A stretch of DNA of 64,000 bases from Ancylobacter mangrovi. GTDB taxonomy: Bacteria > Pseudomonadota > Alphaproteobacteria > Rhizobiales > Xanthobacteraceae. The notes under the pieces were generated by a model that made no database searches, was not told where the DNA came from, and was given only the letters and a program-made list of their open reading frames with translations. Within the stretch, counting starts at the first letter, position 1. Each line of letters opens with the position of its first letter. Shown in pieces: positions 1-64,000 of the stretch. The stretch covers positions 1-64,000 of the forward strand of contig NZ_JANTHZ010000010.1 of assembly GCF_024752355.1 (NCBI RefSeq), read 5' to 3'. Made by a program: the position numbers and the translations under genes.

Positions 1-180
1 GTCCGCCACCACCGACGCCCCCGCGCCCTCATACTCCCCGTCGCCCACGCCCGACGCCGAACCCGCACCCGACGAAACCACAACGTCAGCCCCAAGGCCC
101 ACATAACGCTTAACCGTGTCCGGGGACCCCGCCACGCGGGGGTCGACCGATGGGTCTTCCTTCACTATCGCCAGCCGCAT
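1..180 (-). CDS. pntA: NAD(P) transhydrogenase subunit alpha, N-terminal part (runs off the window)
   Basis: Only the first 60 codons are present; the gene continues past base 1. The translation starts MRLAIVKE and continues with RVAGSPDTVKRYVGLGADVVV, the conserved N-terminus of the alanine dehydrogenase/PNT domain of the transhydrogenase alpha subunit. The ATG (178-180 on the minus strand) follows a strong GGGAGG ribosome site. In the family this subunit, with the beta chain, couples hydride transfer between NADH and NADP+ to the proton gradient at the inner membrane and supplies NADPH. It reads in the same direction as pyruvate carboxylase, 56 bp downstream of it. The catalytic parts cannot be inspected because the gene is cut. 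Confidence 0.85.
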   Translation of the reverse strand, partial: MRLAIVKEDPSVDPRVAGSPDTVKRYVGLGADVVVSSGAGSASGVGDGEYEGAGASVVAD

Positions 181-236
181 TCCCTTCCTCCCTTCAGTCG
201 TTTCGTTAGCCGGTTATCGTTCGATCGTTCCGAAGC

Positions 237-3704
<3,468 letters not shown>

Positions 3705-4190
3705 GGCGGGACCGGGCCTGTGGTTGCGGTCGGGGAACGACGTTTCGGGACCTACATCCTGGCTTCGGACAATGATGAACGTGACGCCGCCGCCCTGCCG
3801 GTCCGTCCCTCCGGCGATGCATGAGCCATGCCGGAGAATTATCGCACCGACCCGCTTGCGCGGACTTCCTATTGGTATACAGAATTACGAATGCCAGCAA
3901 GTTGATTTCGCGTCCCGGCGGTCGACCTGCTGTCCATTCCCGGCGAAATGCCATGCCGAGAGCCGGCAAGCCGGTCTGACGGCACCGAATTGCTGCAATG
4001 CGAAAGGAATTGCGCGGCACAACATCGATTCAAGTCGCGTTCCCGCGAGCGAGCGCGAAGTTGTGAACGGTGTCGTCGCCAAACCGACACGCTGCAGTGC
4101 AAGATAACAACTAAGCGACAACTGTCCCGTTTTGGTTCATAGCTGAGATGCTGGCTGCGCGCCGGCACGCTTCACGACGGAGGATTACCC
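3705..4190. promoter_or_regulatory. Divergent pyc/pyk intergenic region (486 bp)
   Basis: No convincing gene lies here; open frames crossing it lack family features and ribosome sites. It must hold the promoters of pyc (minus) and pyk (plus). It is clearly more AT-rich than the flanking genes, especially around 3870-4140. I could not assign a -35/-10 pair or a known operator with confidence. Confidence 0.5.
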
Positions 4191-5735
4191 ATGGTTATGC
4201 GGCGGGAACGCGCGACGAAGATCGTGGCGACGCTCGGGCCGGCATCGTCGAGCCCGGAAATGATCAAGGCGCTGTTCGAGGCCGGGGTCGATGTATTCCG
4301 GCTCAACTTCAGCCATGGCACGCAGGAGAACCATGGCCGCGTGCTGGGCGCCGTGCGGGCGCTCGAGAAGGAGGTCGGCCGCCCCATCGGCGTCCTCGCC
4401 GACCTGCAGGGTCCGAAGCTTCGCCTCGGCAAGTTCGTCGACGGCTTCATCAACATCACCGCCGGCTCGACGCTGCGCTTCGACACCGACCCGGCGCCCG
4501 GCGATGAGAAGCGGGTGCCGATCCCGCACCCGGAGATCATCGAGGCCCTGCACGAGGGCTCGACCGTGCTGCTCGACGACGGCAAGGTGCGCGTGCGCGT
4601 GGTCCGCAAGGGCTCCGGCTACATCGACGCCGAGGTGATCGCCGGCAACAAGCTGTCGAACAACAAGGGCTTCAACGTCCCCGACGTGCTGCTGCCGGTC
4701 TCGGCGCTCACCGACAAAGACCGCTCCGACCTGTTCTTCGCCCTCGACCTCGGCGTGGAGTGGATCGCGCTCTCCTTCGTGCAGAGCCCGCAGGACGTGA
4801 TCGACGCCAAGGAGCTCATCCAGGGCCGCGCCCAGGTGAACCTGAAGCTGGAGAAGCCGCTCGCGGTCGAGCACCTCACCCGCCTGACCGAGCTGTCGGA
4901 CAGCATCATGGTCGCGCGCGGCGATCTCGGCGTCGAGCTGTCGCTGCCGGAAATCCCGGCGCTGCAGAAGCGCGTCATCCGCGAATCGCGCCGGCTCGGC
5001 AAGCCGGTGATCGTCGCCACCCAGATGCTGGAATCGATGATCAGCGCCCCGGTGCCGACCCGCGCCGAAGTGTCCGACGTCGCCACCGCGGTCTATGACG
5101 GCGCCGACGCGGTCATGCTCTCCGCCGAGAGCGCGGCCGGCCAGTACCCGGTCGAGGCCGTGGCGATGATGGACCGCATCATCAAGCAGGTGGAGCAGGA
5201 CCCGGGCTACCGCGCGATCATCGAATCGCAGCGCCCCGATTCCGGCCACTCGGTCGCCGATGCGGTGACGCAGGCCGCCTATCAGGCGGCGAATTCGGTC
5301 AATGCCGCGGCCATCGTCACCTACACGCTCTCCGGCACCACGACGTTGCACGCCGCGCGCGAGCGCCCGCGCATCCCGATCATCGGCATCGCCAGCCAGC
5401 TCTCCACCGCGCGCCGGTTGGTCATGTCCTACGGCGTCCACGTCGTCCATGCGCCCGAAGAGATCCACACCTTCGGCGAGATGGCGACCAAGGCGACGCA
5501 GGTGACGCTGGAGCACGGCTTCGCCAAGGAAGGCAACTGCATCGCCATCACCGCGGGCGTGCCCTTCGCCACCCCCGGCACCACCAACGTGCTGCGCCTC
5601 ATCACCCTCGACAAGGCGATGATGGCACAGCTTCCGAGCGGCTCGAAGCCGGTCGAGGTCCCGCGCCGCGCCGCGGCGAAGACCGACGACGCTTCGGTGC
5701 TCCGCTCCGCGCCCGTCGCGAACGAGGCCGAGTAA
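4191..5735 (+). CDS. pyk: Pyruvate kinase
   Basis: This enzyme makes pyruvate and ATP from phosphoenolpyruvate and ADP, the last step of glycolysis, in the cytoplasm. The 514 residues start RRERATKIVATLGPASSSPEM, followed by FRLNFSHGT (substrate and K+ site) and the B domain (about 75-170). The active-site stretch reads LKLEKP then SDSIMVARGDLGVELS, a slightly altered form of the usual KIEN motif, and is followed by VIVATQMLESM and a C-terminal allosteric domain. The start was chosen because GGAGG lies about 6 bp upstream; a second ATG two codons later is possible. A strong intrinsic terminator follows 30 bp after the stop. Confidence 0.98.
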   Translation: MVMRRERATKIVATLGPASSSPEMIKALFEAGVDVFRLNFSHGTQENHGRVLGAVRALEKEVGRPIGVLADLQGPKLRLGKFVDGFINITAGSTLRFDTDPAPGDEKRVPIPHPEIIEALHEGSTVLLDDGKVRVRVVRKGSGYIDAEVIAGNKLSNNKGFNVPDVLLPVSALTDKDRSDLFFALDLGVEWIALSFVQSPQDVIDAKELIQGRAQVNLKLEKPLAVEHLTRLTELSDSIMVARGDLGVELSLPEIPALQKRVIRESRRLGKPVIVATQMLESMISAPVPTRAEVSDVATAVYDGADAVMLSAESAAGQYPVEAVAMMDRIIKQVEQDPGYRAIIESQRPDSGHSVADAVTQAAYQAANSVNAAAIVTYTLSGTTTLHAARERPRIPIIGIASQLSTARRLVMSYGVHVVHAPEEIHTFGEMATKATQVTLEHGFAKEGNCIAITAGVPFATPGTTNVLRLITLDKAMMAQLPSGSKPVEVPRRAAAKTDDASVLRSAPVANEAE

Positions 5736-5765
5736 GGCCTGCTGCCACGACGAACGGCTGGACGG

Positions 5766-5795
5766 AAAGGCCCTCCTTCGGGAGGGCTTTTCTCG
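5766..5795 (+). terminator. Rho-independent terminator of pyk
   Basis: The arms CCCTCC (5771-5776) and GGAGGG (5781-5786) close a TTCG tetraloop. The stem is extended outward by A-T and G-C/G-T pairs and is followed by a short T run (5788-5791). It sits 30 bp after the pyk stop. The A-rich left side means it could also end the oppositely oriented acetyltransferase transcript. Confidence 0.9.
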
Positions 5796-5851
5796 TTTCG
5801 GGGTCACGCGCGGAATGGCGATACGCCGGCGGGGATCAGGCGGGCGGGGGA

Positions 5852-6400
5852 TCAGGCCGGCGGGGTCGTGTCGCCCGCGCCCAGCGCGCGCTGCATCAGC
5901 ACCGTGTCCACCCAGCGCCCGTGCTTGAAGCCGATCGAGCGGAACGTGCCGACATCGGCGAAGCCGTGCCGGCGGTGCAGCGCGATCGAGCCGGCATTGG
6001 CGCTGTTGCCGATCACTGCGATCATCTGCCGCCACGGCCCCTCTTCGCAGCGCGCGATCAGCGCGCCGAGCAGCCGGCTGCCGATGCCACGCCCGCCCTG
6101 CCCCTCGGCGACATAGACCGAATCCTCCACCGTGAAGCGATAGGCCCGGCGCGGCCGGTAGGCGGTGGCATAGGCATAGCCGGCAATCTCCCCGCCCGAG
6201 ACGGCGACGAGATAGGGCAGCCCGGCCTCGAGCACGGCGGCGCGCCGGCGCAGCATCTCCGCGAGCGGGGGCGGCTCCTCCTCGAAGCTCGCCAGCCCGT
6301 GGCGCACATGATGGGCATAGATCGACTGCACGCCCGCCATGTCGGCCTCGCACGCCTCGCGCACCACAAGGCCCTCACCGCGAAGACATTCGCTCATCAT
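5852..6400 (-). CDS. GNAT N-acetyltransferase, phosphinothricin/methionine-sulfoximine type
   Basis: The 182-residue GNAT-fold protein resembles the PAT/MddA branch, whose members acetylate phosphinothricin, methionine sulfoximine or related amino acids with acetyl-CoA. Visible marks are the N-terminal REACEADMAGVQSIYAHHV with a following ASFEEEPP segment, YAYATAYRPRRAYRFTVEDSVYV (typical of this branch) and the acetyl-CoA pyrophosphate loop GGRGIGSRL, then the HRRHGFADVG and GFKHGRWVDTVLMQR C-terminal signatures. The ORF starts with two consecutive Met codons; a weak GGGA lies upstream. It is a single gene with no obvious operon partner. The exact substrate cannot be read from sequence. Confidence 0.85.
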   Translation of the reverse strand: MMSECLRGEGLVVREACEADMAGVQSIYAHHVRHGLASFEEEPPPLAEMLRRRAAVLEAGLPYLVAVSGGEIAGYAYATAYRPRRAYRFTVEDSVYVAEGQGGRGIGSRLLGALIARCEEGPWRQMIAVIGNSANAGSIALHRRHGFADVGTFRSIGFKHGRWVDTVLMQRALGAGDTTPPA

Positions 6401-6485
6401 CCGATCCCGCAGCTGCGGCGCGGGTCACTCCCCCGCCCGCACGGGCTATAGCCGAGCCGTGCGCCGCTGTCCTTCCTTGCGGATT

Positions 6486-6502
6486 GTGAGCCGCCGGCTC
6501 AC
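6486..6502 (-). terminator. Hairpin at the end of the L,D-transpeptidase gene
   Basis: The perfect arms GTGAGCC and GGCTCAC (7 bp, 3-base loop) overlap the stop codon of the minus-strand L,D-transpeptidase gene. There is no T run, so it is only a terminator-like or 3'-protecting hairpin. Confidence 0.45.
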
Positions 6503-7524
6503 TGGCTGGCGGTGACGATCTCGCCGCTATAGGGATCGGCCAGCGCCGCGTCGGGGCGGCTGACGGGGATCTTGCTCGAGGTCATCGCGGACAGCTTCTC
6601 CGGCCCGGAGCGGCGGAGCACCTCGCGGAAGCTCTCATGCATGCCGCCATCGACATAGGGCGGGGCGATCGCCGGATTGGCGGCGGCGACGGCGACCATC
6701 TGCGCCGTCTCGGCGAGCTGGCGCTGCTCGAGCTGCTGCGCGATCTGCTGGCTGCTAGGATCGGCCGGGCAGGCGCCGAGCGGGTCGAGCGCCGCATCCT
6801 CCGGCGAGGGCTGGGCGGTGAAGCGGTAGCGCCCGGCGCAGGCGGTGACGACCGGCGGGCGGCGCGTCATGTCGAAATAGTCGACGCCCTCCTCCAGATT
6901 GCGCCAGAACGGCACGTTCGGATCGTTGCGATGGGCGGCGAAATTGGCCGGCGTCATGCGGAACGGCAGCGCCTGCACCTGGAATTCCTCCTGCCCGCCC
7001 TTCAGCGCCTCGCGCGCCAGCGCGTAGATCTCCGCGACGCCGCCGTCGGTCATGGCGTAGCAGCCGGCCGAGGTGCACGCCCCGTGCACCATCAGCGCGC
7101 TGCCGGTGTAGCCGAGCGCGCTCTCCAGCTCGTTCGGGTAGCCGAGATTGAACGACAGGTAGAATTGCGAGCGCGGATTAAGCTGGGCGCGGGTGATGGT
7201 GTAGAAGCCTTCCGGCGCCTGCCGGTCGCCCTCGCTGGTCTTCGGCCCGAGCTTTCCCGACCAGCGGCACATCGGATAGGTCTTGAGCAGGGCGTAGGTG
7301 CCGCGATTGGTGCGCTTCCACACCTCGAGCTCGCTCTCCTGCTTGTAGATGCGGATCATGATCGGGTCTTCGGGCGTCATGCCCTTCTCCGACATCTCCG
7401 ACAGGATCTTGCCGTTCAGCGGCACCGCGCCGCGATCGTCGCTATCGATGGAGGCGCAACCGGCGAGCGCCAGCGACGCCAGCAGAAGCGCGCATATTCC
7501 AAATCTGGCCAGCAGCTTACTCAC
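6499..7524 (-). CDS. L,D-transpeptidase (YafK/YkuD-like) lipoprotein
   Basis: The protein is predicted to act in the periplasm on peptidoglycan, forming or cleaving L,D cross-links or anchoring proteins. I chose the GTG at 7524 because it gives a clean lipoprotein signal (MSKLLARFG, hydrophobic core, lipobox LALAGC) and has GGGAG nearby. An in-frame GTG at 7548 gives a less typical, arginine-rich start. The catalytic core contains HGACTSAGCYAMTD, matching the HGx(n)SxGCYAM signature of YafK-type enzymes with Cys as nucleophile. Upstream, RIYKQESELEVWKR also fits that subfamily. The region after the domain (about residues 215-341) is low in recognisable motifs. It is transcribed away from the acyltransferase. 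Confidence 0.88.
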   Translation of the reverse strand: MSKLLARFGICALLLASLALAGCASIDSDDRGAVPLNGKILSEMSEKGMTPEDPIMIRIYKQESELEVWKRTNRGTYALLKTYPMCRWSGKLGPKTSEGDRQAPEGFYTITRAQLNPRSQFYLSFNLGYPNELESALGYTGSALMVHGACTSAGCYAMTDGGVAEIYALAREALKGGQEEFQVQALPFRMTPANFAAHRNDPNVPFWRNLEEGVDYFDMTRRPPVVTACAGRYRFTAQPSPEDAALDPLGACPADPSSQQIAQQLEQRQLAETAQMVAVAAANPAIAPPYVDGGMHESFREVLRRSGPEKLSAMTSSKIPVSRPDAALADPYSGEIVTASQ

Positions 7525-7759
7525 GACCCGGAGCTCCCGACGCCTCACATGGCTCGCCCCTCAATGCCGCCCCAACACGGCGGATCGATGGACGGCGAAG
7601 GCTTCGGCTCCATAAAGCGCCGAATATGGTTTGCCCTTTATGAACGACGCGCGTGGCAGGGTGGATCGTCGGCGCCGGACGGCGGCCGGAGCATTGATGC
7701 GTGCGATGAGGCGATATTAGATCGCCACCCGCTCTCTTCCACCCGCCAAGGCCCGCACC
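7525..7759. promoter_or_regulatory. Divergent region with a perfect inverted repeat
   Basis: This 235 bp region lies between the L,D-transpeptidase gene (minus) and the acyltransferase gene (plus). It contains the perfect palindrome GGCGAT-ATTAG-ATCGCC at 7710-7726, 34 bp before the acyltransferase start, in a locally AT-richer stretch. That position and symmetry fit an operator, but no regulator is known to match it. Confidence 0.4.
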
Positions 7760-8926
7760 ATGCCCGCCTCGATGCCCGCCACCCTCGCCGGCGCCCCCGC
7801 GAAGACGGGGCGCGTGACCTGCCTCGACGGGCTGCGCGGCGTCGCCGCCTGCTCGGTGGTGGCGTTCCACTTCTTCTATGCCTTCACCCCCGGCCCGTTC
7901 TCCGACAGGGCCCGCACCGGCTTCACCGTCTTCGACACGCCGCTCGCCGTACTGTGGAACGGGCATTTCGCGGTCGCCGTGTTCTTCGTACTGTCCGGTT
8001 TCGTGCTCGCCGCCTCGAGCCCGAAAAGCGCGCGCGAAGCGCCGCTGATGATCTTCCTGCGCTATCTGCGCCTCGGCCTGCCCGCCCTCGCCTCATCGGC
8101 GCTGGCCTGGGCGTGGCTCAACGGTTTCCCGGACGCCGCGCGCGAGGCGCAGGCGATCAGCACAAGCTCATGGTTCCGCTGGACCTACCAGCCGCCCATC
8201 CCGCCGCTGTCGCAGGCGATCTGGGAGGGCGGCGTCGGCGTCTTCCTGAACGGGACAACCCGCTTCAACAACCCGCTCTGGACCATGCAGGCCGAGCTCT
8301 TGGGCTCGATCCTGATCTACGGCTCCTACGCGGTGCTGCGCGGGCGGTGGCGGCCGCTCGCCATGGCGCTCGGCATCGTCGGCTTCGGCGCGGCGGGGCT
8401 GTTCTATCTCGCTGCCTTCTGCGCGGGGGCGCTGGTGTACGAGATGCGCGAGCGCCTGCGCGAGCTTCCTGTCGCCGGGCTCGTCATCGGCCTCGTCGGG
8501 CTGGTGATCGGCGCGACCTACCCCTATCACGCCGGCGGGCCGGGCCTCGTCTCCACCCTCCAGTCGCATCTCGGCATGGACGGGTTCCGGGAGGCCGGCG
8601 CGGCGCTGGTGCTGGTGTCGGTGCTGATCACGCCGGCGCTGCGGCGCTTCTTCGAGAGCGGGCCGTTGCAGCGGCTCGGCGAGCTCTCCTTCCCGATCTA
8701 TCTCGTCCACGTGCCGCTCATCGTCGCGCCGGCGGCGTGGCTGTTCGTCGCCTTCGCCCCGCTTGGCCCGGCGGGACTGACGGCGCTGTTCGCCGCGGCG
8801 TGCCTCGGCACGCTGGGGCTCGGCACGCTCTTCCTCGTCGCGGTGGAGCGGCCCGTGCTCGCGGCGCTCAAGGCGATCCGCACCCGCGCCCGCGGGCAGG
8901 CGCGCCCGGCAGGGGCGGCGCCCTGA
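7760..8926 (+). CDS. Acyltransferase family 3 (OafA/NodX-like) membrane protein
   Basis: This is a polytopic inner-membrane protein of 388 residues that probably transfers an acyl group, commonly acetyl, to a surface polysaccharide, lipid or glycan. The start of the family domain is clear: CLDGLRGVAACSVVAFHFFY, with the conserved His in the first membrane segment, followed by GHFAVAVFFVLSGFVLA. About ten hydrophobic helices follow, including LWTMQAELLGS and GELSFPIYLVHVPLI, both typical of this family. It converges with the AceE-like gene (10 bp between stops). It lies about 4 kb from the cellulose genes, so cellulose or another envelope polymer is a conceivable substrate, but nothing in the sequence proves this. 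Confidence 0.88.
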   Translation: MPASMPATLAGAPAKTGRVTCLDGLRGVAACSVVAFHFFYAFTPGPFSDRARTGFTVFDTPLAVLWNGHFAVAVFFVLSGFVLAASSPKSAREAPLMIFLRYLRLGLPALASSALAWAWLNGFPDAAREAQAISTSSWFRWTYQPPIPPLSQAIWEGGVGVFLNGTTRFNNPLWTMQAELLGSILIYGSYAVLRGRWRPLAMALGIVGFGAAGLFYLAAFCAGALVYEMRERLRELPVAGLVIGLVGLVIGATYPYHAGGPGLVSTLQSHLGMDGFREAGAALVLVSVLITPALRRFFESGPLQRLGELSFPIYLVHVPLIVAPAAWLFVAFAPLGPAGLTALFAAACLGTLGLGTLFLVAVERPVLAALKAIRTRARGQARPAGAAP

Positions 8927-8936
8927 CGCGAGGGTC

Positions 8937-11417
8937 CTAGGCTTCCAATGCCCGCAGGTGCCGGATCGGCCGGCCGGGCGAGATCGACTGCGCCGCCGCG
9001 ACGATGGCGTTGGCGTCGATGCCGTAGTGCCGGTAGAGATCGGCGATGGTGCCGGTCTGGCCGAAATGCTCGACGCCGAGCGCGCGCGTGCGATGGCCCG
9101 CCACCGAGCCGAGCCAGCCCAGCGTCGCCGGATGGCCGTCCAGCACCGTCACCAGCCCGCACTGGCGCGGCACCGCGTCGAGCAGCCGCTCGACATGGCT
9201 GCGCGCGTTCACGAGGCCGCGCTCGCGCGCCCGGGCGCCGGCGGTCCAGCCGGCATTGAGACGGTCGGCCGAGGTCACGGCCAGCAGGCCGACATCCTTG
9301 CGGTCCTCGGCCATCAGCCCGACCGCCTCGATCGCCTCGGGCGCCACCACGCCGGTATAGACCACGACGATCTCGGCGTTCGGTCCCGGCCGGCGCACCC
9401 AATAGCCGCCCTCGATGATGTCGCGCTCCAGCGCCGGGTCGATCACACGCCCCGGCTGCTCAAGCGTGCGGGTGGACAGGCGCAGATAGACCGAGCCGCC
9501 GGTCTCGTCGCGCAGCCAGTTCTGCTCCTCGGGCTCGCTCTCGAAATCCGGCGTGCCCTCGCGCTGGAGATGCTCGAACGCCCAGCGCAGCACCACCGCC
9601 AGTTCGTCCACATAGGCCGGCTCGAAGGCGGCGAGCCCGTCCTGCGCCATGCCGATCAGCGGTGTGGCGATGGACTGGTGCGCCCCGCCTTCTGGCGCCA
9701 GCGTCAGGCCGGAAGGGGTGGCGACGAGGATGAAGCGCGCCTCCTGGTAGCAGGCATAGTTCAGCGCATCGAGCCCGCGCTCGATGAACGGGTCGTAGAG
9801 CGTGCCGACCGGGATCAGCCGTGCGCCGAACAGCGAATGCGACAGGCCGAGCGCCGAGAGCAGGCTGAACAGGTTCATCTCGGCGATGCCGAGCTCCATG
9901 TGCTGGCCCTTCGGCGAGAAGGTCCAGTCGAAGGTGGAGGGAATGCGCTCCTGCCGGAACAGGTCCGCCACCGCCTCGCGCGCGAACAGCCCGCGCCGGT
10001 TGACCCAACCGCCGAGATTGGTCGAGACGGTGACGTCCGGCGAGGTGGTGACGATGCGGTCGGCGAGCGGGCCGCCCATCCGCGCGATCTCCGCCATGAT
10101 CAGGCCGAAGCCCTGCTGGGTGGAGAGCGCGGTCTGCTTCGGCACCGCGAGCGCGCCCGGCACCTCCAGCTTCGCGTCGGCGAAGCGGCGCGCGCCCAGC
10201 GCGTTGAACGGCACCCGGCCGAGGAACGCCTCGACCTCCGCCGGGGCGATGTCGAGCCCCTCGAACCGATCCCACTCGTGGCCCGGGCGTACCTCCATCG
10301 CGGCGCGCAGCGTCTCCATCTGCGCCGGCGTCATCAGCCCGGCATGGTTGTCCTTATGCCCGGCGAGCGGCAGGCCGTAGCCCTTGATGGTGTAGGTGAT
10401 GAACAGCACCGGCCGGTCGTGGTCGATGCGCTCGAACGTGTCGACCAGCGAGGCGAGGTCATGGCCGCCGAGATTGGTCATCAGCGCCGAGAGCTCGTCG
10501 TCGGAGCGTCGCTCGATCAGCGCCGTCACGTCGCCCTGGTCGCCGAGATCGTCGAGCAGGCGCTTCCGCCAGGCCGCGCCGCCCTGGAAGGTCAGCGCCG
10601 AGTAGAGCTGGTTGGGCGCGCGGTCGATCCATTCGCGCAGCCGCTCCCCGCCCGGCTCGGCGAAGGCCTCCATCAGCTTGCGGCCATATTTCAGCGTCAC
10701 CACCTCCCAGCCAAAGGCGCGGAACAGCGCCTCCAGCCGCGCGGGAAGGCCCTCGCGGATCACCGCGTCGAGGCTCTGGCGGTTGTAGTCGAGGATCCAC
10801 CAACAGTTGCGCAGACCCTGCTTCCAGCCCTCGAGCAGCGCCTCGTAGATGTTGCCCTCGTCCATCTCGGCGTCGCCCACTAGGGCGATCATGCGCCCAT
10901 CCGGCGTATCGGCGCCGAGCTTGTGGGCCCGCACATAGTCCTGCACCAGGCTGGCGAACAGCGTCTGGGCGACGCCGAGGCCGACCGAGCCGGTGGAGAA
11001 GTCGACGTCGTCGATGTCCTTGGTGCGCGAGGGATAGGACTGGGCGCCCTTGTAGCCGCGATAGGCTTCCAGCTTCTCGCGCGTCTGGTGCCCCAGGAGG
11101 TACTGGATCGCGTGGAAGATCGGGCTCGCATGCGGCTTCACCGCCACGCGGTCGTGCGGGCGCAGCACGGCGAAATAGAGCGCCGTCATGATGGTCGAGA
11201 GCGAGGCCGAGGAAGCCTGGTGGCCGCCGACCTTCAGCCCGTCGGCATTGGGCCGCACATGGTTGGCATGGTGGATGGTCCAGGCCGAGAGCCAGGACAC
11301 CTTCCGCTCCAGCGCGTCCAGCACGGCGAGGTCGCGCGCCGAGGGTACATGCGCACCGGGATCCGCGGTCCGTCCACGAGGTGGGCTGTCATGCCGGCGA
11401 TCGTCGCTCTTGACCAT
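8937..11417 (-). CDS. Transketolase-family enzyme, AceE-like (homodimeric E1 type)
   Basis: This is an 826-residue thiamine-diphosphate enzyme related to transketolase and to the pyruvate dehydrogenase E1 of the homodimeric AceE type. The N-terminal TPP domain has HVRPNADGLKVGGHQASSAS and the diphosphate motif GDAEMDEGN (181-189) with DYN (210-212). A central Pyr domain follows (SPKGQHMELGIAEMNLFSLLSALGLS begins its signature) and then a C-terminal transketolase-like domain. No E2/E3 partner genes are adjacent, and the third residue of the usual GDG motif is Ala. It may therefore act as a stand-alone decarboxylase or transketolase rather than in a multienzyme complex. The start has GGGAGG eight bases upstream. 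Confidence 0.85.
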   Translation of the reverse strand: MVKSDDRRHDSPPRGRTADPGAHVPSARDLAVLDALERKVSWLSAWTIHHANHVRPNADGLKVGGHQASSASLSTIMTALYFAVLRPHDRVAVKPHASPIFHAIQYLLGHQTREKLEAYRGYKGAQSYPSRTKDIDDVDFSTGSVGLGVAQTLFASLVQDYVRAHKLGADTPDGRMIALVGDAEMDEGNIYEALLEGWKQGLRNCWWILDYNRQSLDAVIREGLPARLEALFRAFGWEVVTLKYGRKLMEAFAEPGGERLREWIDRAPNQLYSALTFQGGAAWRKRLLDDLGDQGDVTALIERRSDDELSALMTNLGGHDLASLVDTFERIDHDRPVLFITYTIKGYGLPLAGHKDNHAGLMTPAQMETLRAAMEVRPGHEWDRFEGLDIAPAEVEAFLGRVPFNALGARRFADAKLEVPGALAVPKQTALSTQQGFGLIMAEIARMGGPLADRIVTTSPDVTVSTNLGGWVNRRGLFAREAVADLFRQERIPSTFDWTFSPKGQHMELGIAEMNLFSLLSALGLSHSLFGARLIPVGTLYDPFIERGLDALNYACYQEARFILVATPSGLTLAPEGGAHQSIATPLIGMAQDGLAAFEPAYVDELAVVLRWAFEHLQREGTPDFESEPEEQNWLRDETGGSVYLRLSTRTLEQPGRVIDPALERDIIEGGYWVRRPGPNAEIVVVYTGVVAPEAIEAVGLMAEDRKDVGLLAVTSADRLNAGWTAGARARERGLVNARSHVERLLDAVPRQCGLVTVLDGHPATLGWLGSVAGHRTRALGVEHFGQTGTIADLYRHYGIDANAIVAAAQSISPGRPIRHLRALEA

Positions 11418-11497
11418 GTTGTCCTCCCGTCGCGACTAGAATGACGCGGGCGGGATCGGCGACGCAAGGTCAAGTTGCGGGTGTGACGCGAATGCGA

Positions 11498-12718
11498 TCA
11501 GTTCGCCGGCGTCGGATAGGTCGAGGCGCCCGGCACCAGCCGCACGGGCGCGCCGACGCCGGAATCGCCGGACGGCGCGGGAGCCGGCGCGTACTGGCTG
11601 GCGCCCGACGAGGACGGCGAGACCTGCCGCATCTGCACCGGCGGCACGCCGGGCAGCACGGGCGGGGCGCTGAAGGGCGAGTTCTGCCCGCTGGACTGCA
11701 CCGCCCGCGAGGGCGCCTCGTCGACCACCGCGCCGGGCTGGGGCGCGCCGCGGGTGATGTGCGGCTGCGTGCTCGGGGCGAGCTGCTGCGAGGTCCCCGG
11801 CCCCGGAACCGAGGGATAGCCCTCCACCGGGTCCACCAGATTGCCCTCGTAATAGCCCGGCTGCACCACCGGCTCGGGCGCGGGCACGGCGCTGCCGTAG
11901 CGCCGGCGGCTGGGGGTGGCGGTGCGCGCGGGCGCCGGCTCCGGGCCAAGCCAGCCGTCGAGCACGGTGCCGTCGCCGCTGATGCCGGAGGGATAGGCCA
12001 GAGGCCCGCCGACGCGGCCGAGCCCTTCCGGCTCGCCCATCGGACGCCCGTAGGGCTGCCAGCCCTGGGGCAGGAAGTAGCCGTTGATCGAGTAGCGGTA
12101 CATCACCCGCAGCAGGTCCTGCTCGCTGGCGCCGACCTGGCACAGGCGGAGGCGGATGGCGAGGATGCCGCGGTCATGCCAGAACAGATAGACCGGCACC
12201 TGCGACTGGATCCTCTGCCAGCCATAGATGCACAGCTCGCCATTGCCGGCATTGCCGATGGCGTAGTTGAACGGCCCGTAGCGGTTCTGCACGTAGTAGT
12301 TCGAGACATGCATGGCGACGCCGGGCATGCGCTCGGTCATCTCGTCGTCCAGCACCTCGTCGTTGAGCCAGTCGTCCTTGCGCAGGTTCTCGCGGCCGGT
12401 CGAGCCCTTCACCGGCCCGAAAAACACCGCATAGAACGCGTTCTGTCCACGCGTGCGGGAATTCGTTTCGAGGATGATTTCCTGTTCGACCGCATTGAGA
12501 TAGTCGGTCTGGAGCACCGCGATCACGGGCGGCGCGGCGCCGGGCTCGGGCAGCACCAGCGCGTCGGAGACGGGCTTCTCTATGGTCGTGGTCGCGACCT
12601 GCGGGCCGCCGGCGTAATTGTTGCCGAACCATCCATAGGGCGTGCATCCCGCCAGCAAAAGAGCGACGGATACTGCTACACACCTCAGAAGGGGTACGTG
12701 CGCACGCCTTCGTCCCAT
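11498..12718 (-). CDS. bcsN: Cellulose biosynthesis protein BcsN (lipoprotein)
   Basis: This matches the alphaproteobacterial BcsN family, whose genes flank cellulose synthase operons; the molecular role is not established. I chose the ATG at 12718 (MGRRRAHVPLLRC) because it gives a proper lipoprotein signal with lipobox LLLAGC. An in-frame GTG at 12805 would add 29 residues that look like leader DNA. The conserved part (about 30-230 of the mature chain) contains KPVSDALVLPEPGAAPPVIAV and NAFYAVFFGPVKGSTGRENLR. The C-terminal third is Pro/Ser/Ala-rich and probably disordered. It is transcribed divergently from bcsA, so the two probably share regulation. Confidence 0.82.
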   Translation of the reverse strand: MGRRRAHVPLLRCVAVSVALLLAGCTPYGWFGNNYAGGPQVATTTIEKPVSDALVLPEPGAAPPVIAVLQTDYLNAVEQEIILETNSRTRGQNAFYAVFFGPVKGSTGRENLRKDDWLNDEVLDDEMTERMPGVAMHVSNYYVQNRYGPFNYAIGNAGNGELCIYGWQRIQSQVPVYLFWHDRGILAIRLRLCQVGASEQDLLRVMYRYSINGYFLPQGWQPYGRPMGEPEGLGRVGGPLAYPSGISGDGTVLDGWLGPEPAPARTATPSRRRYGSAVPAPEPVVQPGYYEGNLVDPVEGYPSVPGPGTSQQLAPSTQPHITRGAPQPGAVVDEAPSRAVQSSGQNSPFSAPPVLPGVPPVQMRQVSPSSSGASQYAPAPAPSGDSGVGAPVRLVPGASTYPTPAN

Positions 12719-12958
12719 GGACCCTTCGAGCTTTCGACCAATACCAGAGACGAACTTCAGCGCTGACTGAATCGAGGAAACAGCCGCGAAAAGACGCCGA
12801 ATCACTTGCTTGGTGAGACTTTAGCCCGAGCAACCGCGAGGTGGAATCGACCAAATGACCGGTTAGTCCGAATTTGGATAGATTTCTTCAACCTCTCGGC
12901 CCTAAGACACGTTTGGATGGCGACCCCGCGGCATGGTGCAAACCGAGCAGGAGGAACG
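12719..12958. promoter_or_regulatory. Divergent bcsN/bcsA control region
   Basis: This 240 bp region is noticeably lower in GC than the genes beside it (about 12815-12920). It should contain promoters for bcsN and for the cellulose operon. No known operator was recognised; the bcsA ribosome site AGGAGG ends 4 bp before its ATG. Confidence 0.5.
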
Positions 12959-15169
12959 ATGCGGAAGGCTTGGGCTGCCGGCGTGTGGGCAATCGCATCA
13001 CTGATCGTCGTATTCCTCATTACGCTCCCGATCAGCCTGCAGGCTCATCTCATCGCCGGCTCCATCGTTGTTCTGACGATGATCTTGCTGAAGACCTTCG
13101 GCCCCCCGGTCGGCGTCTTCCGCATGATCGCGCTCGCGCTCGGCACCGCCATCGTCCTGCGCTACGTCTATTGGCGTACCACCAGCACCATTCCGCCGAT
13201 CAGCCAGATCGAGGACTTCATCCCCGGCTTCATGCTCTACATCGCCGAGATGTACAGCGTGTTCATGCTGTTCCTCAGCCTGTTCGTCGTCTCCTCGCCG
13301 GTCCCCAAGCGCCCCACGCCGCCGATCCCCGCCGACCAGACGCCCACCGTCGACATCTTCGTCCCGTCCTACAATGAGAGCTCCGACCTGCTGGCCTCGA
13401 CCATCTCGGCCGCGCTCGGCATCGACTATCCGGCCGACAAGTTCACCGTCTGGCTGCTCGACGACGGCGGCACCGACCAGAAGTGTGAGCAGGACGATTC
13501 GGTCGCGGCGGAGGAAGCAAGATCCCGCCGGGCCGAGCTCCAGCGGCTGTGCGAGGGCCTCGGTGCGCGCTACCTCACCCGCGCCCGCAACGAGCACGCC
13601 AAGGCGGGCAATCTCAACAACGGCCTGGAGAACTCGACCGGCGACCTGATCGTCGTGCTCGACGCCGACCACGCGCCCACGCGCGATTTCCTGCAGGAAA
13701 CGGTCGGCTTCTTCCTGCAGGAGGAGAACCTCTTCCTGGTCCAGACGCCGCACTTCTTCATCAGCCCCGACCCGCTGGAGCGCAACCTCGACACCTTCGA
13801 CTACATGCCGTCCGAGAACGAGATGTTCTACGGCATCATCCAGCGCGGCCTCGACAAGTGGGACGCGGCGTTCTTCTGCGGCTCGGCCGCGGTGCTGAAC
13901 CGCCGCGCGCTGAAGGAGACCAACGGCTTCAGCGGCATCACCATCACCGAGGACTGCGAGAGCGCGCTGGAGCTGCATTCGCGCGGCTGGCACTCGATCT
14001 ATGTCGAGAAGCCGATGATCGCCGGCCTGCAGCCGGACAGCTTCGCCAGCTTCATCACCCAGCGCTCGCGCTGGGCGCAGGGCATGATGCAGATCCTGCG
14101 CTTCCACTTCCCCCCGCTCAAGCGCGGCCTGACGCTGGCCCAGCGCCTCGGCTACTGCTCCAGCAGCCTGTTCTGGCTGTTCTCCTACCCGCGGCTGATG
14201 TTCCTCATCTCGCCGCTGTTCTACCTGTTCTTCTCGCTGCAGATCTTCACCGCGGCGGGCGCCGAGTTCCTCGCCTACACCACGACCTACATGCTGGTGA
14301 ACCTGCTGATGCAGAACTACCTCTATGGCCGCTACCGCTGGCCATGGATCTCCGAGCTCTACGAATACATCCAGTCGGTCTACCTGTTCCCCGCCGTGGT
14401 GTCGGTCATCGCCAACCCGAGCAAGCCGACCTTCAAGGTCACCGCCAAGGGCGAGACGCTGGAGGAAGGGCACGTCTCCCAGATCGGCCGCCCGTTCTTC
14501 ATCATCTTCGCCATCCTCGTGGTCGGGCTGTTCGTCACCATCTACCGGCTGCTCACCGAGCCGTTCAACGCCGACGTGCTCATCGTCGTCGGCGCCTGGA
14601 ACGTGCTGAACATCATCATCGCCGGCTGCGCGCTCGGCGTGGTGTCGGAGCGGCGCAACCGCCGGCGCTCGCATCGCGTCGAGCTGATGCGCCGCGGCGA
14701 GTTGCTGGTCGGGGGAGCCACCTATCCGGTCTCGATCGAGGACGGCTCGCTCGGCGGCACCCGGCTGCGGCCGAATGCCAATGTCGTGCTGCCGGAGATC
14801 AACCGCGGCGACATGGCCCTGCTGCGCTTCAAGACCCTGGCCAACAACATCCCCATCGACACGATCCCGCTGGCCATACGCAACATCGAGAATGACGGCG
14901 AGGGCGTGCTGCTCGGCTGCCAGTTCATGCCCGACCAGCCGCTGCACCACCGGCTGATCGCGGACCTGATTTTCGCCAATTCCGACGAGTGGCACAAATT
15001 CCAGCACTCGCGCCGCAACAATCCGGGCGTCCTCATCGGCACGATCCGGTTCCTGCGGATGTCGATCTTCCACACCGGCCGGGGCCTGTCCTACCTCGTC
15101 CACCTGCACAAGCTCTGGCGGGAACGGCGGCGGCGGCGGCCGACCGGCGCGGCGGCCAAACGGGGATGA
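12959..15169 (+). CDS. bcsA: Cellulose synthase catalytic subunit BcsA
   Basis: This inner-membrane glycosyltransferase family 2 enzyme polymerises UDP-glucose into beta-1,4-glucan and extrudes it. Start: ATG at 12959, directly after AGGAGG; the frame is open further upstream but without a ribosome site. The 736 residues begin with two to four membrane helices. The GT2 core has DDGG (168-171), the UDP/metal motif DAD (235-237), TED with the catalytic base (330-332) and QRSRW (368-372), followed by more helices. A C-terminal PilZ-like segment shows clustered arginines (RRNRRRSHR) and DGSLGG, fitting the RxxxR and DxSxxG pattern for c-di-GMP binding. Synthesis is therefore probably activated by c-di-GMP. 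The stop overlaps bcsB (ATGA). Confidence 0.97.
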   Translation: MRKAWAAGVWAIASLIVVFLITLPISLQAHLIAGSIVVLTMILLKTFGPPVGVFRMIALALGTAIVLRYVYWRTTSTIPPISQIEDFIPGFMLYIAEMYSVFMLFLSLFVVSSPVPKRPTPPIPADQTPTVDIFVPSYNESSDLLASTISAALGIDYPADKFTVWLLDDGGTDQKCEQDDSVAAEEARSRRAELQRLCEGLGARYLTRARNEHAKAGNLNNGLENSTGDLIVVLDADHAPTRDFLQETVGFFLQEENLFLVQTPHFFISPDPLERNLDTFDYMPSENEMFYGIIQRGLDKWDAAFFCGSAAVLNRRALKETNGFSGITITEDCESALELHSRGWHSIYVEKPMIAGLQPDSFASFITQRSRWAQGMMQILRFHFPPLKRGLTLAQRLGYCSSSLFWLFSYPRLMFLISPLFYLFFSLQIFTAAGAEFLAYTTTYMLVNLLMQNYLYGRYRWPWISELYEYIQSVYLFPAVVSVIANPSKPTFKVTAKGETLEEGHVSQIGRPFFIIFAILVVGLFVTIYRLLTEPFNADVLIVVGAWNVLNIIIAGCALGVVSERRNRRRSHRVELMRRGELLVGGATYPVSIEDGSLGGTRLRPNANVVLPEINRGDMALLRFKTLANNIPIDTIPLAIRNIENDGEGVLLGCQFMPDQPLHHRLIADLIFANSDEWHKFQHSRRNNPGVLIGTIRFLRMSIFHTGRGLSYLVHLHKLWRERRRRRPTGAAAKRG

Positions 15170-17979
15170 TGCACATGCGCGCATTCTCCACCCTCGCGGC
15201 TGCGAGCCTGATCGCGCTCTTCGCCGCCGGCGCGGCGGCCCAGCAGGCCGGTTCGGCCGGCCAGGGCACGGGCGGGTTCTCGATGACGCCGCCGATCCCG
15301 GGCTATAACGATTCCGCGGCCCCGGCGGCGACGCCCGCTCCCCGCACGACCGCCTCCAGCGCGCCGGCCCCCGCGACATCGCCCGCTCCCGCGCCGACGG
15401 TTTCGGCGCAGGCGTCCCCGGACAGCGGCTCGGGCGCGACCTCGCGCGTGCCGGCCTTCACCCAACCGAGCTTCCCCTCGGCCGCGGCGGGCGCGCCCGC
15501 CCCGGTCACGCAGAACCGCACGGCGCCGATGGCGCAGGCGCCCCAGACCCCGCAGCCGCCCGCCCCCGCGGCGCCGGCGCCCTCGACCTCCGCGCCCAAC
15601 ACATCCGCGCCTAACACCGGGATCGACCTGCCCGGCGAGCCGGGCGCGCCCGCGCCCTCCGCGGCGCCGTTCCAGATGGTTCCCGGCCAGCCGGCCCCGG
15701 TGATCACGCCGATCCCGAGCGCCAACACGGCGCCGTCGGCGCCCGCGCGTCCGGACCGCTACATCATTCCGCAGCCGCGCATGATCTTCGCCGGCGAGGT
15801 CGCCTCGCGCGCCTGGGTCGTGTTCCTCAATGCCGACGAGGCCTCGCGGGAGGCGACCTTCCTGCTGAGCTTCATCAACTCAGTCGTGGTGATGCCGGAG
15901 ACCTCGCGCATCCGCGTCACCATCAACGGCCAGGCGATCATCGAGACGCCGATCGCCTCCTCGCAGGAGCCCTCCAGCTTCTCGACGCCAATCCAGCGCG
16001 GCATCCTGCGCGCCGGCGCAAACCTGGTCCGCATCGACGTGGTGCAGCGCCACCGCACCGACTGCACCGTCACCGCCACCTATGAGCTGTGGACCGAGAT
16101 CAACAACGAGGGCACCGGCATCTCCTTCAGCGGCGGGCGTCCGCCGCTGACCGGCGGTCTCGACGACCTGCCCTCGGTCGGCTTCGACGAGACAGGCGTC
16201 ACCTCGATCCGCGTCATCACGCCCGGCCCGATCGAGGGCGGCGGCAGCACCCGCGTGCTGCGCGCGGTGCAGGGGCTCGCCGTGCGCGGGCAGTTCCCCA
16301 ACCCGTCCGTGACGATGGCGGAAGGCGTCCAGGGACCAACCCCGCCGGGCGGGCTGACCATCGTCATCGGCACCGCCTCCGAGCTGCCGCGGCTGATGGC
16401 GACCCATCTTGCCGAGGCCAGCCAGAGACCGATCACCAGCTTCGTGCAGGATGACCGGCTGGGCGGGCCGACGCTCGTCATCTCCGGGCCGACGCCCGCC
16501 GATGTCGACCGCGCCATCGACCGGCTGAACAGCTTCTCGATCGACCAGAGCGAAGCCATCAACACGCAGACCCGCTGGTCGCCCAACGCGCCGATCTTCG
16601 ACGGCGCGCGCAATGTGCGGCTCGCCGAACTCGGCGTCACCACCCAGGAGTTCTCGGGCCGCCGCCTGCGCGCCGAGTTCCAGATCGCCCTGCCGCCGGA
16701 CTTCTTCGCCGAGGCCTATGGCAACGCCACGCTGTTCATCGACGCCGCCTTCACCGCGGCGGTCCGCCCCGGCAGCCACATCGACCTCTATGTGAACCAG
16801 CAGATCGCCTCGACCCTGCCGATCACCACGCGCGGCGGCGGGCTGCTCCAGCACCAGGCCATGTTCGTGCCGCTGCGCAACTTCCGCGCCGGCATCAACC
16901 GGCTGTGGCTCGAGGTCGTGCTCGACACCGAGTCCGACGCGCGCTGCCTGCCCGGCGCCACCCTGCCGGCCGATAACCGCTTCGTGCTGTTCGATTCCTC
17001 GGAATTCTCGATCGGCAATTTCGCCCGCATCGGCCGCATGCCCGACCTCGCCGCCTTCACGGCGAACGCCTTTCCCTACTATCTCGACGGCAGCCCGATC
17101 GCGGTCGTGCTGGCGCGCCAGGACGCCTCGACCCTGTCGGCGGCGAGCACGCTGATCGCCCGGCTCGCCCTGTCCAAGGGCACGCCGCTGCCGATCGACG
17201 CCTCCCCCGCCTCCGTGACGCTGGGCGAGCGCAACGCGATCTTCGTCGGCGGCATCGACCACATCTCGGCCAGTGTGCTGAACCAGGTCGGCGTCGCCGA
17301 ATCGACCCGCGCCAACTGGGTGGTCTCGGCCGGCGACGAGGCCGCCGGCGATTCGGCCAGCGAGAGCTACGACAACGTGCTGGAGCGCTTCCGCAGCCGG
17401 CGCGCGGGCGAGACCCCGGCCATCCCGACCGAGCAGCCGCGCGAGCACAACACGCCGGAGATCTACGAGCGCTGGCGCGAGAACGTGCAGAGCCGCGGCG
17501 GCATCTACGCGATCATCGACAGCTTCGAGAGCTGGCTGCGCAGCACCTTCTCCATCGGCTTCGATTCGCTGCGGATCCAGGAAGGCCCGCGCACCATGTA
17601 CGAGCCGCCGCCGCGCACCTCGATCCTGATGGCGCAGGGCTCCAGCACCAATGGCAACGGCGCGTGGACGCTGGTCACCGCCCGCACCTCTGACGCGCTG
17701 GCGGGCACCATGGCGCGCTTCACCTCGGACCCGGTGTGGAACCGCATCGGCGGCCAGGCGGTCGCGTTCCAGAACTCCACCGGCGAGGTCGAGCGGCGTG
17801 ACGCGGGCGCGTTCCGCTTCATTGTCACCCAGCCGCTGAGCTTCTCGAACTTCCGCATGATCGCCGCCAACTGGCTTTCGACCAACATCATGCCTTATGC
17901 TCTGATGCTGCTGATCGCCGGTACCCTGCTGGGTATCTGTACCGCGTTTCTCCTGCGCAGACTGGGACGCCCTACATGA
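15166..17979 (+). CDS. bcsB: Cellulose synthase regulatory/periplasmic subunit BcsB
   Basis: BcsB is the periplasmic partner of BcsA, guiding the glucan away from the membrane and anchored by a C-terminal helix. The start at 15166 overlaps the bcsA stop (ATGATG gives two candidate ATGs; the one at 15175 is also possible). The signal peptide runs LAAASLIALFAAGAAAQ. Residues about 30-195 form an unusually long Pro/Ala/Ser-rich, low-complexity stretch before the BcsB domain (from RYIIPQPRMIFAGEVA). The body alternates carbohydrate-binding-like and flavodoxin-like parts. The single C-terminal helix YALMLLIAGTLLGICTAFLL ends in basic residues. 937 residues; the ATGA overlap with bcsZ indicates translational coupling. 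Confidence 0.95.
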   Translation: MMHMRAFSTLAAASLIALFAAGAAAQQAGSAGQGTGGFSMTPPIPGYNDSAAPAATPAPRTTASSAPAPATSPAPAPTVSAQASPDSGSGATSRVPAFTQPSFPSAAAGAPAPVTQNRTAPMAQAPQTPQPPAPAAPAPSTSAPNTSAPNTGIDLPGEPGAPAPSAAPFQMVPGQPAPVITPIPSANTAPSAPARPDRYIIPQPRMIFAGEVASRAWVVFLNADEASREATFLLSFINSVVVMPETSRIRVTINGQAIIETPIASSQEPSSFSTPIQRGILRAGANLVRIDVVQRHRTDCTVTATYELWTEINNEGTGISFSGGRPPLTGGLDDLPSVGFDETGVTSIRVITPGPIEGGGSTRVLRAVQGLAVRGQFPNPSVTMAEGVQGPTPPGGLTIVIGTASELPRLMATHLAEASQRPITSFVQDDRLGGPTLVISGPTPADVDRAIDRLNSFSIDQSEAINTQTRWSPNAPIFDGARNVRLAELGVTTQEFSGRRLRAEFQIALPPDFFAEAYGNATLFIDAAFTAAVRPGSHIDLYVNQQIASTLPITTRGGGLLQHQAMFVPLRNFRAGINRLWLEVVLDTESDARCLPGATLPADNRFVLFDSSEFSIGNFARIGRMPDLAAFTANAFPYYLDGSPIAVVLARQDASTLSAASTLIARLALSKGTPLPIDASPASVTLGERNAIFVGGIDHISASVLNQVGVAESTRANWVVSAGDEAAGDSASESYDNVLERFRSRRAGETPAIPTEQPREHNTPEIYERWRENVQSRGGIYAIIDSFESWLRSTFSIGFDSLRIQEGPRTMYEPPPRTSILMAQGSSTNGNGAWTLVTARTSDALAGTMARFTSDPVWNRIGGQAVAFQNSTGEVERRDAGAFRFIVTQPLSFSNFRMIAANWLSTNIMPYALMLLIAGTLLGICTAFLLRRLGRPT

Positions 17980-19028
17980 TGCGATACCTGCTAGCTGGCG
18001 TCCTTCTGCTTGCGTGCGGGGTTCTTCAGGCAATGGCTCAGTCCCAGACCCTCATCTCGCAGGAGGCCTGGGCGACCTATATGAAGCAGTTCGTCCAGGA
18101 CAATGGACGGGTCGTCGACGAGGCGAATGGCGGCATCAGCCACAGCGAGGGCCAGGGCTATGGAATGCTTCTGGCGTTTTTGGCTGGTGACAGAAGCAAC
18201 TTCGAGCGCATATGGAGTTTCACGCGTACCGAGTTGCTGATTCGCGACGACGGACTCGCTGCATGGCGCTGGGATCCGAATTCAAATCCTCACGTGACCG
18301 ACGTCAACGCGGCGAGCGATGGCGATTTGTTAATTGCCTATGCTCTGGCGAGGGCCGGCCGCACTTGGGGAATTCAGGGATATACCGACAGCGCCACCCG
18401 CATTGCACGGGCAATCGGCCACAAGCTGGTGGTTCAGAACGGCAGCCGGCTGGTGCTGCTGCCGGGCGCCACCGGCTTCGCGTCGTCCGACCGCAAGGAC
18501 GGCCCGATCCTCAATCTATCCTATTGGATCTTCGAGACTTTTCCGGTCATGGCGCAGCTCGCGCCGGAGACCGACTGGGCAGCGCTCGCCAAGAGCGGCC
18601 TGGAGTTGCTGACCATTGCGAAGCTCGGTCCGGCCCGGCTCCCGCCGGACTGGATCTCGGCGCCCGACAACGCGCCGGTGACCGTGGCCGACGGGTTCCC
18701 GCCGGTCTTCGGTTACAATTCGTTAAGGATATCTCTTTACCTGTTGCGTGCAGGGATAGCGGACGCAGAGTTACAAGAGTCATTCCGCCGGAGCTGGCTG
18801 ACGGAGAACGGGGGAAGTCCCGCCATCGTCGACATTCCGACCGGACGCGTGCTTACGCGGCTGACCGACCCGGGCTATCGGATGCTCGGCGCGGTTCTGG
18901 CATGTGCTCTCAATGCGACCCCTATTCCGCAAGACCTGCGGCGGTTTGAGCCCACGCTCTACTACCCGTCGACACTGTATCTTTTGGGTTGGGCCCTGGT
19001 CGCGGAGAAATATCCGAGATGTCTCTAA
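17976..19028 (+). CDS. bcsZ: Periplasmic endoglucanase BcsZ (glycoside hydrolase family 8)
   Basis: This is a secreted endo-beta-1,4-glucanase that trims or edits nascent cellulose in the periplasm. The 350 residues have a signal peptide (LLAGVLLLACGVLQAMAQ), the GH8 acid region GISHSEGQGYGM with Glu58, and the GH8 signature ASDGDLLIAYAL (113-124, with Asp115 and Asp117). The product starts at the ATGA overlap with bcsB. Codon use is odd for this window: it contains TTA, ATA, AGA, CTA and many A/T-ending codons in its first and last thirds, while the middle (about 18420-18710) looks like the neighbours. This suggests a separate history or recombination for part of the gene. Confidence 0.95.
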   Translation: MMRYLLAGVLLLACGVLQAMAQSQTLISQEAWATYMKQFVQDNGRVVDEANGGISHSEGQGYGMLLAFLAGDRSNFERIWSFTRTELLIRDDGLAAWRWDPNSNPHVTDVNAASDGDLLIAYALARAGRTWGIQGYTDSATRIARAIGHKLVVQNGSRLVLLPGATGFASSDRKDGPILNLSYWIFETFPVMAQLAPETDWAALAKSGLELLTIAKLGPARLPPDWISAPDNAPVTVADGFPPVFGYNSLRISLYLLRAGIADAELQESFRRSWLTENGGSPAIVDIPTGRVLTRLTDPGYRMLGAVLACALNATPIPQDLRRFEPTLYYPSTLYLLGWALVAEKYPRCL

Positions 19029-21232
19029 AGCGAGCTGCCTTGCTGATCGTGCTTGCGGGAGCCATCGTTCCCGCGATCGCCCAGCAAGTCCAGCTCCCTG
19101 GAGGCTCCGGCAACTCCACCAATAGCGGCTCCCGCCCCAAGGTCGACGAGACCGCCCTGCGCTACTTCGCCTCCCAGGGCGACACGCGCCGCCTCGAGGC
19201 CGAGATCGCCCGCCTGCGCGCGCTCTATCCCGAGTGGTCGCCGCCCGCCGACCTGTTCGGTCCGCAGACCGACACCGAGCTGGAGCGGATGTGGAAGCTC
19301 TACGCCGACGGCAAGTATTCGGACGTGCGCAGCGCCATCGCCGCCCGTCAGGCCGCCGACCCGCAATGGGACCCGCCGGCCGACCTGCTGGCCCGCCTCA
19401 ACGAGGCCGAGGGCCGCCAGCGCCTGATCAACGCTTCCGACGCCCAGCAGTGGAACACGGTGCTGCGCATCGCCACCGAAGCGCCGGGCCTTCTGACCTG
19501 CGCCAATGTCGACATACTGTGGCGCGTCGCCGAGGCCTTCGCCAAGACCGACCAGACCCCGCGCGCCCTCGACGCCTACACCTACGTGCTCACCAACTGC
19601 AACGACACCAGCGAGCGCGTGGCGACGGTGCAGAAGGCGATCCCGCTGCTGACGGACGACGAGATCCAGAACCTGCTCAAGCTCGAGCGCAAGGACGCGC
19701 AGGGCAAGCCGGAATTCGCCGTGCTGCGCGACGACCTGATCCGCCGGCGCATGGGCAAGGCGGCCGAGAACCCCGAATTCACCGTCCCCGAGGCCGACAT
19801 CACCCGGATGGAGGAGCTCTCCAAGCAGAGCACGACCGCGGGCGATCCGCTGGTGCTCGGCTGGTACCTGTTCCGCCACGACGACGCCAAGCGCGCGCTC
19901 GAATGGTTCAAGCTGGCGCTGGACCGCAAGGGCGGGCCGAAGGCGGCCGAGGGCTACGTGCTAGCGCTCAACTCGCTCGGCCGCGCGCTCGAGGCGGAGC
20001 CGATCGCCTATGAATGGCGCGACAGCGCGCCCGAGAACAACAAGGCCTATCTCGACGTCGTCATCAGCCTGCTGACCGCCGATCCCCCGCCGGTGCTGGA
20101 CGAGATCGTGCTCACGCGCTTCAGCCCGGTGGTGATGCGCGACAAGTACGTCCCCGGCGCGCAGGCGCTCGGCTGGTACGCCTACAATACCGGGCAGATC
20201 GTCACCGCCCGCTCCTGGTTCGAGACCGCGCTCAACTGGGACCCGAACGACGAGCCTTCCGCCTACGGCCTCGCCCTCGCCTACTGGCGGCTGAAGGACG
20301 GCGCGCGGCTCAACGCGCTGGTGCGGGCCTGGGGCACGCGCTCCGAGCGCATCGTCGCCCTGGTCGACCCGGCGGTCCGCGCCCGGCTGGAGGCGCGCAA
20401 CGCCCAGTCCCAGATCACCACCTATACCGACCCGCTGATCGCCGCCGCCGCCCGCCTGACCCCGACCCCGACCCTGCAGCCGCCCCCGCTCGGCGCGCCG
20501 AGCGCGACGCTGGGCTCGAACACGCAGTTCCAGCCGGTGCCGGGCTCCACGGTGACGGCCTATGCGCCCACCAGCCAGTTCCAGCCGGTGCCGCAGTTCG
20601 AGGGTTCCTCGGCGCAGCCCGCGGCCCAGCCGGTGAGCTACACCGAGCAGACGACCTACACCGCGCCGCCGACCCCGCCGCGCCGCCGGAGCGTGACCCG
20701 CTCGGTCGCCCGCACCGGCAGCAGCGTGTCGGAATCGGGCGGCTCGGCCGGCGCCGCGCTCGCCCGCGCCTGGAAGCTGATGGAGCTCAACCGGCCGATC
20801 GAGGCGATCCCGGAATTCGACTACGCGATCAAGTACGGCCAGGGCCGCACCGCCGAGGACGCCGCCTACGGCAAGTCCCTCGCCTATATGCGCAAGGGCA
20901 TGACCAACGCCGCCCAGGCCGCCGCGCTCCAGGCGCCGCAGAACCCGCGCCGTTCGCTGCAGCTCAGCGCCGACCTGCTGGCCCAGCGCGCCTACGAGTT
21001 CTATCGCGACGGGCGCTATGTCGAGGCGATCATCTCGCTCGACGAGCATGCCCGCCTCGCCCCCGAGCAGCAGGACATGATGCTGCTGCGCGCCTGGTGC
21101 TACTACCAGCTCCACGACTACCAGTCGGCGAAGCGCATCTTCAGGGCGCTGGCGGCACAGGGCAATGTGAAGGCCAACGAAGGCATCAACGCGATCGCCG
21201 CTTCCACCCGCCAGCTCCGCGACGCCTACTGA
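19019..21232 (+). CDS. bcsK: TPR-repeat cellulose operon protein (BcsK-like, lacks the BcsC barrel)
   Basis: This is the last gene of the cellulose operon; its ATG lies 10 bp inside bcsZ. The 737 residues comprise a signal peptide (LLIVLAGAIVPAIAQ), then helical tetratricopeptide-like repeats (about 40-470), a Pro/Gln-rich linker (about 480-570, with QFQPVP twice) and further TPR-like helices (about 580-730). BcsC exporters of enterobacteria combine TPRs with a C-terminal outer-membrane beta-barrel; no barrel is present here. From memory, the periplasmic TPR protein of the Agrobacterium-type operons is called BcsK, and the layout fits. It may scaffold the periplasmic path of the glucan or bind peptidoglycan. 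The symbol is given with moderate certainty. Confidence 0.75.
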   Translation: MSLKRAALLIVLAGAIVPAIAQQVQLPGGSGNSTNSGSRPKVDETALRYFASQGDTRRLEAEIARLRALYPEWSPPADLFGPQTDTELERMWKLYADGKYSDVRSAIAARQAADPQWDPPADLLARLNEAEGRQRLINASDAQQWNTVLRIATEAPGLLTCANVDILWRVAEAFAKTDQTPRALDAYTYVLTNCNDTSERVATVQKAIPLLTDDEIQNLLKLERKDAQGKPEFAVLRDDLIRRRMGKAAENPEFTVPEADITRMEELSKQSTTAGDPLVLGWYLFRHDDAKRALEWFKLALDRKGGPKAAEGYVLALNSLGRALEAEPIAYEWRDSAPENNKAYLDVVISLLTADPPPVLDEIVLTRFSPVVMRDKYVPGAQALGWYAYNTGQIVTARSWFETALNWDPNDEPSAYGLALAYWRLKDGARLNALVRAWGTRSERIVALVDPAVRARLEARNAQSQITTYTDPLIAAAARLTPTPTLQPPPLGAPSATLGSNTQFQPVPGSTVTAYAPTSQFQPVPQFEGSSAQPAAQPVSYTEQTTYTAPPTPPRRRSVTRSVARTGSSVSESGGSAGAALARAWKLMELNRPIEAIPEFDYAIKYGQGRTAEDAAYGKSLAYMRKGMTNAAQAAALQAPQNPRRSLQLSADLLAQRAYEFYRDGRYVEAIISLDEHARLAPEQQDMMLLRAWCYYQLHDYQSAKRIFRALAAQGNVKANEGINAIAASTRQLRDAY

Positions 21233-21248
21233 GGGCGCGCCACGGGCT

Positions 21249-21265
21249 CCGCACCCAAGGTGCGG
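21249..21265. terminator. Hairpin between the convergent cellulose and sel operons
   Basis: The perfect arms CCGCACC (21249-21255) and GGTGCGG (21259-21265) form a 7-bp stem with a 3-base loop, 16 bp after the TPR-protein stop. There is no T run. It lies just past the selB stop on the other strand, so it may serve both directions. Confidence 0.5.
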
Positions 21266-21271
21266 TGCCGG

Positions 21272-23347
21272 TCAGCGCGGGGCGGAGAGTGGCGGAAGAG
21301 AGTGGGAGTCGAACCCACCAGAGACCGGCTCGCGGCCCCTCCCGGATTTGAAGTCCGGACGCCCCACCAGGGACGCCTCTCTTCCAGAAGCTTCCGGCGC
21401 AGTCTCCCCGATCGGCCCGAACAGGTCCAGACGGTGCCGGTTGATGCGCCTGAGATCTCCCCGGCGCAGCGTGACGCCGTGGCGGTCGAGGAATTCGAGG
21501 ATCTGGATCGCCACCTTGCGCCCGACCGCATGCTCGCCATGCTCGATCCGGTCGCGGAAGGCGGCGGCAGCGAACTGTCCGCCGGGCGCGGCCTCGGCCA
21601 GCTCCTTCGCCATGCCCACCATCGCGGCGACGGTGGCGCGCAGGAAGAAGTGGTCGTGCGCCACCTCGTCGACCCGCCCCATGCGGCCGAGCAGCTTCAT
21701 CAGCCGGCGGATATCGGCCTCCGGCTCGCCGGTCGCCCCGGCGATGTCGCGCACGCGCGGCGGGCGGAAGCGCTCGACCCCGGCAAGGCGCGGTTCGATC
21801 CGCTCCCACAGCAGCTCGTCGTCGCGGGTCAGGCGCACCTCGTGGCCGGGCAGCCGCACCCATGCCCCTTCCAGCACCAGCCATCCCTCGCCGGCCAGGC
21901 GCCGCAGTGCCTCGGCGAAGACCGGTCTGTCGAGGCGCGGCACCAGCGCCAGCCGCAGCTTCTCCGCGCCCATGCCCGCGAGATCGGGATTTGCGTCGTG
22001 AAAGCGTGTCAGCTCGTCCAGCAGCGCGGCGCGCAAGCTTTCCCAGCGCCCGGCCGCGAGCGCGACGCGCGCCTCGCCCGCGCTCAGCAGCACCAGCCCG
22101 GCATCGGCCGCGAGCGCCGCGGCGGCTTCCGCGCCCAGCGCCCGGTCGCGGGCGAAGGCGCCGAGCTCGACATGCCAGGGCTCCACCGCCAGCAGCCCGG
22201 CGAGCGCCTGCGCGGGGTCGGCCCGCTCCATCGCCTCGAGCTGGGCGAGGCGCGCGGGCGTCCGGCGGTGGCGCGCCGGGGCGCGCAGGTCGAGAAAGGT
22301 GCCCCCGCCAATGGTGCGCCGGGCGGAGGTGTCGCGGATCACGAAGCGGTCGCCGCAAGCCGCCGCGACCGGACGGTCGAGTACGAGCTGCACCAGCGCC
22401 CGCCCTCCCGGCGGCACGGTCTCGGCCGACAGCGGCACCAGCCGCGCGCCGACCTCGGCGGAGGCATGATGCAGGCGCACCGGAAACCATTGCCCGAGCG
22501 GCTTCGGCTCCTCCGCCAGCACGCGAAGGCGCGCGTCGATGCGCGCGGTCGGCGCGTGCAGGGTCGGGTCGAGCACCATGTCGCCGCGCGCGATCGCCTC
22601 ATGGGTCACGCCCTCGCCGGCGAGGTTCAGCGCGCAGCGGTCGCCGGCGACGCCGCGCTCGGCCTTGCGGTTCTGGGCATGGATCGAGCGCACCCGCGCG
22701 CCGAGCCCCGGCGGGCTGACCGTCACCCGGTCCCCCACCGCCACCGCTCCGGAGAGCACCGTGCCCGTCACCACCGTGCCGGCCCCGGCAAGGGTGAAGC
22801 AGCGGTCGACGGCGAGGCGGAAGCGGCCCTCCCCGCTGCGGGCGGCGAAATCCCGCGCGGCGGCGACTAGGCGGGCGCGAAGATCCTCGATCCCCTCGCC
22901 GGTCGCTGCGGAAACCGGAACGACCGGCGCGCCCTCGAGCACCGTGCCCTCGGCCAGCGCCGCGATCTCGGCCGCGACCGCGTCGCGGCGGTCCGCATCG
23001 GCGAGGTCCGCCTTGGTCAGCGCGACGATGCCGTTCGCAATGCCCAGCAGGTCCAGCAGGGCGAGATGCTCGCGCGTCTGCGGCATCACCCCGTCGTCGG
23101 CGGCGACCACCAGCAGGGCGAAGTCGATCCCGCTCGCCCCGGCCAGCATGGTGTGGATGAAGCGCTCATGGCCCGGCACGTCGATGAAGCCGAGCGTGCC
23201 GGCCTCGGTCGGGAGATAGGCAAAGCCGAGGTCGATGGAGATGCCGCGCGCCTTCTCCTCCTTCAGCCGGTCGGTATCGACCCCGGTCAGCGCACCGATC
23301 AGGGCCGTCTTGCCGTGGTCGATATGCCCTGCCGTGCCGATGATCAT
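21272..23347 (-). CDS. selB: Selenocysteine-specific elongation factor SelB
   Basis: This GTPase delivers Sec-tRNA to the ribosome at UGA codons by binding GTP, Sec-tRNA-Sec and the mRNA SECIS hairpin. Start: ATG at 23347 overlapping the selA stop (ATGA); [11 protein letters not shown] follows at once. G-domain motifs are [14 protein letters not shown] and TKAD. EF-Tu-like domains II-III follow, then an extra domain and C-terminal winged-helix repeats that bind SECIS (ending near [16 protein letters not shown]). The reading frame is 691 codons versus about 614 in E. coli. Its last 45 or so codons have no family similarity because they read through the tRNA-Sec gene on the same strand, and the stop lies beyond the tRNA 3' end. 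Confidence 0.95.
21290..21385 (-). tRNA. selC: tRNA-Sec (anticodon TCA, CCA encoded)
   Basis: This 96-nt tRNA starts GGAAGAGA and ends TCTCTTCC-G-CCA, giving the 8-bp acceptor stem typical of bacterial tRNA-Sec. The anticodon loop CTTCAAA within GGACTTCAAATCC reads UGA. There is a long variable arm (GGGGCCGCGAGCC region) and a T-loop with GGTTCGACTCC. The layout closely follows E. coli selC. The whole gene lies inside the 3' end of the selB reading frame in sense orientation, 5' end at 21385 and 3' end at 21290, and the selB stop is 16 bp downstream of the tRNA end. It probably matures by cleavage of the fdo-sel transcript. Confidence 0.97.
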
Positions 23348-24771
23348 GGCGCCGTCCCCAATGCGCCGAGGCTGGCGAGGAAGCCTTCCGGGTCTTCGAG
23401 GCAACGCAGGTCGAGCAGCAGCGCGCCCTCGGCGATCCGTCCGATCACCGGCACCGGCAGCGCGCGCAGCGCCGCCGCCAGCCCGTTGAGCAGGCCGCCC
23501 GACGCCCCGTCGGCGGGGCGGATGGCGAGCGCGGCGCTCGGCAGCGTCTCCAGCGGCAGCGCGCCCGAGCCGATCTGGCTGGCGCAGTCCGCCACCTCGA
23601 CCGAGAAGTCGGCGCCAAGTATCTGCGCGACCGGCCCGGCCAGCGCGGCGCCGAGCGCGGCGAGTTCCTCGCGCGTGCGGGTCAGCAGGCGCAGCGTCGG
23701 CAGCCTCTGCGCCAGCCGCTCCGGGTCGCGATAGAGCCGCAGCGTTGCCTCCAGCGCGGCGAGGCGGATCTTGTCGACTCTCAACGCGCGCTTCATCGGA
23801 TTCCTGTTGATCCGGGCGATCAGGTCGGCGCGCCCGACGATGAAGCCGGTCTGCGGCCCGCCCAGCAGCTTGTCGCCCGAGAAGGTGACGATGTCCGCCC
23901 CCTCCGCCACCGCCTCGCGCACGGTCGGCTCATGGGCGAGGCCGAGCCGCGACAGGTCGACCAGCGTGCCCGAGCCGAGATCGTTCACCAGCGGCACGCC
24001 GCGCTCCCCGGCGATTTCGGCCAGCTCGCGCGCGCCGACTTCGCTGGTGAAACCCTCGATCCGGTAGTTCGAGGTGTGCACCTTCAGCACCAGCCCGGTC
24101 TCTGGCGACAGCGCGCCCGCATAGTCCTTCGGGTGGGTGCGGTTGGTGGTGCCGACCTCGACCAGCTTCACCCCCGCCCGGGCCATGATGTCCGGCATGC
24201 GGAAGGCACCGCCGATCTCGATCAGCTCGCCCCGCGAGACGATCGCCTCGCGGCCGAGGCCGAGCGTGTTGAGCACCAGCAGGACGGCGGCGGCGTTGTT
24301 GTTGACGACCGTCGCATCCTCGGCCCCGGTCAGCTCGACCAGCAGGTCGCGCACATGGTCGTCGCGCTCGCCGCGCCGGCCGGTGTCGAGGTCGAATTCC
24401 AGCGCCACGGCGGCGCGCATGGCGGAGGTCGCGGCCTCCACCGCCTCCTCCGCCAGCAGCGCCCGGCCGAGATTGGTGTGCAGCACTGTGCCGGTGAGGT
24501 TGAAGACCGGGCGCAGCCGGCCGCGCGCCGCCCGCGCCAGCGCGTCACCGGCGGCCAGCGCGACATGGTCGGGCGAGGGAAGGCTCGCGAGCTGGCCGGC
24601 CAGCAGGAAGCGGCGCACCTCCTCCAGCGCGGCGCGCACCGCGCCGGTCGCGGCGGCGCGGCCGAAGCGCTCGGCGGCGAGCCGGGCGGCCGGCGTCTTC
24701 AGCACGAGGTCGACCGAGGGCAGGTCGCGCAGCGAGGGTCGGTCGAGGGAGCCGTCGGTGGAAGCATCCAT
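23344..24771 (-). CDS. selA: L-seryl-tRNA(Sec) selenium transferase SelA
   Basis: This PLP enzyme converts Ser-tRNA-Sec to Sec-tRNA-Sec using selenophosphate. The 475 residues start [21 protein letters not shown]; the ORF is open further upstream but that part overlaps fdhE and has no family similarity. Recognisable elements are the [16 protein letters not shown] segment, the [16 protein letters not shown] stretch, [12 protein letters not shown], and the PLP-binding [12 protein letters not shown] with Lys301. It sits 11 bp after fdhE and overlaps selB by 4 bp (ATGA), so fdhE, selA and selB are co-transcribed behind the formate dehydrogenase genes. Confidence 0.97.
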
Positions 24772-24782
24772 GGCGCGTGCCC

Positions 24783-25694
24783 TCAATAGCCGAGCAGGAA
24801 GGGGTTGAACGCGGCGCGCCGATAGGGGCCCTCGCGCATCATCAGGTCGAGCGCGAGCGTGCCGATGTCGTCCGCCATCGGCTCGATGGCGGGGTCCTTG
24901 TTCTGGTACATCACCTTCACATAGGTGCGGCACTCGTCGCAGGTCTCGGCCTTGATGGTGCCGGGGCTCTGCTCGATCTCCTGATAGCCGATGCCCTTGG
25001 TGGTGCCGCAGGAGCAGCAGCGTATGCGCACATAGTGCCAGAGCGTCGAGCACAGCGAGCAGGCGCAGAAGCGGTTGCCGTGCGCGTTCGGCCACTCGAC
25101 GATGAGCGAGGCGACCGGCGGGCCGCCGCAGGACGGGCACACGCCGTCGCCGACCGGCTGCAGCGAAGGCGCGTCGAGCGCGGCGGCGAGCCTCGTGAAG
25201 TGCACCTGCAGAGCCGCGGCGACATAGATGTGCTCGGCCAGCATTTCCACCGGCATGGCGTGGGCGAGCACGTCGCGCACCATCTGCGCGCGCTGCGCCC
25301 CGTCCGCCGCGCTCACCCGGGCCAGCGCCTCGCCCGCCTCGTCCGGCATGGCGACCTGCGTCGCGGCGTCGAACAGCGCATCGAGCGTGGTCTCCAGCGT
25401 GTCGTCGAGCGTCGTGCCGGGCCGGTCGAGCGGCGGCATCTGGTGGGAAGCGGCGCGGGCCAGCATCTCCGCGTCCGGCATCTCGACCGGTGGCAGGCCG
25501 GCGAGGATGGCGTGCTGGGCATCGACCAGCCCGGCGACGAAGCTGAGATAGGGCTTGAGCGGGCTGACCTCGGCATAGGTCCTCAGCCGCGCGGCGCGCG
25601 CCGTGAACACGCTCGCAGGATCGGGCAGAACCGCGAAGGGCGGGGTCGAGACAGTGCCGATCACGCTGGGATCGGGCTGCGGAATGACTGACAT
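24783..25694 (-). CDS. fdhE: Formate dehydrogenase accessory protein FdhE
   Basis: FdhE is a cytoplasmic iron-binding protein needed for active respiratory formate dehydrogenase, probably acting during maturation or redox quality control of the selenoprotein. The start is ATG at 25694 (MSVIPQPDP), with GAGGAC upstream; 303 residues is the usual length. The C-terminal half carries paired cysteine motifs like rubredoxin knuckles: CPSCGGPP, CSLCSTLWHYVRIRCCSCG and CDECRTYVKVMYQ. The N-terminal half includes DPASVFTARAARLRTYAE and SPLKPYLSFVAGLVDAQ, typical of the family. It lies 207 bp downstream of fdoI, the widest gap in the otherwise tight minus-strand run. Confidence 0.95.
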   Translation of the reverse strand: MSVIPQPDPSVIGTVSTPPFAVLPDPASVFTARAARLRTYAEVSPLKPYLSFVAGLVDAQHAILAGLPPVEMPDAEMLARAASHQMPPLDRPGTTLDDTLETTLDALFDAATQVAMPDEAGEALARVSAADGAQRAQMVRDVLAHAMPVEMLAEHIYVAAALQVHFTRLAAALDAPSLQPVGDGVCPSCGGPPVASLIVEWPNAHGNRFCACSLCSTLWHYVRIRCCSCGTTKGIGYQEIEQSPGTIKAETCDECRTYVKVMYQNKDPAIEPMADDIGTLALDLMMREGPYRRAAFNPFLLGY

Positions 25695-25901
25695 GCTGTC
25701 CTCACGAACCGTACCGGCCACGTGGATACGCGACGGGGGCCCCTGCCGGGACCCGGAACCCTGCCGGCCGGCGACCGACCGCCGAAGCGGCGGCCGACCG
25801 GCCCGACGGGCGATATAGGGCACCGCCGGAGCGCCCGCCAGCCGCCGCCTCACGCGGGAGGCACACCGGCAGGCACGGAGGCCGGACGGCGGTTGTTCCG
25901 C

Positions 25902-26621
25902 CTACTCGGCCGGCGCGCGCGGGCCGCGGGCCCGCCGACCCACCAGCTCGCGCAGCCACTTGCGATGGTGGCGCCACGCCCAGCCGCCGGTGACGCTGCC
26001 GCGCGTCATCGCGCCGATCGTTCCCTTCACCCAGATCGCGGCATAGACGTGGATGATCCACACGCAGATGATCACCACAGCGGTGATCGAGTGCACGAGT
26101 ATCGCGATGCGCTTCTGCTCGATGGTGGTGTAGGGGAAGAAGTACTGGTCCCACATCACCACGCCGGAGAGGATCAGGATCACGATCAGCCCGGACATGG
26201 ACCAGAACACGCCCTTCTGGCCGGCATTGTACTTGCCGACCTCGGGCATCTTCTCCTCGTGACCCGCCAGCAGGTCGCCCGAATGCGCGACCCAGGTCAC
26301 GTCCTCGCGCGCCGGAAGGTTGGCGCGGAAGAAGCGGATGAACAGGATCATGAAGGAGAAGAACAGCACCACCCCGATCCAGGGATGGATGGCACGCGTC
26401 CACTGCCCGCCGCCGAACAGGGCGGTCAGGAAGAACAGCTTCGGCGTGTAGAGCGCCAGTCCAGACAGCGCGAGCAGCACCAGGCTGATCGCGGTGATCC
26501 AGTGGTTGATGCGCGCGGCGACGGTGTAGCGATCGACGATCACCGGCCGGCCGGGATGCACCGCGTCGCCCGCTTCGACATCGTCCGGAACCTCCGGAGC
26601 CTTCCGGTCGTAAGCCGTCAT
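25902..26621 (-). CDS. fdoI: Formate dehydrogenase cytochrome b subunit (gamma)
   Basis: This di-heme b membrane subunit anchors the formate dehydrogenase and passes electrons from the Fe-S subunit to quinone. The 239 residues contain four hydrophobic helices and the expected heme-ligand histidines: [32 protein letters not shown], and the pair in [21 protein letters not shown]. Its start overlaps the fdoH stop (ATGA). The C-terminus is basic ([18 protein letters not shown]). The presence of this subunit identifies the enzyme as the respiratory FdnGHI/FdoGHI type rather than a soluble NAD-linked one. Confidence 0.95.
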
Positions 26622-27613
26622 GGCGTCCTCCCCCGGCTTGGCGGCTCGGAAGGCGGGGACGGCGGCGGCGCGGTCCGGCCTTCTGTGAGCCTCTCGGCGT
26701 TCTCCTCGTCCTCCTCCGTGACCTTGTTCGGTCCGGCGACGACATAGTGCAGGAGACCCGCGGCGGCGGCGAAGCCCATCACGGCGAGGCCGACATATTT
26801 GGTCGCGCCCTTCCAGGCCTGCACGATCGGCGAGATGTGCGGATCGTCGGGCAGGTTGGCGTAGATGGACGGCTGGTCCGCATGCGGCAGCACGTACATG
26901 ACATGGGTGCCGCCCACGCCCTGCGGGTCATAGAGCCCGGCATTGTCGAAACCGCGCGTCTTCAGGTCCTTGATGCGGAAATCCGCCCAGTCCTTCATCT
27001 CGGCCTTAGTGCCGAAGACGATGGCCTGGGTCGGGCACGCCTTCTGGCAGGCCGGCCCCTGCCCGACTGCGACGCGGTCCGAGCACAGCGTGCACTTGTA
27101 GACCGTGTTGTCGGCCTTCGACATGCGCGGGATGTCGAACGGGCATCCCTTGATGCAGTAGCCGCAGCCGATGCAGTTCTCGTGGATGAAGTCCACGATG
27201 CCGTTGGAGTACTGCACGATCGCGCCGGGCGAGGGGCAGGCCTTCAGGCAGCCCGGATCCTCGCAATGCATGCAGCCATCCTTGCGGATGAGCCATTCGA
27301 GATTGTCGGTCTGCGGATTCACCCATTCGGTGAAGCGCATCAGCGTGAAGGTGTTCGCCGTCAGGTCCATGGGGTTGGTGTAGACCCCGTGGTTGAAGCC
27401 GATCTCCTCGTGCAGCTGGTTCCATTCGAGGCAGGCCGACTGGCACGCCTTGCAGCCGATGCACTTGGAGATGTCGATCAGCTTGGCCACCTCGGTGAGC
27501 CGCTCGGCGGGCGGCGTCACCTCGGAGGCCGAGCGGCGCATGATGTCCTTCTCGCCGAAGCGCGGCTTGGCCGCGGCCGGGTCGACGGACGGGTTGGGAA
27601 TAGGTGGGAACAT
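26618..27613 (-). CDS. fdoH: Formate dehydrogenase iron-sulfur subunit (beta)
   Basis: This electron-transfer subunit carries four [4Fe-4S] clusters between the catalytic subunit and cytochrome b. The 331 residues show the four cysteine groups in order: [35 protein letters not shown] and [22 protein letters not shown] single C-terminal helix ([20 protein letters not shown]) anchors it in the membrane. The ATG at 27613 follows GGGAGG; the N-terminal 45 residues before the ferredoxin domain are somewhat longer than in E. coli. It lies 13 bp after fdoG. Confidence 0.96.
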
Positions 27614-27626
27614 CGCGCCGCCTCCC

Positions 27627-30600
27627 TTACGCCACCGGCCCGGTCGAGGGCTCGATATTGACCATGAACGCCTTGTATTCCGGGGTCTGGATGTTGGCGT
27701 CGCCCACGAAGGGGGTCAGCACGTTGGCCGGGAAGCCCTTGCGGGCCGCGCCGACGAAGCCCCAGTGGATCGGCACGCCGACGACGTGGACGGTCTTGCC
27801 GTCGATCGTCATCGGCTTGATCCGCTTGGTCACCACCGCCTTGGCGAAGAGCGAGCCGCGCTTCGACCACACCCGGACCCAGCCGCCGAGCTCGATGCCC
27901 TTTTCCTTCGCCAGTTCCTCGGAAATCTCGACGAACTGCTCGGGCTGGAGGACCGAGTTCACGTGGTTGTTCTTGGTCCAGTAGTGGAAGTGCTCGGTGA
28001 GGCGGTAGGTCGTCCCCGCATAGGGGAAGGCCGGGTCGCCGATGTCGGCGAACTGCTTCCAGTCGTCCGCGAACACGCGCGCCGCCGGGTTGCCGCGCAC
28101 CTTGGGCGCGATGACGTTGGCGACCGCGCTCTCGAACGGCTCGTAATGCACCGGGAACGGCCCCTCGCGCATCATGGTGCGCGCGAACAGGCGCCCGGTG
28201 CCCTCCGGGTTCATGATGAACGGCCCGACCTCGCGCGGATTGGCGGTCGGCGCGATGTCCGGCACGTCATAGCCGGTCCATTTCTGGCCGTTCCACTCGA
28301 TCAGCTTCCGCGAAGGGTCCCACGGCTTGCCGTCGAGGTCGCAGGAGGCGCGATTGTAGAGGATGCGCCGGTTGGCCGGCCAGGCGAACGCCCAGTTGAG
28401 ATAGGCGCCGGTGTCGCCGGGATCGGAATTGTCCCGCCGCGCCATCATGTTGCCGGCCTCGGTGAAGCTGCCGGTGAACAGCCAGCAGCCGGACGCCGTG
28501 GTGCCGTCGTCGCGCAGCTGGCCGAAGCCGGAGAGCTGCTTGCCGCCCTCCAGCAGCCGCTTGGTCGGGTCGTTCGGATCGAACACGTCGACCAGCGCCG
28601 AGCCGTTCATCTCCCTGGCGAGCTCGGCGGGGGTGGGCTCGCCGGGGTCCTGATAGGCCCAGTTGAGGTTGACGATCGGATCGGGGAAGGCGCCGCCTTC
28701 CTTGCGGTAGAGGTCGCGCAGGCGCAGGAAGATCTGCGCCATGATCCAGCTGTCGTGCTGGGCCTCGCCCGGAGGCGAGCCGCCCGCCCAGTGCCATTGC
28801 AGCCAGCGGCCGGAATTCACCAGTGCGCCCTCGTCCTCCGCGAAGCAGGTCGTGGGAAGCTGGATCACCTCGGTCTGGATGCTCGCCGGGTCCGCCTGGT
28901 TGAAGTCGCCATGGTTCTCCCAGAACCGCGCGGTCTCGGTCTCGAGCGGGTCCATGATCACGAGCAGCTTGAGCTTGGCGAGTGCCTCGGCGAGCTTGGC
29001 CTTGTTGGGGAAGGCCTGCAGCGGATTGAACCCCTGGCAGAAATAGAGGTTCATCTTGCCCTGCTTCATCCGCTCGAAGGCGAGCAGGATGTCGTATTGC
29101 GGCACGTCGAGCTTGGGCAGGTAGTTGTAGGCCCACTCGTTCTCCGCCGTGGCGGCGTTGCCGAACATCGACTTCATGAAGCTGACGAAGAACTTGCGGT
29201 AATTCTGCCAGTAGCTCATCTGGTTCGGCCGCAACGGCTTGAAGCCGCGGGTCGACATGTAGGTCGCGAAGTCCGGCTCGCTGTCCTTGGGGATGTTCAG
29301 ATAGCCCGGGATGAGGTTGCTCAGCAGCCCGAGATCGGTCAGCCCCTGGATGTTGGAGTGGCCGCGAAGCGCGTTCACCCCGCCGCCGCGCATCCCGATA
29401 TTGCCGAGGATGAGCTGCAGCATCGCCATGCAGCGGATGTTCTGCGCGCCCTTGGAGTGCTGGGTCCAGCCGAGCGCGTACATCGAGGTCATGATCTTGT
29501 TCGGCGCCGAGCACTCGCCGATCATCTCCGCCACCTTCAGGAACTTGTCCTTCGGCGTGCCGCAGATGCGCTCGACCACTTCCGGCGTGTAGGCGGCGAC
29601 ATGCTCCTTCAGCAGGTTCCAGACGCAGCGCGGATTCGCCAGCGTCTCGTCGACCACCGCATAGCCGTCGTCGCCGATCTGGTAGTCCCAGGTGGAGCGA
29701 TCGTAGTCGCGCTTTTCCTCGTCATAGCCGGTGAACAGGCCGTCATGGTACTCGAAGCCCTCCTTCACCACGAAGGTCGCGTTGGTGAAGGGCTTCACAT
29801 AGTCCCAGAGCACCTTGTCGTTGATGATGCACTGGTTGATGACGCCCAGCAGGAAGGCAATGTCGGTGCCCTGGCGGATCGGCGCGTAATAGTCCGCCAC
29901 CGCCGCCGAGCGGTTGTAGCGGGGGTCGACGACGATCAGCTTGGCGCCGCGGTTGGCCTTCGCCTCCGTGACCCATTTGAAGCCGCACGGATGCGCCTCG
30001 GCGGCGTTGCCGCCCATGATGATGGCGAGGTCGGTATTCTTGATGTCCGTCCAGGAGTTGGTCATTGCTCCACGGCCGAAAGTTGGGGCGAGACTCGCCA
30101 CCGTCGGGCCGTGTCAGACGCGTGCCTGGTTGTCGAACGCCAGAATGCCGGTCGCGCGCACCACCTTGTAGGTGGCGAACGCGGTTTCGTTGGTGGTCGC
30201 TGAGGCGGCCAGGAAGCCGGCGGTCAGCCAGCGGTTCACCGTGACGCCCGCCTCGTTGGTCGGGATGAAGTTCGCGTCGCGGTCGTCCTTCATGGCGCGG
30301 GCGATCTTGTCGAGCGCCGCATCCCAGGAGATCGGCTCGAACCGGTCGGACCCGGCCTTGCGCAGCATCGGCCGTGTCAGGCGCGTCTCCGACTTCACGA
30401 TGTCCAGGAGCGCCGCGCCCTTGGGGCACAGCGTGCCGCGGTTGGTGGGATGGTCCGCATCGCCCTCGATATGGACGATGTTGGCCTTCTCGCCCTTCCT
30501 GAGGTCGCCCTTCGAATAGAGGATGATGCCGCAGGCGACCGAGCAGTAGGTGCAGGTGTTTCGCGTTTCCGTGGTGTTCACCAGGCGGAACGGCTTGACC

Positions 30601-30713
30601 GCCGCGGCCACCGCCGCCTCCGCCTCGCTGAAGCCGAAGGCTCCGAGCGTCGTCCCCGCGATCCCCGCTCCGGACGTTTTCAGGAACGTCCTGCGCGAGA
30701 GCTCCATGTTCAT
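27627..30713 (-). CDS. fdoG: Formate dehydrogenase major subunit, selenoprotein (internal UGA = Sec200)
   Basis: This molybdenum/tungsten-bis-MGD enzyme oxidises formate to CO2 on the periplasmic side. An ordinary translation breaks the gene in two at a TGA (30114-30116). The two parts are in the same frame, and the residues around it (DNQARV then [18 protein letters not shown]) match the Sec site of E. coli FdnG/FdoG, so the codon is selenocysteine, residue 200 of 1028. A SECIS hairpin follows directly. The start at 30713 has GGGAGG 5 bp upstream; a Met two codons later is an alternative. Tat signal [10 protein letters not shown]; [4Fe-4S] motif [16 protein letters not shown] with [10 protein letters not shown]-terminal molybdopterin-guanine-dinucleotide domain. 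First gene of the fdo-fdhE-selAB-selC run. Confidence 0.97.
30070..30116 (-). promoter_or_regulatory. SECIS element following the Sec codon of fdoG
   Basis: Right after the UGA, CACGGCC (30107-30113) pairs with GGCCGTG (30071-30077) as the lower stem. The apical hairpin GGCGA-GTC-TCGCC (30087-30099) presents GUC in the loop, as in the fdnG/fdhF elements bound by SelB. It lies inside the coding sequence, as is usual for bacterial SECIS elements. Confidence 0.9.
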
Positions 30714-30865
30714 GTGAGCCTCCCGAGTTGCCGTTGCGAAACCCATCACGCGATAGGCATCGCTGATCAACGACGCTAACTTTTTCACTGTTCCAATGTC
30801 AAACCGTCTAAAGACGTAGCCGGCCGGAAAAACGCTTTCATTCCAATAACCTCTCCACCCCTGCC
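30714..30865. promoter_or_regulatory. Divergent fdoG / thioredoxin-like control region
   Basis: This is 152 bp with an AT-richer part (30770-30850). It should drive the fdo-sel operon leftwards and the thioredoxin-transglutaminase-selD genes rightwards. I saw no FNR-type TTGAT-N4-ATCAA box and no clear sigma-54 site. Confidence 0.45.
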
Positions 30866-31585
30866 GTGCGTTTCGGCAATATTGCGATGCGGGAGGGCCG
30901 AGTTCGCCCCGCCGGCCGATTGACGAGGTGGCGGCAGCGGCGCAGCATCGCCCGCGTGCTCACGAAGCAGGCTCCCGCGTGCCGGGGCTCCCTCAACTGG
31001 CTTGCCGCGCTGACTTTTGCTTCCCTTGCGTCAATATCGCCGGGGGAAACGGCGCTCGCCGCGCCCGAGACCCTCTCGGCCGAGCCGACATCGCCTCTGC
31101 CCTATGGCCAGCCCGCCCCGCCGCTCGCGCGCCCCTCGCTCGATCACGGGCCGATCGACCGCGCCGCGCTGCACAATCGGACCGTCATCGTTCACTTCTT
31201 CGCGACATGGTGCGAGCCGTGCCGCGAGGAGATGGCCGCGCTCACCCGCTTCGTCGAGCGCCACCGCGACCAGCCGGTCACCGTGCTCGCGGTCGATGTC
31301 GGCGAGGTCGAGGTGCGGGTGCGCCGCTTCTTCGAGAGCCAGCCGGTGCCGTTCGCGATCCTGCTCGACGAGGACCGCTCCGCCACCAAGCGGTGGGGCA
31401 TCGAATTCCTGCCGACCAGCTACGTGGTCGACCCGGCCGGCAATCTCGGCCTCTTCGTCGCCGGTCCCGTCGACTGGGACGACCCCGCCACCGACAGCAT
31501 CATCCAGAGCCTGACGACCCCTGCGACCTCGCCCGCGCAAGGCGAGCTGCCGCCCTCTCAACCGATGATCGGGAGCAAGCCATGA
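30866..31585 (+). CDS. TlpA/ResA-like thioredoxin-family protein (periplasmic)
   Basis: The protein has a thioredoxin fold with active-site motif WCEPC in VIVHFFATWCEPCREEMAAL, preceded by a hydrophobic export segment (NWLAALTFASLASISPGETALAA). The cis-proline region is GIEFLPTSYVVDPAGNL. TlpA/ResA proteins act as thiol-disulfide reductases in the periplasm, for example in cytochrome maturation. The start is uncertain: ATG at 30866 or 30887 or a GTG near 30956 would all keep the signal sequence. The last codons overlap the next gene (ATGA), so the two are translationally coupled. The position, divergent from the selenoprotein operon and upstream of selD, suggests a role in thiol or selenol redox in the periplasm, but this is inference. 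Confidence 0.82.
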   Translation: MRFGNIAMREGRVRPAGRLTRWRQRRSIARVLTKQAPACRGSLNWLAALTFASLASISPGETALAAPETLSAEPTSPLPYGQPAPPLARPSLDHGPIDRAALHNRTVIVHFFATWCEPCREEMAALTRFVERHRDQPVTVLAVDVGEVEVRVRRFFESQPVPFAILLDEDRSATKRWGIEFLPTSYVVDPAGNLGLFVAGPVDWDDPATDSIIQSLTTPATSPAQGELPPSQPMIGSKP

Positions 31586-32712
31586 CCAGCCGTCGCGATT
31601 TCCTGAAAGCCGGCGCCGCCCTCACGGCCGTCGCCGCCCTTCCCCCGTCCGCCTTCGCGCAGGCCGCGAGCCCCGCCGCCGCCGCGACCTTCGCGCCGAA
31701 GCCCGGCGCCTGGCGCCAGTTCGAGGTCGTCACCACGCTCGACGTCGCCCCGGTCGAGGGCAAGGCCGGCCCGGCGCAGGCCTGGGTGCCGCTGCCCTCC
31801 TACACCGCCGAGGACTGGTTCAAGCCCGCGAGCAATAGCTGGAAGACCAACGCCAGGACCGCCGAGATGGTGAAGGATCCCCATTACGGCGCCGGGATGC
31901 TGCATCTCGTCTGGGCCGAGGACGAGGCCAAGCCGACGGTCGAGATCACCTCCAAATTCGCCACCCGCGACCGCGCCACCGACTTCTCCGCGCCGGGCAA
32001 CGTGCCCGCGCTGGCGCCCGAGCAGCGCGCGCTGTTCCTCGCCGCCACCGACCTCATCCCGACCAACGGCATCGTCAAGGAAACGGCGGACAGGATCGTC
32101 GCCGGCAAGACCACGGACATCGACAAGTCCCGCGCCATCTATGAGTGGGTGGTCGAGAACACCTATCGCAACGCCGCCACGCCCGGCTGCGGCACCGGCG
32201 ACATCGCCTCGCTGCTCAAGAGCGGCAATCTCGGCGGCAAGTGCGCCGACCTCAACGCGCTGTTCGTCGGGCTCAACCGCGCCGCCGGCGTTCCCGCGCG
32301 CGACCTCTACGGCATCCGCGTCGCCCCCTCCGCCTTCGGCTACAAGAGCCTCGGCGCCAACTCGCCGGTCATCTCCAAGGCCCAGCACTGCCGCGCCGAG
32401 GTGTGGCTCGACGGCTATGGCTGGGTGGCGACCGACCCCGCCGACGTGCGCAAGGTCGTGCTGGAGGAGCCCCCGGGCAAGAACGCCATGGACGACGCCA
32501 AGGTGCTCGCCGCCCGCAAGGCGCTGTTCGGCGCCTGGGAGGGCAACTGGCTCGCCTATAATGACGGCCATGACATCGCCCTGCCCGGCTCAAGCGGCCC
32601 GAAGCTCGGCTTCCTGATGTACCCGCAGGCGGAAGTCGCGAGCCTGCGCCACGACTGCCTCGACCCCGGCACCTTCGCCTACAAGATCACCGCGAGCGAG
32701 CTCTCGGCCTGA
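31582..32712 (+). CDS. Tat-exported transglutaminase-like (cysteine-type) protein
   Basis: The 376 residues begin with the twin-arginine signal [26 protein letters not shown]. The transglutaminase-like fold has the nucleophile Cys in [23 protein letters not shown], a conserved His in [13 protein letters not shown] and Asp in DPADVRK, giving the usual Cys-His-Asp triad. Proteins of this superfamily act as proteases, amidases or cross-linking enzymes; the substrate here is unknown. Export by Tat implies folding or cofactor loading in the cytoplasm. It is coupled to the thioredoxin-like gene by an ATGA overlap and followed 67 bp later by selD, so this pair lies inside the selenocysteine/formate dehydrogenase cluster. 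Confidence 0.85.
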
Positions 32713-32779
32713 TCCGGCGCGCTTTCGGCGCCCGTGCGCCCCTACCGACGCGATCCCTCCTCCGCGCGGGGAGGCAAGC

Positions 32780-33868
32780 ATGGAGCCCATCATGCTCGAC
32801 AAGCCTGCCGCGGGCGCGCCGTCCGGCGCCCCGTTCCGCCTCACCAGCCTCGCCCATGGCGGGGGGTGCGGCTGCAAGCTCGCGCCCTCGGTGCTGCGCG
32901 AGCTCCTCGCCGAGCAGCCGGCCGGCGGCCCGTTCGAGCGGCTGCTGGTCGGCACCGAAACCGGCGACGACGCGGCGGTCTACCAGCTCGACGACGAGAC
33001 CTGCCTTATCGCCACCACCGACTTCTTCATGCCGATGGTGGACGACCCCTACGAGTTCGGCCGCATCGCCGCCACCAATGCCATCTCCGACGTCTACGCG
33101 ATGGGCGGCAAGCCGCTGATGGCGCTCGCCATTCTCGGCATGCCGCTCGGCAAGCTGCCCACCGCCATGGTGCGCGAGATCCTGAAGGGTGGGCAGGCGA
33201 TCGCGGCGGAGGCCGGCATTCCCGTCGCCGGCGGCCATTCCATCGACGCGCCCGAGCCGATCTACGGCCTCGCCGTCATCGGCACCGCCTCGCCGGCGAC
33301 GATCCGCAAGAACAGCACCGCCCGGGCCGGCGACGCGCTCATCCTCACCAAGGCGCTCGGCGTCGGCCTCTATTCGGCGGCCTTCAAGAAGGAGGCGCTG
33401 CCTCCCGCCGCCTATGCCGAGATGATCGGCTCCATGACCACGCTCAACCGCATCGGCACCGAGCTCGGCCGCCGCGCCGAGGTGCATGCGGTGACCGACG
33501 TCACCGGCTTCGGCATTCTCGGCCACGGCCTCGAGGTCGCGCGCGGCTCCTCGCTGACGCTCCATCTCGACGCCGACGCGCTGCCCGTGCTCGCCGAGGC
33601 GGAAAGGCTGGCACGCGAGGGCTTCGTCACCGGTGCCTCGCACCGCAACTGGGCGAGCTATGGCGAGGCGGTGGCGCTGCCGGACGACTTCCCGGACTGG
33701 CGCCGCCACCTGCTCACCGACCCGCAGACCTCCGGCGGGCTGCTCGTCGCCTGCGAACCGGGAGCGGCGAGCACCCTGCTCGCCGAGATCCGCGCGGCGG
33801 GCTACCCCTCGGCCGCCGTCATCGGCCGCATGGCCGAGGGCGCGCCGGGCGTCGTCGTCTCCGGCTGA
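32780..33868 (+). CDS. selD: Selenide, water dikinase (selenophosphate synthetase) SelD
   Basis: SelD makes selenophosphate from selenide and ATP, the selenium donor for SelA. The 362 residues have the catalytic loop [11 protein letters not shown] with Cys30 and Lys33 (equivalent to Cys17 and Lys20 of E. coli), [14 protein letters not shown], the ATP-binding [24 protein letters not shown] region, and [10 protein letters not shown]. This SelD uses Cys, not Sec, at the active site. The start at 32780 has GGGGAGG seven bases upstream; a second Met four codons later is less well placed. Its 3' end overlaps the convergent HxlR gene by 67 bp. Confidence 0.97.
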
Positions 33869-34209
33869 CGGCGGGCCGCGCGCACCCGCGCGTGGTTCGC
33901 GTCCGCCCAGGCGATCAGCCCGCCCAGCGGCACCATGAGCGAGCGGCCGAGCTCGGTCAGCTCGTAGTCGACGCGCAGCGGCACGGTGGCGAACACCGTG
34001 CGCGAGATCAGCCCGTCATTTTCCAGTGAGCGCAGCGTCTGGGTCAGCATGCGCTGGGAAATATCCGGGATCGCCCGGCGGAGCTCGGAGAAGCGCCGCG
34101 CGCGAAGGGCGAGCTCCATCAGCACCAGCACGCTCCAGCGATCGCCGATGCGATCGAGCAGCGAGCGTGTCGGGCACGCCTCGGCCACACTCGCCCTGTC
34201 CGGCTTCAT
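33802..34209 (-). CDS. HxlR-family transcriptional regulator (YtfH/QorR-like)
   Basis: This is a winged-helix DNA-binding protein of 135 residues. The HxlR signature is clear: [24 protein letters not shown] (with the conserved N-terminal Cys), [32 protein letters not shown], and [14 protein letters not shown]. In this family the Cys often senses redox or electrophiles. It is divergent from a QorB/YtfG-like quinone oxidoreductase gene, the same arrangement as ytfH/ytfG in E. coli and qorR/qor2 in Corynebacterium, so it probably represses that gene and itself. Its last 22 codons are antisense to the end of selD. Confidence 0.92.
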
Positions 34210-34368
34210 CCTCGTCTCCCGTGCCTTCGCGCCCGCGAGAGGCGCCCATGGTTACGCGGCGCATACCGAGGCACTTCAAAAACCCTTCTTGCGCCTTGGA
34301 TACGTTTTAGCATCTTAGTCTCAATTCGTAACCATGGGCAGCAGACTGTCCGTCAGAAGGAACCGACC
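34210..34368. promoter_or_regulatory. Divergent HxlR / quinone oxidoreductase control region
   Basis: This is 159 bp with a distinctly AT-rich block at about 34295-34335 next to the oxidoreductase start. Within it, TACG (34300-34303) and CGTA (34327-34330) are spaced inverted half-sites. That is a plausible HxlR operator position overlapping the promoter, but the symmetry is weak and I do not claim a defined site. Confidence 0.45.
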
Positions 34369-35220
34369 ATGATCGCCATCACCGCCGCCAGCGGAAAGCT
34401 GGGCGCCGCCATCGCCGACGTGCTCCTCGAAAAGGGCCGGGCCGCCGGCACCCGCCTCGTCGCCCGCTCGCCGGAAAAGCTCGCCGCCCGCAAGGCGCAG
34501 GGCTTCGACGTCGCCGCCGGCGACTATGAGGATCCCGAAAGCCTGAAGGCCGCCTTCGCCGGCGTCGACACGCTCGTGCTCATTTCCGGCATGGGGCCGA
34601 ACGAGGTGCGCATCGCCCAGCACCACAACGCCATCGAGGCGGCGAAGGCCGCGGGCGTCGCGCGCATCCTCTACACCAGCGCCACCAACCCGAGCGACGC
34701 CAGCCTGTTCGACTGGGCCAAGGCGCATGTGGCGACCGAAGCCGAGCTCAAGGCCAGCGGGCTCGCCTGGACCATCCTGCGCGACAATTCCTATTTCTCG
34801 AACAACGACGCGCTCTTCGCCCAGGCGAAGGAGAGCGGCGTGCTGCCCTTCACCGGCATCGACGCCAAGGTCGCCTATGTCACCCATGAGGACGTGGCGG
34901 AATCGGTCGTCGGCGCGCTGGCGCCCGGCCATGAGAACAAGGTCTACGAGATTGCCGGCAGCGAGGCCTGGAGCGCGGTCGATCTCGCCGCCATCCTCTC
35001 CGAACTGACCGGCAAGGAGATCCGCGCCATCGACGTGCCGGTGGCTGCCTTCGAGCAGCAGTTCCGCTCCATGGGCCTGCCGGACTGGGTCGCCTCCGGC
35101 GTCGCGAGCTTCTACGCCGCACTCGGCGCGGGCGAGTATGCCGCCACCTCGGCCGATGTCGAGCGCCTGGCCGGCCATCCGTCTACCAGTGCCCGCGACT
35201 ACCTCGCCTCTGTGGTCTAG
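34369..35220 (+). CDS. NAD(P)H:quinone oxidoreductase, NmrA/SDR type (QorB/YtfG-like)
   Basis: This is an atypical short-chain dehydrogenase of 283 residues. It starts with the dinucleotide-binding loop TAASGKLGAAIADVLL and continues RLVARSPEKLAARKAQGFDVAAGDYEDPESL, typical of the YtfG/QorB group that reduces quinones with NADPH. Other marks are ILYTSATNPSDAS and WTILRDNSYFSN. It probably detoxifies quinones or electrophiles in the cytoplasm. The start has AAGGA upstream. It is divergent from the HxlR regulator expected to control it. Confidence 0.9.
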   Translation: MIAITAASGKLGAAIADVLLEKGRAAGTRLVARSPEKLAARKAQGFDVAAGDYEDPESLKAAFAGVDTLVLISGMGPNEVRIAQHHNAIEAAKAAGVARILYTSATNPSDASLFDWAKAHVATEAELKASGLAWTILRDNSYFSNNDALFAQAKESGVLPFTGIDAKVAYVTHEDVAESVVGALAPGHENKVYEIAGSEAWSAVDLAAILSELTGKEIRAIDVPVAAFEQQFRSMGLPDWVASGVASFYAALGAGEYAATSADVERLAGHPSTSARDYLASVV

Positions 35221-35235
35221 CGCCGAACTAAAGGC

Positions 35236-35265
35236 GGCGCCGTCTTCGACGAAAGGAGCGGCGCC
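35236..35265. terminator. Hairpin downstream of the quinone oxidoreductase gene
   Basis: The arms GGCGCCG (35236-35242) and CGGCGCC (35259-35265) form a perfect 7-bp stem with a 16-base loop, 16 bp after the oxidoreductase stop. There is no T run. It lies just upstream of the tiny ORF at 35317. Confidence 0.4.
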
Positions 35266-35316
35266 TGCTGCAAATCCGCCGAAATCTTGCCGCCAGCCGG
35301 GGCTAGATCGCGTCCC

Positions 35317-35403
35317 ATGGCAAGCTTGTACGGCGATCTCATCAGCCTCATCACCATGGTCGGTCACCTGATCATCGAGGCCTTCCGGTTCCTTGGCAGG
35401 TAG
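35317..35403 (+). CDS. Candidate 28-residue hydrophobic small protein
   Basis: A short open frame encodes MASLYGDLISLITM followed by VGHLIIEAFRFLGR. It is strongly hydrophobic or amphipathic with a basic C-terminus, the profile of small membrane-active peptides. The stop is followed immediately by a perfect 8-bp hairpin. The weak point is the ribosome site: no clear Shine-Dalgarno sequence precedes the ATG. Its length could occur by chance. It resembles no family I can name. It lies in the 382 bp between the quinone oxidoreductase and TetR genes, where nothing else coding is visible. Confidence 0.3.
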   Translation: MASLYGDLISLITMVGHLIIEAFRFLGR

Positions 35404-35426
35404 CCGGGCGCACGCGCGGCGCCCGG
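35404..35426 (+). terminator. Strong hairpin after the small ORF
   Basis: The arms CCGGGCGC (35404-35411) and GCGCCCGG (35419-35426) form a perfect 8-bp stem with a 7-base loop that starts right after the TAG of the small ORF and is followed by TTCT. It looks like an intrinsic terminator with a poor U tract. Confidence 0.5.
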
Positions 35427-35602
35427 TTCTGCGGGCCGCGACATCGCGCCCTCGTTGATCAGGCTCGTCATACGGTAACCAGATGTGGGACTATGGCGGT
35501 GCGGGACATCGTTACCCGGCTTAGTCCCAATAGGAACGGCGTGAACTTTGTGGCTGATAGAACGTCAACGATGAAGCGGCTCACGAAGGACGGAGGAACG
35601 GC

Positions 35603-36169
35603 GTGCGGGTCACAAGGGAAAAGGTTCTGGAGCATCGCCACGCCATACTCGACGCGGCGTCGCAGCTTTTCCGCGAGCGCGGCTTCAGCGATGTCGGCGT
35701 CGCCGAGATCATGCAGGCGAGCGGGCTGACCCACGGTGCCTTCTACGGCCATTTCGACTCCAAGGCCGACCTCGCCCACCAGGCGTGCCGCAACGCCTGC
35801 GCCGAGGGCCTCGCCCGCATGGCCGAGACCGGCAGCCTCGGCGCCATCATCGAGCGCTACCTCTCCCCCGCCCACCGCGACAATGCCGCGCATGGCTGCG
35901 CCCTCTCGGCGCTCAGCGGCGAGGTGGCCCGCCAGTCGCCGAGCCTGCAGGGCGATTATGCGGCGGGGCTGGCGGACTTCATCGGCGAGATCGAGCGCCG
36001 GCTCGAGGAACCCGATCCGGACGCCCGGCGCCGCGAGGCGATCGGCATCCTCTCCACCATGGTCGGGGCGCTGACCATGGCCCGCGCCGTCGCCGGCGGC
36101 GACGCGGAACTGTCGGACGAGATCCTCGCCGCCGCCCGCGCCCGCCTCGGCGAAGACGCAGCCGAGTGA
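35603..36169 (+). CDS. TetR/AcrR-family transcriptional regulator
   Basis: This is a one-component repressor of 188 residues. The N-terminal HTH spans about 10-55: HRHAILDAASQLFRERGFSDVGVAEIMQASGLTHGAFYGHFDSKADL, quoted here only to mark the boundaries. The C-terminal ligand domain has no recognisable effector signature; HGCALSALSGEVARQS suggests the TetR subgroup near AcuR/NemR-type regulators. The start is a GTG with GGAGG 7 bp upstream. No divergent target gene is adjacent, so its regulon is unclear; the upstream quinone oxidoreductase or the downstream amide genes are possibilities only. Confidence 0.9.
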   Translation: MRVTREKVLEHRHAILDAASQLFRERGFSDVGVAEIMQASGLTHGAFYGHFDSKADLAHQACRNACAEGLARMAETGSLGAIIERYLSPAHRDNAAHGCALSALSGEVARQSPSLQGDYAAGLADFIGEIERRLEEPDPDARRREAIGILSTMVGALTMARAVAGGDAELSDEILAAARARLGEDAAE

Positions 36170-36296
36170 CGCCCGGCGCGTGAGGCCGGCGCGTAAGGCC
36201 CGGCGGGGCGACCCCCGCTGAACGACGTATTGCCCGCGCGGGACCGGCCGGGGACAAACGGGGGGACGCCATTCCGGCGCAGGGTGCCGCCTCCGC

Positions 36297-36902
36297 ATGT
36301 CGATCCGGATCCTCCACGAATTTCGCGGCCAGCGGGTCGGGGTGATCCACCCGCCGGGCGAGCCGTGCACGAGCCTCGTCGGTCACCTGCGCGGGATAGG
36401 CTGCACGGTCGAGACGATCTGGCCGGTGCCGGAGGCGTGGCCGGAAGCGGAAATCGTGTTCCTCGCCATGCCACCCGAGGCCAAGGCGGCGATCCTCGCC
36501 CTGCTCGGCGCCCCGGCCGAGCGGCGCCCGATGCTGGTCGCCGTCGTCGGCCACGAGGACGCGGCGGCGCTGCCGCTGGTGCTGGAATCGAACGCGGCGG
36601 CGGTGATCGAACAGCCCATCGAGCCGGTCGGCCTGCTCGCCAATCTCGCGGTCGCGCGGGGTCTCTGGCTGGAGCGGGAGGAAGCCCGCCGGACCATCGC
36701 CCGGCTCGAGCGCAAGCTCGGCGGCGTGCAGAAGATCCAGCGGGCGAAGAACATCCTGATGGCGTTCCAGGGCATTTCCGAGGAGGACGCCTATCAGAGT
36801 ATCCGCCGCCAGGCGATGGCCAAGCGCATGCCGATGGAGGATATGGCGCTCACCATCATCCATGCCAGCGAGCACTTGAACTACAGGCCCAAGGATGCTT
36901 AA
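36297..36902 (+). CDS. ANTAR-domain antiterminator (AmiR/NasT-like)
   Basis: The 201-residue RNA-binding regulator has an N-terminal pseudo-receiver (about 10-120, without the phospho-acceptor Asp pattern), a coiled-coil linker (WLEREEARRTIARLERKLGG) and a C-terminal ANTAR domain (about 140-200). The ANTAR part includes VQKIQRAKNILMAFQGISEEDAYQSIRR and RMPMEDMALTIIHA, both typical. ANTAR proteins bind paired hexaloop RNA hairpins to prevent termination. The gene ends 276 bp before aliphatic amidase amiE, with a terminator and a hexaloop hairpin between them. It is therefore the likely AmiR counterpart. No AmiC-like amide sensor is next to it, so its signal input is open. Confidence 0.92.
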   Translation: MSIRILHEFRGQRVGVIHPPGEPCTSLVGHLRGIGCTVETIWPVPEAWPEAEIVFLAMPPEAKAAILALLGAPAERRPMLVAVVGHEDAAALPLVLESNAAAVIEQPIEPVGLLANLAVARGLWLEREEARRTIARLERKLGGVQKIQRAKNILMAFQGISEEDAYQSIRRQAMAKRMPMEDMALTIIHASEHLNYRPKDA

Positions 36903-36912
36903 GTCAGTAATC

Positions 36913-37024
36913 GGATGAACAGCGTTCTTTATATGCGCTACACCTTCCGTCGGGCCATCAATGACGCTGGCTCCGCCTGGCTATGCAGCCCGTGACGTTC
37001 GCAAGGACCTGACGGGCTTTTTTT
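36913..37024 (+). promoter_or_regulatory. amiE leader: candidate ANTAR hexaloop hairpin plus intrinsic terminator
   Basis: Terminator: AGCCCGT (36987-36993) pairs with ACGGGCT (37012-37018) and runs into seven T residues (37018-37024). Upstream, GGGCCATC (36952-36959) pairs with GCTGGCTC (36966-36973), with one T-C mismatch and one G-T pair, around a six-base loop AATGAC. That loop has A at position 1 and G at position 4, the ANTAR target rule. The 5' arm CGGGC (36951-36955) could instead pair with GCCCG (36988-36992), blocking the terminator. A first hexaloop at 36913-36930 (loop ACAGCG) is possible but its stem is very weak. Confidence 0.6.
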
Positions 37025-37178
37025 GTTGCTTGCCTCTGGCGGGACAATGACGTCGCCGCCGCGCAGTCCACTCACCCTCCGGCAGGTCCCGACGCCGGCG
37101 GGCCTTCAGTCCATGTCCCGGAACGCAGGGCCGCACCGCCGAGGTCGGCGGCACAGGCTTTCACGCGAGGAGAAGACC

Positions 37179-38216
37179 ATGTTGCACGGCGATGTATCCA
37201 GCAGCAAAGACACCGTCGGTGTCGCGGTGGTGAACTACAAGATGCCGCGGCTGCACACCAAGGCCGAGGTGCTCGCCAACGCGAAGAAGATCGCCGACAT
37301 GGTCCTCGGCATGAAGGTCGGCCTGCCGGGCATGGACCTCGTGATCTTCCCCGAATACTCGACCCACGGGATCATGTACGATTCCAAGGAGATGTACGAC
37401 ACCGCCTCGACCGTGCCGGGCGACGAGACCGAGATCTTCGCCGAGGCGTGCCGCAAGGCCAAGGTGTGGGGCGTGTTCTCGCTCACCGGCGAGCAGCATG
37501 AGGAGCACCCCAACAAGGCGCCCTACAACACGCTGATCCTGATGAACGACAAGGGCGAGATCGTCCAGAAGTACCGCAAGATCATGCCGTGGGTGCCGAT
37601 CGAGGGCTGGTATCCGGGCAACTGCACCTATGTCTCGGAAGGCCCGAAGGGGCTGAAGGTCTCGCTCATCATCTGCGACGACGGCAACTATCCCGAGATC
37701 TGGCGCGACTGCGCGATGAAGGGCGCCGAGCTGATCGTGCGCTGCCAGGGCTACATGTACCCGGCCAAGGACCAGCAGGTCATCATGGCCAAGGCGATGG
37801 CCTGGGCCAACAACTGCTATGTGGCGGTCGCCAACGCGGCGGGCTTCGACGGGGTCTATTCCTATTTCGGCCACTCGGCGATCGTCGGCTTCGACGGGCG
37901 CACGCTCGGCGAGTGCGGCGAGGAGGAGTACGGCATCCAGTACGCCGCGCTCTCCACCTCGCTGATCCGCGACGCGCGCAAGAACATGCAGTCGGAGAAC
38001 CACCTCTTCAAGCTGGTCCATCGCGGCTACACGGGCATGATCAATTCCGGCGACGGCGACAAGGGCGTGGCCGAGTGCCCCTACGACTTCTACAAGAAGT
38101 GGGTCGCCGACCCGGAGGGCACGCGCGAGATGGTGGAATCCTTCACCCGCCCGATGGTCGGCACCGAGGAAGCTCCGATCGAGGGCATCCCCAACCCCGA
38201 GACCGCGCATCGCTGA
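37179..38216 (+). CDS. amiE: Aliphatic amidase AmiE
   Basis: AmiE hydrolyses short aliphatic amides such as acetamide and propionamide to the acid and ammonia. It is a cytoplasmic nitrilase-superfamily enzyme, usually hexameric. The ATG at 37179 follows GAGGAG; the 345-residue product aligns end to end in spacing with Pseudomonas AmiE, starting [20 protein letters not shown]. The catalytic triad is in the expected positions: Glu59 (FPEYS), Lys134 (KYRKIMPW) and Cys166 ([10 protein letters not shown]). The close paralogue formamidase is less likely given this N-terminus. Expression is probably controlled by the ANTAR regulator upstream through the leader terminator; the gap between terminator and ATG is 154 bp. 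Confidence 0.96.
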
Positions 38217-38239
38217 CGCGCCGCGCCCCTCCCGGCCAC

Positions 38240-38296
38240 GGGGCGGCGGCACCGCCGCCCCTTCTCACAACAACGCGGCGGCGGCACCGCCGCCCC
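38240..38296. terminator. Tandem GC-rich hairpins between amiE and the VWA gene
   Basis: A perfect palindrome with 10-bp arms GGGGCGGCGG and CCGCCGCCCC (38240-38261) is followed about 15 bp later by a near copy (GGCGGCGG and CCGCCGCC arms, about 38278-38295). Both lie between two convergent genes and probably act as a bidirectional terminator. No T run follows the first; TTCTC comes next. Confidence 0.6.
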
Positions 38297-38328
38297 TCTC
38301 CCGCCGCCGTCCCTCCCGGCGCTACCCC

Positions 38329-40626
38329 TCAGCGCCGGGCGAGGCGGAAATAGAGTTCGGACAGGCGCATCGGCAGGTCCTCCGCGCGCCGCACCGGCAT
38401 GGCGTTGGCCTTGCCGAAGATGCGCGCACCCGAGCCGACGCCGGCCGGGTCGAGCATGACGCCAAACGTGTCGATGCCGGCCGCGCGCAGCGCCATGACG
38501 GCGCGGCGGGCGTCGACCACAAGGTCCCCGGACGCCACGTCGATGTCGGACGGCTCGCCGTCGCTCAGCACCAGCACCAGCTTGCGGAAGCTGCGCACCC
38601 GGGCGATCGCCGCGCCCGCATGGCGTAGCGCCGCGCCGAGCCGCGTCGAGAGCCCCGATTCCAGCCCGGCGAGCCGGGAGAGCGCCTCCCCGCCATAGGG
38701 CTCGGCGAAGTCCTTCACCGTGGTCACCCGCACGTCGCCGCGCCCGGCCGAGGCGAAGGCCAGCAGCGCGAAATCGTCGCCGAGCTGGTCCAGCTTCCCG
38801 GCCAGCATGGCGACCGCCAGCTTCTCGATGTCGAGCACCGTCGCGCCGTCCGCCAGCCGCTCGCGGGTGGACTGCGAGACGTCGACCAGAACCAGCACGG
38901 CGAGGTCGCGCTGGTTGAGCACGGTGGAGCGGAACACCCGCATGTCCGTCACCTCGCCGGCCTTGCGGGCGATGGCGGTCTCGATCGCGGCGTCGAGGTC
39001 GAGATCGTGGCCCTCCGCTTGCCGCTTCAGCCGCAACGCCCGCCCGACCTTGGCCGCCCGCACCAGCCGGGCGATGCGTGCGCGCAGCGGCGCGGCGCGG
39101 TCGAGCGCGCGTTGCAGGGCGCGGGGGTCGCCCCAAACCGGGACGATGGCGCGCACGCTGGTCCAGTCCGCCCGCTCGATGCCGGCCGCCGCGTCCCATT
39201 CGGGATAGGTCGCGATCACCCGGCCCTCGCTTGCGGGCGGGGACGGCCGCGCCCGCCTCGTGGGCTCGCTCGCGGGCGGCTCGTCGGCCTTTCCGTCCTC
39301 GGCCTCGCGGCGCTCGATGCGGGCGGCGTCGACGGCGAGTTCGACCTCGTCCGTCATTTCGGGATCAATGTCGGAGAAGTCCCACAGCCCCAGCCCGTCG
39401 TCGCGATAGGCCGGCTCGACCACATGGCCGCGCGCGTCGAAGCGCAGGCGCCGCTGGCCGACATCATTGGCGAGGCGGGTGCCGATATCGAGGCTGATGG
39501 CGGGATCGCCGATCCGCTCCTGCGCCTCGCGGAACAGGCGCTGGGCCTTGCCCACCAGTTCGTCGGGATCGCGATAGGAGGGGTCGAACAGCCCGCGCGC
39601 CACCCGCGCCAGCAGCGCGGCGGTGGTCGGCCCGTCCTCGGGCGTGGCGACATGATAGGGCGCCCACAGCCGGCGCAGCCCGGGATAGCGGCCCATCGCC
39701 AGATATTCGATCCGCGCATCCTCCACCAGCGTCGCCAGCGCCATCTGCACCGGCTTGAACCGGGCGATCGGAAAGCGCGGATTGCCGAAGGCGAGATGCG
39801 CGCCGGCATGGATGGCGGCGGCGAGATAGAGCCGGCGCGCGCCCGCCTCGTCCACCCCGGGGAACACCGCCGGCATGCGGATCACCGGCCCGGCGATGTT
39901 CACGCGCCGGGGCGCGTCCCGCGCGCCGGGCGGCAGAGGCTGGAGCAACGGGGGCTGGAACGGCGGGGCGGCGCCCCACAGCGCGGCGAGCACCATCTTC
40001 AGTTCGCCCTCGAGCGCGTCGAAGCCCGGCCCGGCGCCGATGCGCTCCAACATCGCCCGCGCCAGCGCGTCGTCGAGCGCGAAGAACGCCAAGCGGCGCG
40101 CGCGGTCGCGCCCGGCCGCCTTCAACCCGGCATCGACGAACGCCTCGAACGCCGCCACATGGCCGGCTACCAGAACGTCCGTGGCGCGCAGGGCGAGCGG
40201 CTCGACGCCCTCCGGCGCCGCCATCGCCAGCTTCACCAGCGAGCGCCACCAGACCGCGCGCTCGCCCGCGTCGGCGAGCCGCGTGTCGATGCGGGCGAAG
40301 GCGTCGAGCGCCGCCGCGGCCGGCTTCGCGCCGGCCTCGCGGCAGATGGCGGCGGCCTGACGCCCCGCCTCGGCGAGGCTCTCCACGTCGAGCCGTCCGC
40401 AGAGCCCGGTGCTGGCCTGCCAGAAGGCGAGCAGGCAGCCCGCGCCGGCATTGGCCTCGACCAGCGCGAGCGCGCCCTCGGCCCAGGCCTCCATCGCGCC
40501 GGCGCCGAACCGGCCCTCGAGCCGTCGCCATGTCGTCTCGAAAGGGCCGCGCAGCGTCTGCCGGCCACGCATCAGCCGGGCGAGGCGCGCCCCGGCCGGC
40601 GCCTCGATAGCCGGCAGAACGCTCAT
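38329..40626 (-). CDS. cbbO: VWA-domain protein, CbbO/NorD type
   Basis: The 765-residue partner of the adjacent MoxR ATPase has a C-terminal von Willebrand A domain with a MIDAS motif DVSQST in [15 protein letters not shown], and [16 protein letters not shown]. The N-terminal two thirds are helical and conserved in the CbbO group (RLVWAPYH-like region [29 protein letters not shown]). In RuBisCO operons CbbO anchors the CbbQ hexamer to the enzyme as activase; NorD does a similar job for nitric oxide reductase but is usually shorter (about 630). Length favours CbbO. No RuBisCO or nitric oxide reductase gene is in this window, so the true client is unknown. The start overlaps the cbbQ stop (ATGA). 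Confidence 0.78.
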
Positions 40627-41435
40627 GCGAGACAGGCGGCGATCGCCGCGCCGAGCGCCTCGCGCACCTCCGCGTCGTCGGTGATCGGCAGCACGATCCC
40701 CGCATGCACCGCCGCCTCCAGCGACACGCCGCCGGCCGCAAGGCGTCCGGCATGGATGAGCATGCGGGTCGAGGCGCCCTCGTCCAGCCCCTGCCCGCGC
40801 AAGTTTCGCGAACAGGCGGCGATAGAGACCAGGGTGCGCGCCAGATCCGGGCCCACGCAGGCCTCGCGCATGACGATCTCCGCCTCCAGCTCAGGGACCG
40901 GATAGTCGAAATCGATGGCGACGAAGCGCTGCTTGGTGGACTCCTTCAGGTCCTTCACCGCGCTCTGGTAGCCGGGATTGTAGGAGATCACGAGCTGGAA
41001 GTCGGGATGGGCGGAGACCAGCTCGCCGCGCTTCTCCAGCGGCAGGATGCGCCGCGCATCGGTCAGCGGATGGATGACGACGGTGGTGTCCTGCCGCGCC
41101 TCCACGATCTCGTCGAGATAGCAGATGCCGCCATGGCGCACCGCCTGCGTCAGCGGCCCGTCATGCCACACCGTGCCCTCCGGGGTGAGCAGGAAGCGCC
41201 CGGCGAGGTCGGCGGCCGTCATGTCCTCATGGGCGGCGACGGTGATCAGCGGCTGGTGCAGGCGCCAGGCCATGTATTCGACGAAGCGCGTCTTGCCGCA
41301 GCCGGTCGGCCCCTTCAGCATTACCGGCAGGCGGTGGAGCCAGGCCGCCTCGAACACCGCCACCTCGTCGCCGACGGGGCGGTAATAGGGTTCGGCAGCG
41401 ATGCGGTAGGCGGAAAGGTCGGTGTCGACGAGCAT
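40623..41435 (-). CDS. cbbQ: MoxR-type AAA+ ATPase, CbbQ/NorQ family
   Basis: This is an AAA+ ATPase that remodels a client enzyme by pulling on it together with its VWA partner. The ATG at 41435 ([24 protein letters not shown]) has GGAG upstream; 270 residues is normal for the family. Walker A is [10 protein letters not shown], Walker [11 protein letters not shown], followed by [21 protein letters not shown] and [21 protein letters not shown], which are hallmarks of CbbQ/NirQ/NorQ proteins. Assignment to CbbQ rather than NorQ rests on the length of the partner. Possible clients include a RuBisCO elsewhere in the genome. Confidence 0.85.
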
Positions 41436-41520
41436 GCGGGGTCTCCGTGAGGGCTCCACGGGCACTCCCCGGCATGCAGGGACCACCCCGGAAAGGGCTG
41501 CCGGCCGTCCCTGCCGCCAA

Positions 41521-41544
41521 GGCCGCGACGACGCTGTCGCGGCC
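41521..41544. terminator. Hairpin between adhP and cbbQ
   Basis: The perfect arms GGCCGCGAC and GTCGCGGCC (9 bp, 6-base loop) lie 62 bp after the adhP stop and 86 bp before cbbQ, both on the minus strand. There is no T run; it may end adhP transcripts or act as an operator for cbbQ. Confidence 0.45.
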
Positions 41545-41606
41545 CTTCGCAATTAGAAATCCGATTTGCCGCGCCGCACAAGAGGGCGAATGCCCCCGGG
41601 CGACGC

Positions 41607-42635
41607 TCAGGTGAAGTCGAGCACCATGCGCCCGTCGATCCGGCCGTCCTTCAAATCGGCGAAGATGTCGTTGATCTTCTCCAGCGGCGCCTTGTGGATC
41701 TCCGCCTTCACCTTGCCCTCCACGGCAAAGGCGACCGATTCATCGAGGTCGCGCCGCGTGCCGACGATCGAGCCCCGCACCGTGATGCGCTTCAGCACGA
41801 CGTCGAAGATCGGGGTCGCGAATTCGCCGGGCGGCAGGCCGACGAGGCTCACCGTGCCCTTGCGCCGCACATAGGACAGCGCCTGGCTGAAGGCCGGCGG
41901 CGAGACGGCGGTCACCAGCACGCCATGCGCCCCGCCGCCCGTCGCCTTCACGATCTCGGCCACCGCGTCGGGCGAGCGCGCGTCGACGGCGAGGTCGGCG
42001 CCGGTCGCGCGCGCGCGTTCCAGCTTGTCGGGCGAGACGTCGAGCGCGGCGACGTGGAAGCCCATCGCCTTGGCGTACTGGATCGCGATGTGGCCGAGCC
42101 CGCCGACGCCGGAGATGGCGACCCATTCGCCCGGCCGCGCCTCGGTCTCCTTCAGCCCCTTGTAGGTCGTCACCCCCGCGCACAGGATCGGCGCGAGCTG
42201 GGCGAAGTCGCCCTTCGGCGGCAGGCGCGTGACGAAGGGTGCGGCGGCGATGACATATTCGGCGAAGCCGCCGTCGCAGCTATAGCCCGTGTTGTGCTGG
42301 TGCTCGCACAGCGTCTCCCAGCCGGTCTCGCAATATTCGCAAGCGCGGCAGGCGTCGTGCAGCCAGGCGACGCCGACCGCGTCGCCCTCCTTCAGGCCGG
42401 TCACGCCCGGGCCGAGCGCGACGACATGGCCGGCCGCCTCGTGGCCGGGGATGAAGGGCGGGGAAGGCTTCACCGGCCAGTCGCCATCGGCTGCGTGCAG
42501 GTCGGTGTGGCACACGCCGCAGGCGACGACCTTGACCAGCACCTCGCCCGGCCCGGGGACCGGCACCGGCACCTCCTCGATCGTGAGCGGCTTGCCGAAC
42601 GCCCGCACCACTGCCGCCTTCATCATGTTCGCCAT
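41607..42635 (-). CDS. adhP: Zinc alcohol dehydrogenase, AdhP type
   Basis: This medium-chain NAD-linked dehydrogenase interconverts ethanol or other primary alcohols and aldehydes. The 342 residues carry the catalytic zinc ligands CGVCHTDLH and GHEAAG, the four-Cys structural zinc site CRACEYCETGWETLC, and the Rossmann loop GVGGLGHIAIQYAKAMG. The start (MANMMKAAVV) follows GGAGG. A perfect TTGAC-N4-GTCAA palindrome centred 58 bp upstream of the ATG suggests control by a Crp/Fnr-family activator under low oxygen. It is separated from the second alcohol dehydrogenase by a 228 bp divergent region. Confidence 0.95.
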   Translation of the reverse strand: MANMMKAAVVRAFGKPLTIEEVPVPVPGPGEVLVKVVACGVCHTDLHAADGDWPVKPSPPFIPGHEAAGHVVALGPGVTGLKEGDAVGVAWLHDACRACEYCETGWETLCEHQHNTGYSCDGGFAEYVIAAAPFVTRLPPKGDFAQLAPILCAGVTTYKGLKETEARPGEWVAISGVGGLGHIAIQYAKAMGFHVAALDVSPDKLERARATGADLAVDARSPDAVAEIVKATGGGAHGVLVTAVSPPAFSQALSYVRRKGTVSLVGLPPGEFATPIFDVVLKRITVRGSIVGTRRDLDESVAFAVEGKVKAEIHKAPLEKINDIFADLKDGRIDGRMVLDFT

Positions 42636-42686
42636 GTCAGATCCTCCGATGTCGGGCGGACCTTAACGGCCGGCGGGCCGGCGGCG

Positions 42687-42700
42687 TTGACAGCGGTCAA
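42687..42700 (-). promoter_or_regulatory. FNR/FixK-like box upstream of adhP
   Basis: TTGAC-AGCG-GTCAA is a perfect inverted repeat with the TTGA-N6-TCAA core of FNR, FixK and FnrL sites. If transcription began 41 bp downstream of its centre, the leader would be about 17 nt and would include the GGAGG, a typical class II layout for adhP. Confidence 0.6.
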
Positions 42701-42863
42701 GTCGGGGCGCGGCGAAAAGGGGCATGATGGGTAAATCACGTCGCCCGGGGCGTCCGTCCCGCCAAATCCCTTCCGCCTGCACAGTGGCGCCCCATTCCGG
42801 TCGAATGGTGATGGCGCGTCCGGCCGGCCTATACTACCGAACCGCTGCTTCGAGGTCGTCACG

Positions 42864-43847
42864 ATGAAGGCTATGGTCCTTTCCGCCTACCGCACGCCGC
42901 TGCGGATGGAGGAACGCCCGACGCCCGTTCCCGGGCCGGGCGAGATCCGCGTGCGGGTGGAAGCCTGCGCCGTCTGCCGGACCGACCTGCACGTCGTCGA
43001 CGGCGAGCTGCCGCCCGGCAAGATGCCGGTCGTGCCGGGCCATGAGATCGTCGGCATCGTCGAGGCGCATGGCGAGGGTGTCACCGCGCCCGCCGTCGGC
43101 CAGCGCGTCGGCATACCCTGGCTCGGCCATACCTGCGGAACCTGCCCCTACTGCACATCGCACCGCGAGAACCTGTGCGACGATCCTTTGTTCACCGGCT
43201 ACACACGCGACGGCGGCTTCGCGACCCATGTGGTGGCCGACGCCAGCTACGCCTTCGCGCTGGACGGATTCGACGACCCTGTTTCCACCGCGCCGCTGAT
43301 GTGCGCCGGGCTGATCGGCTGGCGCTCGCTCAAGATGGCGGGCGAGGCGCGCCGGGTCGGCCTCTACGGTTTTGGGGCCGCCTCCCATCTCATCGCCCAG
43401 GTGTGCCGCTGGCAGGGGCGCGAGTTCTACGCCTTCACCAGCCCCGGCGACCAGGCGGCGCAGCAGCATGCGCTGTCGCTCGGCGCCTCGTGGGCCGGCG
43501 GGTCGGACGAGCCGCCCCCGGTCCTGCTCGACGCCGCCATCATCTTCGCCCCCGTCGGCGCGCTGGTGCCGGCGGCGCTGCGCGCGGTGCGCAAGGGCGG
43601 GCGGGTGGTGTGCGGGGGTATCCATATGAGCGACATCCCGCAGTTTCCCTACTCGATCCTTTGGGAGGAGCGGCAGGTGCTCTCGGTGGCGAACCTCACG
43701 CGCGACGACGCGCGCGAATTTCTCGCCCTGGCGCCCGAGGCTGTCGCAAAGGTGACAACAACGACCTATCCGCTGGAGCGCGCGAACGACGCTCTCGCGG
43801 ATCTGCGCGCGGGCCGCTTCCAGGGCGCGGCCGTGCTGGTACCGTGA
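42864..43847 (+). CDS. Zinc-dependent alcohol dehydrogenase family protein
   Basis: A second medium-chain dehydrogenase (327 residues), only distantly related to adhP. Zinc ligands are CAVCRTDLHVVDGELP and GHEIVG, the structural site CGTCPYCTSHRENLC, then GYTRDGGFATHVV. The cofactor loop GLYGFGAASHLIAQV departs from GxGxxG by reading GFGAAS, as in the TIGR02822-like branch. The substrate is unknown. A TATACT at 42831-42836 could be the -10 element of its promoter. It lies 57 bp upstream of phosphoketolase in the same direction, so the two may form one unit that disposes of acetyl-phosphate-derived aldehydes or reoxidises NADH. Confidence 0.9.
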   Translation: MKAMVLSAYRTPLRMEERPTPVPGPGEIRVRVEACAVCRTDLHVVDGELPPGKMPVVPGHEIVGIVEAHGEGVTAPAVGQRVGIPWLGHTCGTCPYCTSHRENLCDDPLFTGYTRDGGFATHVVADASYAFALDGFDDPVSTAPLMCAGLIGWRSLKMAGEARRVGLYGFGAASHLIAQVCRWQGREFYAFTSPGDQAAQQHALSLGASWAGGSDEPPPVLLDAAIIFAPVGALVPAALRAVRKGGRVVCGGIHMSDIPQFPYSILWEERQVLSVANLTRDDAREFLALAPEAVAKVTTTTYPLERANDALADLRAGRFQGAAVLVP

Positions 43848-43904
43848 CCGGCGCCGCCGGTCGCTCGACTTCACGTGATGATGGATCTGACAGGAGGACA
43901 ACGG

Positions 43905-46289
43905 ATGGCGGTTGAGCAGAGCGCGACGACAGGCCCGCTGACGCCCGAACTGATGTCGCGCATGAATGCGTGGTGGCGGGCGGCGAACTTTCTCTCGGTC
44001 GGACAGATCTATCTTCTCGACAACCCGCTGCTGCGCGAGAAGCTCGCCATAGAGCACGTGAAGCCCCGCCTGCTGGGCCATTGGGGCACCACGCCGGGGC
44101 TCAACTTCCTCTATCTCCACCTCAACCGCGTGATCAACGACACCGGCTCGAACGTGCTGTTCATCGCCGGGCCGGGGCACGGCGCGCCGGGGGTGGTCGC
44201 CTCCACCTATCTGGAAGGCACCTATAGCGAGCTCTACCCGGACGTCTCGCGGGACGAGGAAGGCATCCGCCGGCTGTTCCGCCAGTTCTCCTTCCCGGGC
44301 GGCATACCGAGCCATGCGGCGCCGGAGACGCCCGGCTCGATCCACGAGGGCGGCGAGCTCGGCTATTCGCTCTCGCACGCTTACGGCGCCGCGCTCGACA
44401 ATCCCGACCTCGTGGTCGCCTGCGTGATCGGCGACGGCGAGGCCGAGACCGGGCCGCTCGCCACCTCCTGGCACGGCAACAAGTTCCTCAACCCGGCCTC
44501 GGACGGGGCGGTGCTGCCGATCCTGCATCTCAACGGCTACAAGATCGCCAACCCCACCGTGCTCGCCCGCATCACGCCGGAGGAGCTGAAGTCGCTGATG
44601 GAGGGCTTCGGCTACACGCCGGTGTTCGTCGAGGGTGACGATCCCGAGCTGATGCACCAGGCGATGGCGAGCGCCTTCGACAAGGCGTTCGCCGACATCC
44701 GCGCGATCCAGAAGGCCGCCCGCGAGGACGGCTCGAGGGAGCGGCCGCGCTGGCCGATGATCGTGCTCAAGAGCCCCAAGGGCTGGACCGGCCCGAAATT
44801 CGTCGACGGCAAGAAGACCGAGGGCTTCTGGCGCTCGCACCAGGTGCCGTTCTCCGACATGTCCAAGCCCGAGCACCTCGCTCTGCTCGAGGAATGGATG
44901 AGGAGCTACAAGCCCGAGGAGCTGTTCGACGCCGATGGCAGCCTGAAGCCGGAGATCGCCTCGCTGGCGCCGGATGGCGCGCTGCGCATGAGCGCGAACC
45001 CGCACGCAAACGGCGGCGCGCTGCGCCGGCCGCTGCGGCTGCCGGACTTCACCGACTATGCGGTCGACGTGCCCCAGCCCGGCGCCAAGGACGGCGAGTC
45101 GACCTACATCATGGGCACCTTCCTGCGCGACGTGATGAAGGCGAATCTCGAGAGCCGGAACTTCCGCGTGTTCGGCCCGGACGAGACCGCCTCCAACCGG
45201 CTGCAGGCGCTGTTCGAGGTGACCGAGCGTGCGTGGGACGCCTCGACCATCCCCGAGGACGAGCATCTCGCCCATGACGGGCGGGTGATGGAGATGCTGA
45301 GCGAGCACATGTGCCAGGGCTGGCTGGAGGGCTACCTCCTGACCGGCCGGCACGGCCTGTTCTCCTGCTACGAGGCGTTCATCCACATCGTCGATTCGAT
45401 GTTCAACCAGCACGCCAAATGGGTGAAGTCGGCCAATGCCGTGGAATGGCGCCGGCCCATCGCCTCGCTGAACTACCTGCTCACCTCCCATGTCTGGCGG
45501 CAGGACCACAACGGCTTCAGCCATCAGGACCCCGGCTTCATCGACCATGTGGTGAACAAGAAGGCGGACATCGTGCGGGTCTACCTACCGCCCGACGCCA
45601 ACACCCTGCTCTTCGTCACCGACCACTGCCTGAAGAGCTGGAACCGGGTTAACGTGATCGTCGCCGGCAAGCAGCCGGAGCCGCAATGGCTCGACATGGA
45701 CGCGGCCATCAACCACTGCACCAAGGGCATCGGCATCTGGGAGTGGGCGAGCAGCGACGCGGAGGGCGAGCCGGACGTGGTGATGGCCTGCGCCGGCGAC
45801 GTGCCGACGCTGGAGACGCTGGCGGCGGTCGACTTGCTGCGCGGCTATTTCCCGGAGCTGAAGATCCGCGTCATCAACGTCGTCGACCTGATGACGCTGC
45901 AGTCGAGCACCGAGCACCCGCACGGCCTGAACGACCGCGACTTCGATGCCCTGTTCACCACGAACAAGCCGGTGATCTTCGGCTATCACGGCTATCCGTG
46001 GCTGATCCACCGCCTGACCTACAAGCGCACCAACCACCACAACATCCATGTGCGCGGCTATGTGGAGGAAGGCTCCACCACCACGCCCTTCGACATGGTT
46101 GTGCGCAACCGGCTGGACCGCTTCCATCTCGCCATGGACGCGATCGAGCGCATCAGCTCGCTGGGCAGCGTCGGCGTGCATGCGCGCGAGGAGCTGCGCG
46201 ACAAGCTTACCGAGCATGCGCGCTACATCCGCGCCCACGGCGTCGACATGCCGGAGGTGCGCGACTGGCGCTGGCCGACCGAGGCCTGA
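43905..46289 (+). CDS. xfp: Xylulose-5-phosphate/fructose-6-phosphate phosphoketolase
   Basis: This thiamine-diphosphate enzyme cleaves xylulose 5-phosphate (or fructose 6-phosphate) with phosphate to acetyl-phosphate plus glyceraldehyde 3-phosphate (or erythrose 4-phosphate). The start at 43905 has AGGAGG 8 bp upstream; the in-frame ATG 30 bp earlier has none. The 794 residues match family length. Family signatures are [11 protein letters not shown] near the N-terminus, [39 protein letters not shown] (given to mark the segment, residues about 130-165), TPP motif [19 protein letters not shown] and [11 protein letters not shown], and [14 protein letters not shown] 12-bp-stem terminator hairpin follows. 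Confidence 0.97.
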
Positions 46290-46307
46290 CGCCGCGCCGA
46301 CGGAAAA

Positions 46308-46340
46308 GCGCGATGGCGGGGGAGCCCGCCGCCATCGCGC
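46308..46340 (+). terminator. Hairpin terminator of phosphoketolase
   Basis: The perfect 12-bp arms GCGCGATGGCGG (46308-46319) and CCGCCATCGCGC (46329-46340) are separated by a 9-base loop, 18 bp after the stop. An A run precedes it but no T run follows; given the stem strength, it is a likely terminator or stabilising element. Confidence 0.65.
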
Positions 46341-46425
46341 ACGCCCGACAGCTTCCTGACAGGTGGCCGGCCCTAGCGTGCCGGTGCTCGCCGAGCGAGC
46401 CCAACGCCCGAAAGGAAGAACACCC

Positions 46426-46713
46426 ATGCGCAGAATCGTTGCCGGCCTCGGCGCCCTCGCCGTGATCGCCCCCGCCCTGCTTGCCCCCGTCGCCGCGTTC
46501 GCCGGCCCCACCTGCACCACCGAAGCCAAGGACAAGTGGATGAGCCAGGACGCCATGAAGGCGAAGGTGGCGGAGATGGGCTACCAGAAGATCAAGACCT
46601 TCAAGGTCTCCGGCAGCTGCTACGAGATCTACGGCTACACCAAGGACAACAAGAAGGCCGAGGTCTACTTCAACCCGGTCACCGGCGCGGTCGTCAAATC
46701 CGAGATCGATTGA
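46426..46713 (+). CDS. PepSY-domain periplasmic protein
   Basis: This small secreted protein of 95 residues has a signal peptide (IVAGLGALAVIAPALLAPVAAFA) and a single PepSY fold: SQDAMKAKVAEMGYQKIKTFKVSG then YEIYGYTKDNKKAEVYFNPVTGAVV. The mature part has two cysteines (Cys30 and Cys65) that could form a disulfide. The start follows AAGGAAG. Its stop overlaps the cytochrome b561 gene (TGATG), and a two-component system follows. This arrangement (PepSY, b-type cytochrome, OmpR-type regulator, kinase) suggests that the PepSY protein and cytochrome are outputs or inputs of the sensor system, but the function is not known. Confidence 0.85.
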   Translation: MRRIVAGLGALAVIAPALLAPVAAFAGPTCTTEAKDKWMSQDAMKAKVAEMGYQKIKTFKVSGSCYEIYGYTKDNKKAEVYFNPVTGAVVKSEID

Positions 46714-47276
46714 TGCGCGAGCGCATCGCTCCGGCCGGAGACGCGACGTCTCCGGCCACCGGCACCGCCGTCCGGGTGTGGGACCCGGTCGTGCGTCTGT
46801 TCCACTGGACGGTGGTCGCCGCCTGCATCCTGAATCTGTTCATCCTCGACGACGGGGACCCGCCCCACAGGATCGTCGGCTATGTCGTCGCCGGCGCGCT
46901 GGCGGTCCGGCTCGTCTGGGGCTTCATCGGCACGCGCTACGCCCGGTTCTCCGATTTCGTGCCGACGCCCTCCCGCCTCGCGCGCTATCTCGCCGCGCTG
47001 GCGAAGGGCCGCGAGCCGCGCGTGCTCGGGCACAATCCGGCCGGCGCGGTGATGATGCTCGCCCTCATGGTCCTGCTGGCGGGCGTCTGCCTGACCGGCT
47101 GGATGATGGGGCTCGACGCCTTCTGGGGCGAGGACTGGCTGGAGGGGCTGCACGAGACGCTCGCCAACGCCATACTGGTGCTGGCCCTGCTGCATGCCAG
47201 CGCCGCGCTCTTCGAAAGCTGGCGCCACCGTGAAAACCTCGTATGGTCGATGGTGACGGGACGCAAGCGCGCATGA
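46713..47276 (+). CDS. Cytochrome b561-type di-heme membrane protein
   Basis: The 187 residues contain four hydrophobic helices and histidines placed for two b hemes: VRLFHWTVVAACILN, LHETLANAI and LLHASAALFESWRHRENLVWSM, ending in a basic tail. It resembles the b-type cytochromes of the YceJ/CybB and Ni-Fe hydrogenase groups that move electrons from quinol to a periplasmic acceptor. The start ATG at 46713 shares bases with the PepSY stop. It is 7 bp upstream of the response regulator, so all four genes are likely one operon. Confidence 0.88.
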   Translation: MRERIAPAGDATSPATGTAVRVWDPVVRLFHWTVVAACILNLFILDDGDPPHRIVGYVVAGALAVRLVWGFIGTRYARFSDFVPTPSRLARYLAALAKGREPRVLGHNPAGAVMMLALMVLLAGVCLTGWMMGLDAFWGEDWLEGLHETLANAILVLALLHASAALFESWRHRENLVWSMVTGRKRA

Positions 47277-47283
47277 GGGAGCG

Positions 47284-47961
47284 GTGAGGCTGCTTCTGGT
47301 CGAGGACAGCGCACGCCTGCGCCAGCTGATCGCCGAAACGGTCCAGGGCGCAGGCTGGCGCCTCGACATGGCCGGCGGCCTCGACGAGGCGGAAGCCGCG
47401 CTCGCCGCCGCGAGCTATGATCTCGTGCTTCTCGACCTCGGCCTGCCGGACGGCGACGGGCTCGACCTGCTGCGCGCCCTGCGCCGCCGCAAGGACCCCA
47501 CGCCCGCCCTCGTGCTCACCGCGCGCGGCGCGGTCGACGAGCGCATCGCCGGCCTCGACGCCGGCGCCGACGACTATCTCACCAAGCCGTTCAACAATGG
47601 CGAACTTCTCGCCCGCGCCCGCGCGCTGCTGCGCCGCGCGCCGCTCTCGGCCGCGCCGGTGCTGGAGGCGGGCGCGCTGCGCTACGATCCCGCCACCCAT
47701 GAGGTGAGCTGCAACGGCACCGCGATCGTCCTCGGGCCGCGCGAGCGCGCCGCGCTGGAAATCCTGATGCGCCATGCCGGCCGCGTCACGCCGAAGCGCG
47801 GGCTGGAGACCATGCTCTCCCATTTCGAGGGCGAGACCAGCGCCAACGCGATCGAGCTGCTGCTCTCGCGCCTGCGCCGCAAGCTCGCCGCGCATCCCAC
47901 CGGCACGGCGATCGTGACGGTGCGCGGCGTCGGATACATGCTGCGCGAGACCGGCGCGTGA
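47284..47961 (+). CDS. OmpR/PhoB-family response regulator
   Basis: The 225 residues have a receiver domain with acidic pair Glu7-Asp8, phospho-acceptor Asp51 (LVLLDLGLPDGDG), the switch Thr in VLTARG and Lys in TKPFN. A C-terminal winged helix follows, with ALEILMRHAGRVTPKRGLETML and ELLLSRLRRKLAAHP ... TVRGVGYML. It is most like the QseB/PmrA/TctD group. The start is GTG with GAGGGAG upstream; the end overlaps the kinase gene (GTGA). It probably regulates the PepSY and cytochrome genes directly upstream. Confidence 0.95.
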   Translation: MRLLLVEDSARLRQLIAETVQGAGWRLDMAGGLDEAEAALAAASYDLVLLDLGLPDGDGLDLLRALRRRKDPTPALVLTARGAVDERIAGLDAGADDYLTKPFNNGELLARARALLRRAPLSAAPVLEAGALRYDPATHEVSCNGTAIVLGPRERAALEILMRHAGRVTPKRGLETMLSHFEGETSANAIELLLSRLRRKLAAHPTGTAIVTVRGVGYMLRETGA

Positions 47962-49352
47962 ACGCCGAGCCGCCCGCCCCGCGCCGCTCCCAGCCGCTGG
48001 TGCGCATCGTCGCCGGCCGCATCGTGCTGTTCGCCGCCATCGCCATGCTGGCCCAGCTCGTCGCGGTGCTGGTCGAATATGGCCGCGACCCGCAGAATCT
48101 CGCCCGGCTCCTGCTCGAGCGGGAGACCGCGGAACTCGCCGGCGGCCTGTCGCTTCATGACGGCCGCCTCGCCTTCGAGCTGCCCACCGATCTCGCCTCG
48201 CGCTACGGGGTGCCCGCCTCCGGCTATTTCGGACGCATCCGCACGGCGAGCGGCGTGGTGCTGTTCTCCCATTGCGACGAGGAATGCACCGAGCATTTCC
48301 TGCCGCTCGAATTCAACCCGCCCTCCTTCTGGATGCGCACCATCCGCCCCGGCTACCCGCTCACCTTCGCCGGCGGGCGTGAGGTCGACATCGGCGAGCG
48401 CAGCGTGCTGGTGGAGATAACGGTATTGGGAGACCGCCAACAGGCGGTCTGGAGCGTGCTGGCGAACGAGGCGCTCGACCACATGCTGCTGCCGATGAGC
48501 CTCACGCTCATCTTCGTGCTCGGCGCCACGCTGGCCTCGATACGCACCGCCCTGCGCCCGGTCGCCGCCGCCGCCGGGCAGGCCGAGAGGTTCGATCCGC
48601 TCGTTCCCGACAGCCGGCTGGACGAGGCCGGCATGCCGCTGGAAATCGCCCGCCTCGCCGGGGCGGTGAACCGTTCCTATGCGCGCACACGCGAGCTGAT
48701 GGCGGCGCAGAAGCTCTTCACCTCGGCAATCGCCCACGAGATCCGCACGCCGCTCGCCATCATCCGCATGGAGCTGGAGCGTATCGATCACCCCGCCGCC
48801 CGCCAGGCGATCGGCGAGCTCGACGAGCTCGACCATTTCGTCGGCCAGCTCGTCATGCTCGCCCGGCTGGAGGCGGCCGACCGCTCCGGCTTCGAGCCGG
48901 TGGATCTCGACGAGCTCGGGCGCGACATCGTCGGCGCGCTCGCCCCCTATGTCTACGATCACGGCGCCAGCATCGCCTTCGACGCCTCGTCCGGCCCCTC
49001 GGTGCTCGCCCATCCGCCCCTTCTCAAGGATGCGGTGCGCAACCTCATCGAGAACGCGGTGCGCCATGGCGGCCCGGCAGTGCACATCCGCGTCGGCACC
49101 GATAATGGGCCCGGCCTGTTCGTGGAGGATGACGGCGTCGGCTTCGCGCCCGCCTCCCGCGACGCGCCCGCCGGCGACGCGCCGGGGCATTACCGGCGCG
49201 CGGGCGGGCTCGGCATCGGGCTCGAGATCGTGCGCCGGATCATGGCGCTGCATGGCGGTTATCTGGAGACCAGAGAGGCGACGCCGTGCGGCGCCCGCGC
49301 GCGTCTCGTCTTCCCGCCGGCCGGGGAGGCGCCGGTCACACCCGCTCGATGA
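47958..49352 (+). CDS. Sensor histidine kinase
   Basis: This inner-membrane kinase of 464 residues is the partner of the regulator it overlaps. Two membrane helices (about 18-40 and 177-196) enclose a periplasmic sensor of about 135 residues. That sensor holds an unusual cluster SHCDEECTEHF (His105, Cys106, Cys110, His113), which could bind a metal or sense redox. After a short HAMP-like linker come the H-box FTSAIAHEIRTPLAI with His260, then the N-box NLIENAVRHGG, and the ATP lid with DDGVGFAP and GGLGIGLEIV. The start is GTG. The 3' end overlaps the convergent DUF72 gene by 17 bp. Confidence 0.94.
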   Translation: MNAEPPAPRRSQPLVRIVAGRIVLFAAIAMLAQLVAVLVEYGRDPQNLARLLLERETAELAGGLSLHDGRLAFELPTDLASRYGVPASGYFGRIRTASGVVLFSHCDEECTEHFLPLEFNPPSFWMRTIRPGYPLTFAGGREVDIGERSVLVEITVLGDRQQAVWSVLANEALDHMLLPMSLTLIFVLGATLASIRTALRPVAAAAGQAERFDPLVPDSRLDEAGMPLEIARLAGAVNRSYARTRELMAAQKLFTSAIAHEIRTPLAIIRMELERIDHPAARQAIGELDELDHFVGQLVMLARLEAADRSGFEPVDLDELGRDIVGALAPYVYDHGASIAFDASSGPSVLAHPPLLKDAVRNLIENAVRHGGPAVHIRVGTDNGPGLFVEDDGVGFAPASRDAPAGDAPGHYRRAGGLGIGLEIVRRIMALHGGYLETREATPCGARARLVFPPAGEAPVTPAR

Positions 49353-50142
49353 GCGCCATCGCCGCCGCGGGATTGCGGACCTTGAAGCCCGAGATCACGA
49401 ACAGGAACACCTCGCGCGGCGTCTTCTCCGCCGGCGCGGCGACAAGCTTGTCCTTCAGCGCCGCCGGCGTCTCGCCCTTCGCCCATGCCTTGGCGCAATC
49501 GGCCCAGCGGTCGAGCGCGGCCGGCGCATAGCCGAGCGGATGGTCCTCGCTCGTGCCCATGATCCGCGCATAGACAAAGGGCGCCGTCACGTCGGCGATC
49601 TCCGGAAATTCGGAATCCCCGGCATAGATCACCGCCACGCCATGGGCGCGGGCGAGCGCGATGAACTCCGGGTCCCTGAAGCTGTCATGGCGCACCTCCA
49701 CCGCGTGGCGGATGGCGTGCCCGCCGACGGATTTCGGCAGCAGCTTGAGGAAGCCCTCGAAATCGGCGGGATCGAACTTCTTGGTCGCCATGAACTGCCA
49801 GTTCACGGGGCCGAGCTTCTCCTTCAGCTCGGTGACGCCGCTGTTGAAGAAGCGCTCGATCGACTCGCCCGCTTCGGCGAGTACGCGCCGGTTGGTGGCG
49901 AAGCGCGGCCCCTTCAGCGCGAACACGAAGCCGTCCGGCGTCTCGGCGTGCCATTTGGCGAAGCTTTCCGGCTTCTGCGAGCCGTAATAGGTACCGTTGA
50001 TCTCGATCGCCGTGAGCTTGCCGCTGGCGAATTCGAGCTCGCGCTTCTGCGCCAGCCCGTCGGGATAGAAGGCGCCGCGCCACGGCTCATAGGTCCAGCC
50101 TCCCACGCCGATGCGGATCGGTGCCGCGTTCTTCGCCATCAT
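49336..50142 (-). CDS. DUF72 (YecE-like) family protein
   Basis: This is a TIM-barrel-like protein of unknown function, 268 residues from the ATG at 50142 (GGAG upstream; an extended ORF to 50232 has no ribosome site). Family hallmarks are IRIGVGGWTYEPWRGAFYPDGLAQ at the N-terminus, AIEINGTYYGSQKPESFAKW, FALKGPRFATN, and AVEVRHDSF followed by VYARIMGT. The family is widespread and its reaction is not established. A perfect FNR/FixK-like box lies 43 bp upstream of its start, so oxygen control is possible. Confidence 0.92.
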   Translation of the reverse strand: MMAKNAAPIRIGVGGWTYEPWRGAFYPDGLAQKRELEFASGKLTAIEINGTYYGSQKPESFAKWHAETPDGFVFALKGPRFATNRRVLAEAGESIERFFNSGVTELKEKLGPVNWQFMATKKFDPADFEGFLKLLPKSVGGHAIRHAVEVRHDSFRDPEFIALARAHGVAVIYAGDSEFPEIADVTAPFVYARIMGTSEDHPLGYAPAALDRWADCAKAWAKGETPAALKDKLVAAPAEKTPREVFLFVISGFKVRNPAAAMALIERV

Positions 50143-50432
50143 GGATCTCCGGGTTCGCGCAAGGCGAGGCACGATAGGCGCCTGTTGATCGGAATCAATG
50201 CCCGCCCGCCGCTGCCGGGGCATTTCCCACACAGGGGAAAATCATCTCCCCGATCTTCAGAAGCATGCGGAACCGCTGGAAGCGAGCCTTGTCCGAAAGG
50301 CCGGCTCGCCGCTGTCACCGGCTCCCGCTAGGCTGGTTCGCGCTGCGGAAGATCAATCCGGGTGCAGGGGCGGTTTGGGGGAGCCGGCCCGGTCCCGTTC
50401 ACGGTCCGAACGATCAGGAATCGGTTTGACGC
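50143..50432. promoter_or_regulatory. Intergenic region with a perfect FNR/FixK box (50185-50198)
   Basis: This 290 bp region separates the DUF72 gene (minus) from the HlyD gene (plus). TTGAT-CGGA-ATCAA at 50185-50198 is a textbook FNR/FixK palindrome. Its centre is 50 bp from the DUF72 start and 241 bp from the HlyD start, so the DUF72 gene is nearer but would have a very short leader if the box sits at -41. Nothing coding is visible. Confidence 0.6.
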
Positions 50433-51503
50433 ATGACGAAATCCCCCAGGAAGCTGATCCTCGCCATCGTCACGCTCGCCGTGCTCGGCGCCGCCTATTA
50501 CGGCTGGCGCTTCTATCAGGGGAACGGGCTACCCGAAGGCATAGCGGGCGGCAACGGGCGCATCGAGGCCACCGAGATCGACGTCTCGACCAAGACCGCC
50601 GGCCGCATCCGGCAGATCCTCGTCGACGAGGGCGACTTCGTCATTGCCGGCCAGGTGCTCGCCCGCATGGACACGGTGCAGCTCGAGGCGAAGCTGCGCC
50701 AGGCGCAGGCCGAGCTCAAGCGCGCGATGATCAGCGTCGACACGGCGAACAGCCTCGTCACCCAGCGCGAGGCCGAGCGCAACGCCGCTGAGGCGACCAT
50801 CGCCCAGCGCCAGGCCGAACTCGACGCCGCCGAGAAGCGGCTCGCCCGCTCCTCGCAGCTCGTGACGACCAACGCCGTGTCGCAGCAGACGGTCGATGAC
50901 GACCGGGCGAGTGAGCAGGGCGCGAAGGCGGCGGTGGAGGCGGCGAAGGCGCAGCTCGCGGCCGGCGAGGCGGCGATCGGCTCGGCCAAAGCCTCGGTGG
51001 TCGACGCCGAGGCCGCCGTCGATGCGGCCAGGGCCGCGATCGAGAGCATCCAGGCCGACATCGACGACAGCGTGCTCACCTCGCCGCGCGACGGACGCGT
51101 GCAGTACCGCGTCGCCGAGCCGGGCGAGGTGCTCTCGGCCGGCGGGCGGGTGCTGAACCTCGTCGACCTCGAGGACGTCTACATGACCTTCTTCCTGCCT
51201 ACCGCGCAGGCCGGGCGGGTGGCGCTCGGCACCGAGGCGCGCATCGTCCTCGACGCCGCCCCGCAATATGTGATCCCCGCCAGCGTCAGCTTCGTCTCCG
51301 ACGTCGCCCAGTTCACGCCCAAGACGGTGGAGACCGAGGAGGAGCGGCTGAAGCTGATGTTCCGGGTCAAGGCGCGCATCCCGCCGGACCTGCTGCGCAA
51401 GCACATCCACCAGGTGAAGACCGGCCTGCCCGGCATGGCCTATGTCCGGCTCGATCCCGATGCCGCCTGGCCCGCCGACCTGACCGAGAACCTTGTGAAA
51501 TGA
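50433..51503 (+). CDS. HlyD-family membrane fusion protein (YhiI-like)
   Basis: This is the periplasmic adaptor of an ABC exporter, 356 residues. There is one N-terminal membrane anchor ([18 protein letters not shown]), then the biotinyl-lipoyl half ([18 protein letters not shown]), a long alpha-helical hairpin (about 85-220, Ala/Glu/Gln-rich coiled coil), the second lipoyl half ([17 protein letters not shown]) and a beta-barrel domain. It overlaps the ABC gene by 4 bp (ATGA). With the next two genes it forms the same set as E. coli yhiI-rbbA-yhhJ. No outer-membrane TolC-like gene is adjacent. Confidence 0.93.
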
Positions 51504-54292
51504 CCGAGGCGCCCGGCGAAGGGGGCGGTGCCCCGCCCGGGGGGGCGCCACGGGCGGAGAACGTCGCGCGCCTCGAGGGCGTCGGCCTGTCCTATGGCAA
51601 GACGCGTGCGCTCGACGCCATCACGCTCGACCTCCCGGCGGGGCGGATGGTCGGGCTGATCGGCCCGGACGGGGTCGGCAAGTCGAGCCTGCTCTCGCTC
51701 GTCGCCGGCGCGCGCAAGGTGCAGCAAGGCCGCATCGAGGTGCTCGGCGGCGACATCGCCGACGCCACCCACCGCCGCCTCACCTGCCCGCGCATCGCCT
51801 ACATGCCGCAGGGGCTGGGCCGGAACCTCTACCCCACGCTGTCCGTGTTCGAGAACATCGACTTCTTCGCCCGCCTGTTCGGCCAGGGGCGGGAGGAGCG
51901 CGAGCGGCGCATCGGCGAACTGCTGAAGGCGACTGGGCTCGACCCGTTCCCGGACCGTCCGGCCGGCAACCTTTCGGGCGGCATGAAGCAGAAGCTCGGC
52001 CTGTGCTGCGCGCTGATCCACGACCCGGACCTGCTCATCCTCGACGAGCCTACCACCGGCGTCGACCCGCTCTCGCGCCGCCAGTTCTGGGAGCTGATTG
52101 GCGAGATCAGGCGCGAGCGTCCGGGCATGAGCGTGGTCGTGGCGACCGCCTATATGGAGGAGGCGCAGGGCTTCGACTGGCTGGTTGCGATGGATGGCGG
52201 GCACGTGCTCGCCACCGGCACGCCGGCGCAGCTGCTCGAGAGCACCGGCGCGGCCAATCTCGACGCCGCCTTCATCGCCCTGCTGCCGGAGGAGAAGCGG
52301 CGCGGCCACAAGGCGGTCGTCATCCCGCCGCGCCCGGCCGACGGCAAGGAGGAGTTCGCCATCGAGGCGGAGCACCTCACCATGCGCTTCGGCGACTTCA
52401 CCGCCGTCGACGACGTCAGCTTCCGCATCCCGCGCGGCGAGATCTTCGGCTTCCTCGGCTCGAATGGCTGCGGCAAGACCACGACCATGAAGATGCTCAC
52501 CGGCCTGCTGCCGGCGAGCGAAGGCACGGCCCGCCTGTTCGGCCGCGAGGTCGACCCCAACGATATCGAGGTGCGCCGGCGCGTCGGCTATATGAGCCAG
52601 GCCTTCTCGCTCTATACCGAGCTCACCGTCCGGCAGAATCTCGACCTGCACGCGCGCCTGTTCCGCATGGCGCCCGAGGCAATCCCCGGACGCATCGAGG
52701 AGATGGCGCGCCGCTTCGGCCTCACCCACATCATGGACACGCTGCCGGACGCGCTGCCGCTCGGCATCCGCCAGCGCCTGTCGCTCGCGGTGGCGATGAT
52801 CCACGCGCCCGACATCCTCATCCTCGACGAGCCGACCTCGGGCGTCGACCCGGTCGCGCGCGACGGCTTCTGGCAGATGCTGTCCGACCTGTCGCGCAAG
52901 GACAATGTGACGATCTTCGTCTCCACCCACTTCATGAACGAGGCGGAGCTGTGCGACCGCATCTCGCTCATGCATGCGGGCCGCGTGCTGGTGAGCGACA
53001 CGCCGAAGGCCATCGTCGGCAAACGCGCGGCGGCGACGCTGGAGGAGGCGTTCATCGGCTATCTCCAGGAGGCGATCGGCGCCAGTGCCGCCCCGCCCTC
53101 GCCCACCCCCGGGGCCGCCGGCGAGTTGGCCCCGGCGCCGGCGCCCGCCGCGGCGGGCCGCGCCCGCTTCGACCTGCGCCGCATGCTCGCCTATTCGCGC
53201 CGCGAGGCGCTGGAGCTCCAGCGCGACCCGATCCGCGCCACCCTCGCCCTGCTCGGCACGGTGATCCTGATGTTCGTCGTCGGCTACGGCATCAATCTCG
53301 ACGTCGAAAACCTGACCTTCGCCGTGCTCGACCGCGACGACACCACGCTCAGCCACGATTACACGCAGCAGATCGCCGGTTCGCGCTACTTCATCGAGAA
53401 ACCGCCGCTGCGCGACTATGGCGACCTCGACAAGCGCATGCGCGAGGGCGACATCAGCCTCGCCATCGAGATCCCGCCCAACTTCGCGCGCGACGTCTCG
53501 CGCGGGCGCACGGTCGAGGTCGGCGCCTGGATCGACGGCGCCATGCCCACGCGCGGCGAGACCGTGCGCGGCTATGTCGAGGGCATGCACGCGCAGTGGC
53601 TGACGCAGAAGGCGCGCGAGCTCTATGGCGACGCGGCGACCATCGGCGATTTCACCATCGCGCTGCGCTACCGCTACAACCCGGGCATCGAGAGCCTGAT
53701 CGCCATGGTGCCGGCGGTGATCCCGCTGCTGCTGATGATGATCCCGGCCATGCTCGCCGTGCTCAGCGTGGTGCGCGAGAAGGAGCTCGGCTCGATCATC
53801 AATTTCTACGTCACGCCGGTGACGCGGATGGAGTTCCTGCTCGGCAAGCAGCTTCCCTATGTGGCGCTGGCGAGCCTCAACTTCCTGATGCTGGTCGCCT
53901 TCGCGATCTACGTCTTCAAGGTCCCCCTCACCGGCAGCTTCGCCGCGCTCAGCGCCGCCGCGCTGCTCTATGTCTTCGCCGCGACCGCGCTCGGCCTGCT
54001 GCTCTCGACCTTCATGCGCAGCCAGATCGCCGCCATATTCGGCACCGCGCTGATCACGCTGATCCCCACCGTGCAGTTCTCCGGCATGATCGACCCGGTC
54101 TCCTCGCTGCAGGGGGCGGGCGCCTTCATCGGCCACATCTATCCCGCCAGCTACTTCGTCACCATCGCGCGCGGCACCTTCTCCAAGGGGCTCGGCTTCG
54201 AGGAGCTCGGCTCCGCCTTCATCCCGCTGCTGCTGGCCGGGCCGATCCTTCTGGCGCTCAGCGCCGCCCTTCTCAGGAAACAGGCGGACTGA
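51500..54292 (+). CDS. rbbA: RbbA-type ABC protein: two ATPase domains fused to an ABC-2 permease
   Basis: The 930 residues contain NBD1 (about 25-235: Walker [10 protein letters not shown], signature LSGGMKQ, Walker [14 protein letters not shown]), NBD2 (about 290-520: Walker [10 protein letters not shown], Walker [14 protein letters not shown]) and a C-terminal ABC-2 permease (about 560-930). The permease has an N-terminal helix, a large extracytoplasmic loop and five or six helices. The second signature reads LPLGIRQ instead of LSGGxxQ, so one ATP site is probably degenerate. The E. coli homologue RbbA has been described as a ribosome-associated ATPase, but the fused permease and the neighbours point to export. 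A Pro/Ala-rich linker joins NBD2 to the permease. Confidence 0.93.
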
Positions 54293-54294
54293 CC

Positions 54295-55407
54295 ATGCGC
54301 GCGGCCAATGTGCTCCAGCTCGGGATCAAGGAACTGCGCGGCCTGCTGCGCGACCCGATGCTGCTGATCCTGATCGTCTATTCCTTCACCGTCTCGATCT
54401 ACACCGCCTCGACCGCCATGCCCGAGACGCTGAACCGGGCCTCGATCAGCATCGTCGACGAGGACCGCTCGCCCGTCGCCTCGCGCATCGTCACCGCGTT
54501 CTACCCGCCCTATTTCACCGTGCCGAAGCTCATCACCGCCTCGCAGATGGACCGGCGGATGGATTCCGGGCTCGACACCTTCGCGCTCGACATCCCGCCG
54601 AACTTCCAGCGCGACCTGCTCGCCGGGCGGGCGCCGACCATCCAGCTCAACGTCGACGCCACCCGCATGTCGCAGGCCTTCTCGGGCGGGGGCTACGTGC
54701 AGTCCATCGTCTCGGGCGAGGTCAACGAGTTCCTGAATCGCTACCGCGGCGAGACCGAGGTGCCGGTCGAGCTCACGCTGCGCACGCGCTTCAACCAGGA
54801 GCTCAACAAGAGCTGGTTCGGCGCCGTGACCAACGTGATCTCCTCGATCACCATGCTCTCGATCATCCTCACCGGGGCGGCGCTGATCCGCGAGCGCGAA
54901 CACGGCACCATCGAGCACCTCCTCGTCATGCCGGTCACGCCGGTCGAGATCATGCTCGGCAAGATCTGGTCGATGGGGCTCGTCGTGTTCATCGCCACCA
55001 CCGTCTCGCTGATCCTCATCGTACAGGGCGCGCTCAAGGTGCCGATCAACGGCTCGCTGACGCTGTTCCTCATGGGCACCGCGCTGCACCTCTTCGCCAC
55101 CACCTCGATGGGCATCTTCCTCGCCACCGTGGCCGGCTCGATGCCGCAATTCGGGCTGCTGCTGATGCTGGTGCTGCTGCCGCTGCAGGTGCTCTCCGGC
55201 GCCACCACGCCGCGCGAGAGCATGCCGCAGATCATCCAGGACATCATGGCGTTCGCGCCGAACACCCATTTCGTCATCCTTGCCCAGTCGATCCTGTTCC
55301 GCGGCGCCGGGCTGACGGTGGTTTGGCCGCAATTCCTGGCGCTGCTCGCCATAGGCGGGGCGCTGTTCTTCCTGTCGTTGCGCCGGTTCCGGCGCTTCCT
55401 GCGCTAG
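54295..55407 (+). CDS. yhhJ: ABC-2 type permease (YhhJ-like)
   Basis: The 370 residues have one N-terminal helix (LLILIVYSFTVSIYTAS), a periplasmic domain of about 140 residues (DEDRSPVASRIVTAFYPPYF ... LDIPPNFQRDLLAGR) and five C-terminal helices. It carries the ABC-2 hallmark REREHGTIEHLLVMPVTPVEIMLGKIWS. It pairs with the RbbA permease half to make a complete transporter. The ATG is 2 bp after the rbbA stop. The same frame is open far upstream inside rbbA, which is an artefact. The stop overlaps the convergent kinase gene by 4 bp. Confidence 0.94.
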   Translation: MRAANVLQLGIKELRGLLRDPMLLILIVYSFTVSIYTASTAMPETLNRASISIVDEDRSPVASRIVTAFYPPYFTVPKLITASQMDRRMDSGLDTFALDIPPNFQRDLLAGRAPTIQLNVDATRMSQAFSGGGYVQSIVSGEVNEFLNRYRGETEVPVELTLRTRFNQELNKSWFGAVTNVISSITMLSIILTGAALIREREHGTIEHLLVMPVTPVEIMLGKIWSMGLVVFIATTVSLILIVQGALKVPINGSLTLFLMGTALHLFATTSMGIFLATVAGSMPQFGLLLMLVLLPLQVLSGATTPRESMPQIIQDIMAFAPNTHFVILAQSILFRGAGLTVVWPQFLALLAIGGALFFLSLRRFRRFLR

Positions 55408-56804
55408 AAGCGGCGCCAGCCGCGGCTCTTGCCGACAGCTTCCGCAAAGCGGGCGTGATCCTCGCCGGTCACCGACCCGTCCGGCTCGAAGCGCCGGGCG
55501 GGCACGCGCAGGGAGGCGATGTCGGCGCCGCACAGTTCGGCGAGGCCGAGCGAGGTCATCTCGTGATGGGCGGGAACGACGACCGCCCGCCCGCTCGCCG
55601 CGGCGAGGAAGCGGCCGAAATAGGCGCTCTGCGACAGGCCGCCATCGATCGAAACGGTAGCGATCGACCCGACCGATGCCGTTGCCGCCTCGATCAGCCC
55701 GACGGTGAGCATGGCGATGCCTTCCAGCACCGCCCGCACCATGTCGGCGCGCCCGGTCGCGGCGTCCATGCCGATGAAGAGCGGCGCCGCCTGCCGGTCC
55801 CAATAGGGCGCGGCGAGGCCCGACAGCGCCGGGACGAAGACGAGGCCGCGGCCGAGCGCGGAGGGCCCTTCGAAGCCGTCGAGCTCGGACGGTTCCGCAT
55901 AGAGCCCGATGCGCCGCGCCCAGTCGAGCGCCGCGCCGGCGTCATAGACCCCGCCCTCGATCGCGAACATCGTGCCCTCGCCCGTGCGCCGCCACGCCAC
56001 CGTGGGCAGCAGGTCGGACGGCGCGGGCCGCTCGTCGCCGGTGACCGCGAGCAGGAAGGCGCCGGTGCCGAAGGTGATCTTGGCGTCGCCCGGCCGGCGG
56101 CAGCCATGCCCGTAGAGCGCCGCCTGCTGGTCGACGATCGACACCTTCACCGGCGTGCCGTCGAGGCTGCCGAAGCCGGCATCGACGGCGGCGATCTCCG
56201 GCAGGCACTCCATCGGCACGCCGTGGAGCGCGCACAGCTCCGGGCTCCAGCGCACGGTCGAAAGGTCCAGCAGGCCGGTGCGCGAGGCGGTCGCGATGTC
56301 GGTGACGAAGCTGCCGCACAGCCGGTCGAGGAAGAAGGCGTCGGTGGTGCCGAGCCGCAGGCGCCCCGCCTCGAGCGCGGCCGCGACCTCGGGGAGCTCC
56401 GCCAGCAGCCAGGCGAGCTTGCCGGCCGAGAAATAGGGATCGAGCGGCAGGCCGCAGATCGCCTTCGAGCGCGCCTCGGCCGCTTCGCCGAGCGCCGCCA
56501 GCGCGCCGGCCGTGCGCGCGTCCTGCCAGACGATGACGGGCGACAGCGGCGCGCCGCTCACCCGGTCCCAGGCGAGGCAGCTCTCGCCCTGATTAGCAAT
56601 GGCGATCGCGTCCACCTGCCCCGCCGCCTGCAGCACGGCGCGGATGTTGCGCAGCAATTCCTCCCCGTCCTGCTCGACCCGGCCAGGCGCGGGGTGGTGC
56701 TGGCTATGGCGCAGGCTCGCGACGACGCGCGCCTCGCCGGCCGCCTCGTCAACCAGCAGGCAGCGCGTAGAGGTGGTGCCCTGGTCGATCGCCGCCACCC
56801 GCAT
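55404..56804 (-). CDS. FGGY-family carbohydrate kinase (glycerol-kinase-like)
   Basis: This cytoplasmic sugar or polyol kinase has 466 residues. The N-terminal ATPase-fold lobe starts AAIDQGTTSTRCLLVD (phosphate loop), with IAIANQGESCLAWDRVSGAPLSPVIVWQDARTA, very close to glycerol kinases. The second lobe has ITFGTGAFLLAVTG and SIDGGLSQSAYFGRFLA. The start at 56804 overlaps the previous gene (ATGA). In the operon it follows a GlpA-like dehydrogenase and an oxidoreductase, so its product is probably the phosphate ester those enzymes oxidise. Glycerol or a related polyol is the likely substrate, but the exact one is not determined. Confidence 0.9.
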   Translation of the reverse strand: MRVAAIDQGTTSTRCLLVDEAAGEARVVASLRHSQHHPAPGRVEQDGEELLRNIRAVLQAAGQVDAIAIANQGESCLAWDRVSGAPLSPVIVWQDARTAGALAALGEAAEARSKAICGLPLDPYFSAGKLAWLLAELPEVAAALEAGRLRLGTTDAFFLDRLCGSFVTDIATASRTGLLDLSTVRWSPELCALHGVPMECLPEIAAVDAGFGSLDGTPVKVSIVDQQAALYGHGCRRPGDAKITFGTGAFLLAVTGDERPAPSDLLPTVAWRRTGEGTMFAIEGGVYDAGAALDWARRIGLYAEPSELDGFEGPSALGRGLVFVPALSGLAAPYWDRQAAPLFIGMDAATGRADMVRAVLEGIAMLTVGLIEAATASVGSIATVSIDGGLSQSAYFGRFLAAASGRAVVVPAHHEMTSLGLAELCGADIASLRVPARRFEPDGSVTGEDHARFAEAVGKSRGWRRF

Positions 56805-58033
56805 CAGCCGGCCTCCCGGAACCGGACATGCACCGCGCCCGCCTCGGCGGCGCCGGGCGGGATCGGCACCAGGATGCGCCGCTCCGGCAGGAAGGTGCCC
56901 TCCCCCGCCCATACCTCCGATCCGTCGAGCGCCAAGGACAGCCGGCCGCGCGCGCGGCGCAGGAAGCGGAGCTGGAACTCGCGGAAGGCGGGCTCGCTAC
57001 CCGCGCCCCGACGCAGCAGGCCCGGCACCACCAGCTTGACCGGCGGGTCGAACGTCACCGGCACGGGCGGGGCGATCTGCGCGTCGCGCGCCAGGTCCGC
57101 CGCGATCGCCCGCCCGACGGCGCGCCCCTCGCGAAAGGCCCAGCCGCCGGTCTCGACCGCGCGCAATATGTTGCCGCTGGCGAAGACCATCGGATCGGCG
57201 GTCCGCCCGTCCTGGTCGATGGCCGGTCCCGCGCTGCCGGCCTCGACCCCGATCGTCGACTGCCGGAACAGCGCCGATTCCGGGGTGAAGCGCCCGGTCA
57301 GCAGCACCCCGTCGCAGGCGAGCGTCTCGACCGCGCCGTCGCTCCGGCGGAAGGCGACCGCCTCGACCCTGTCCGCGCCACGAATGTCGATCACCTCGGC
57401 CCCACAATGGAACGGCACGCCGGCGATGCGCGGGAACCACGCGAAGGGGGCCCGGGCCAGCGGATTCGGCGCGCTCTCCAGCAGCGCGAGCGGGCGCGCG
57501 CCATGGGTGAGGCAGGTCAGGACGGCGGAAAGGCTCACCAGCTCGGAGCCGAGGATCACCGGCCGCCGGAACGGCATCAGCCCGTGAAACGCGACATAGG
57601 CCTGCAGCGTGCCGGTGGTGACAACGCCGATCGGCCGGTCGCCGGGCAGCAACCGGTCCGCGCGCGGGCGCTCGCGGGCACCGGTGGCGATCATGAGGCG
57701 CCGCGCCGACAGGGTCTCGGCGCCGCGCGCCGAGGCGACCTCGAGCCGCCCGCCGTCGAGCATCCGCACCACCGAATGGCCGAGCCGGACGTCGACGCCC
57801 GCCTGCCCGGCCTCCTGCGCCAGCCGCCGGCCATAGGCCGCGCCGAGATAGACCCGGCCGAACTCGCGCGTGCCGAAGGGAGAGTGGCTGCAATGGCGCG
57901 TCGCCCCGCCGAGCTCCGGCTCGCGGTCGAGCAGCACGACCCGCTCCACGCCGCGCCGGCGCAGTTCCACCGCCGCCGCCACGCCGGCCGGGCCGCCACC
58001 GACGACGATCACGTCGATCATCGCCCCGCTCAT
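56804..58033 (-). CDS. NAD(P)/FAD-dependent oxidoreductase
   Basis: The 409-residue two-dinucleotide-fold flavoprotein starts MIDVIVVGGGPAGVAAAVELRRRG after a four-residue lead. Other marks are LLDREPELGG, LMIATGARERPR and a second NAD-binding loop RPVILGSELVSLSAVLTCL. The short motif HCSHSPFG lies where disulfide reductases have CxxxxC, but the second Cys is absent, so it is not a typical thiol reductase. It overlaps both neighbours by 4 bp. It probably shuttles electrons for the GlpA-like dehydrogenase, as in other clusters where a [2Fe-2S] glycerol-phosphate-type dehydrogenase is followed by such a protein and a FGGY kinase. Confidence 0.88.
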   Translation of the reverse strand: MSGAMIDVIVVGGGPAGVAAAVELRRRGVERVVLLDREPELGGATRHCSHSPFGTREFGRVYLGAAYGRRLAQEAGQAGVDVRLGHSVVRMLDGGRLEVASARGAETLSARRLMIATGARERPRADRLLPGDRPIGVVTTGTLQAYVAFHGLMPFRRPVILGSELVSLSAVLTCLTHGARPLALLESAPNPLARAPFAWFPRIAGVPFHCGAEVIDIRGADRVEAVAFRRSDGAVETLACDGVLLTGRFTPESALFRQSTIGVEAGSAGPAIDQDGRTADPMVFASGNILRAVETGGWAFREGRAVGRAIAADLARDAQIAPPVPVTFDPPVKLVVPGLLRRGAGSEPAFREFQLRFLRRARGRLSLALDGSEVWAGEGTFLPERRILVPIPPGAAEAGAVHVRFREAG

Positions 58034-59463
58034 GACCGCCCGGGCTCCTCGTCCTCGCCGACCGCGAGCGGCTCGGCGAGGCGCCCGCGCGTCATCTCCG
58101 CGAGGCGCGCATTGCAGTAGAAGCCCTGGCAGCGGCCCATCCCGGCGCGCGTGCGCCGCCTCAGCCCACCGAAATCGCCCGGCGGCACCGCGCTCTCGAA
58201 CGCCGCCTCGATCTCGCGGCGCGTCACCAGCTCGCAATGGCAGACGATCTCGCCATGGTCGGGCTGCTGCCAGTCGCGCTCGCGCGTCTCGGCGAGGTTG
58301 GGCAGATGGACAGCCGGCGCTCCCACCGGTGCAAGCGGCGGCCCTTCGAAGGCGGCGTGCAGTTGCAACGCGTGCTGCGCGAGGCCGAGCGCGGCGCTGA
58401 GCCCGGTCGAGCGTATGCCGCCGAGCGTGATGGCCCGGCTCTCCGGCCGCGCGAAGATGCGGTAGCCCTTCTCCTCGCTCGCGGGCCGCAGCCCGGCATA
58501 GACGGCCGTTACCGGCACGCCCTCAAGCGCGGGCACAATCTCGGCGCCGCGCTTCAGCAAGGCGCGCAGCGTGTCGGTCTCGACGGTGGCGCGGGTGCGA
58601 TCCTCCTGCTCCTCCGCCGTCGGCCCGATCAGCACATTGCCAAAGGCGGTGGGACACACCACCACGCCCTTGGTGATCTCGGTCGGCACGGGAAGGACGA
58701 TACGCGGCACGTGAGGAAAGGCCGCCTTGTCGAGCACCACGAACTGGCCCTTGCGCGGGCGGATCTCGAACTCCGGCGCGAAGCCGAGCCGGCGGTCGAC
58801 CTCGTCGCCATAGAGCCCGGCGGCGTTGACCACGGCACGCGCGCGCAATTCGCCGGCCGAGGTCGCGAGTGTCCAGTCGCCACCGAAGCGGCCCTCGATC
58901 AGCTCGGCTCGGCGCAGGAACCGCGCGCCCAGCGCCACGGCCTGCGTGAGATAGGCGAGCGGCGCGCTCCAGGGGTCGATGATGTGCTCGCCCTCGACCT
59001 CGATCGCCGCCACCAGCCGCGGCGAAAGCGCGGGCATGCCCGCGCGCGCCTCATGCGCGTTCAGCAAGCGCAGCCCGGCGACGCCATTGTCGCGCCCCTG
59101 CGCCGCGATTGCCTCCAGTTTCGCCGCCTCCGCCTCGTTCCAGGCGCAGACCAGCGCGCCCGTCGTGACGAGCGGCAGGCCGAGGCTGTCGCGGATGTCG
59201 AGATATTCCGCCCGCCCGGCCTTCACCAGCTCCAGCTCCAGGCTGCCGGGCGGGGCGTCGAAGCCGGTATGCAGGATGGCGCTATTGGCCTTGGAGGCGC
59301 CGCTCAGAATGTCGCTGCCCTTCTCGACCAGCACCACCTTCGCCCCCGCCAGAGCGAAGCGGCGCGCGAGAGCGCAGCCGACCACGCCGGCCCCGATGAT
59401 GGCGACGTCGAACATCTCCTGAAGCGAGGGGGCGGGCGTCGGCCGGGCCTGCGCGTGGAGCAT
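58030..59463 (-). CDS. FAD-dependent dehydrogenase with BFD-like [2Fe-2S] domain (GlpA-like)
   Basis: The 477 residues have an N-terminal DAO/GlpD-type FAD domain (FDVAIIGAGVVGCALARRFALAGAKVVLVEKGSDILSGASKANS marks the ADP-binding and catalytic start) and NAAGLYGDEVDRRLG. The C-terminal BFD-like domain has cysteines in EIVCHCELVTRREI and GMGRCQGFYC, ligating a [2Fe-2S] cluster. This is the architecture of GlpA, the anaerobic glycerol-3-phosphate dehydrogenase large subunit; a 2-hydroxyacid is an alternative substrate. The start at 59463 has GGAAGGGAG upstream; a Met 16 codons later sits too close to its ribosome site. It is 138 bp downstream of the TRAP binding-protein gene. Confidence 0.88.
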   Translation of the reverse strand: MLHAQARPTPAPSLQEMFDVAIIGAGVVGCALARRFALAGAKVVLVEKGSDILSGASKANSAILHTGFDAPPGSLELELVKAGRAEYLDIRDSLGLPLVTTGALVCAWNEAEAAKLEAIAAQGRDNGVAGLRLLNAHEARAGMPALSPRLVAAIEVEGEHIIDPWSAPLAYLTQAVALGARFLRRAELIEGRFGGDWTLATSAGELRARAVVNAAGLYGDEVDRRLGFAPEFEIRPRKGQFVVLDKAAFPHVPRIVLPVPTEITKGVVVCPTAFGNVLIGPTAEEQEDRTRATVETDTLRALLKRGAEIVPALEGVPVTAVYAGLRPASEEKGYRIFARPESRAITLGGIRSTGLSAALGLAQHALQLHAAFEGPPLAPVGAPAVHLPNLAETRERDWQQPDHGEIVCHCELVTRREIEAAFESAVPPGDFGGLRRRTRAGMGRCQGFYCNARLAEMTRGRLAEPLAVGEDEEPGRS

Positions 59464-59488
59464 CGTTGCTCCCTTCCTGTCACAACGC

Positions 59489-59507
59489 GACCGGCGCGAG
59501 GCCGGTC
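59489..59507 (-). terminator. Hairpin between dctP and the dehydrogenase gene
   Basis: The perfect arms GACCGGC and GCCGGTC (7 bp, 5-base loop) lie in the 138 bp gap. With no T run it is more likely an mRNA-stabilising or partial terminator element that lets the binding-protein gene be expressed above the enzymes. Confidence 0.45.
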
Positions 59508-59601
59508 ACGGCACGTCACTCGGCTCCGGCGTGCGCCGGGCCGTCGGCGCCCCGCCCGCATGGGCGGAGGCGCCATAGGCGGCAGATGAGGTCGGTCCCG
59601 A

Positions 59602-60744
59602 TCAGCGATAGGGGTAGCCGGCCTTCTGCATCGTCTCGGCGTATTTCTTGAAGGCGGCGACCACCTTGCCCGCACGCGGGCTGGAGGCGGCAACCTCGTC
59701 CCAGAAGCCCGTGGCGTCCTGAACCACCTGCGCCCATTCCTGCGGCGGCAGCGAGGTGAGCTCCATCTTCTCGCCTTCCACGCGCAGCTTGGCCTCGCCG
59801 CCCCAGTACCAGACGTCGCGATAATAGTGCGACTGGTCGATGGACATGAGGAACAGCTCCTTCAGGTGCGGGGGCACCTTGTCCCAGCTCGCCGTGTTGG
59901 CGAAATAGCTGCCGAACCACGCGCCGGTGACCGAGTTGGAAAGGGCGTAGTTGCACACGTCGGCCCAGCCCACCTCATAGGCCTCGGTGAAGCCGCACCA
60001 GGCGACGCCGTCGAGCTCGCCGGTCTGCATCGCGACTTCGACGTTGTCCCACGGGATCGTCACCGGCACGAGACCGTACTTGGACAGGAACTTGCCCGCG
60101 GTCGGCACGCCGAACACGCGCAGGCCCTGCATGTCGGCGAGACTGCGGATCGGCTTCTCGACGGTGAAGATGTGCAGCGGGTCCCAGGCGCCGGTGGACA
60201 GCCAGGTGACGTTCTCGACCTCGGAATAGGCCTCTTCCCAGATCTCCTTGAGCCCGTAATAGCGGAACAGCGCCGGCACATCGAGGCTGTAGCGGGTGGC
60301 GAAGGGGAAGTAGCCGCCGAACACGGCGATATCGACCGGCGAGGCCATGGTCGCCTCGTCCGACTGCACCGCGTCGATGGTGCCGCTCTGCAGCGCGCGG
60401 AACAGGTCGGCGGTCGGGACCAGCTGGTCGGCGTAGAACAGCTCGATCTCCATCTCCCCGTTCGCCGCCGTGTTGAAGGCCTCGATCTGCGGCTTGATGA
60501 CATGGGCGCCGAGCGGGGCGCCGGAATAGGTCTGCAGGCGCCACTTGATCGGGCCGGTCTGCGCGATGACGGCGGGGGCCGCCAGGGTGGAGCTCGCCAG
60601 CGCCACGCCGGCGCCGAGGCCGGCCTTGCCGAGGAAGTTGCGGCGCGTCGCCAGGATCTTCTCCGCCGCGCCGGGCTTCTTGAGGCTGCCCGGCTTCGTG
60701 CTCTCGGGCGTCAGGATGCCAGACGTCTTGGTCTTGTCGCTCAT
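59602..60744 (-). CDS. TRAP transporter substrate-binding protein (DctP family)
   Basis: The periplasmic solute receptor has 380 residues. The N-terminus carries an extended n-region and a twin-arginine-like signal TRRNFLGKAGLGAGVALASS, ending APAVIAQ. The mature protein has the DctP fold: WRLQTYSGAPLGAHVIKPQIEAFN, ADQLVPTADLFRALQSGTIDAV, LADMQGLRVFGVPTAGKFL and TGELDGVAWCGFTEAYEVGW. It belongs to the larger TRAP receptors that tend to dimerise. The ligand is not predictable; the operon suggests a polyol, sugar acid or hydroxy acid. It lies 48 bp after dctM. Confidence 0.93.
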   Translation of the reverse strand: MSDKTKTSGILTPESTKPGSLKKPGAAEKILATRRNFLGKAGLGAGVALASSTLAAPAVIAQTGPIKWRLQTYSGAPLGAHVIKPQIEAFNTAANGEMEIELFYADQLVPTADLFRALQSGTIDAVQSDEATMASPVDIAVFGGYFPFATRYSLDVPALFRYYGLKEIWEEAYSEVENVTWLSTGAWDPLHIFTVEKPIRSLADMQGLRVFGVPTAGKFLSKYGLVPVTIPWDNVEVAMQTGELDGVAWCGFTEAYEVGWADVCNYALSNSVTGAWFGSYFANTASWDKVPPHLKELFLMSIDQSHYYRDVWYWGGEAKLRVEGEKMELTSLPPQEWAQVVQDATGFWDEVAASSPRAGKVVAAFKKYAETMQKAGYPYR

Positions 60745-60792
60745 CTGCTGTTCCTCTCGTTTTGGAAGGTTCTGGTTGCCGGCAACATGTCC

Positions 60793-62130
60793 TCAGCCCC
60801 GCACATTGGTGTGGGTGGGAAGCCAGAGCGCGAGCTGCGGGAACGCCATGATCAGCGCGATGGTGAGCGCCATGATCAGCACGAACGGCCAGATCGACCG
60901 GTAGATGTCGACCAGCGTGATCTCCTTCGGCGCCAGCGAGCGCATGAGGAAGAGGTTGTAGCCAAAGGGCGGGGTGATGTAGGCGATCTGGCAGGTGATG
61001 GTGTAGAGCACGCCGAACCAGATGAGCTGGTTGGGGAAGCCGAGGTCCAGCGTCTTCACCAGCGGGATGTAGAGCGGCGCGACGATCACCAGCATCGCGG
61101 TATCGTCGAGGAACATCCCCATGATCAGGAAGCTCACCTGCATCATGATGATGATGGTCCAGGGGTCGAGGTCCCACTGGCGCACGAACAGGTTCTCGAT
61201 CGCCTTGACCGCGCCGAGGCCGTCGAACACCGCGCCGAAGGCCAGCGCGGCCAGGATGAGCCACAGGAACATGCAGGAGACGGCGAGCGTCTTCATCGAC
61301 GTCTCGCGCACCAGCCGCCAGGTGAACCGGCGCTTCATCACCGCCGCCAGCGTCGCCGACGCCGCGCCCACCGCCGAGCTCTCGACGAGGCTGGTGTAGC
61401 CGGAGACGAACAGCCCGGTCATGAAGAAGAAGATGGCGAAGGGAATGATGCCCGCCCGCGCCAGCGCCAGCTTCTCGCGCAGGGGCATGTTCAGCTCCTC
61501 CTCCGCCACGATGGGAGCGAGCTTCGGGTTGGTGCGGGCGCGGAACATCACGTACAGCACGAACAGCGCCGCCATGATGAGGCCCGGCACCAGCCCGGCG
61601 AACCACAGCTTCGACACCGGCTGGCGGGCGATCATGCCGTACAGCACCATCACCACCGAGGGCGGGATCAGGATGCCGAGCGAGGAGCCGCCCTGCACGA
61701 CGCCGGAGATCAGCACCTTGTCGTAGCCGCGCCGCAGCATCTCCGGCAGCGCGATGGTGGCGCCGATGGCCATGCCGGCGACCGACAGGCCGTTCATGGC
61801 GGAGATGATGACCATCAGGAAGATGGTGCCGATGGCGAGCCCGCCGCGCACGCGCCCGAACCACACGTGCAGCATCCTGTAGAGGTCTTCGGCAATGCCG
61901 GACTCCGACAGGATGTAGCCCATGTAGATGAACATGGGCAGCGTGAGCATGGCGTACCAGTTGAAGAGCTTGAACACCTGGTTGAAGGGCAGCTCCACCG
62001 CGCCGTGCCCGTAGAGCAGCAGCGCCGCGCCGGCGGCGACGAAGCCGATGGCGGCGAAGACCCGCTGGCCCGAGACCAGCAGCAGCACCATCGAGGCGAA
62101 CATGAGAAGGGCGATCGCCTCGTAGCTCAC
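60793..62130 (-). CDS. TRAP transporter large permease (DctM family)
   Basis: The 445-residue Na+- or H+-coupled membrane subunit has about 11-12 helices. I chose the GTG at 62130 because GGAGG is 7 bp upstream and the dctQ stop overlaps it (GTGA). The frame stays open further upstream over dctQ without meaning. Family signatures are SAMNGLSVAGMAIGATIALPEML, GGSSLGILIPPSVVMVLYG, VFDGLGAVKAIENLF and FPNQLIWFGVLYTITCQIAYITPPFGYNLFLM, each quoted only to locate conserved segments. Confidence 0.93.
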   Translation of the reverse strand: MSYEAIALLMFASMVLLLVSGQRVFAAIGFVAAGAALLLYGHGAVELPFNQVFKLFNWYAMLTLPMFIYMGYILSESGIAEDLYRMLHVWFGRVRGGLAIGTIFLMVIISAMNGLSVAGMAIGATIALPEMLRRGYDKVLISGVVQGGSSLGILIPPSVVMVLYGMIARQPVSKLWFAGLVPGLIMAALFVLYVMFRARTNPKLAPIVAEEELNMPLREKLALARAGIIPFAIFFFMTGLFVSGYTSLVESSAVGAASATLAAVMKRRFTWRLVRETSMKTLAVSCMFLWLILAALAFGAVFDGLGAVKAIENLFVRQWDLDPWTIIIMMQVSFLIMGMFLDDTAMLVIVAPLYIPLVKTLDLGFPNQLIWFGVLYTITCQIAYITPPFGYNLFLMRSLAPKEITLVDIYRSIWPFVLIMALTIALIMAFPQLALWLPTHTNVRG

Positions 62131-62675
62131 CGCAGATCCTCCCCGCGCAGCGTGGCGACGTGCTTGAAGAAGAGCGCGACGGCCTGCAGCAGCATCAGCA
62201 CGATGCACGCGACCATCAGCGACTTGATCGGGATCACCGACGGATTCCAGATCGAGAACCGCCGCTCGTCGGTGGCGATGGCGTAGGCGAGGCTGGAGAT
62301 CGAGCCCGCGAGCAACACGCCGAGATAGAAGATCAGGCACCAGACGGTGAAGATATCGACCTTCGCCTTGCCGCGTACGGAAAGGTTTCCGTACCAGAGG
62401 TCCATGCGGACATGCTCGTCGTTCTTGAGCGTGATCGGCCCGCCCATGAAGTAATAGGCGGCGAGCGTGAACTGGGTGAGTTCCACCGCCCAGTGGACCG
62501 GCATGCGGATCAGGTTGCGGGTGACGGCGTCGAACAGCAGCGTGGCGCCCATGAAGAAGATGAGCGAGGCGGCGAGGTAGCCGACATAGTCGGAGATCCG
62601 ATCCGTCAGGCGCACATAGAAGGCGATCCATCGCCACATGCCCGTCTCTGTCCGTTCTGCCACTTCGGAAGTCAC
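62127..62675 (-). CDS. TRAP transporter small permease (DctQ family)
   Basis: This four-helix membrane subunit partners DctM. The start is uncertain: GTG at 62675 (GGAG seven bases upstream) gives 182 residues, a normal DctQ length. The open frame extends to 62903 but that part is Arg/Ala-rich and unlike the family. Conserved parts are DAVTRNLIRMPVHWAVELTQ, YYFMGGPITLKNDEHVRMDLWY and VDIFTVWCLIFYLGVLL. It is the first gene of the long minus-strand operon, divergent from the DeoR-type regulator. Confidence 0.88.
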   Translation of the reverse strand: MTSEVAERTETGMWRWIAFYVRLTDRISDYVGYLAASLIFFMGATLLFDAVTRNLIRMPVHWAVELTQFTLAAYYFMGGPITLKNDEHVRMDLWYGNLSVRGKAKVDIFTVWCLIFYLGVLLAGSISSLAYAIATDERRFSIWNPSVIPIKSLMVACIVLMLLQAVALFFKHVATLRGEDLR

Positions 62676-63305
62676 ATCCACGCTCCGTTCCTGTCCGATA
62701 TGCACCCGCTCGGTCCTGAAGGCCGGCGCCGGCGCGCCCGCCGCCGGAAAATCCGCGTGACGCGCCAGACGGCCCCGCCGCGCCCGGCACACACGGGCGC
62801 CGGCGCGCGATCCACAAGACGGCGCCGACGCGATCGCCGCCGATGCTCGCGCAACTAGGCATCGCCGCGACGTCAGATGCCGATCATGAGGCCCATCTGC
62901 CAAAGGCGGTCATATGCAATCCCCTCGCGCCCGCTGCACGCCGAATGTGCGCGCCGTTATTTTCAGCACTAGCAAGCACCATACCGCTTTCGATACGGAA
63001 GGAAAGACCGAATTATCATCATCGGCGGCCATTTTGACCGAAATGGTTGACTATGTAGCCCGTATAATCAACATATGGCTCTTGCAGTTGACTATTCGGT
63101 CATATCACGCGGAAATATCGTCGGCTACCCAAAGGTAAATGCCCGAATCGGCGTCGCCTCCGTACAGCGGCGCGGTCTCATTGACCCAACAACCGGCGTC
63201 ACTTACCGATTCAGCAATCGCCGTCGCGTGGAATCGGGCGCGCCGCCGGGCCGCCCGACCGGGCCGAAAGCCCGAGCATTCACGAAAGGCAAGCAGGGAA
63301 ACGCC
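62676..63305. promoter_or_regulatory. Divergent TRAP operon / DeoR regulator control region with repeated motifs
   Basis: This 630 bp region without a credible gene is AT-rich at about 62940-63130. Repeats seen: GACCGAA at 63006-63012 and 63036-63042 and, inverted, TTCGGTC at 63096-63101 (TATTCGGTCATAT, 63093-63105). CGGTCATAT occurs at 62907-62915 and 63097-63105. GTTGACTAT occurs at 63046-63054 and 63087-63095, with an inverted relative in ATAATCAAC (63064-63072). TATAAT at 63063-63068 may be a -10 element for the regulator. These repeats are the likely operators of the DeoR-type protein. Confidence 0.6.
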
Positions 63306-64000
63306 GTGCAGCCCTCCTCCCGCCATGACGACATCATCGCGCTGCTTTCCGAGGCCGGAGAGCTGAGCGTCGAGGCGCTGGCCGACCGGCTCCGCGTCTC
63401 GCGCGAGACGGTGCGGCGCGATCTCGGCCGGCTTGACGCGGCCGGGCGGCTGCGCCGCTTTCACGGCGGGGCCAAGGCGATCGGCGTGCCCGCCCCGGTC
63501 ATGGACAAGGAATGGCCGTTTGCGCAGCGCATGGCGCAAAATGCGGCAGGCAAGAAGAGCATCGCCGCGGCCGCCGCCCGCCTGTTCGAGCCCGACGATT
63601 CCCTGTTCATCGATACCGGCAGCACCACCGTCGCCTTCGCCGAGGCGCTGGCGGGAGCCCGCTCGCTGACGACGATCACCAACTCGCCGCGCATCGCCGC
63701 GATGCTCGCCGCCAATCACGCGCACAAGGTCTTCCTCATCGGCGGCGCCTATGGCGCGGATGCCGGCGAGAGCCTGGGGCCGCTGGCGCTGGAACAGGTC
63801 GCCAAGTTCCGCGTGCGCCATGCGGTGCTGACCATCGGCGCCATCGATCCGGCCTGCGTGATGGATTTCGACCTGCAGGAGGCCGAGGTCGCCAAGGCGA
63901 TGATCGAGCGCGCCGACCGCGTCACCGTGCTCGCCGACCACAGCAAGTTCGACCGGCGCGCCGTCTTCGAGGTCGCCCCGCTCGCGCGCGTGCACACGCT
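63306..64000 (+). CDS. DeoR/GlpR-family repressor (runs off the window)
   Basis: The first 231 codons are present, with no stop before the right edge. The start is a GTG with AGGGA upstream. The N-terminal DeoR helix-turn-helix is clear: RHDDIIALLSEAGELSVEALADRL then VSRETVRRDLGRLDAAGRLRRFHGGA. It is followed by the ligand domain with DTGSTTVAFAEAL (phosphate-binding), TNSPRIAAML, FLIGGAYGADAGESLGPLA and VLADHSKFDRRAVF. GlpR-like members respond to phosphorylated sugars or glycerol-3-phosphate. It is divergent from the TRAP/GlpA-like/FGGY operon, so it very probably represses that operon and is relieved by the kinase product. Confidence 0.93.
   Translation, partial: MQPSSRHDDIIALLSEAGELSVEALADRLRVSRETVRRDLGRLDAAGRLRRFHGGAKAIGVPAPVMDKEWPFAQRMAQNAAGKKSIAAAAARLFEPDDSLFIDTGSTTVAFAEALAGARSLTTITNSPRIAAMLAANHAHKVFLIGGAYGADAGESLGPLALEQVAKFRVRHAVLTIGAIDPACVMDFDLQEAEVAKAMIERADRVTVLADHSKFDRRAVFEVAPLARVHT

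Follow-up and report, generated by a model that had tools for sequence, protein, structure and literature searches.

A tRNA-Sec gene nested in selB of Ancylobacter mangrovi lies in a reading frame that looks to be under selection

The selB gene of Ancylobacter mangrovi holds the whole of selC, its tRNA-Sec gene, in sense at its 3' end. Sequence comparison across relatives indicates that what goes beyond chance is the phase in which the SelB frame enters the tRNA, rather than the open frame alone, and the reading frame through the tRNA looks to be under selection. The nested layout is genuine, is widespread within the family and is not new: Mukai published it in 2021 (PMC8124441), with the hypothesis that RNase P processing leaves a non-stop selB mRNA, the same idea as in a first-pass annotation of this DNA. 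By Mukai's account it was the first bacterial tRNA gene reported inside a protein frame, and passages in two reviews (PMC13188914, PMC9312934) repeat the report. Among open-licence PMC papers no experimental follow-up of the model was found, and no test of frame selection was seen in the text of PMC8124441. What appears to be new here is the comparative evidence for selection on the frame through the tRNA, including at loci where no downstream gene was detected.

Features located in the window, the whole 64,000-nucleotide stretch of contig NZ_JANTHZ010000010.1 that was analysed, are given in Table 1.

Table 1. Features of the selB-selC locus and neighbouring genes, in window coordinates.
Feature	Coordinates	Strand	Basis
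selB reading frame	21272..23404	-	TIGR00475 412.8 bits; SelB elongation factor with C-terminal extension
selC, tRNA-Sec (UCA), 96 nt, encoded CCA	21290..21385	-	ARAGORN and Rfam RF01852
Spacer, 33 nt, conserved SelB end (LDLF) to tRNA nt 1	21386..21418	-	sequence
Tail, 15 nt, tRNA 3' end to stop	21275..21289	-	sequence
selB stop codon TGA	21272..21274	-	sequence
GC hairpin, 7 bp, no T-run, directly past selB stop	21249..21265	not assigned	sequence
selA	23344..25140	-	TIGR00474 582.1 bits; stop overlaps likely selB ATG
fdhE	24783..25853	-	TIGR01562 291.3 bits
Formate dehydrogenase beta subunit	26618..27613	-	TIGR01582 464.7 bits
Formate dehydrogenase alpha subunit, part matching TIGR01553 profile positions 201-1008	27627..30101	-	
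SECIS_3 element at formate dehydrogenase alpha gene	30061..30119	-	85.9 bits

ARAGORN finds one tRNA-Sec in the window, with anticodon TCA, and Rfam RF01852 matches it at 21294-21385 with 81.9 bits. The gene lies entirely within selB, with its nucleotide 1 at codon position 1 and its 96 bases read as 32 codons. The TIGR00475 match spans SelB residues 20-654 and the last winged-helix match, PF09107, covers residues 609-653 of 710; LDLF ends at residue 662 and is followed by 11 spacer residues, 32 tRNA-encoded residues (674-705), five tail residues and the TGA. The first-pass annotation had described a selB frame without a stop ahead of the tRNA that spans all 96 bases of selC, and this is borne out by ARAGORN, Rfam and the ORF coordinates. 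Its run-on beyond the tRNA also stands, with the distance corrected from 16 bp to 15 nt before the stop codon, as does the tRNA-encoded protein end, which amounts to 37 residues in and after the tRNA instead of about 45.

The 710 codons are counted from a TTG in the mechanical ORF list; the ATG at 23347, giving 691 codons, is probably the natural selB start. The selA stop and this ATG overlap as ATGA at 23344-23347 in the ORF coordinates, and from this overlap selB translation may be coupled to that of selA. The cluster comprises genes for a Sec formate dehydrogenase alpha subunit (with SECIS_3) and beta subunit, fdhE, selA and selB-selC, and the alpha subunit is the likely selenoprotein client of the locus. 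The next gene downstream of selB is convergent, has TPR matches and ends at 21232; the hairpin between the two genes is a possible weak terminator, and the terminator scan called no site at it. The genome as a whole has 11 tRNA-Sec profile matches, among which the window gene is the sole tRNA-Sec found; the second match above the Rfam cut-off (C1:103988) was rejected as a tRNA-Ser by ARAGORN. A tmRNA gene is present in the genome.

The window resembles the nested loci of PMC8124441 in carrying a whole 96-nt tRNA-Sec in sense at the selB 3' end, in its first tRNA codon GGA (Gly) and the CCA read as Pro, in its length class of 96 (or 93) nt, which according to a remark in that paper may ease frame keeping, and in its linkage to Sec formate dehydrogenase genes and selA. 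It is unlike many, though not all, of them in that no ORF1/ORF2 starts at the selB stop and the next gene is convergent. Ancylobacter is not named in the text of that paper.

The spread of the arrangement was examined with a tRNA-Sec search of the family (149 genomes), the order (297) and the class (385), each set including the window's genome, plus 80 named loci retrieved with SelB; in the family search only matches of at least 69 bits were fetched (67 of the listed matches). Removal of 29 duplicates from 221 tRNA-Sec genes left 192 distinct ones: 100 nested, 48 with the selB stop before the tRNA, five with the stop inside it, one running off its contig, one with selB antisense, and 37 without selB nearby, some of which may have selB farther away, as search-derived loci came with flanks of about 1.5 kb. 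The comparison of SelB ends and selC positions that the first-pass annotation proposed shows that in relatives the stop is not always ahead of the tRNA: selB is upstream in sense of 154 distinct tRNA-Sec genes, 100 of them nested. A sequencing error as the cause of the missing stop is ruled out by these 100 distinct loci with the same layout. The sample is skewed to close kin, and with duplicates between sets kept the nested share is 51/66 of family loci other than the genome's own and 64/79 of named SelB relatives, compared with 2/19 and 2/54 of the loci newly fetched from the order and the class. Seven genomes of the genus, window included, comprise three nested loci, two with the stop inside the tRNA and two with the stop before it; six of 13 named Ancylobacter loci are nested and seven are not.

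Several loci deserve separate mention. A record titled Mycobacterium sp. KBS0706 (L064) carries a nested alphaproteobacterial selB-selC and groups with two Inquilinus limosus loci; it is probably misnamed. Two strong tRNA-Sec matches occur in each of three genomes, G145 (L017, L172), G072 and G059; in G145 one tRNA-Sec is nested and the other lies behind a distant selB (43% identity) with its stop ahead of the tRNA. By eye, two loci without overlap (L173, L039) have a stop codon 3-4 nt ahead of the tRNA and, about 15 nt past it, a GC hairpin with a T-rich stretch behind it, together resembling an intrinsic terminator. The antisense selB (L222) does not overlap its tRNA.

Reading phase was compared in 148 loci, six of the 154 being left out with selB in sense but at least 260 nt away; tRNA starts were normalised where ARAGORN had added 5' bases, and the 32 loci without a spacer anchor were still counted for phase. 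Of the 100 nested loci, 99 have the tRNA beginning at codon position 1, whereas the three phases are spread as 12, 13 and 17 over the 42 stop-before loci. The sole nested locus out of phase (L016) has a frame-shifted SelB LDLF motif region, which may be sequence error or decay. Spacers of the 97 anchored nested loci come in 24 lengths from 18 to 111 nt, every one a multiple of three, with a stop in the SelB frame in none of the 97 and in the other frames in 21 and 40 of them; in the 14 anchored stop-before loci the spacer length leaves remainders of 0, 1 and 2 in three, seven and four cases.

An open frame through the tRNA was dropped as evidence by itself: in the window none of the three sense frames has a stop within it, and each of the other two frames runs unbroken through most of the nested tRNAs (86 and 94 of 100). 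Frame-shifted readings of spacer plus tRNA would likewise stay open in 118 of 194 cases, so that the demand for an open frame does not dictate the fixed phase. On a quick tree of 147 SelB tails (one of the 148 loci is not in it), in which 46 of 144 inner branches are open, event counts are approximate and gain is not told apart from loss, the nested rows show at least 49 changes of spacer length (96 rows) against one change of phase (99 rows), compared with 16 length changes and nine phase changes in the 19 anchored non-nested rows (Fisher p 3e-6 for nested versus non-nested event counts).

The same tree has at least 14 changes between the nested and non-nested states, some of them within the genus. 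Since four of the seven genus genomes also lack the overlap, the comparison shows that the overlap is dispensable and that a coupling through it is not essential; overlap losses are also reported in PMC8124441. Such turnover would suit a neutral overlap, in which selC has a promoter of its own inside selB and read-through plays no part. A promoter might likewise cause the dip in fourfold-site divergence, which is 0.25-0.37 upstream and falls to 0.21 over the final 15 codons of SelB (37 nested pairs, with only three non-nested for comparison) and may hint at an RNA or DNA signal at the selB end. A neutral frame would not, however, hold multiples of three through so many spacer length changes, and a scan of 21100-21800 gave no sigma-70-like site, although such a scan says little in a GC-rich alphaproteobacterium. 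We regard a neutral overlap as improbable.

The position of the stop points in the same direction as the phase. Within 36 nt past the tRNA the first stop falls in the SelB frame in 90 of the 99 phase-0 nested loci and in the other frames in 10 and 10, counts that shared ancestry inflates; in non-nested loci a SelB-frame stop lies so close in 14 of 47. At least 42 changes of tail length are counted over the 98 nested rows. Together, the constant phase and the nearby stop argue that ribosomes read through the tRNA.

A near stop might instead serve a downstream gene, the overlap being kept to couple translation of ORF1/ORF2 to selB and being a decaying relic in the genus of the window. An ORF1-like (60) or ORF2-like (8) frame starts within 220 nt in 68 of 100 nested loci, compared with six of 42 stop-before and one of five stop-inside loci, and in 49 of the 68 it starts one base before the selB stop (ATGA type); the profiles were built from pattern-picked seeds, so some frames may be missed. 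At the window locus (L001) the profiles found no ORF1/2, and its selB stop overlaps no ORF1/ORF2 start; the genus, without detected ORF1/2, is also the one in which four of seven genomes lack the overlap. In Pfam, 60-residue pieces of ORF1/ORF2 gave a single match, below the cut-off. The near stop is not confined to loci with these genes, however: it lies within 36 nt in 60 of 67 nested loci with ORF1/2 (other frames six and seven) and in 30 of 32 without (other frames four and three), one of the latter (L015) having just 80 nt downstream. Prompt termination is thus kept where no coupled gene was detected, and among 31 rows without ORF1/2 the length of the spacer has changed at least 15 times and that of the tail at least 18 times. 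An independent-pairs test of nesting against ORF1/2 presence yielded eight pairs and was not significant. Coupling to ORF1/ORF2 as the reason for the overlap is doubtful.

Fixed phase and prompt stop would also be expected if the peptide encoded by the tRNA and tail were a working C-terminal part of SelB, with the tRNA sequence also serving as conserved coding sequence. Across 18 independent close pairs the SelB core has a pN/pS of 0.15, the spacer one of 0.75 and the tail one of 0.49; the last value leans towards such a part but comes from only 94 codons, and SelB proteins are reported to retain a shorter extension after tRNA disruption (PMC8124441). The spacer value is near the 1.07 and 0.79 obtained in the wrong frames, so that by these ratios it is the frame of the spacer that is conserved more than its amino-acid sequence. 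Further against a working peptide, the 48 loci with the stop ahead of the tRNA have a SelB without any tRNA-encoded part, and conservation within the tRNA is indistinguishable from conservation of the tRNA itself. We give this explanation little credence.

The reading that we favour, by a modest measure of confidence when taken as a whole, is that one transcript serves as both selB mRNA and precursor of the cell's tRNA-Sec. Ribosomes would read the tRNA as message, always in one frame, and terminate within a few codons of its end, a step that the comparative evidence supports. The tRNA would then fold and RNase P would cut its 5' end, leaving a selB message without a stop from which no more full-length SelB could be made; tmRNA would rescue the ribosomes stalled on it. 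SelB output per transcript would in this way be limited by tRNA-Sec production, and SelB kept from sequestering Sec-tRNA.

Predicted folds are in keeping with a contest between ribosome and tRNA. The tRNA alone folds as expected, with acceptor-stem pair probabilities of 0.84-1.0; with flanks of 30-200 nt the acceptor pairs drop to probabilities of 0.28-0.73 in the modelled ensemble, and the minimum-energy structure computed with 60-nt flanks has no acceptor stem. The fold model leaves out tertiary contacts and folding during transcription, and flanks competing with the tRNA fold are in this model compatible with competition between translation and folding, rather than proof of it, and speak neither for nor against control of SelB.

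This reading is the Mukai model (PMC8124441), extended to include selection on read-through as far as the stop. The non-stop idea of the first-pass annotation is partly supported, being sound in its anatomy and in the competition it proposed; it agrees with the published model, the single selC, the tmRNA gene and the signs that the frame is translated. In its pure form it predicts neither the fixed phase nor the nearness of the stop behind the tRNA. As it needs an open frame only as far as the tRNA 5' end, full read-through must also matter: if the comparisons are read correctly, either full-length read-through has value or a longer run-on is harmful.

A more speculative reading is that the message is translated first and the tRNA excised afterwards, giving a burst of SelB, then one tRNA-Sec, after which the message is disabled. 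The stop would be placed such that the terminating ribosome just clears the tRNA 3' end, so that the tRNA could fold again and be excised; the distance argument draws on the size of the ribosome footprint. The stop lies at least 15 nt past the tRNA in 86 of 99 nested loci and in 27 of the 32 without a downstream gene, but a ribosome-binding site or simple ancestry may account for this distance instead. We hold such a counting mechanism to be unlikely; if true, it would build a ratio of elongation factor to tRNA into each transcript.

Parts of the favoured scheme are found in other systems. In mRNA-tRNA operons of E. coli, for example secG-leuU, an mRNA and a tRNA are cut from one transcript, as proposed here, but the tRNA is outside the protein frame, unlike selB-selC. 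E. coli arfA, as described in passages of PMC8012679, has a structure within its ORF at which a nuclease cut leaves a non-stop mRNA that limits the protein; there a stem-loop is cut by RNase III or ends transcription, with trans-translation as the regulator, whereas the structure here would be a functional tRNA cut by RNase P. A tRNA-Lys lies within mitochondrial cox1 of Armadillidium vulgare in direct orientation, like nested selC, according to the account relayed in PMC8124441, but that case belongs to a compact mitochondrial genome.

The selB-selC overlap is a rare instance of a bacterial tRNA gene within a protein frame, and one in which both products work together. The published model of its control has been a hypothesis since 2021, and the conservation of the frame makes a direct test worthwhile.
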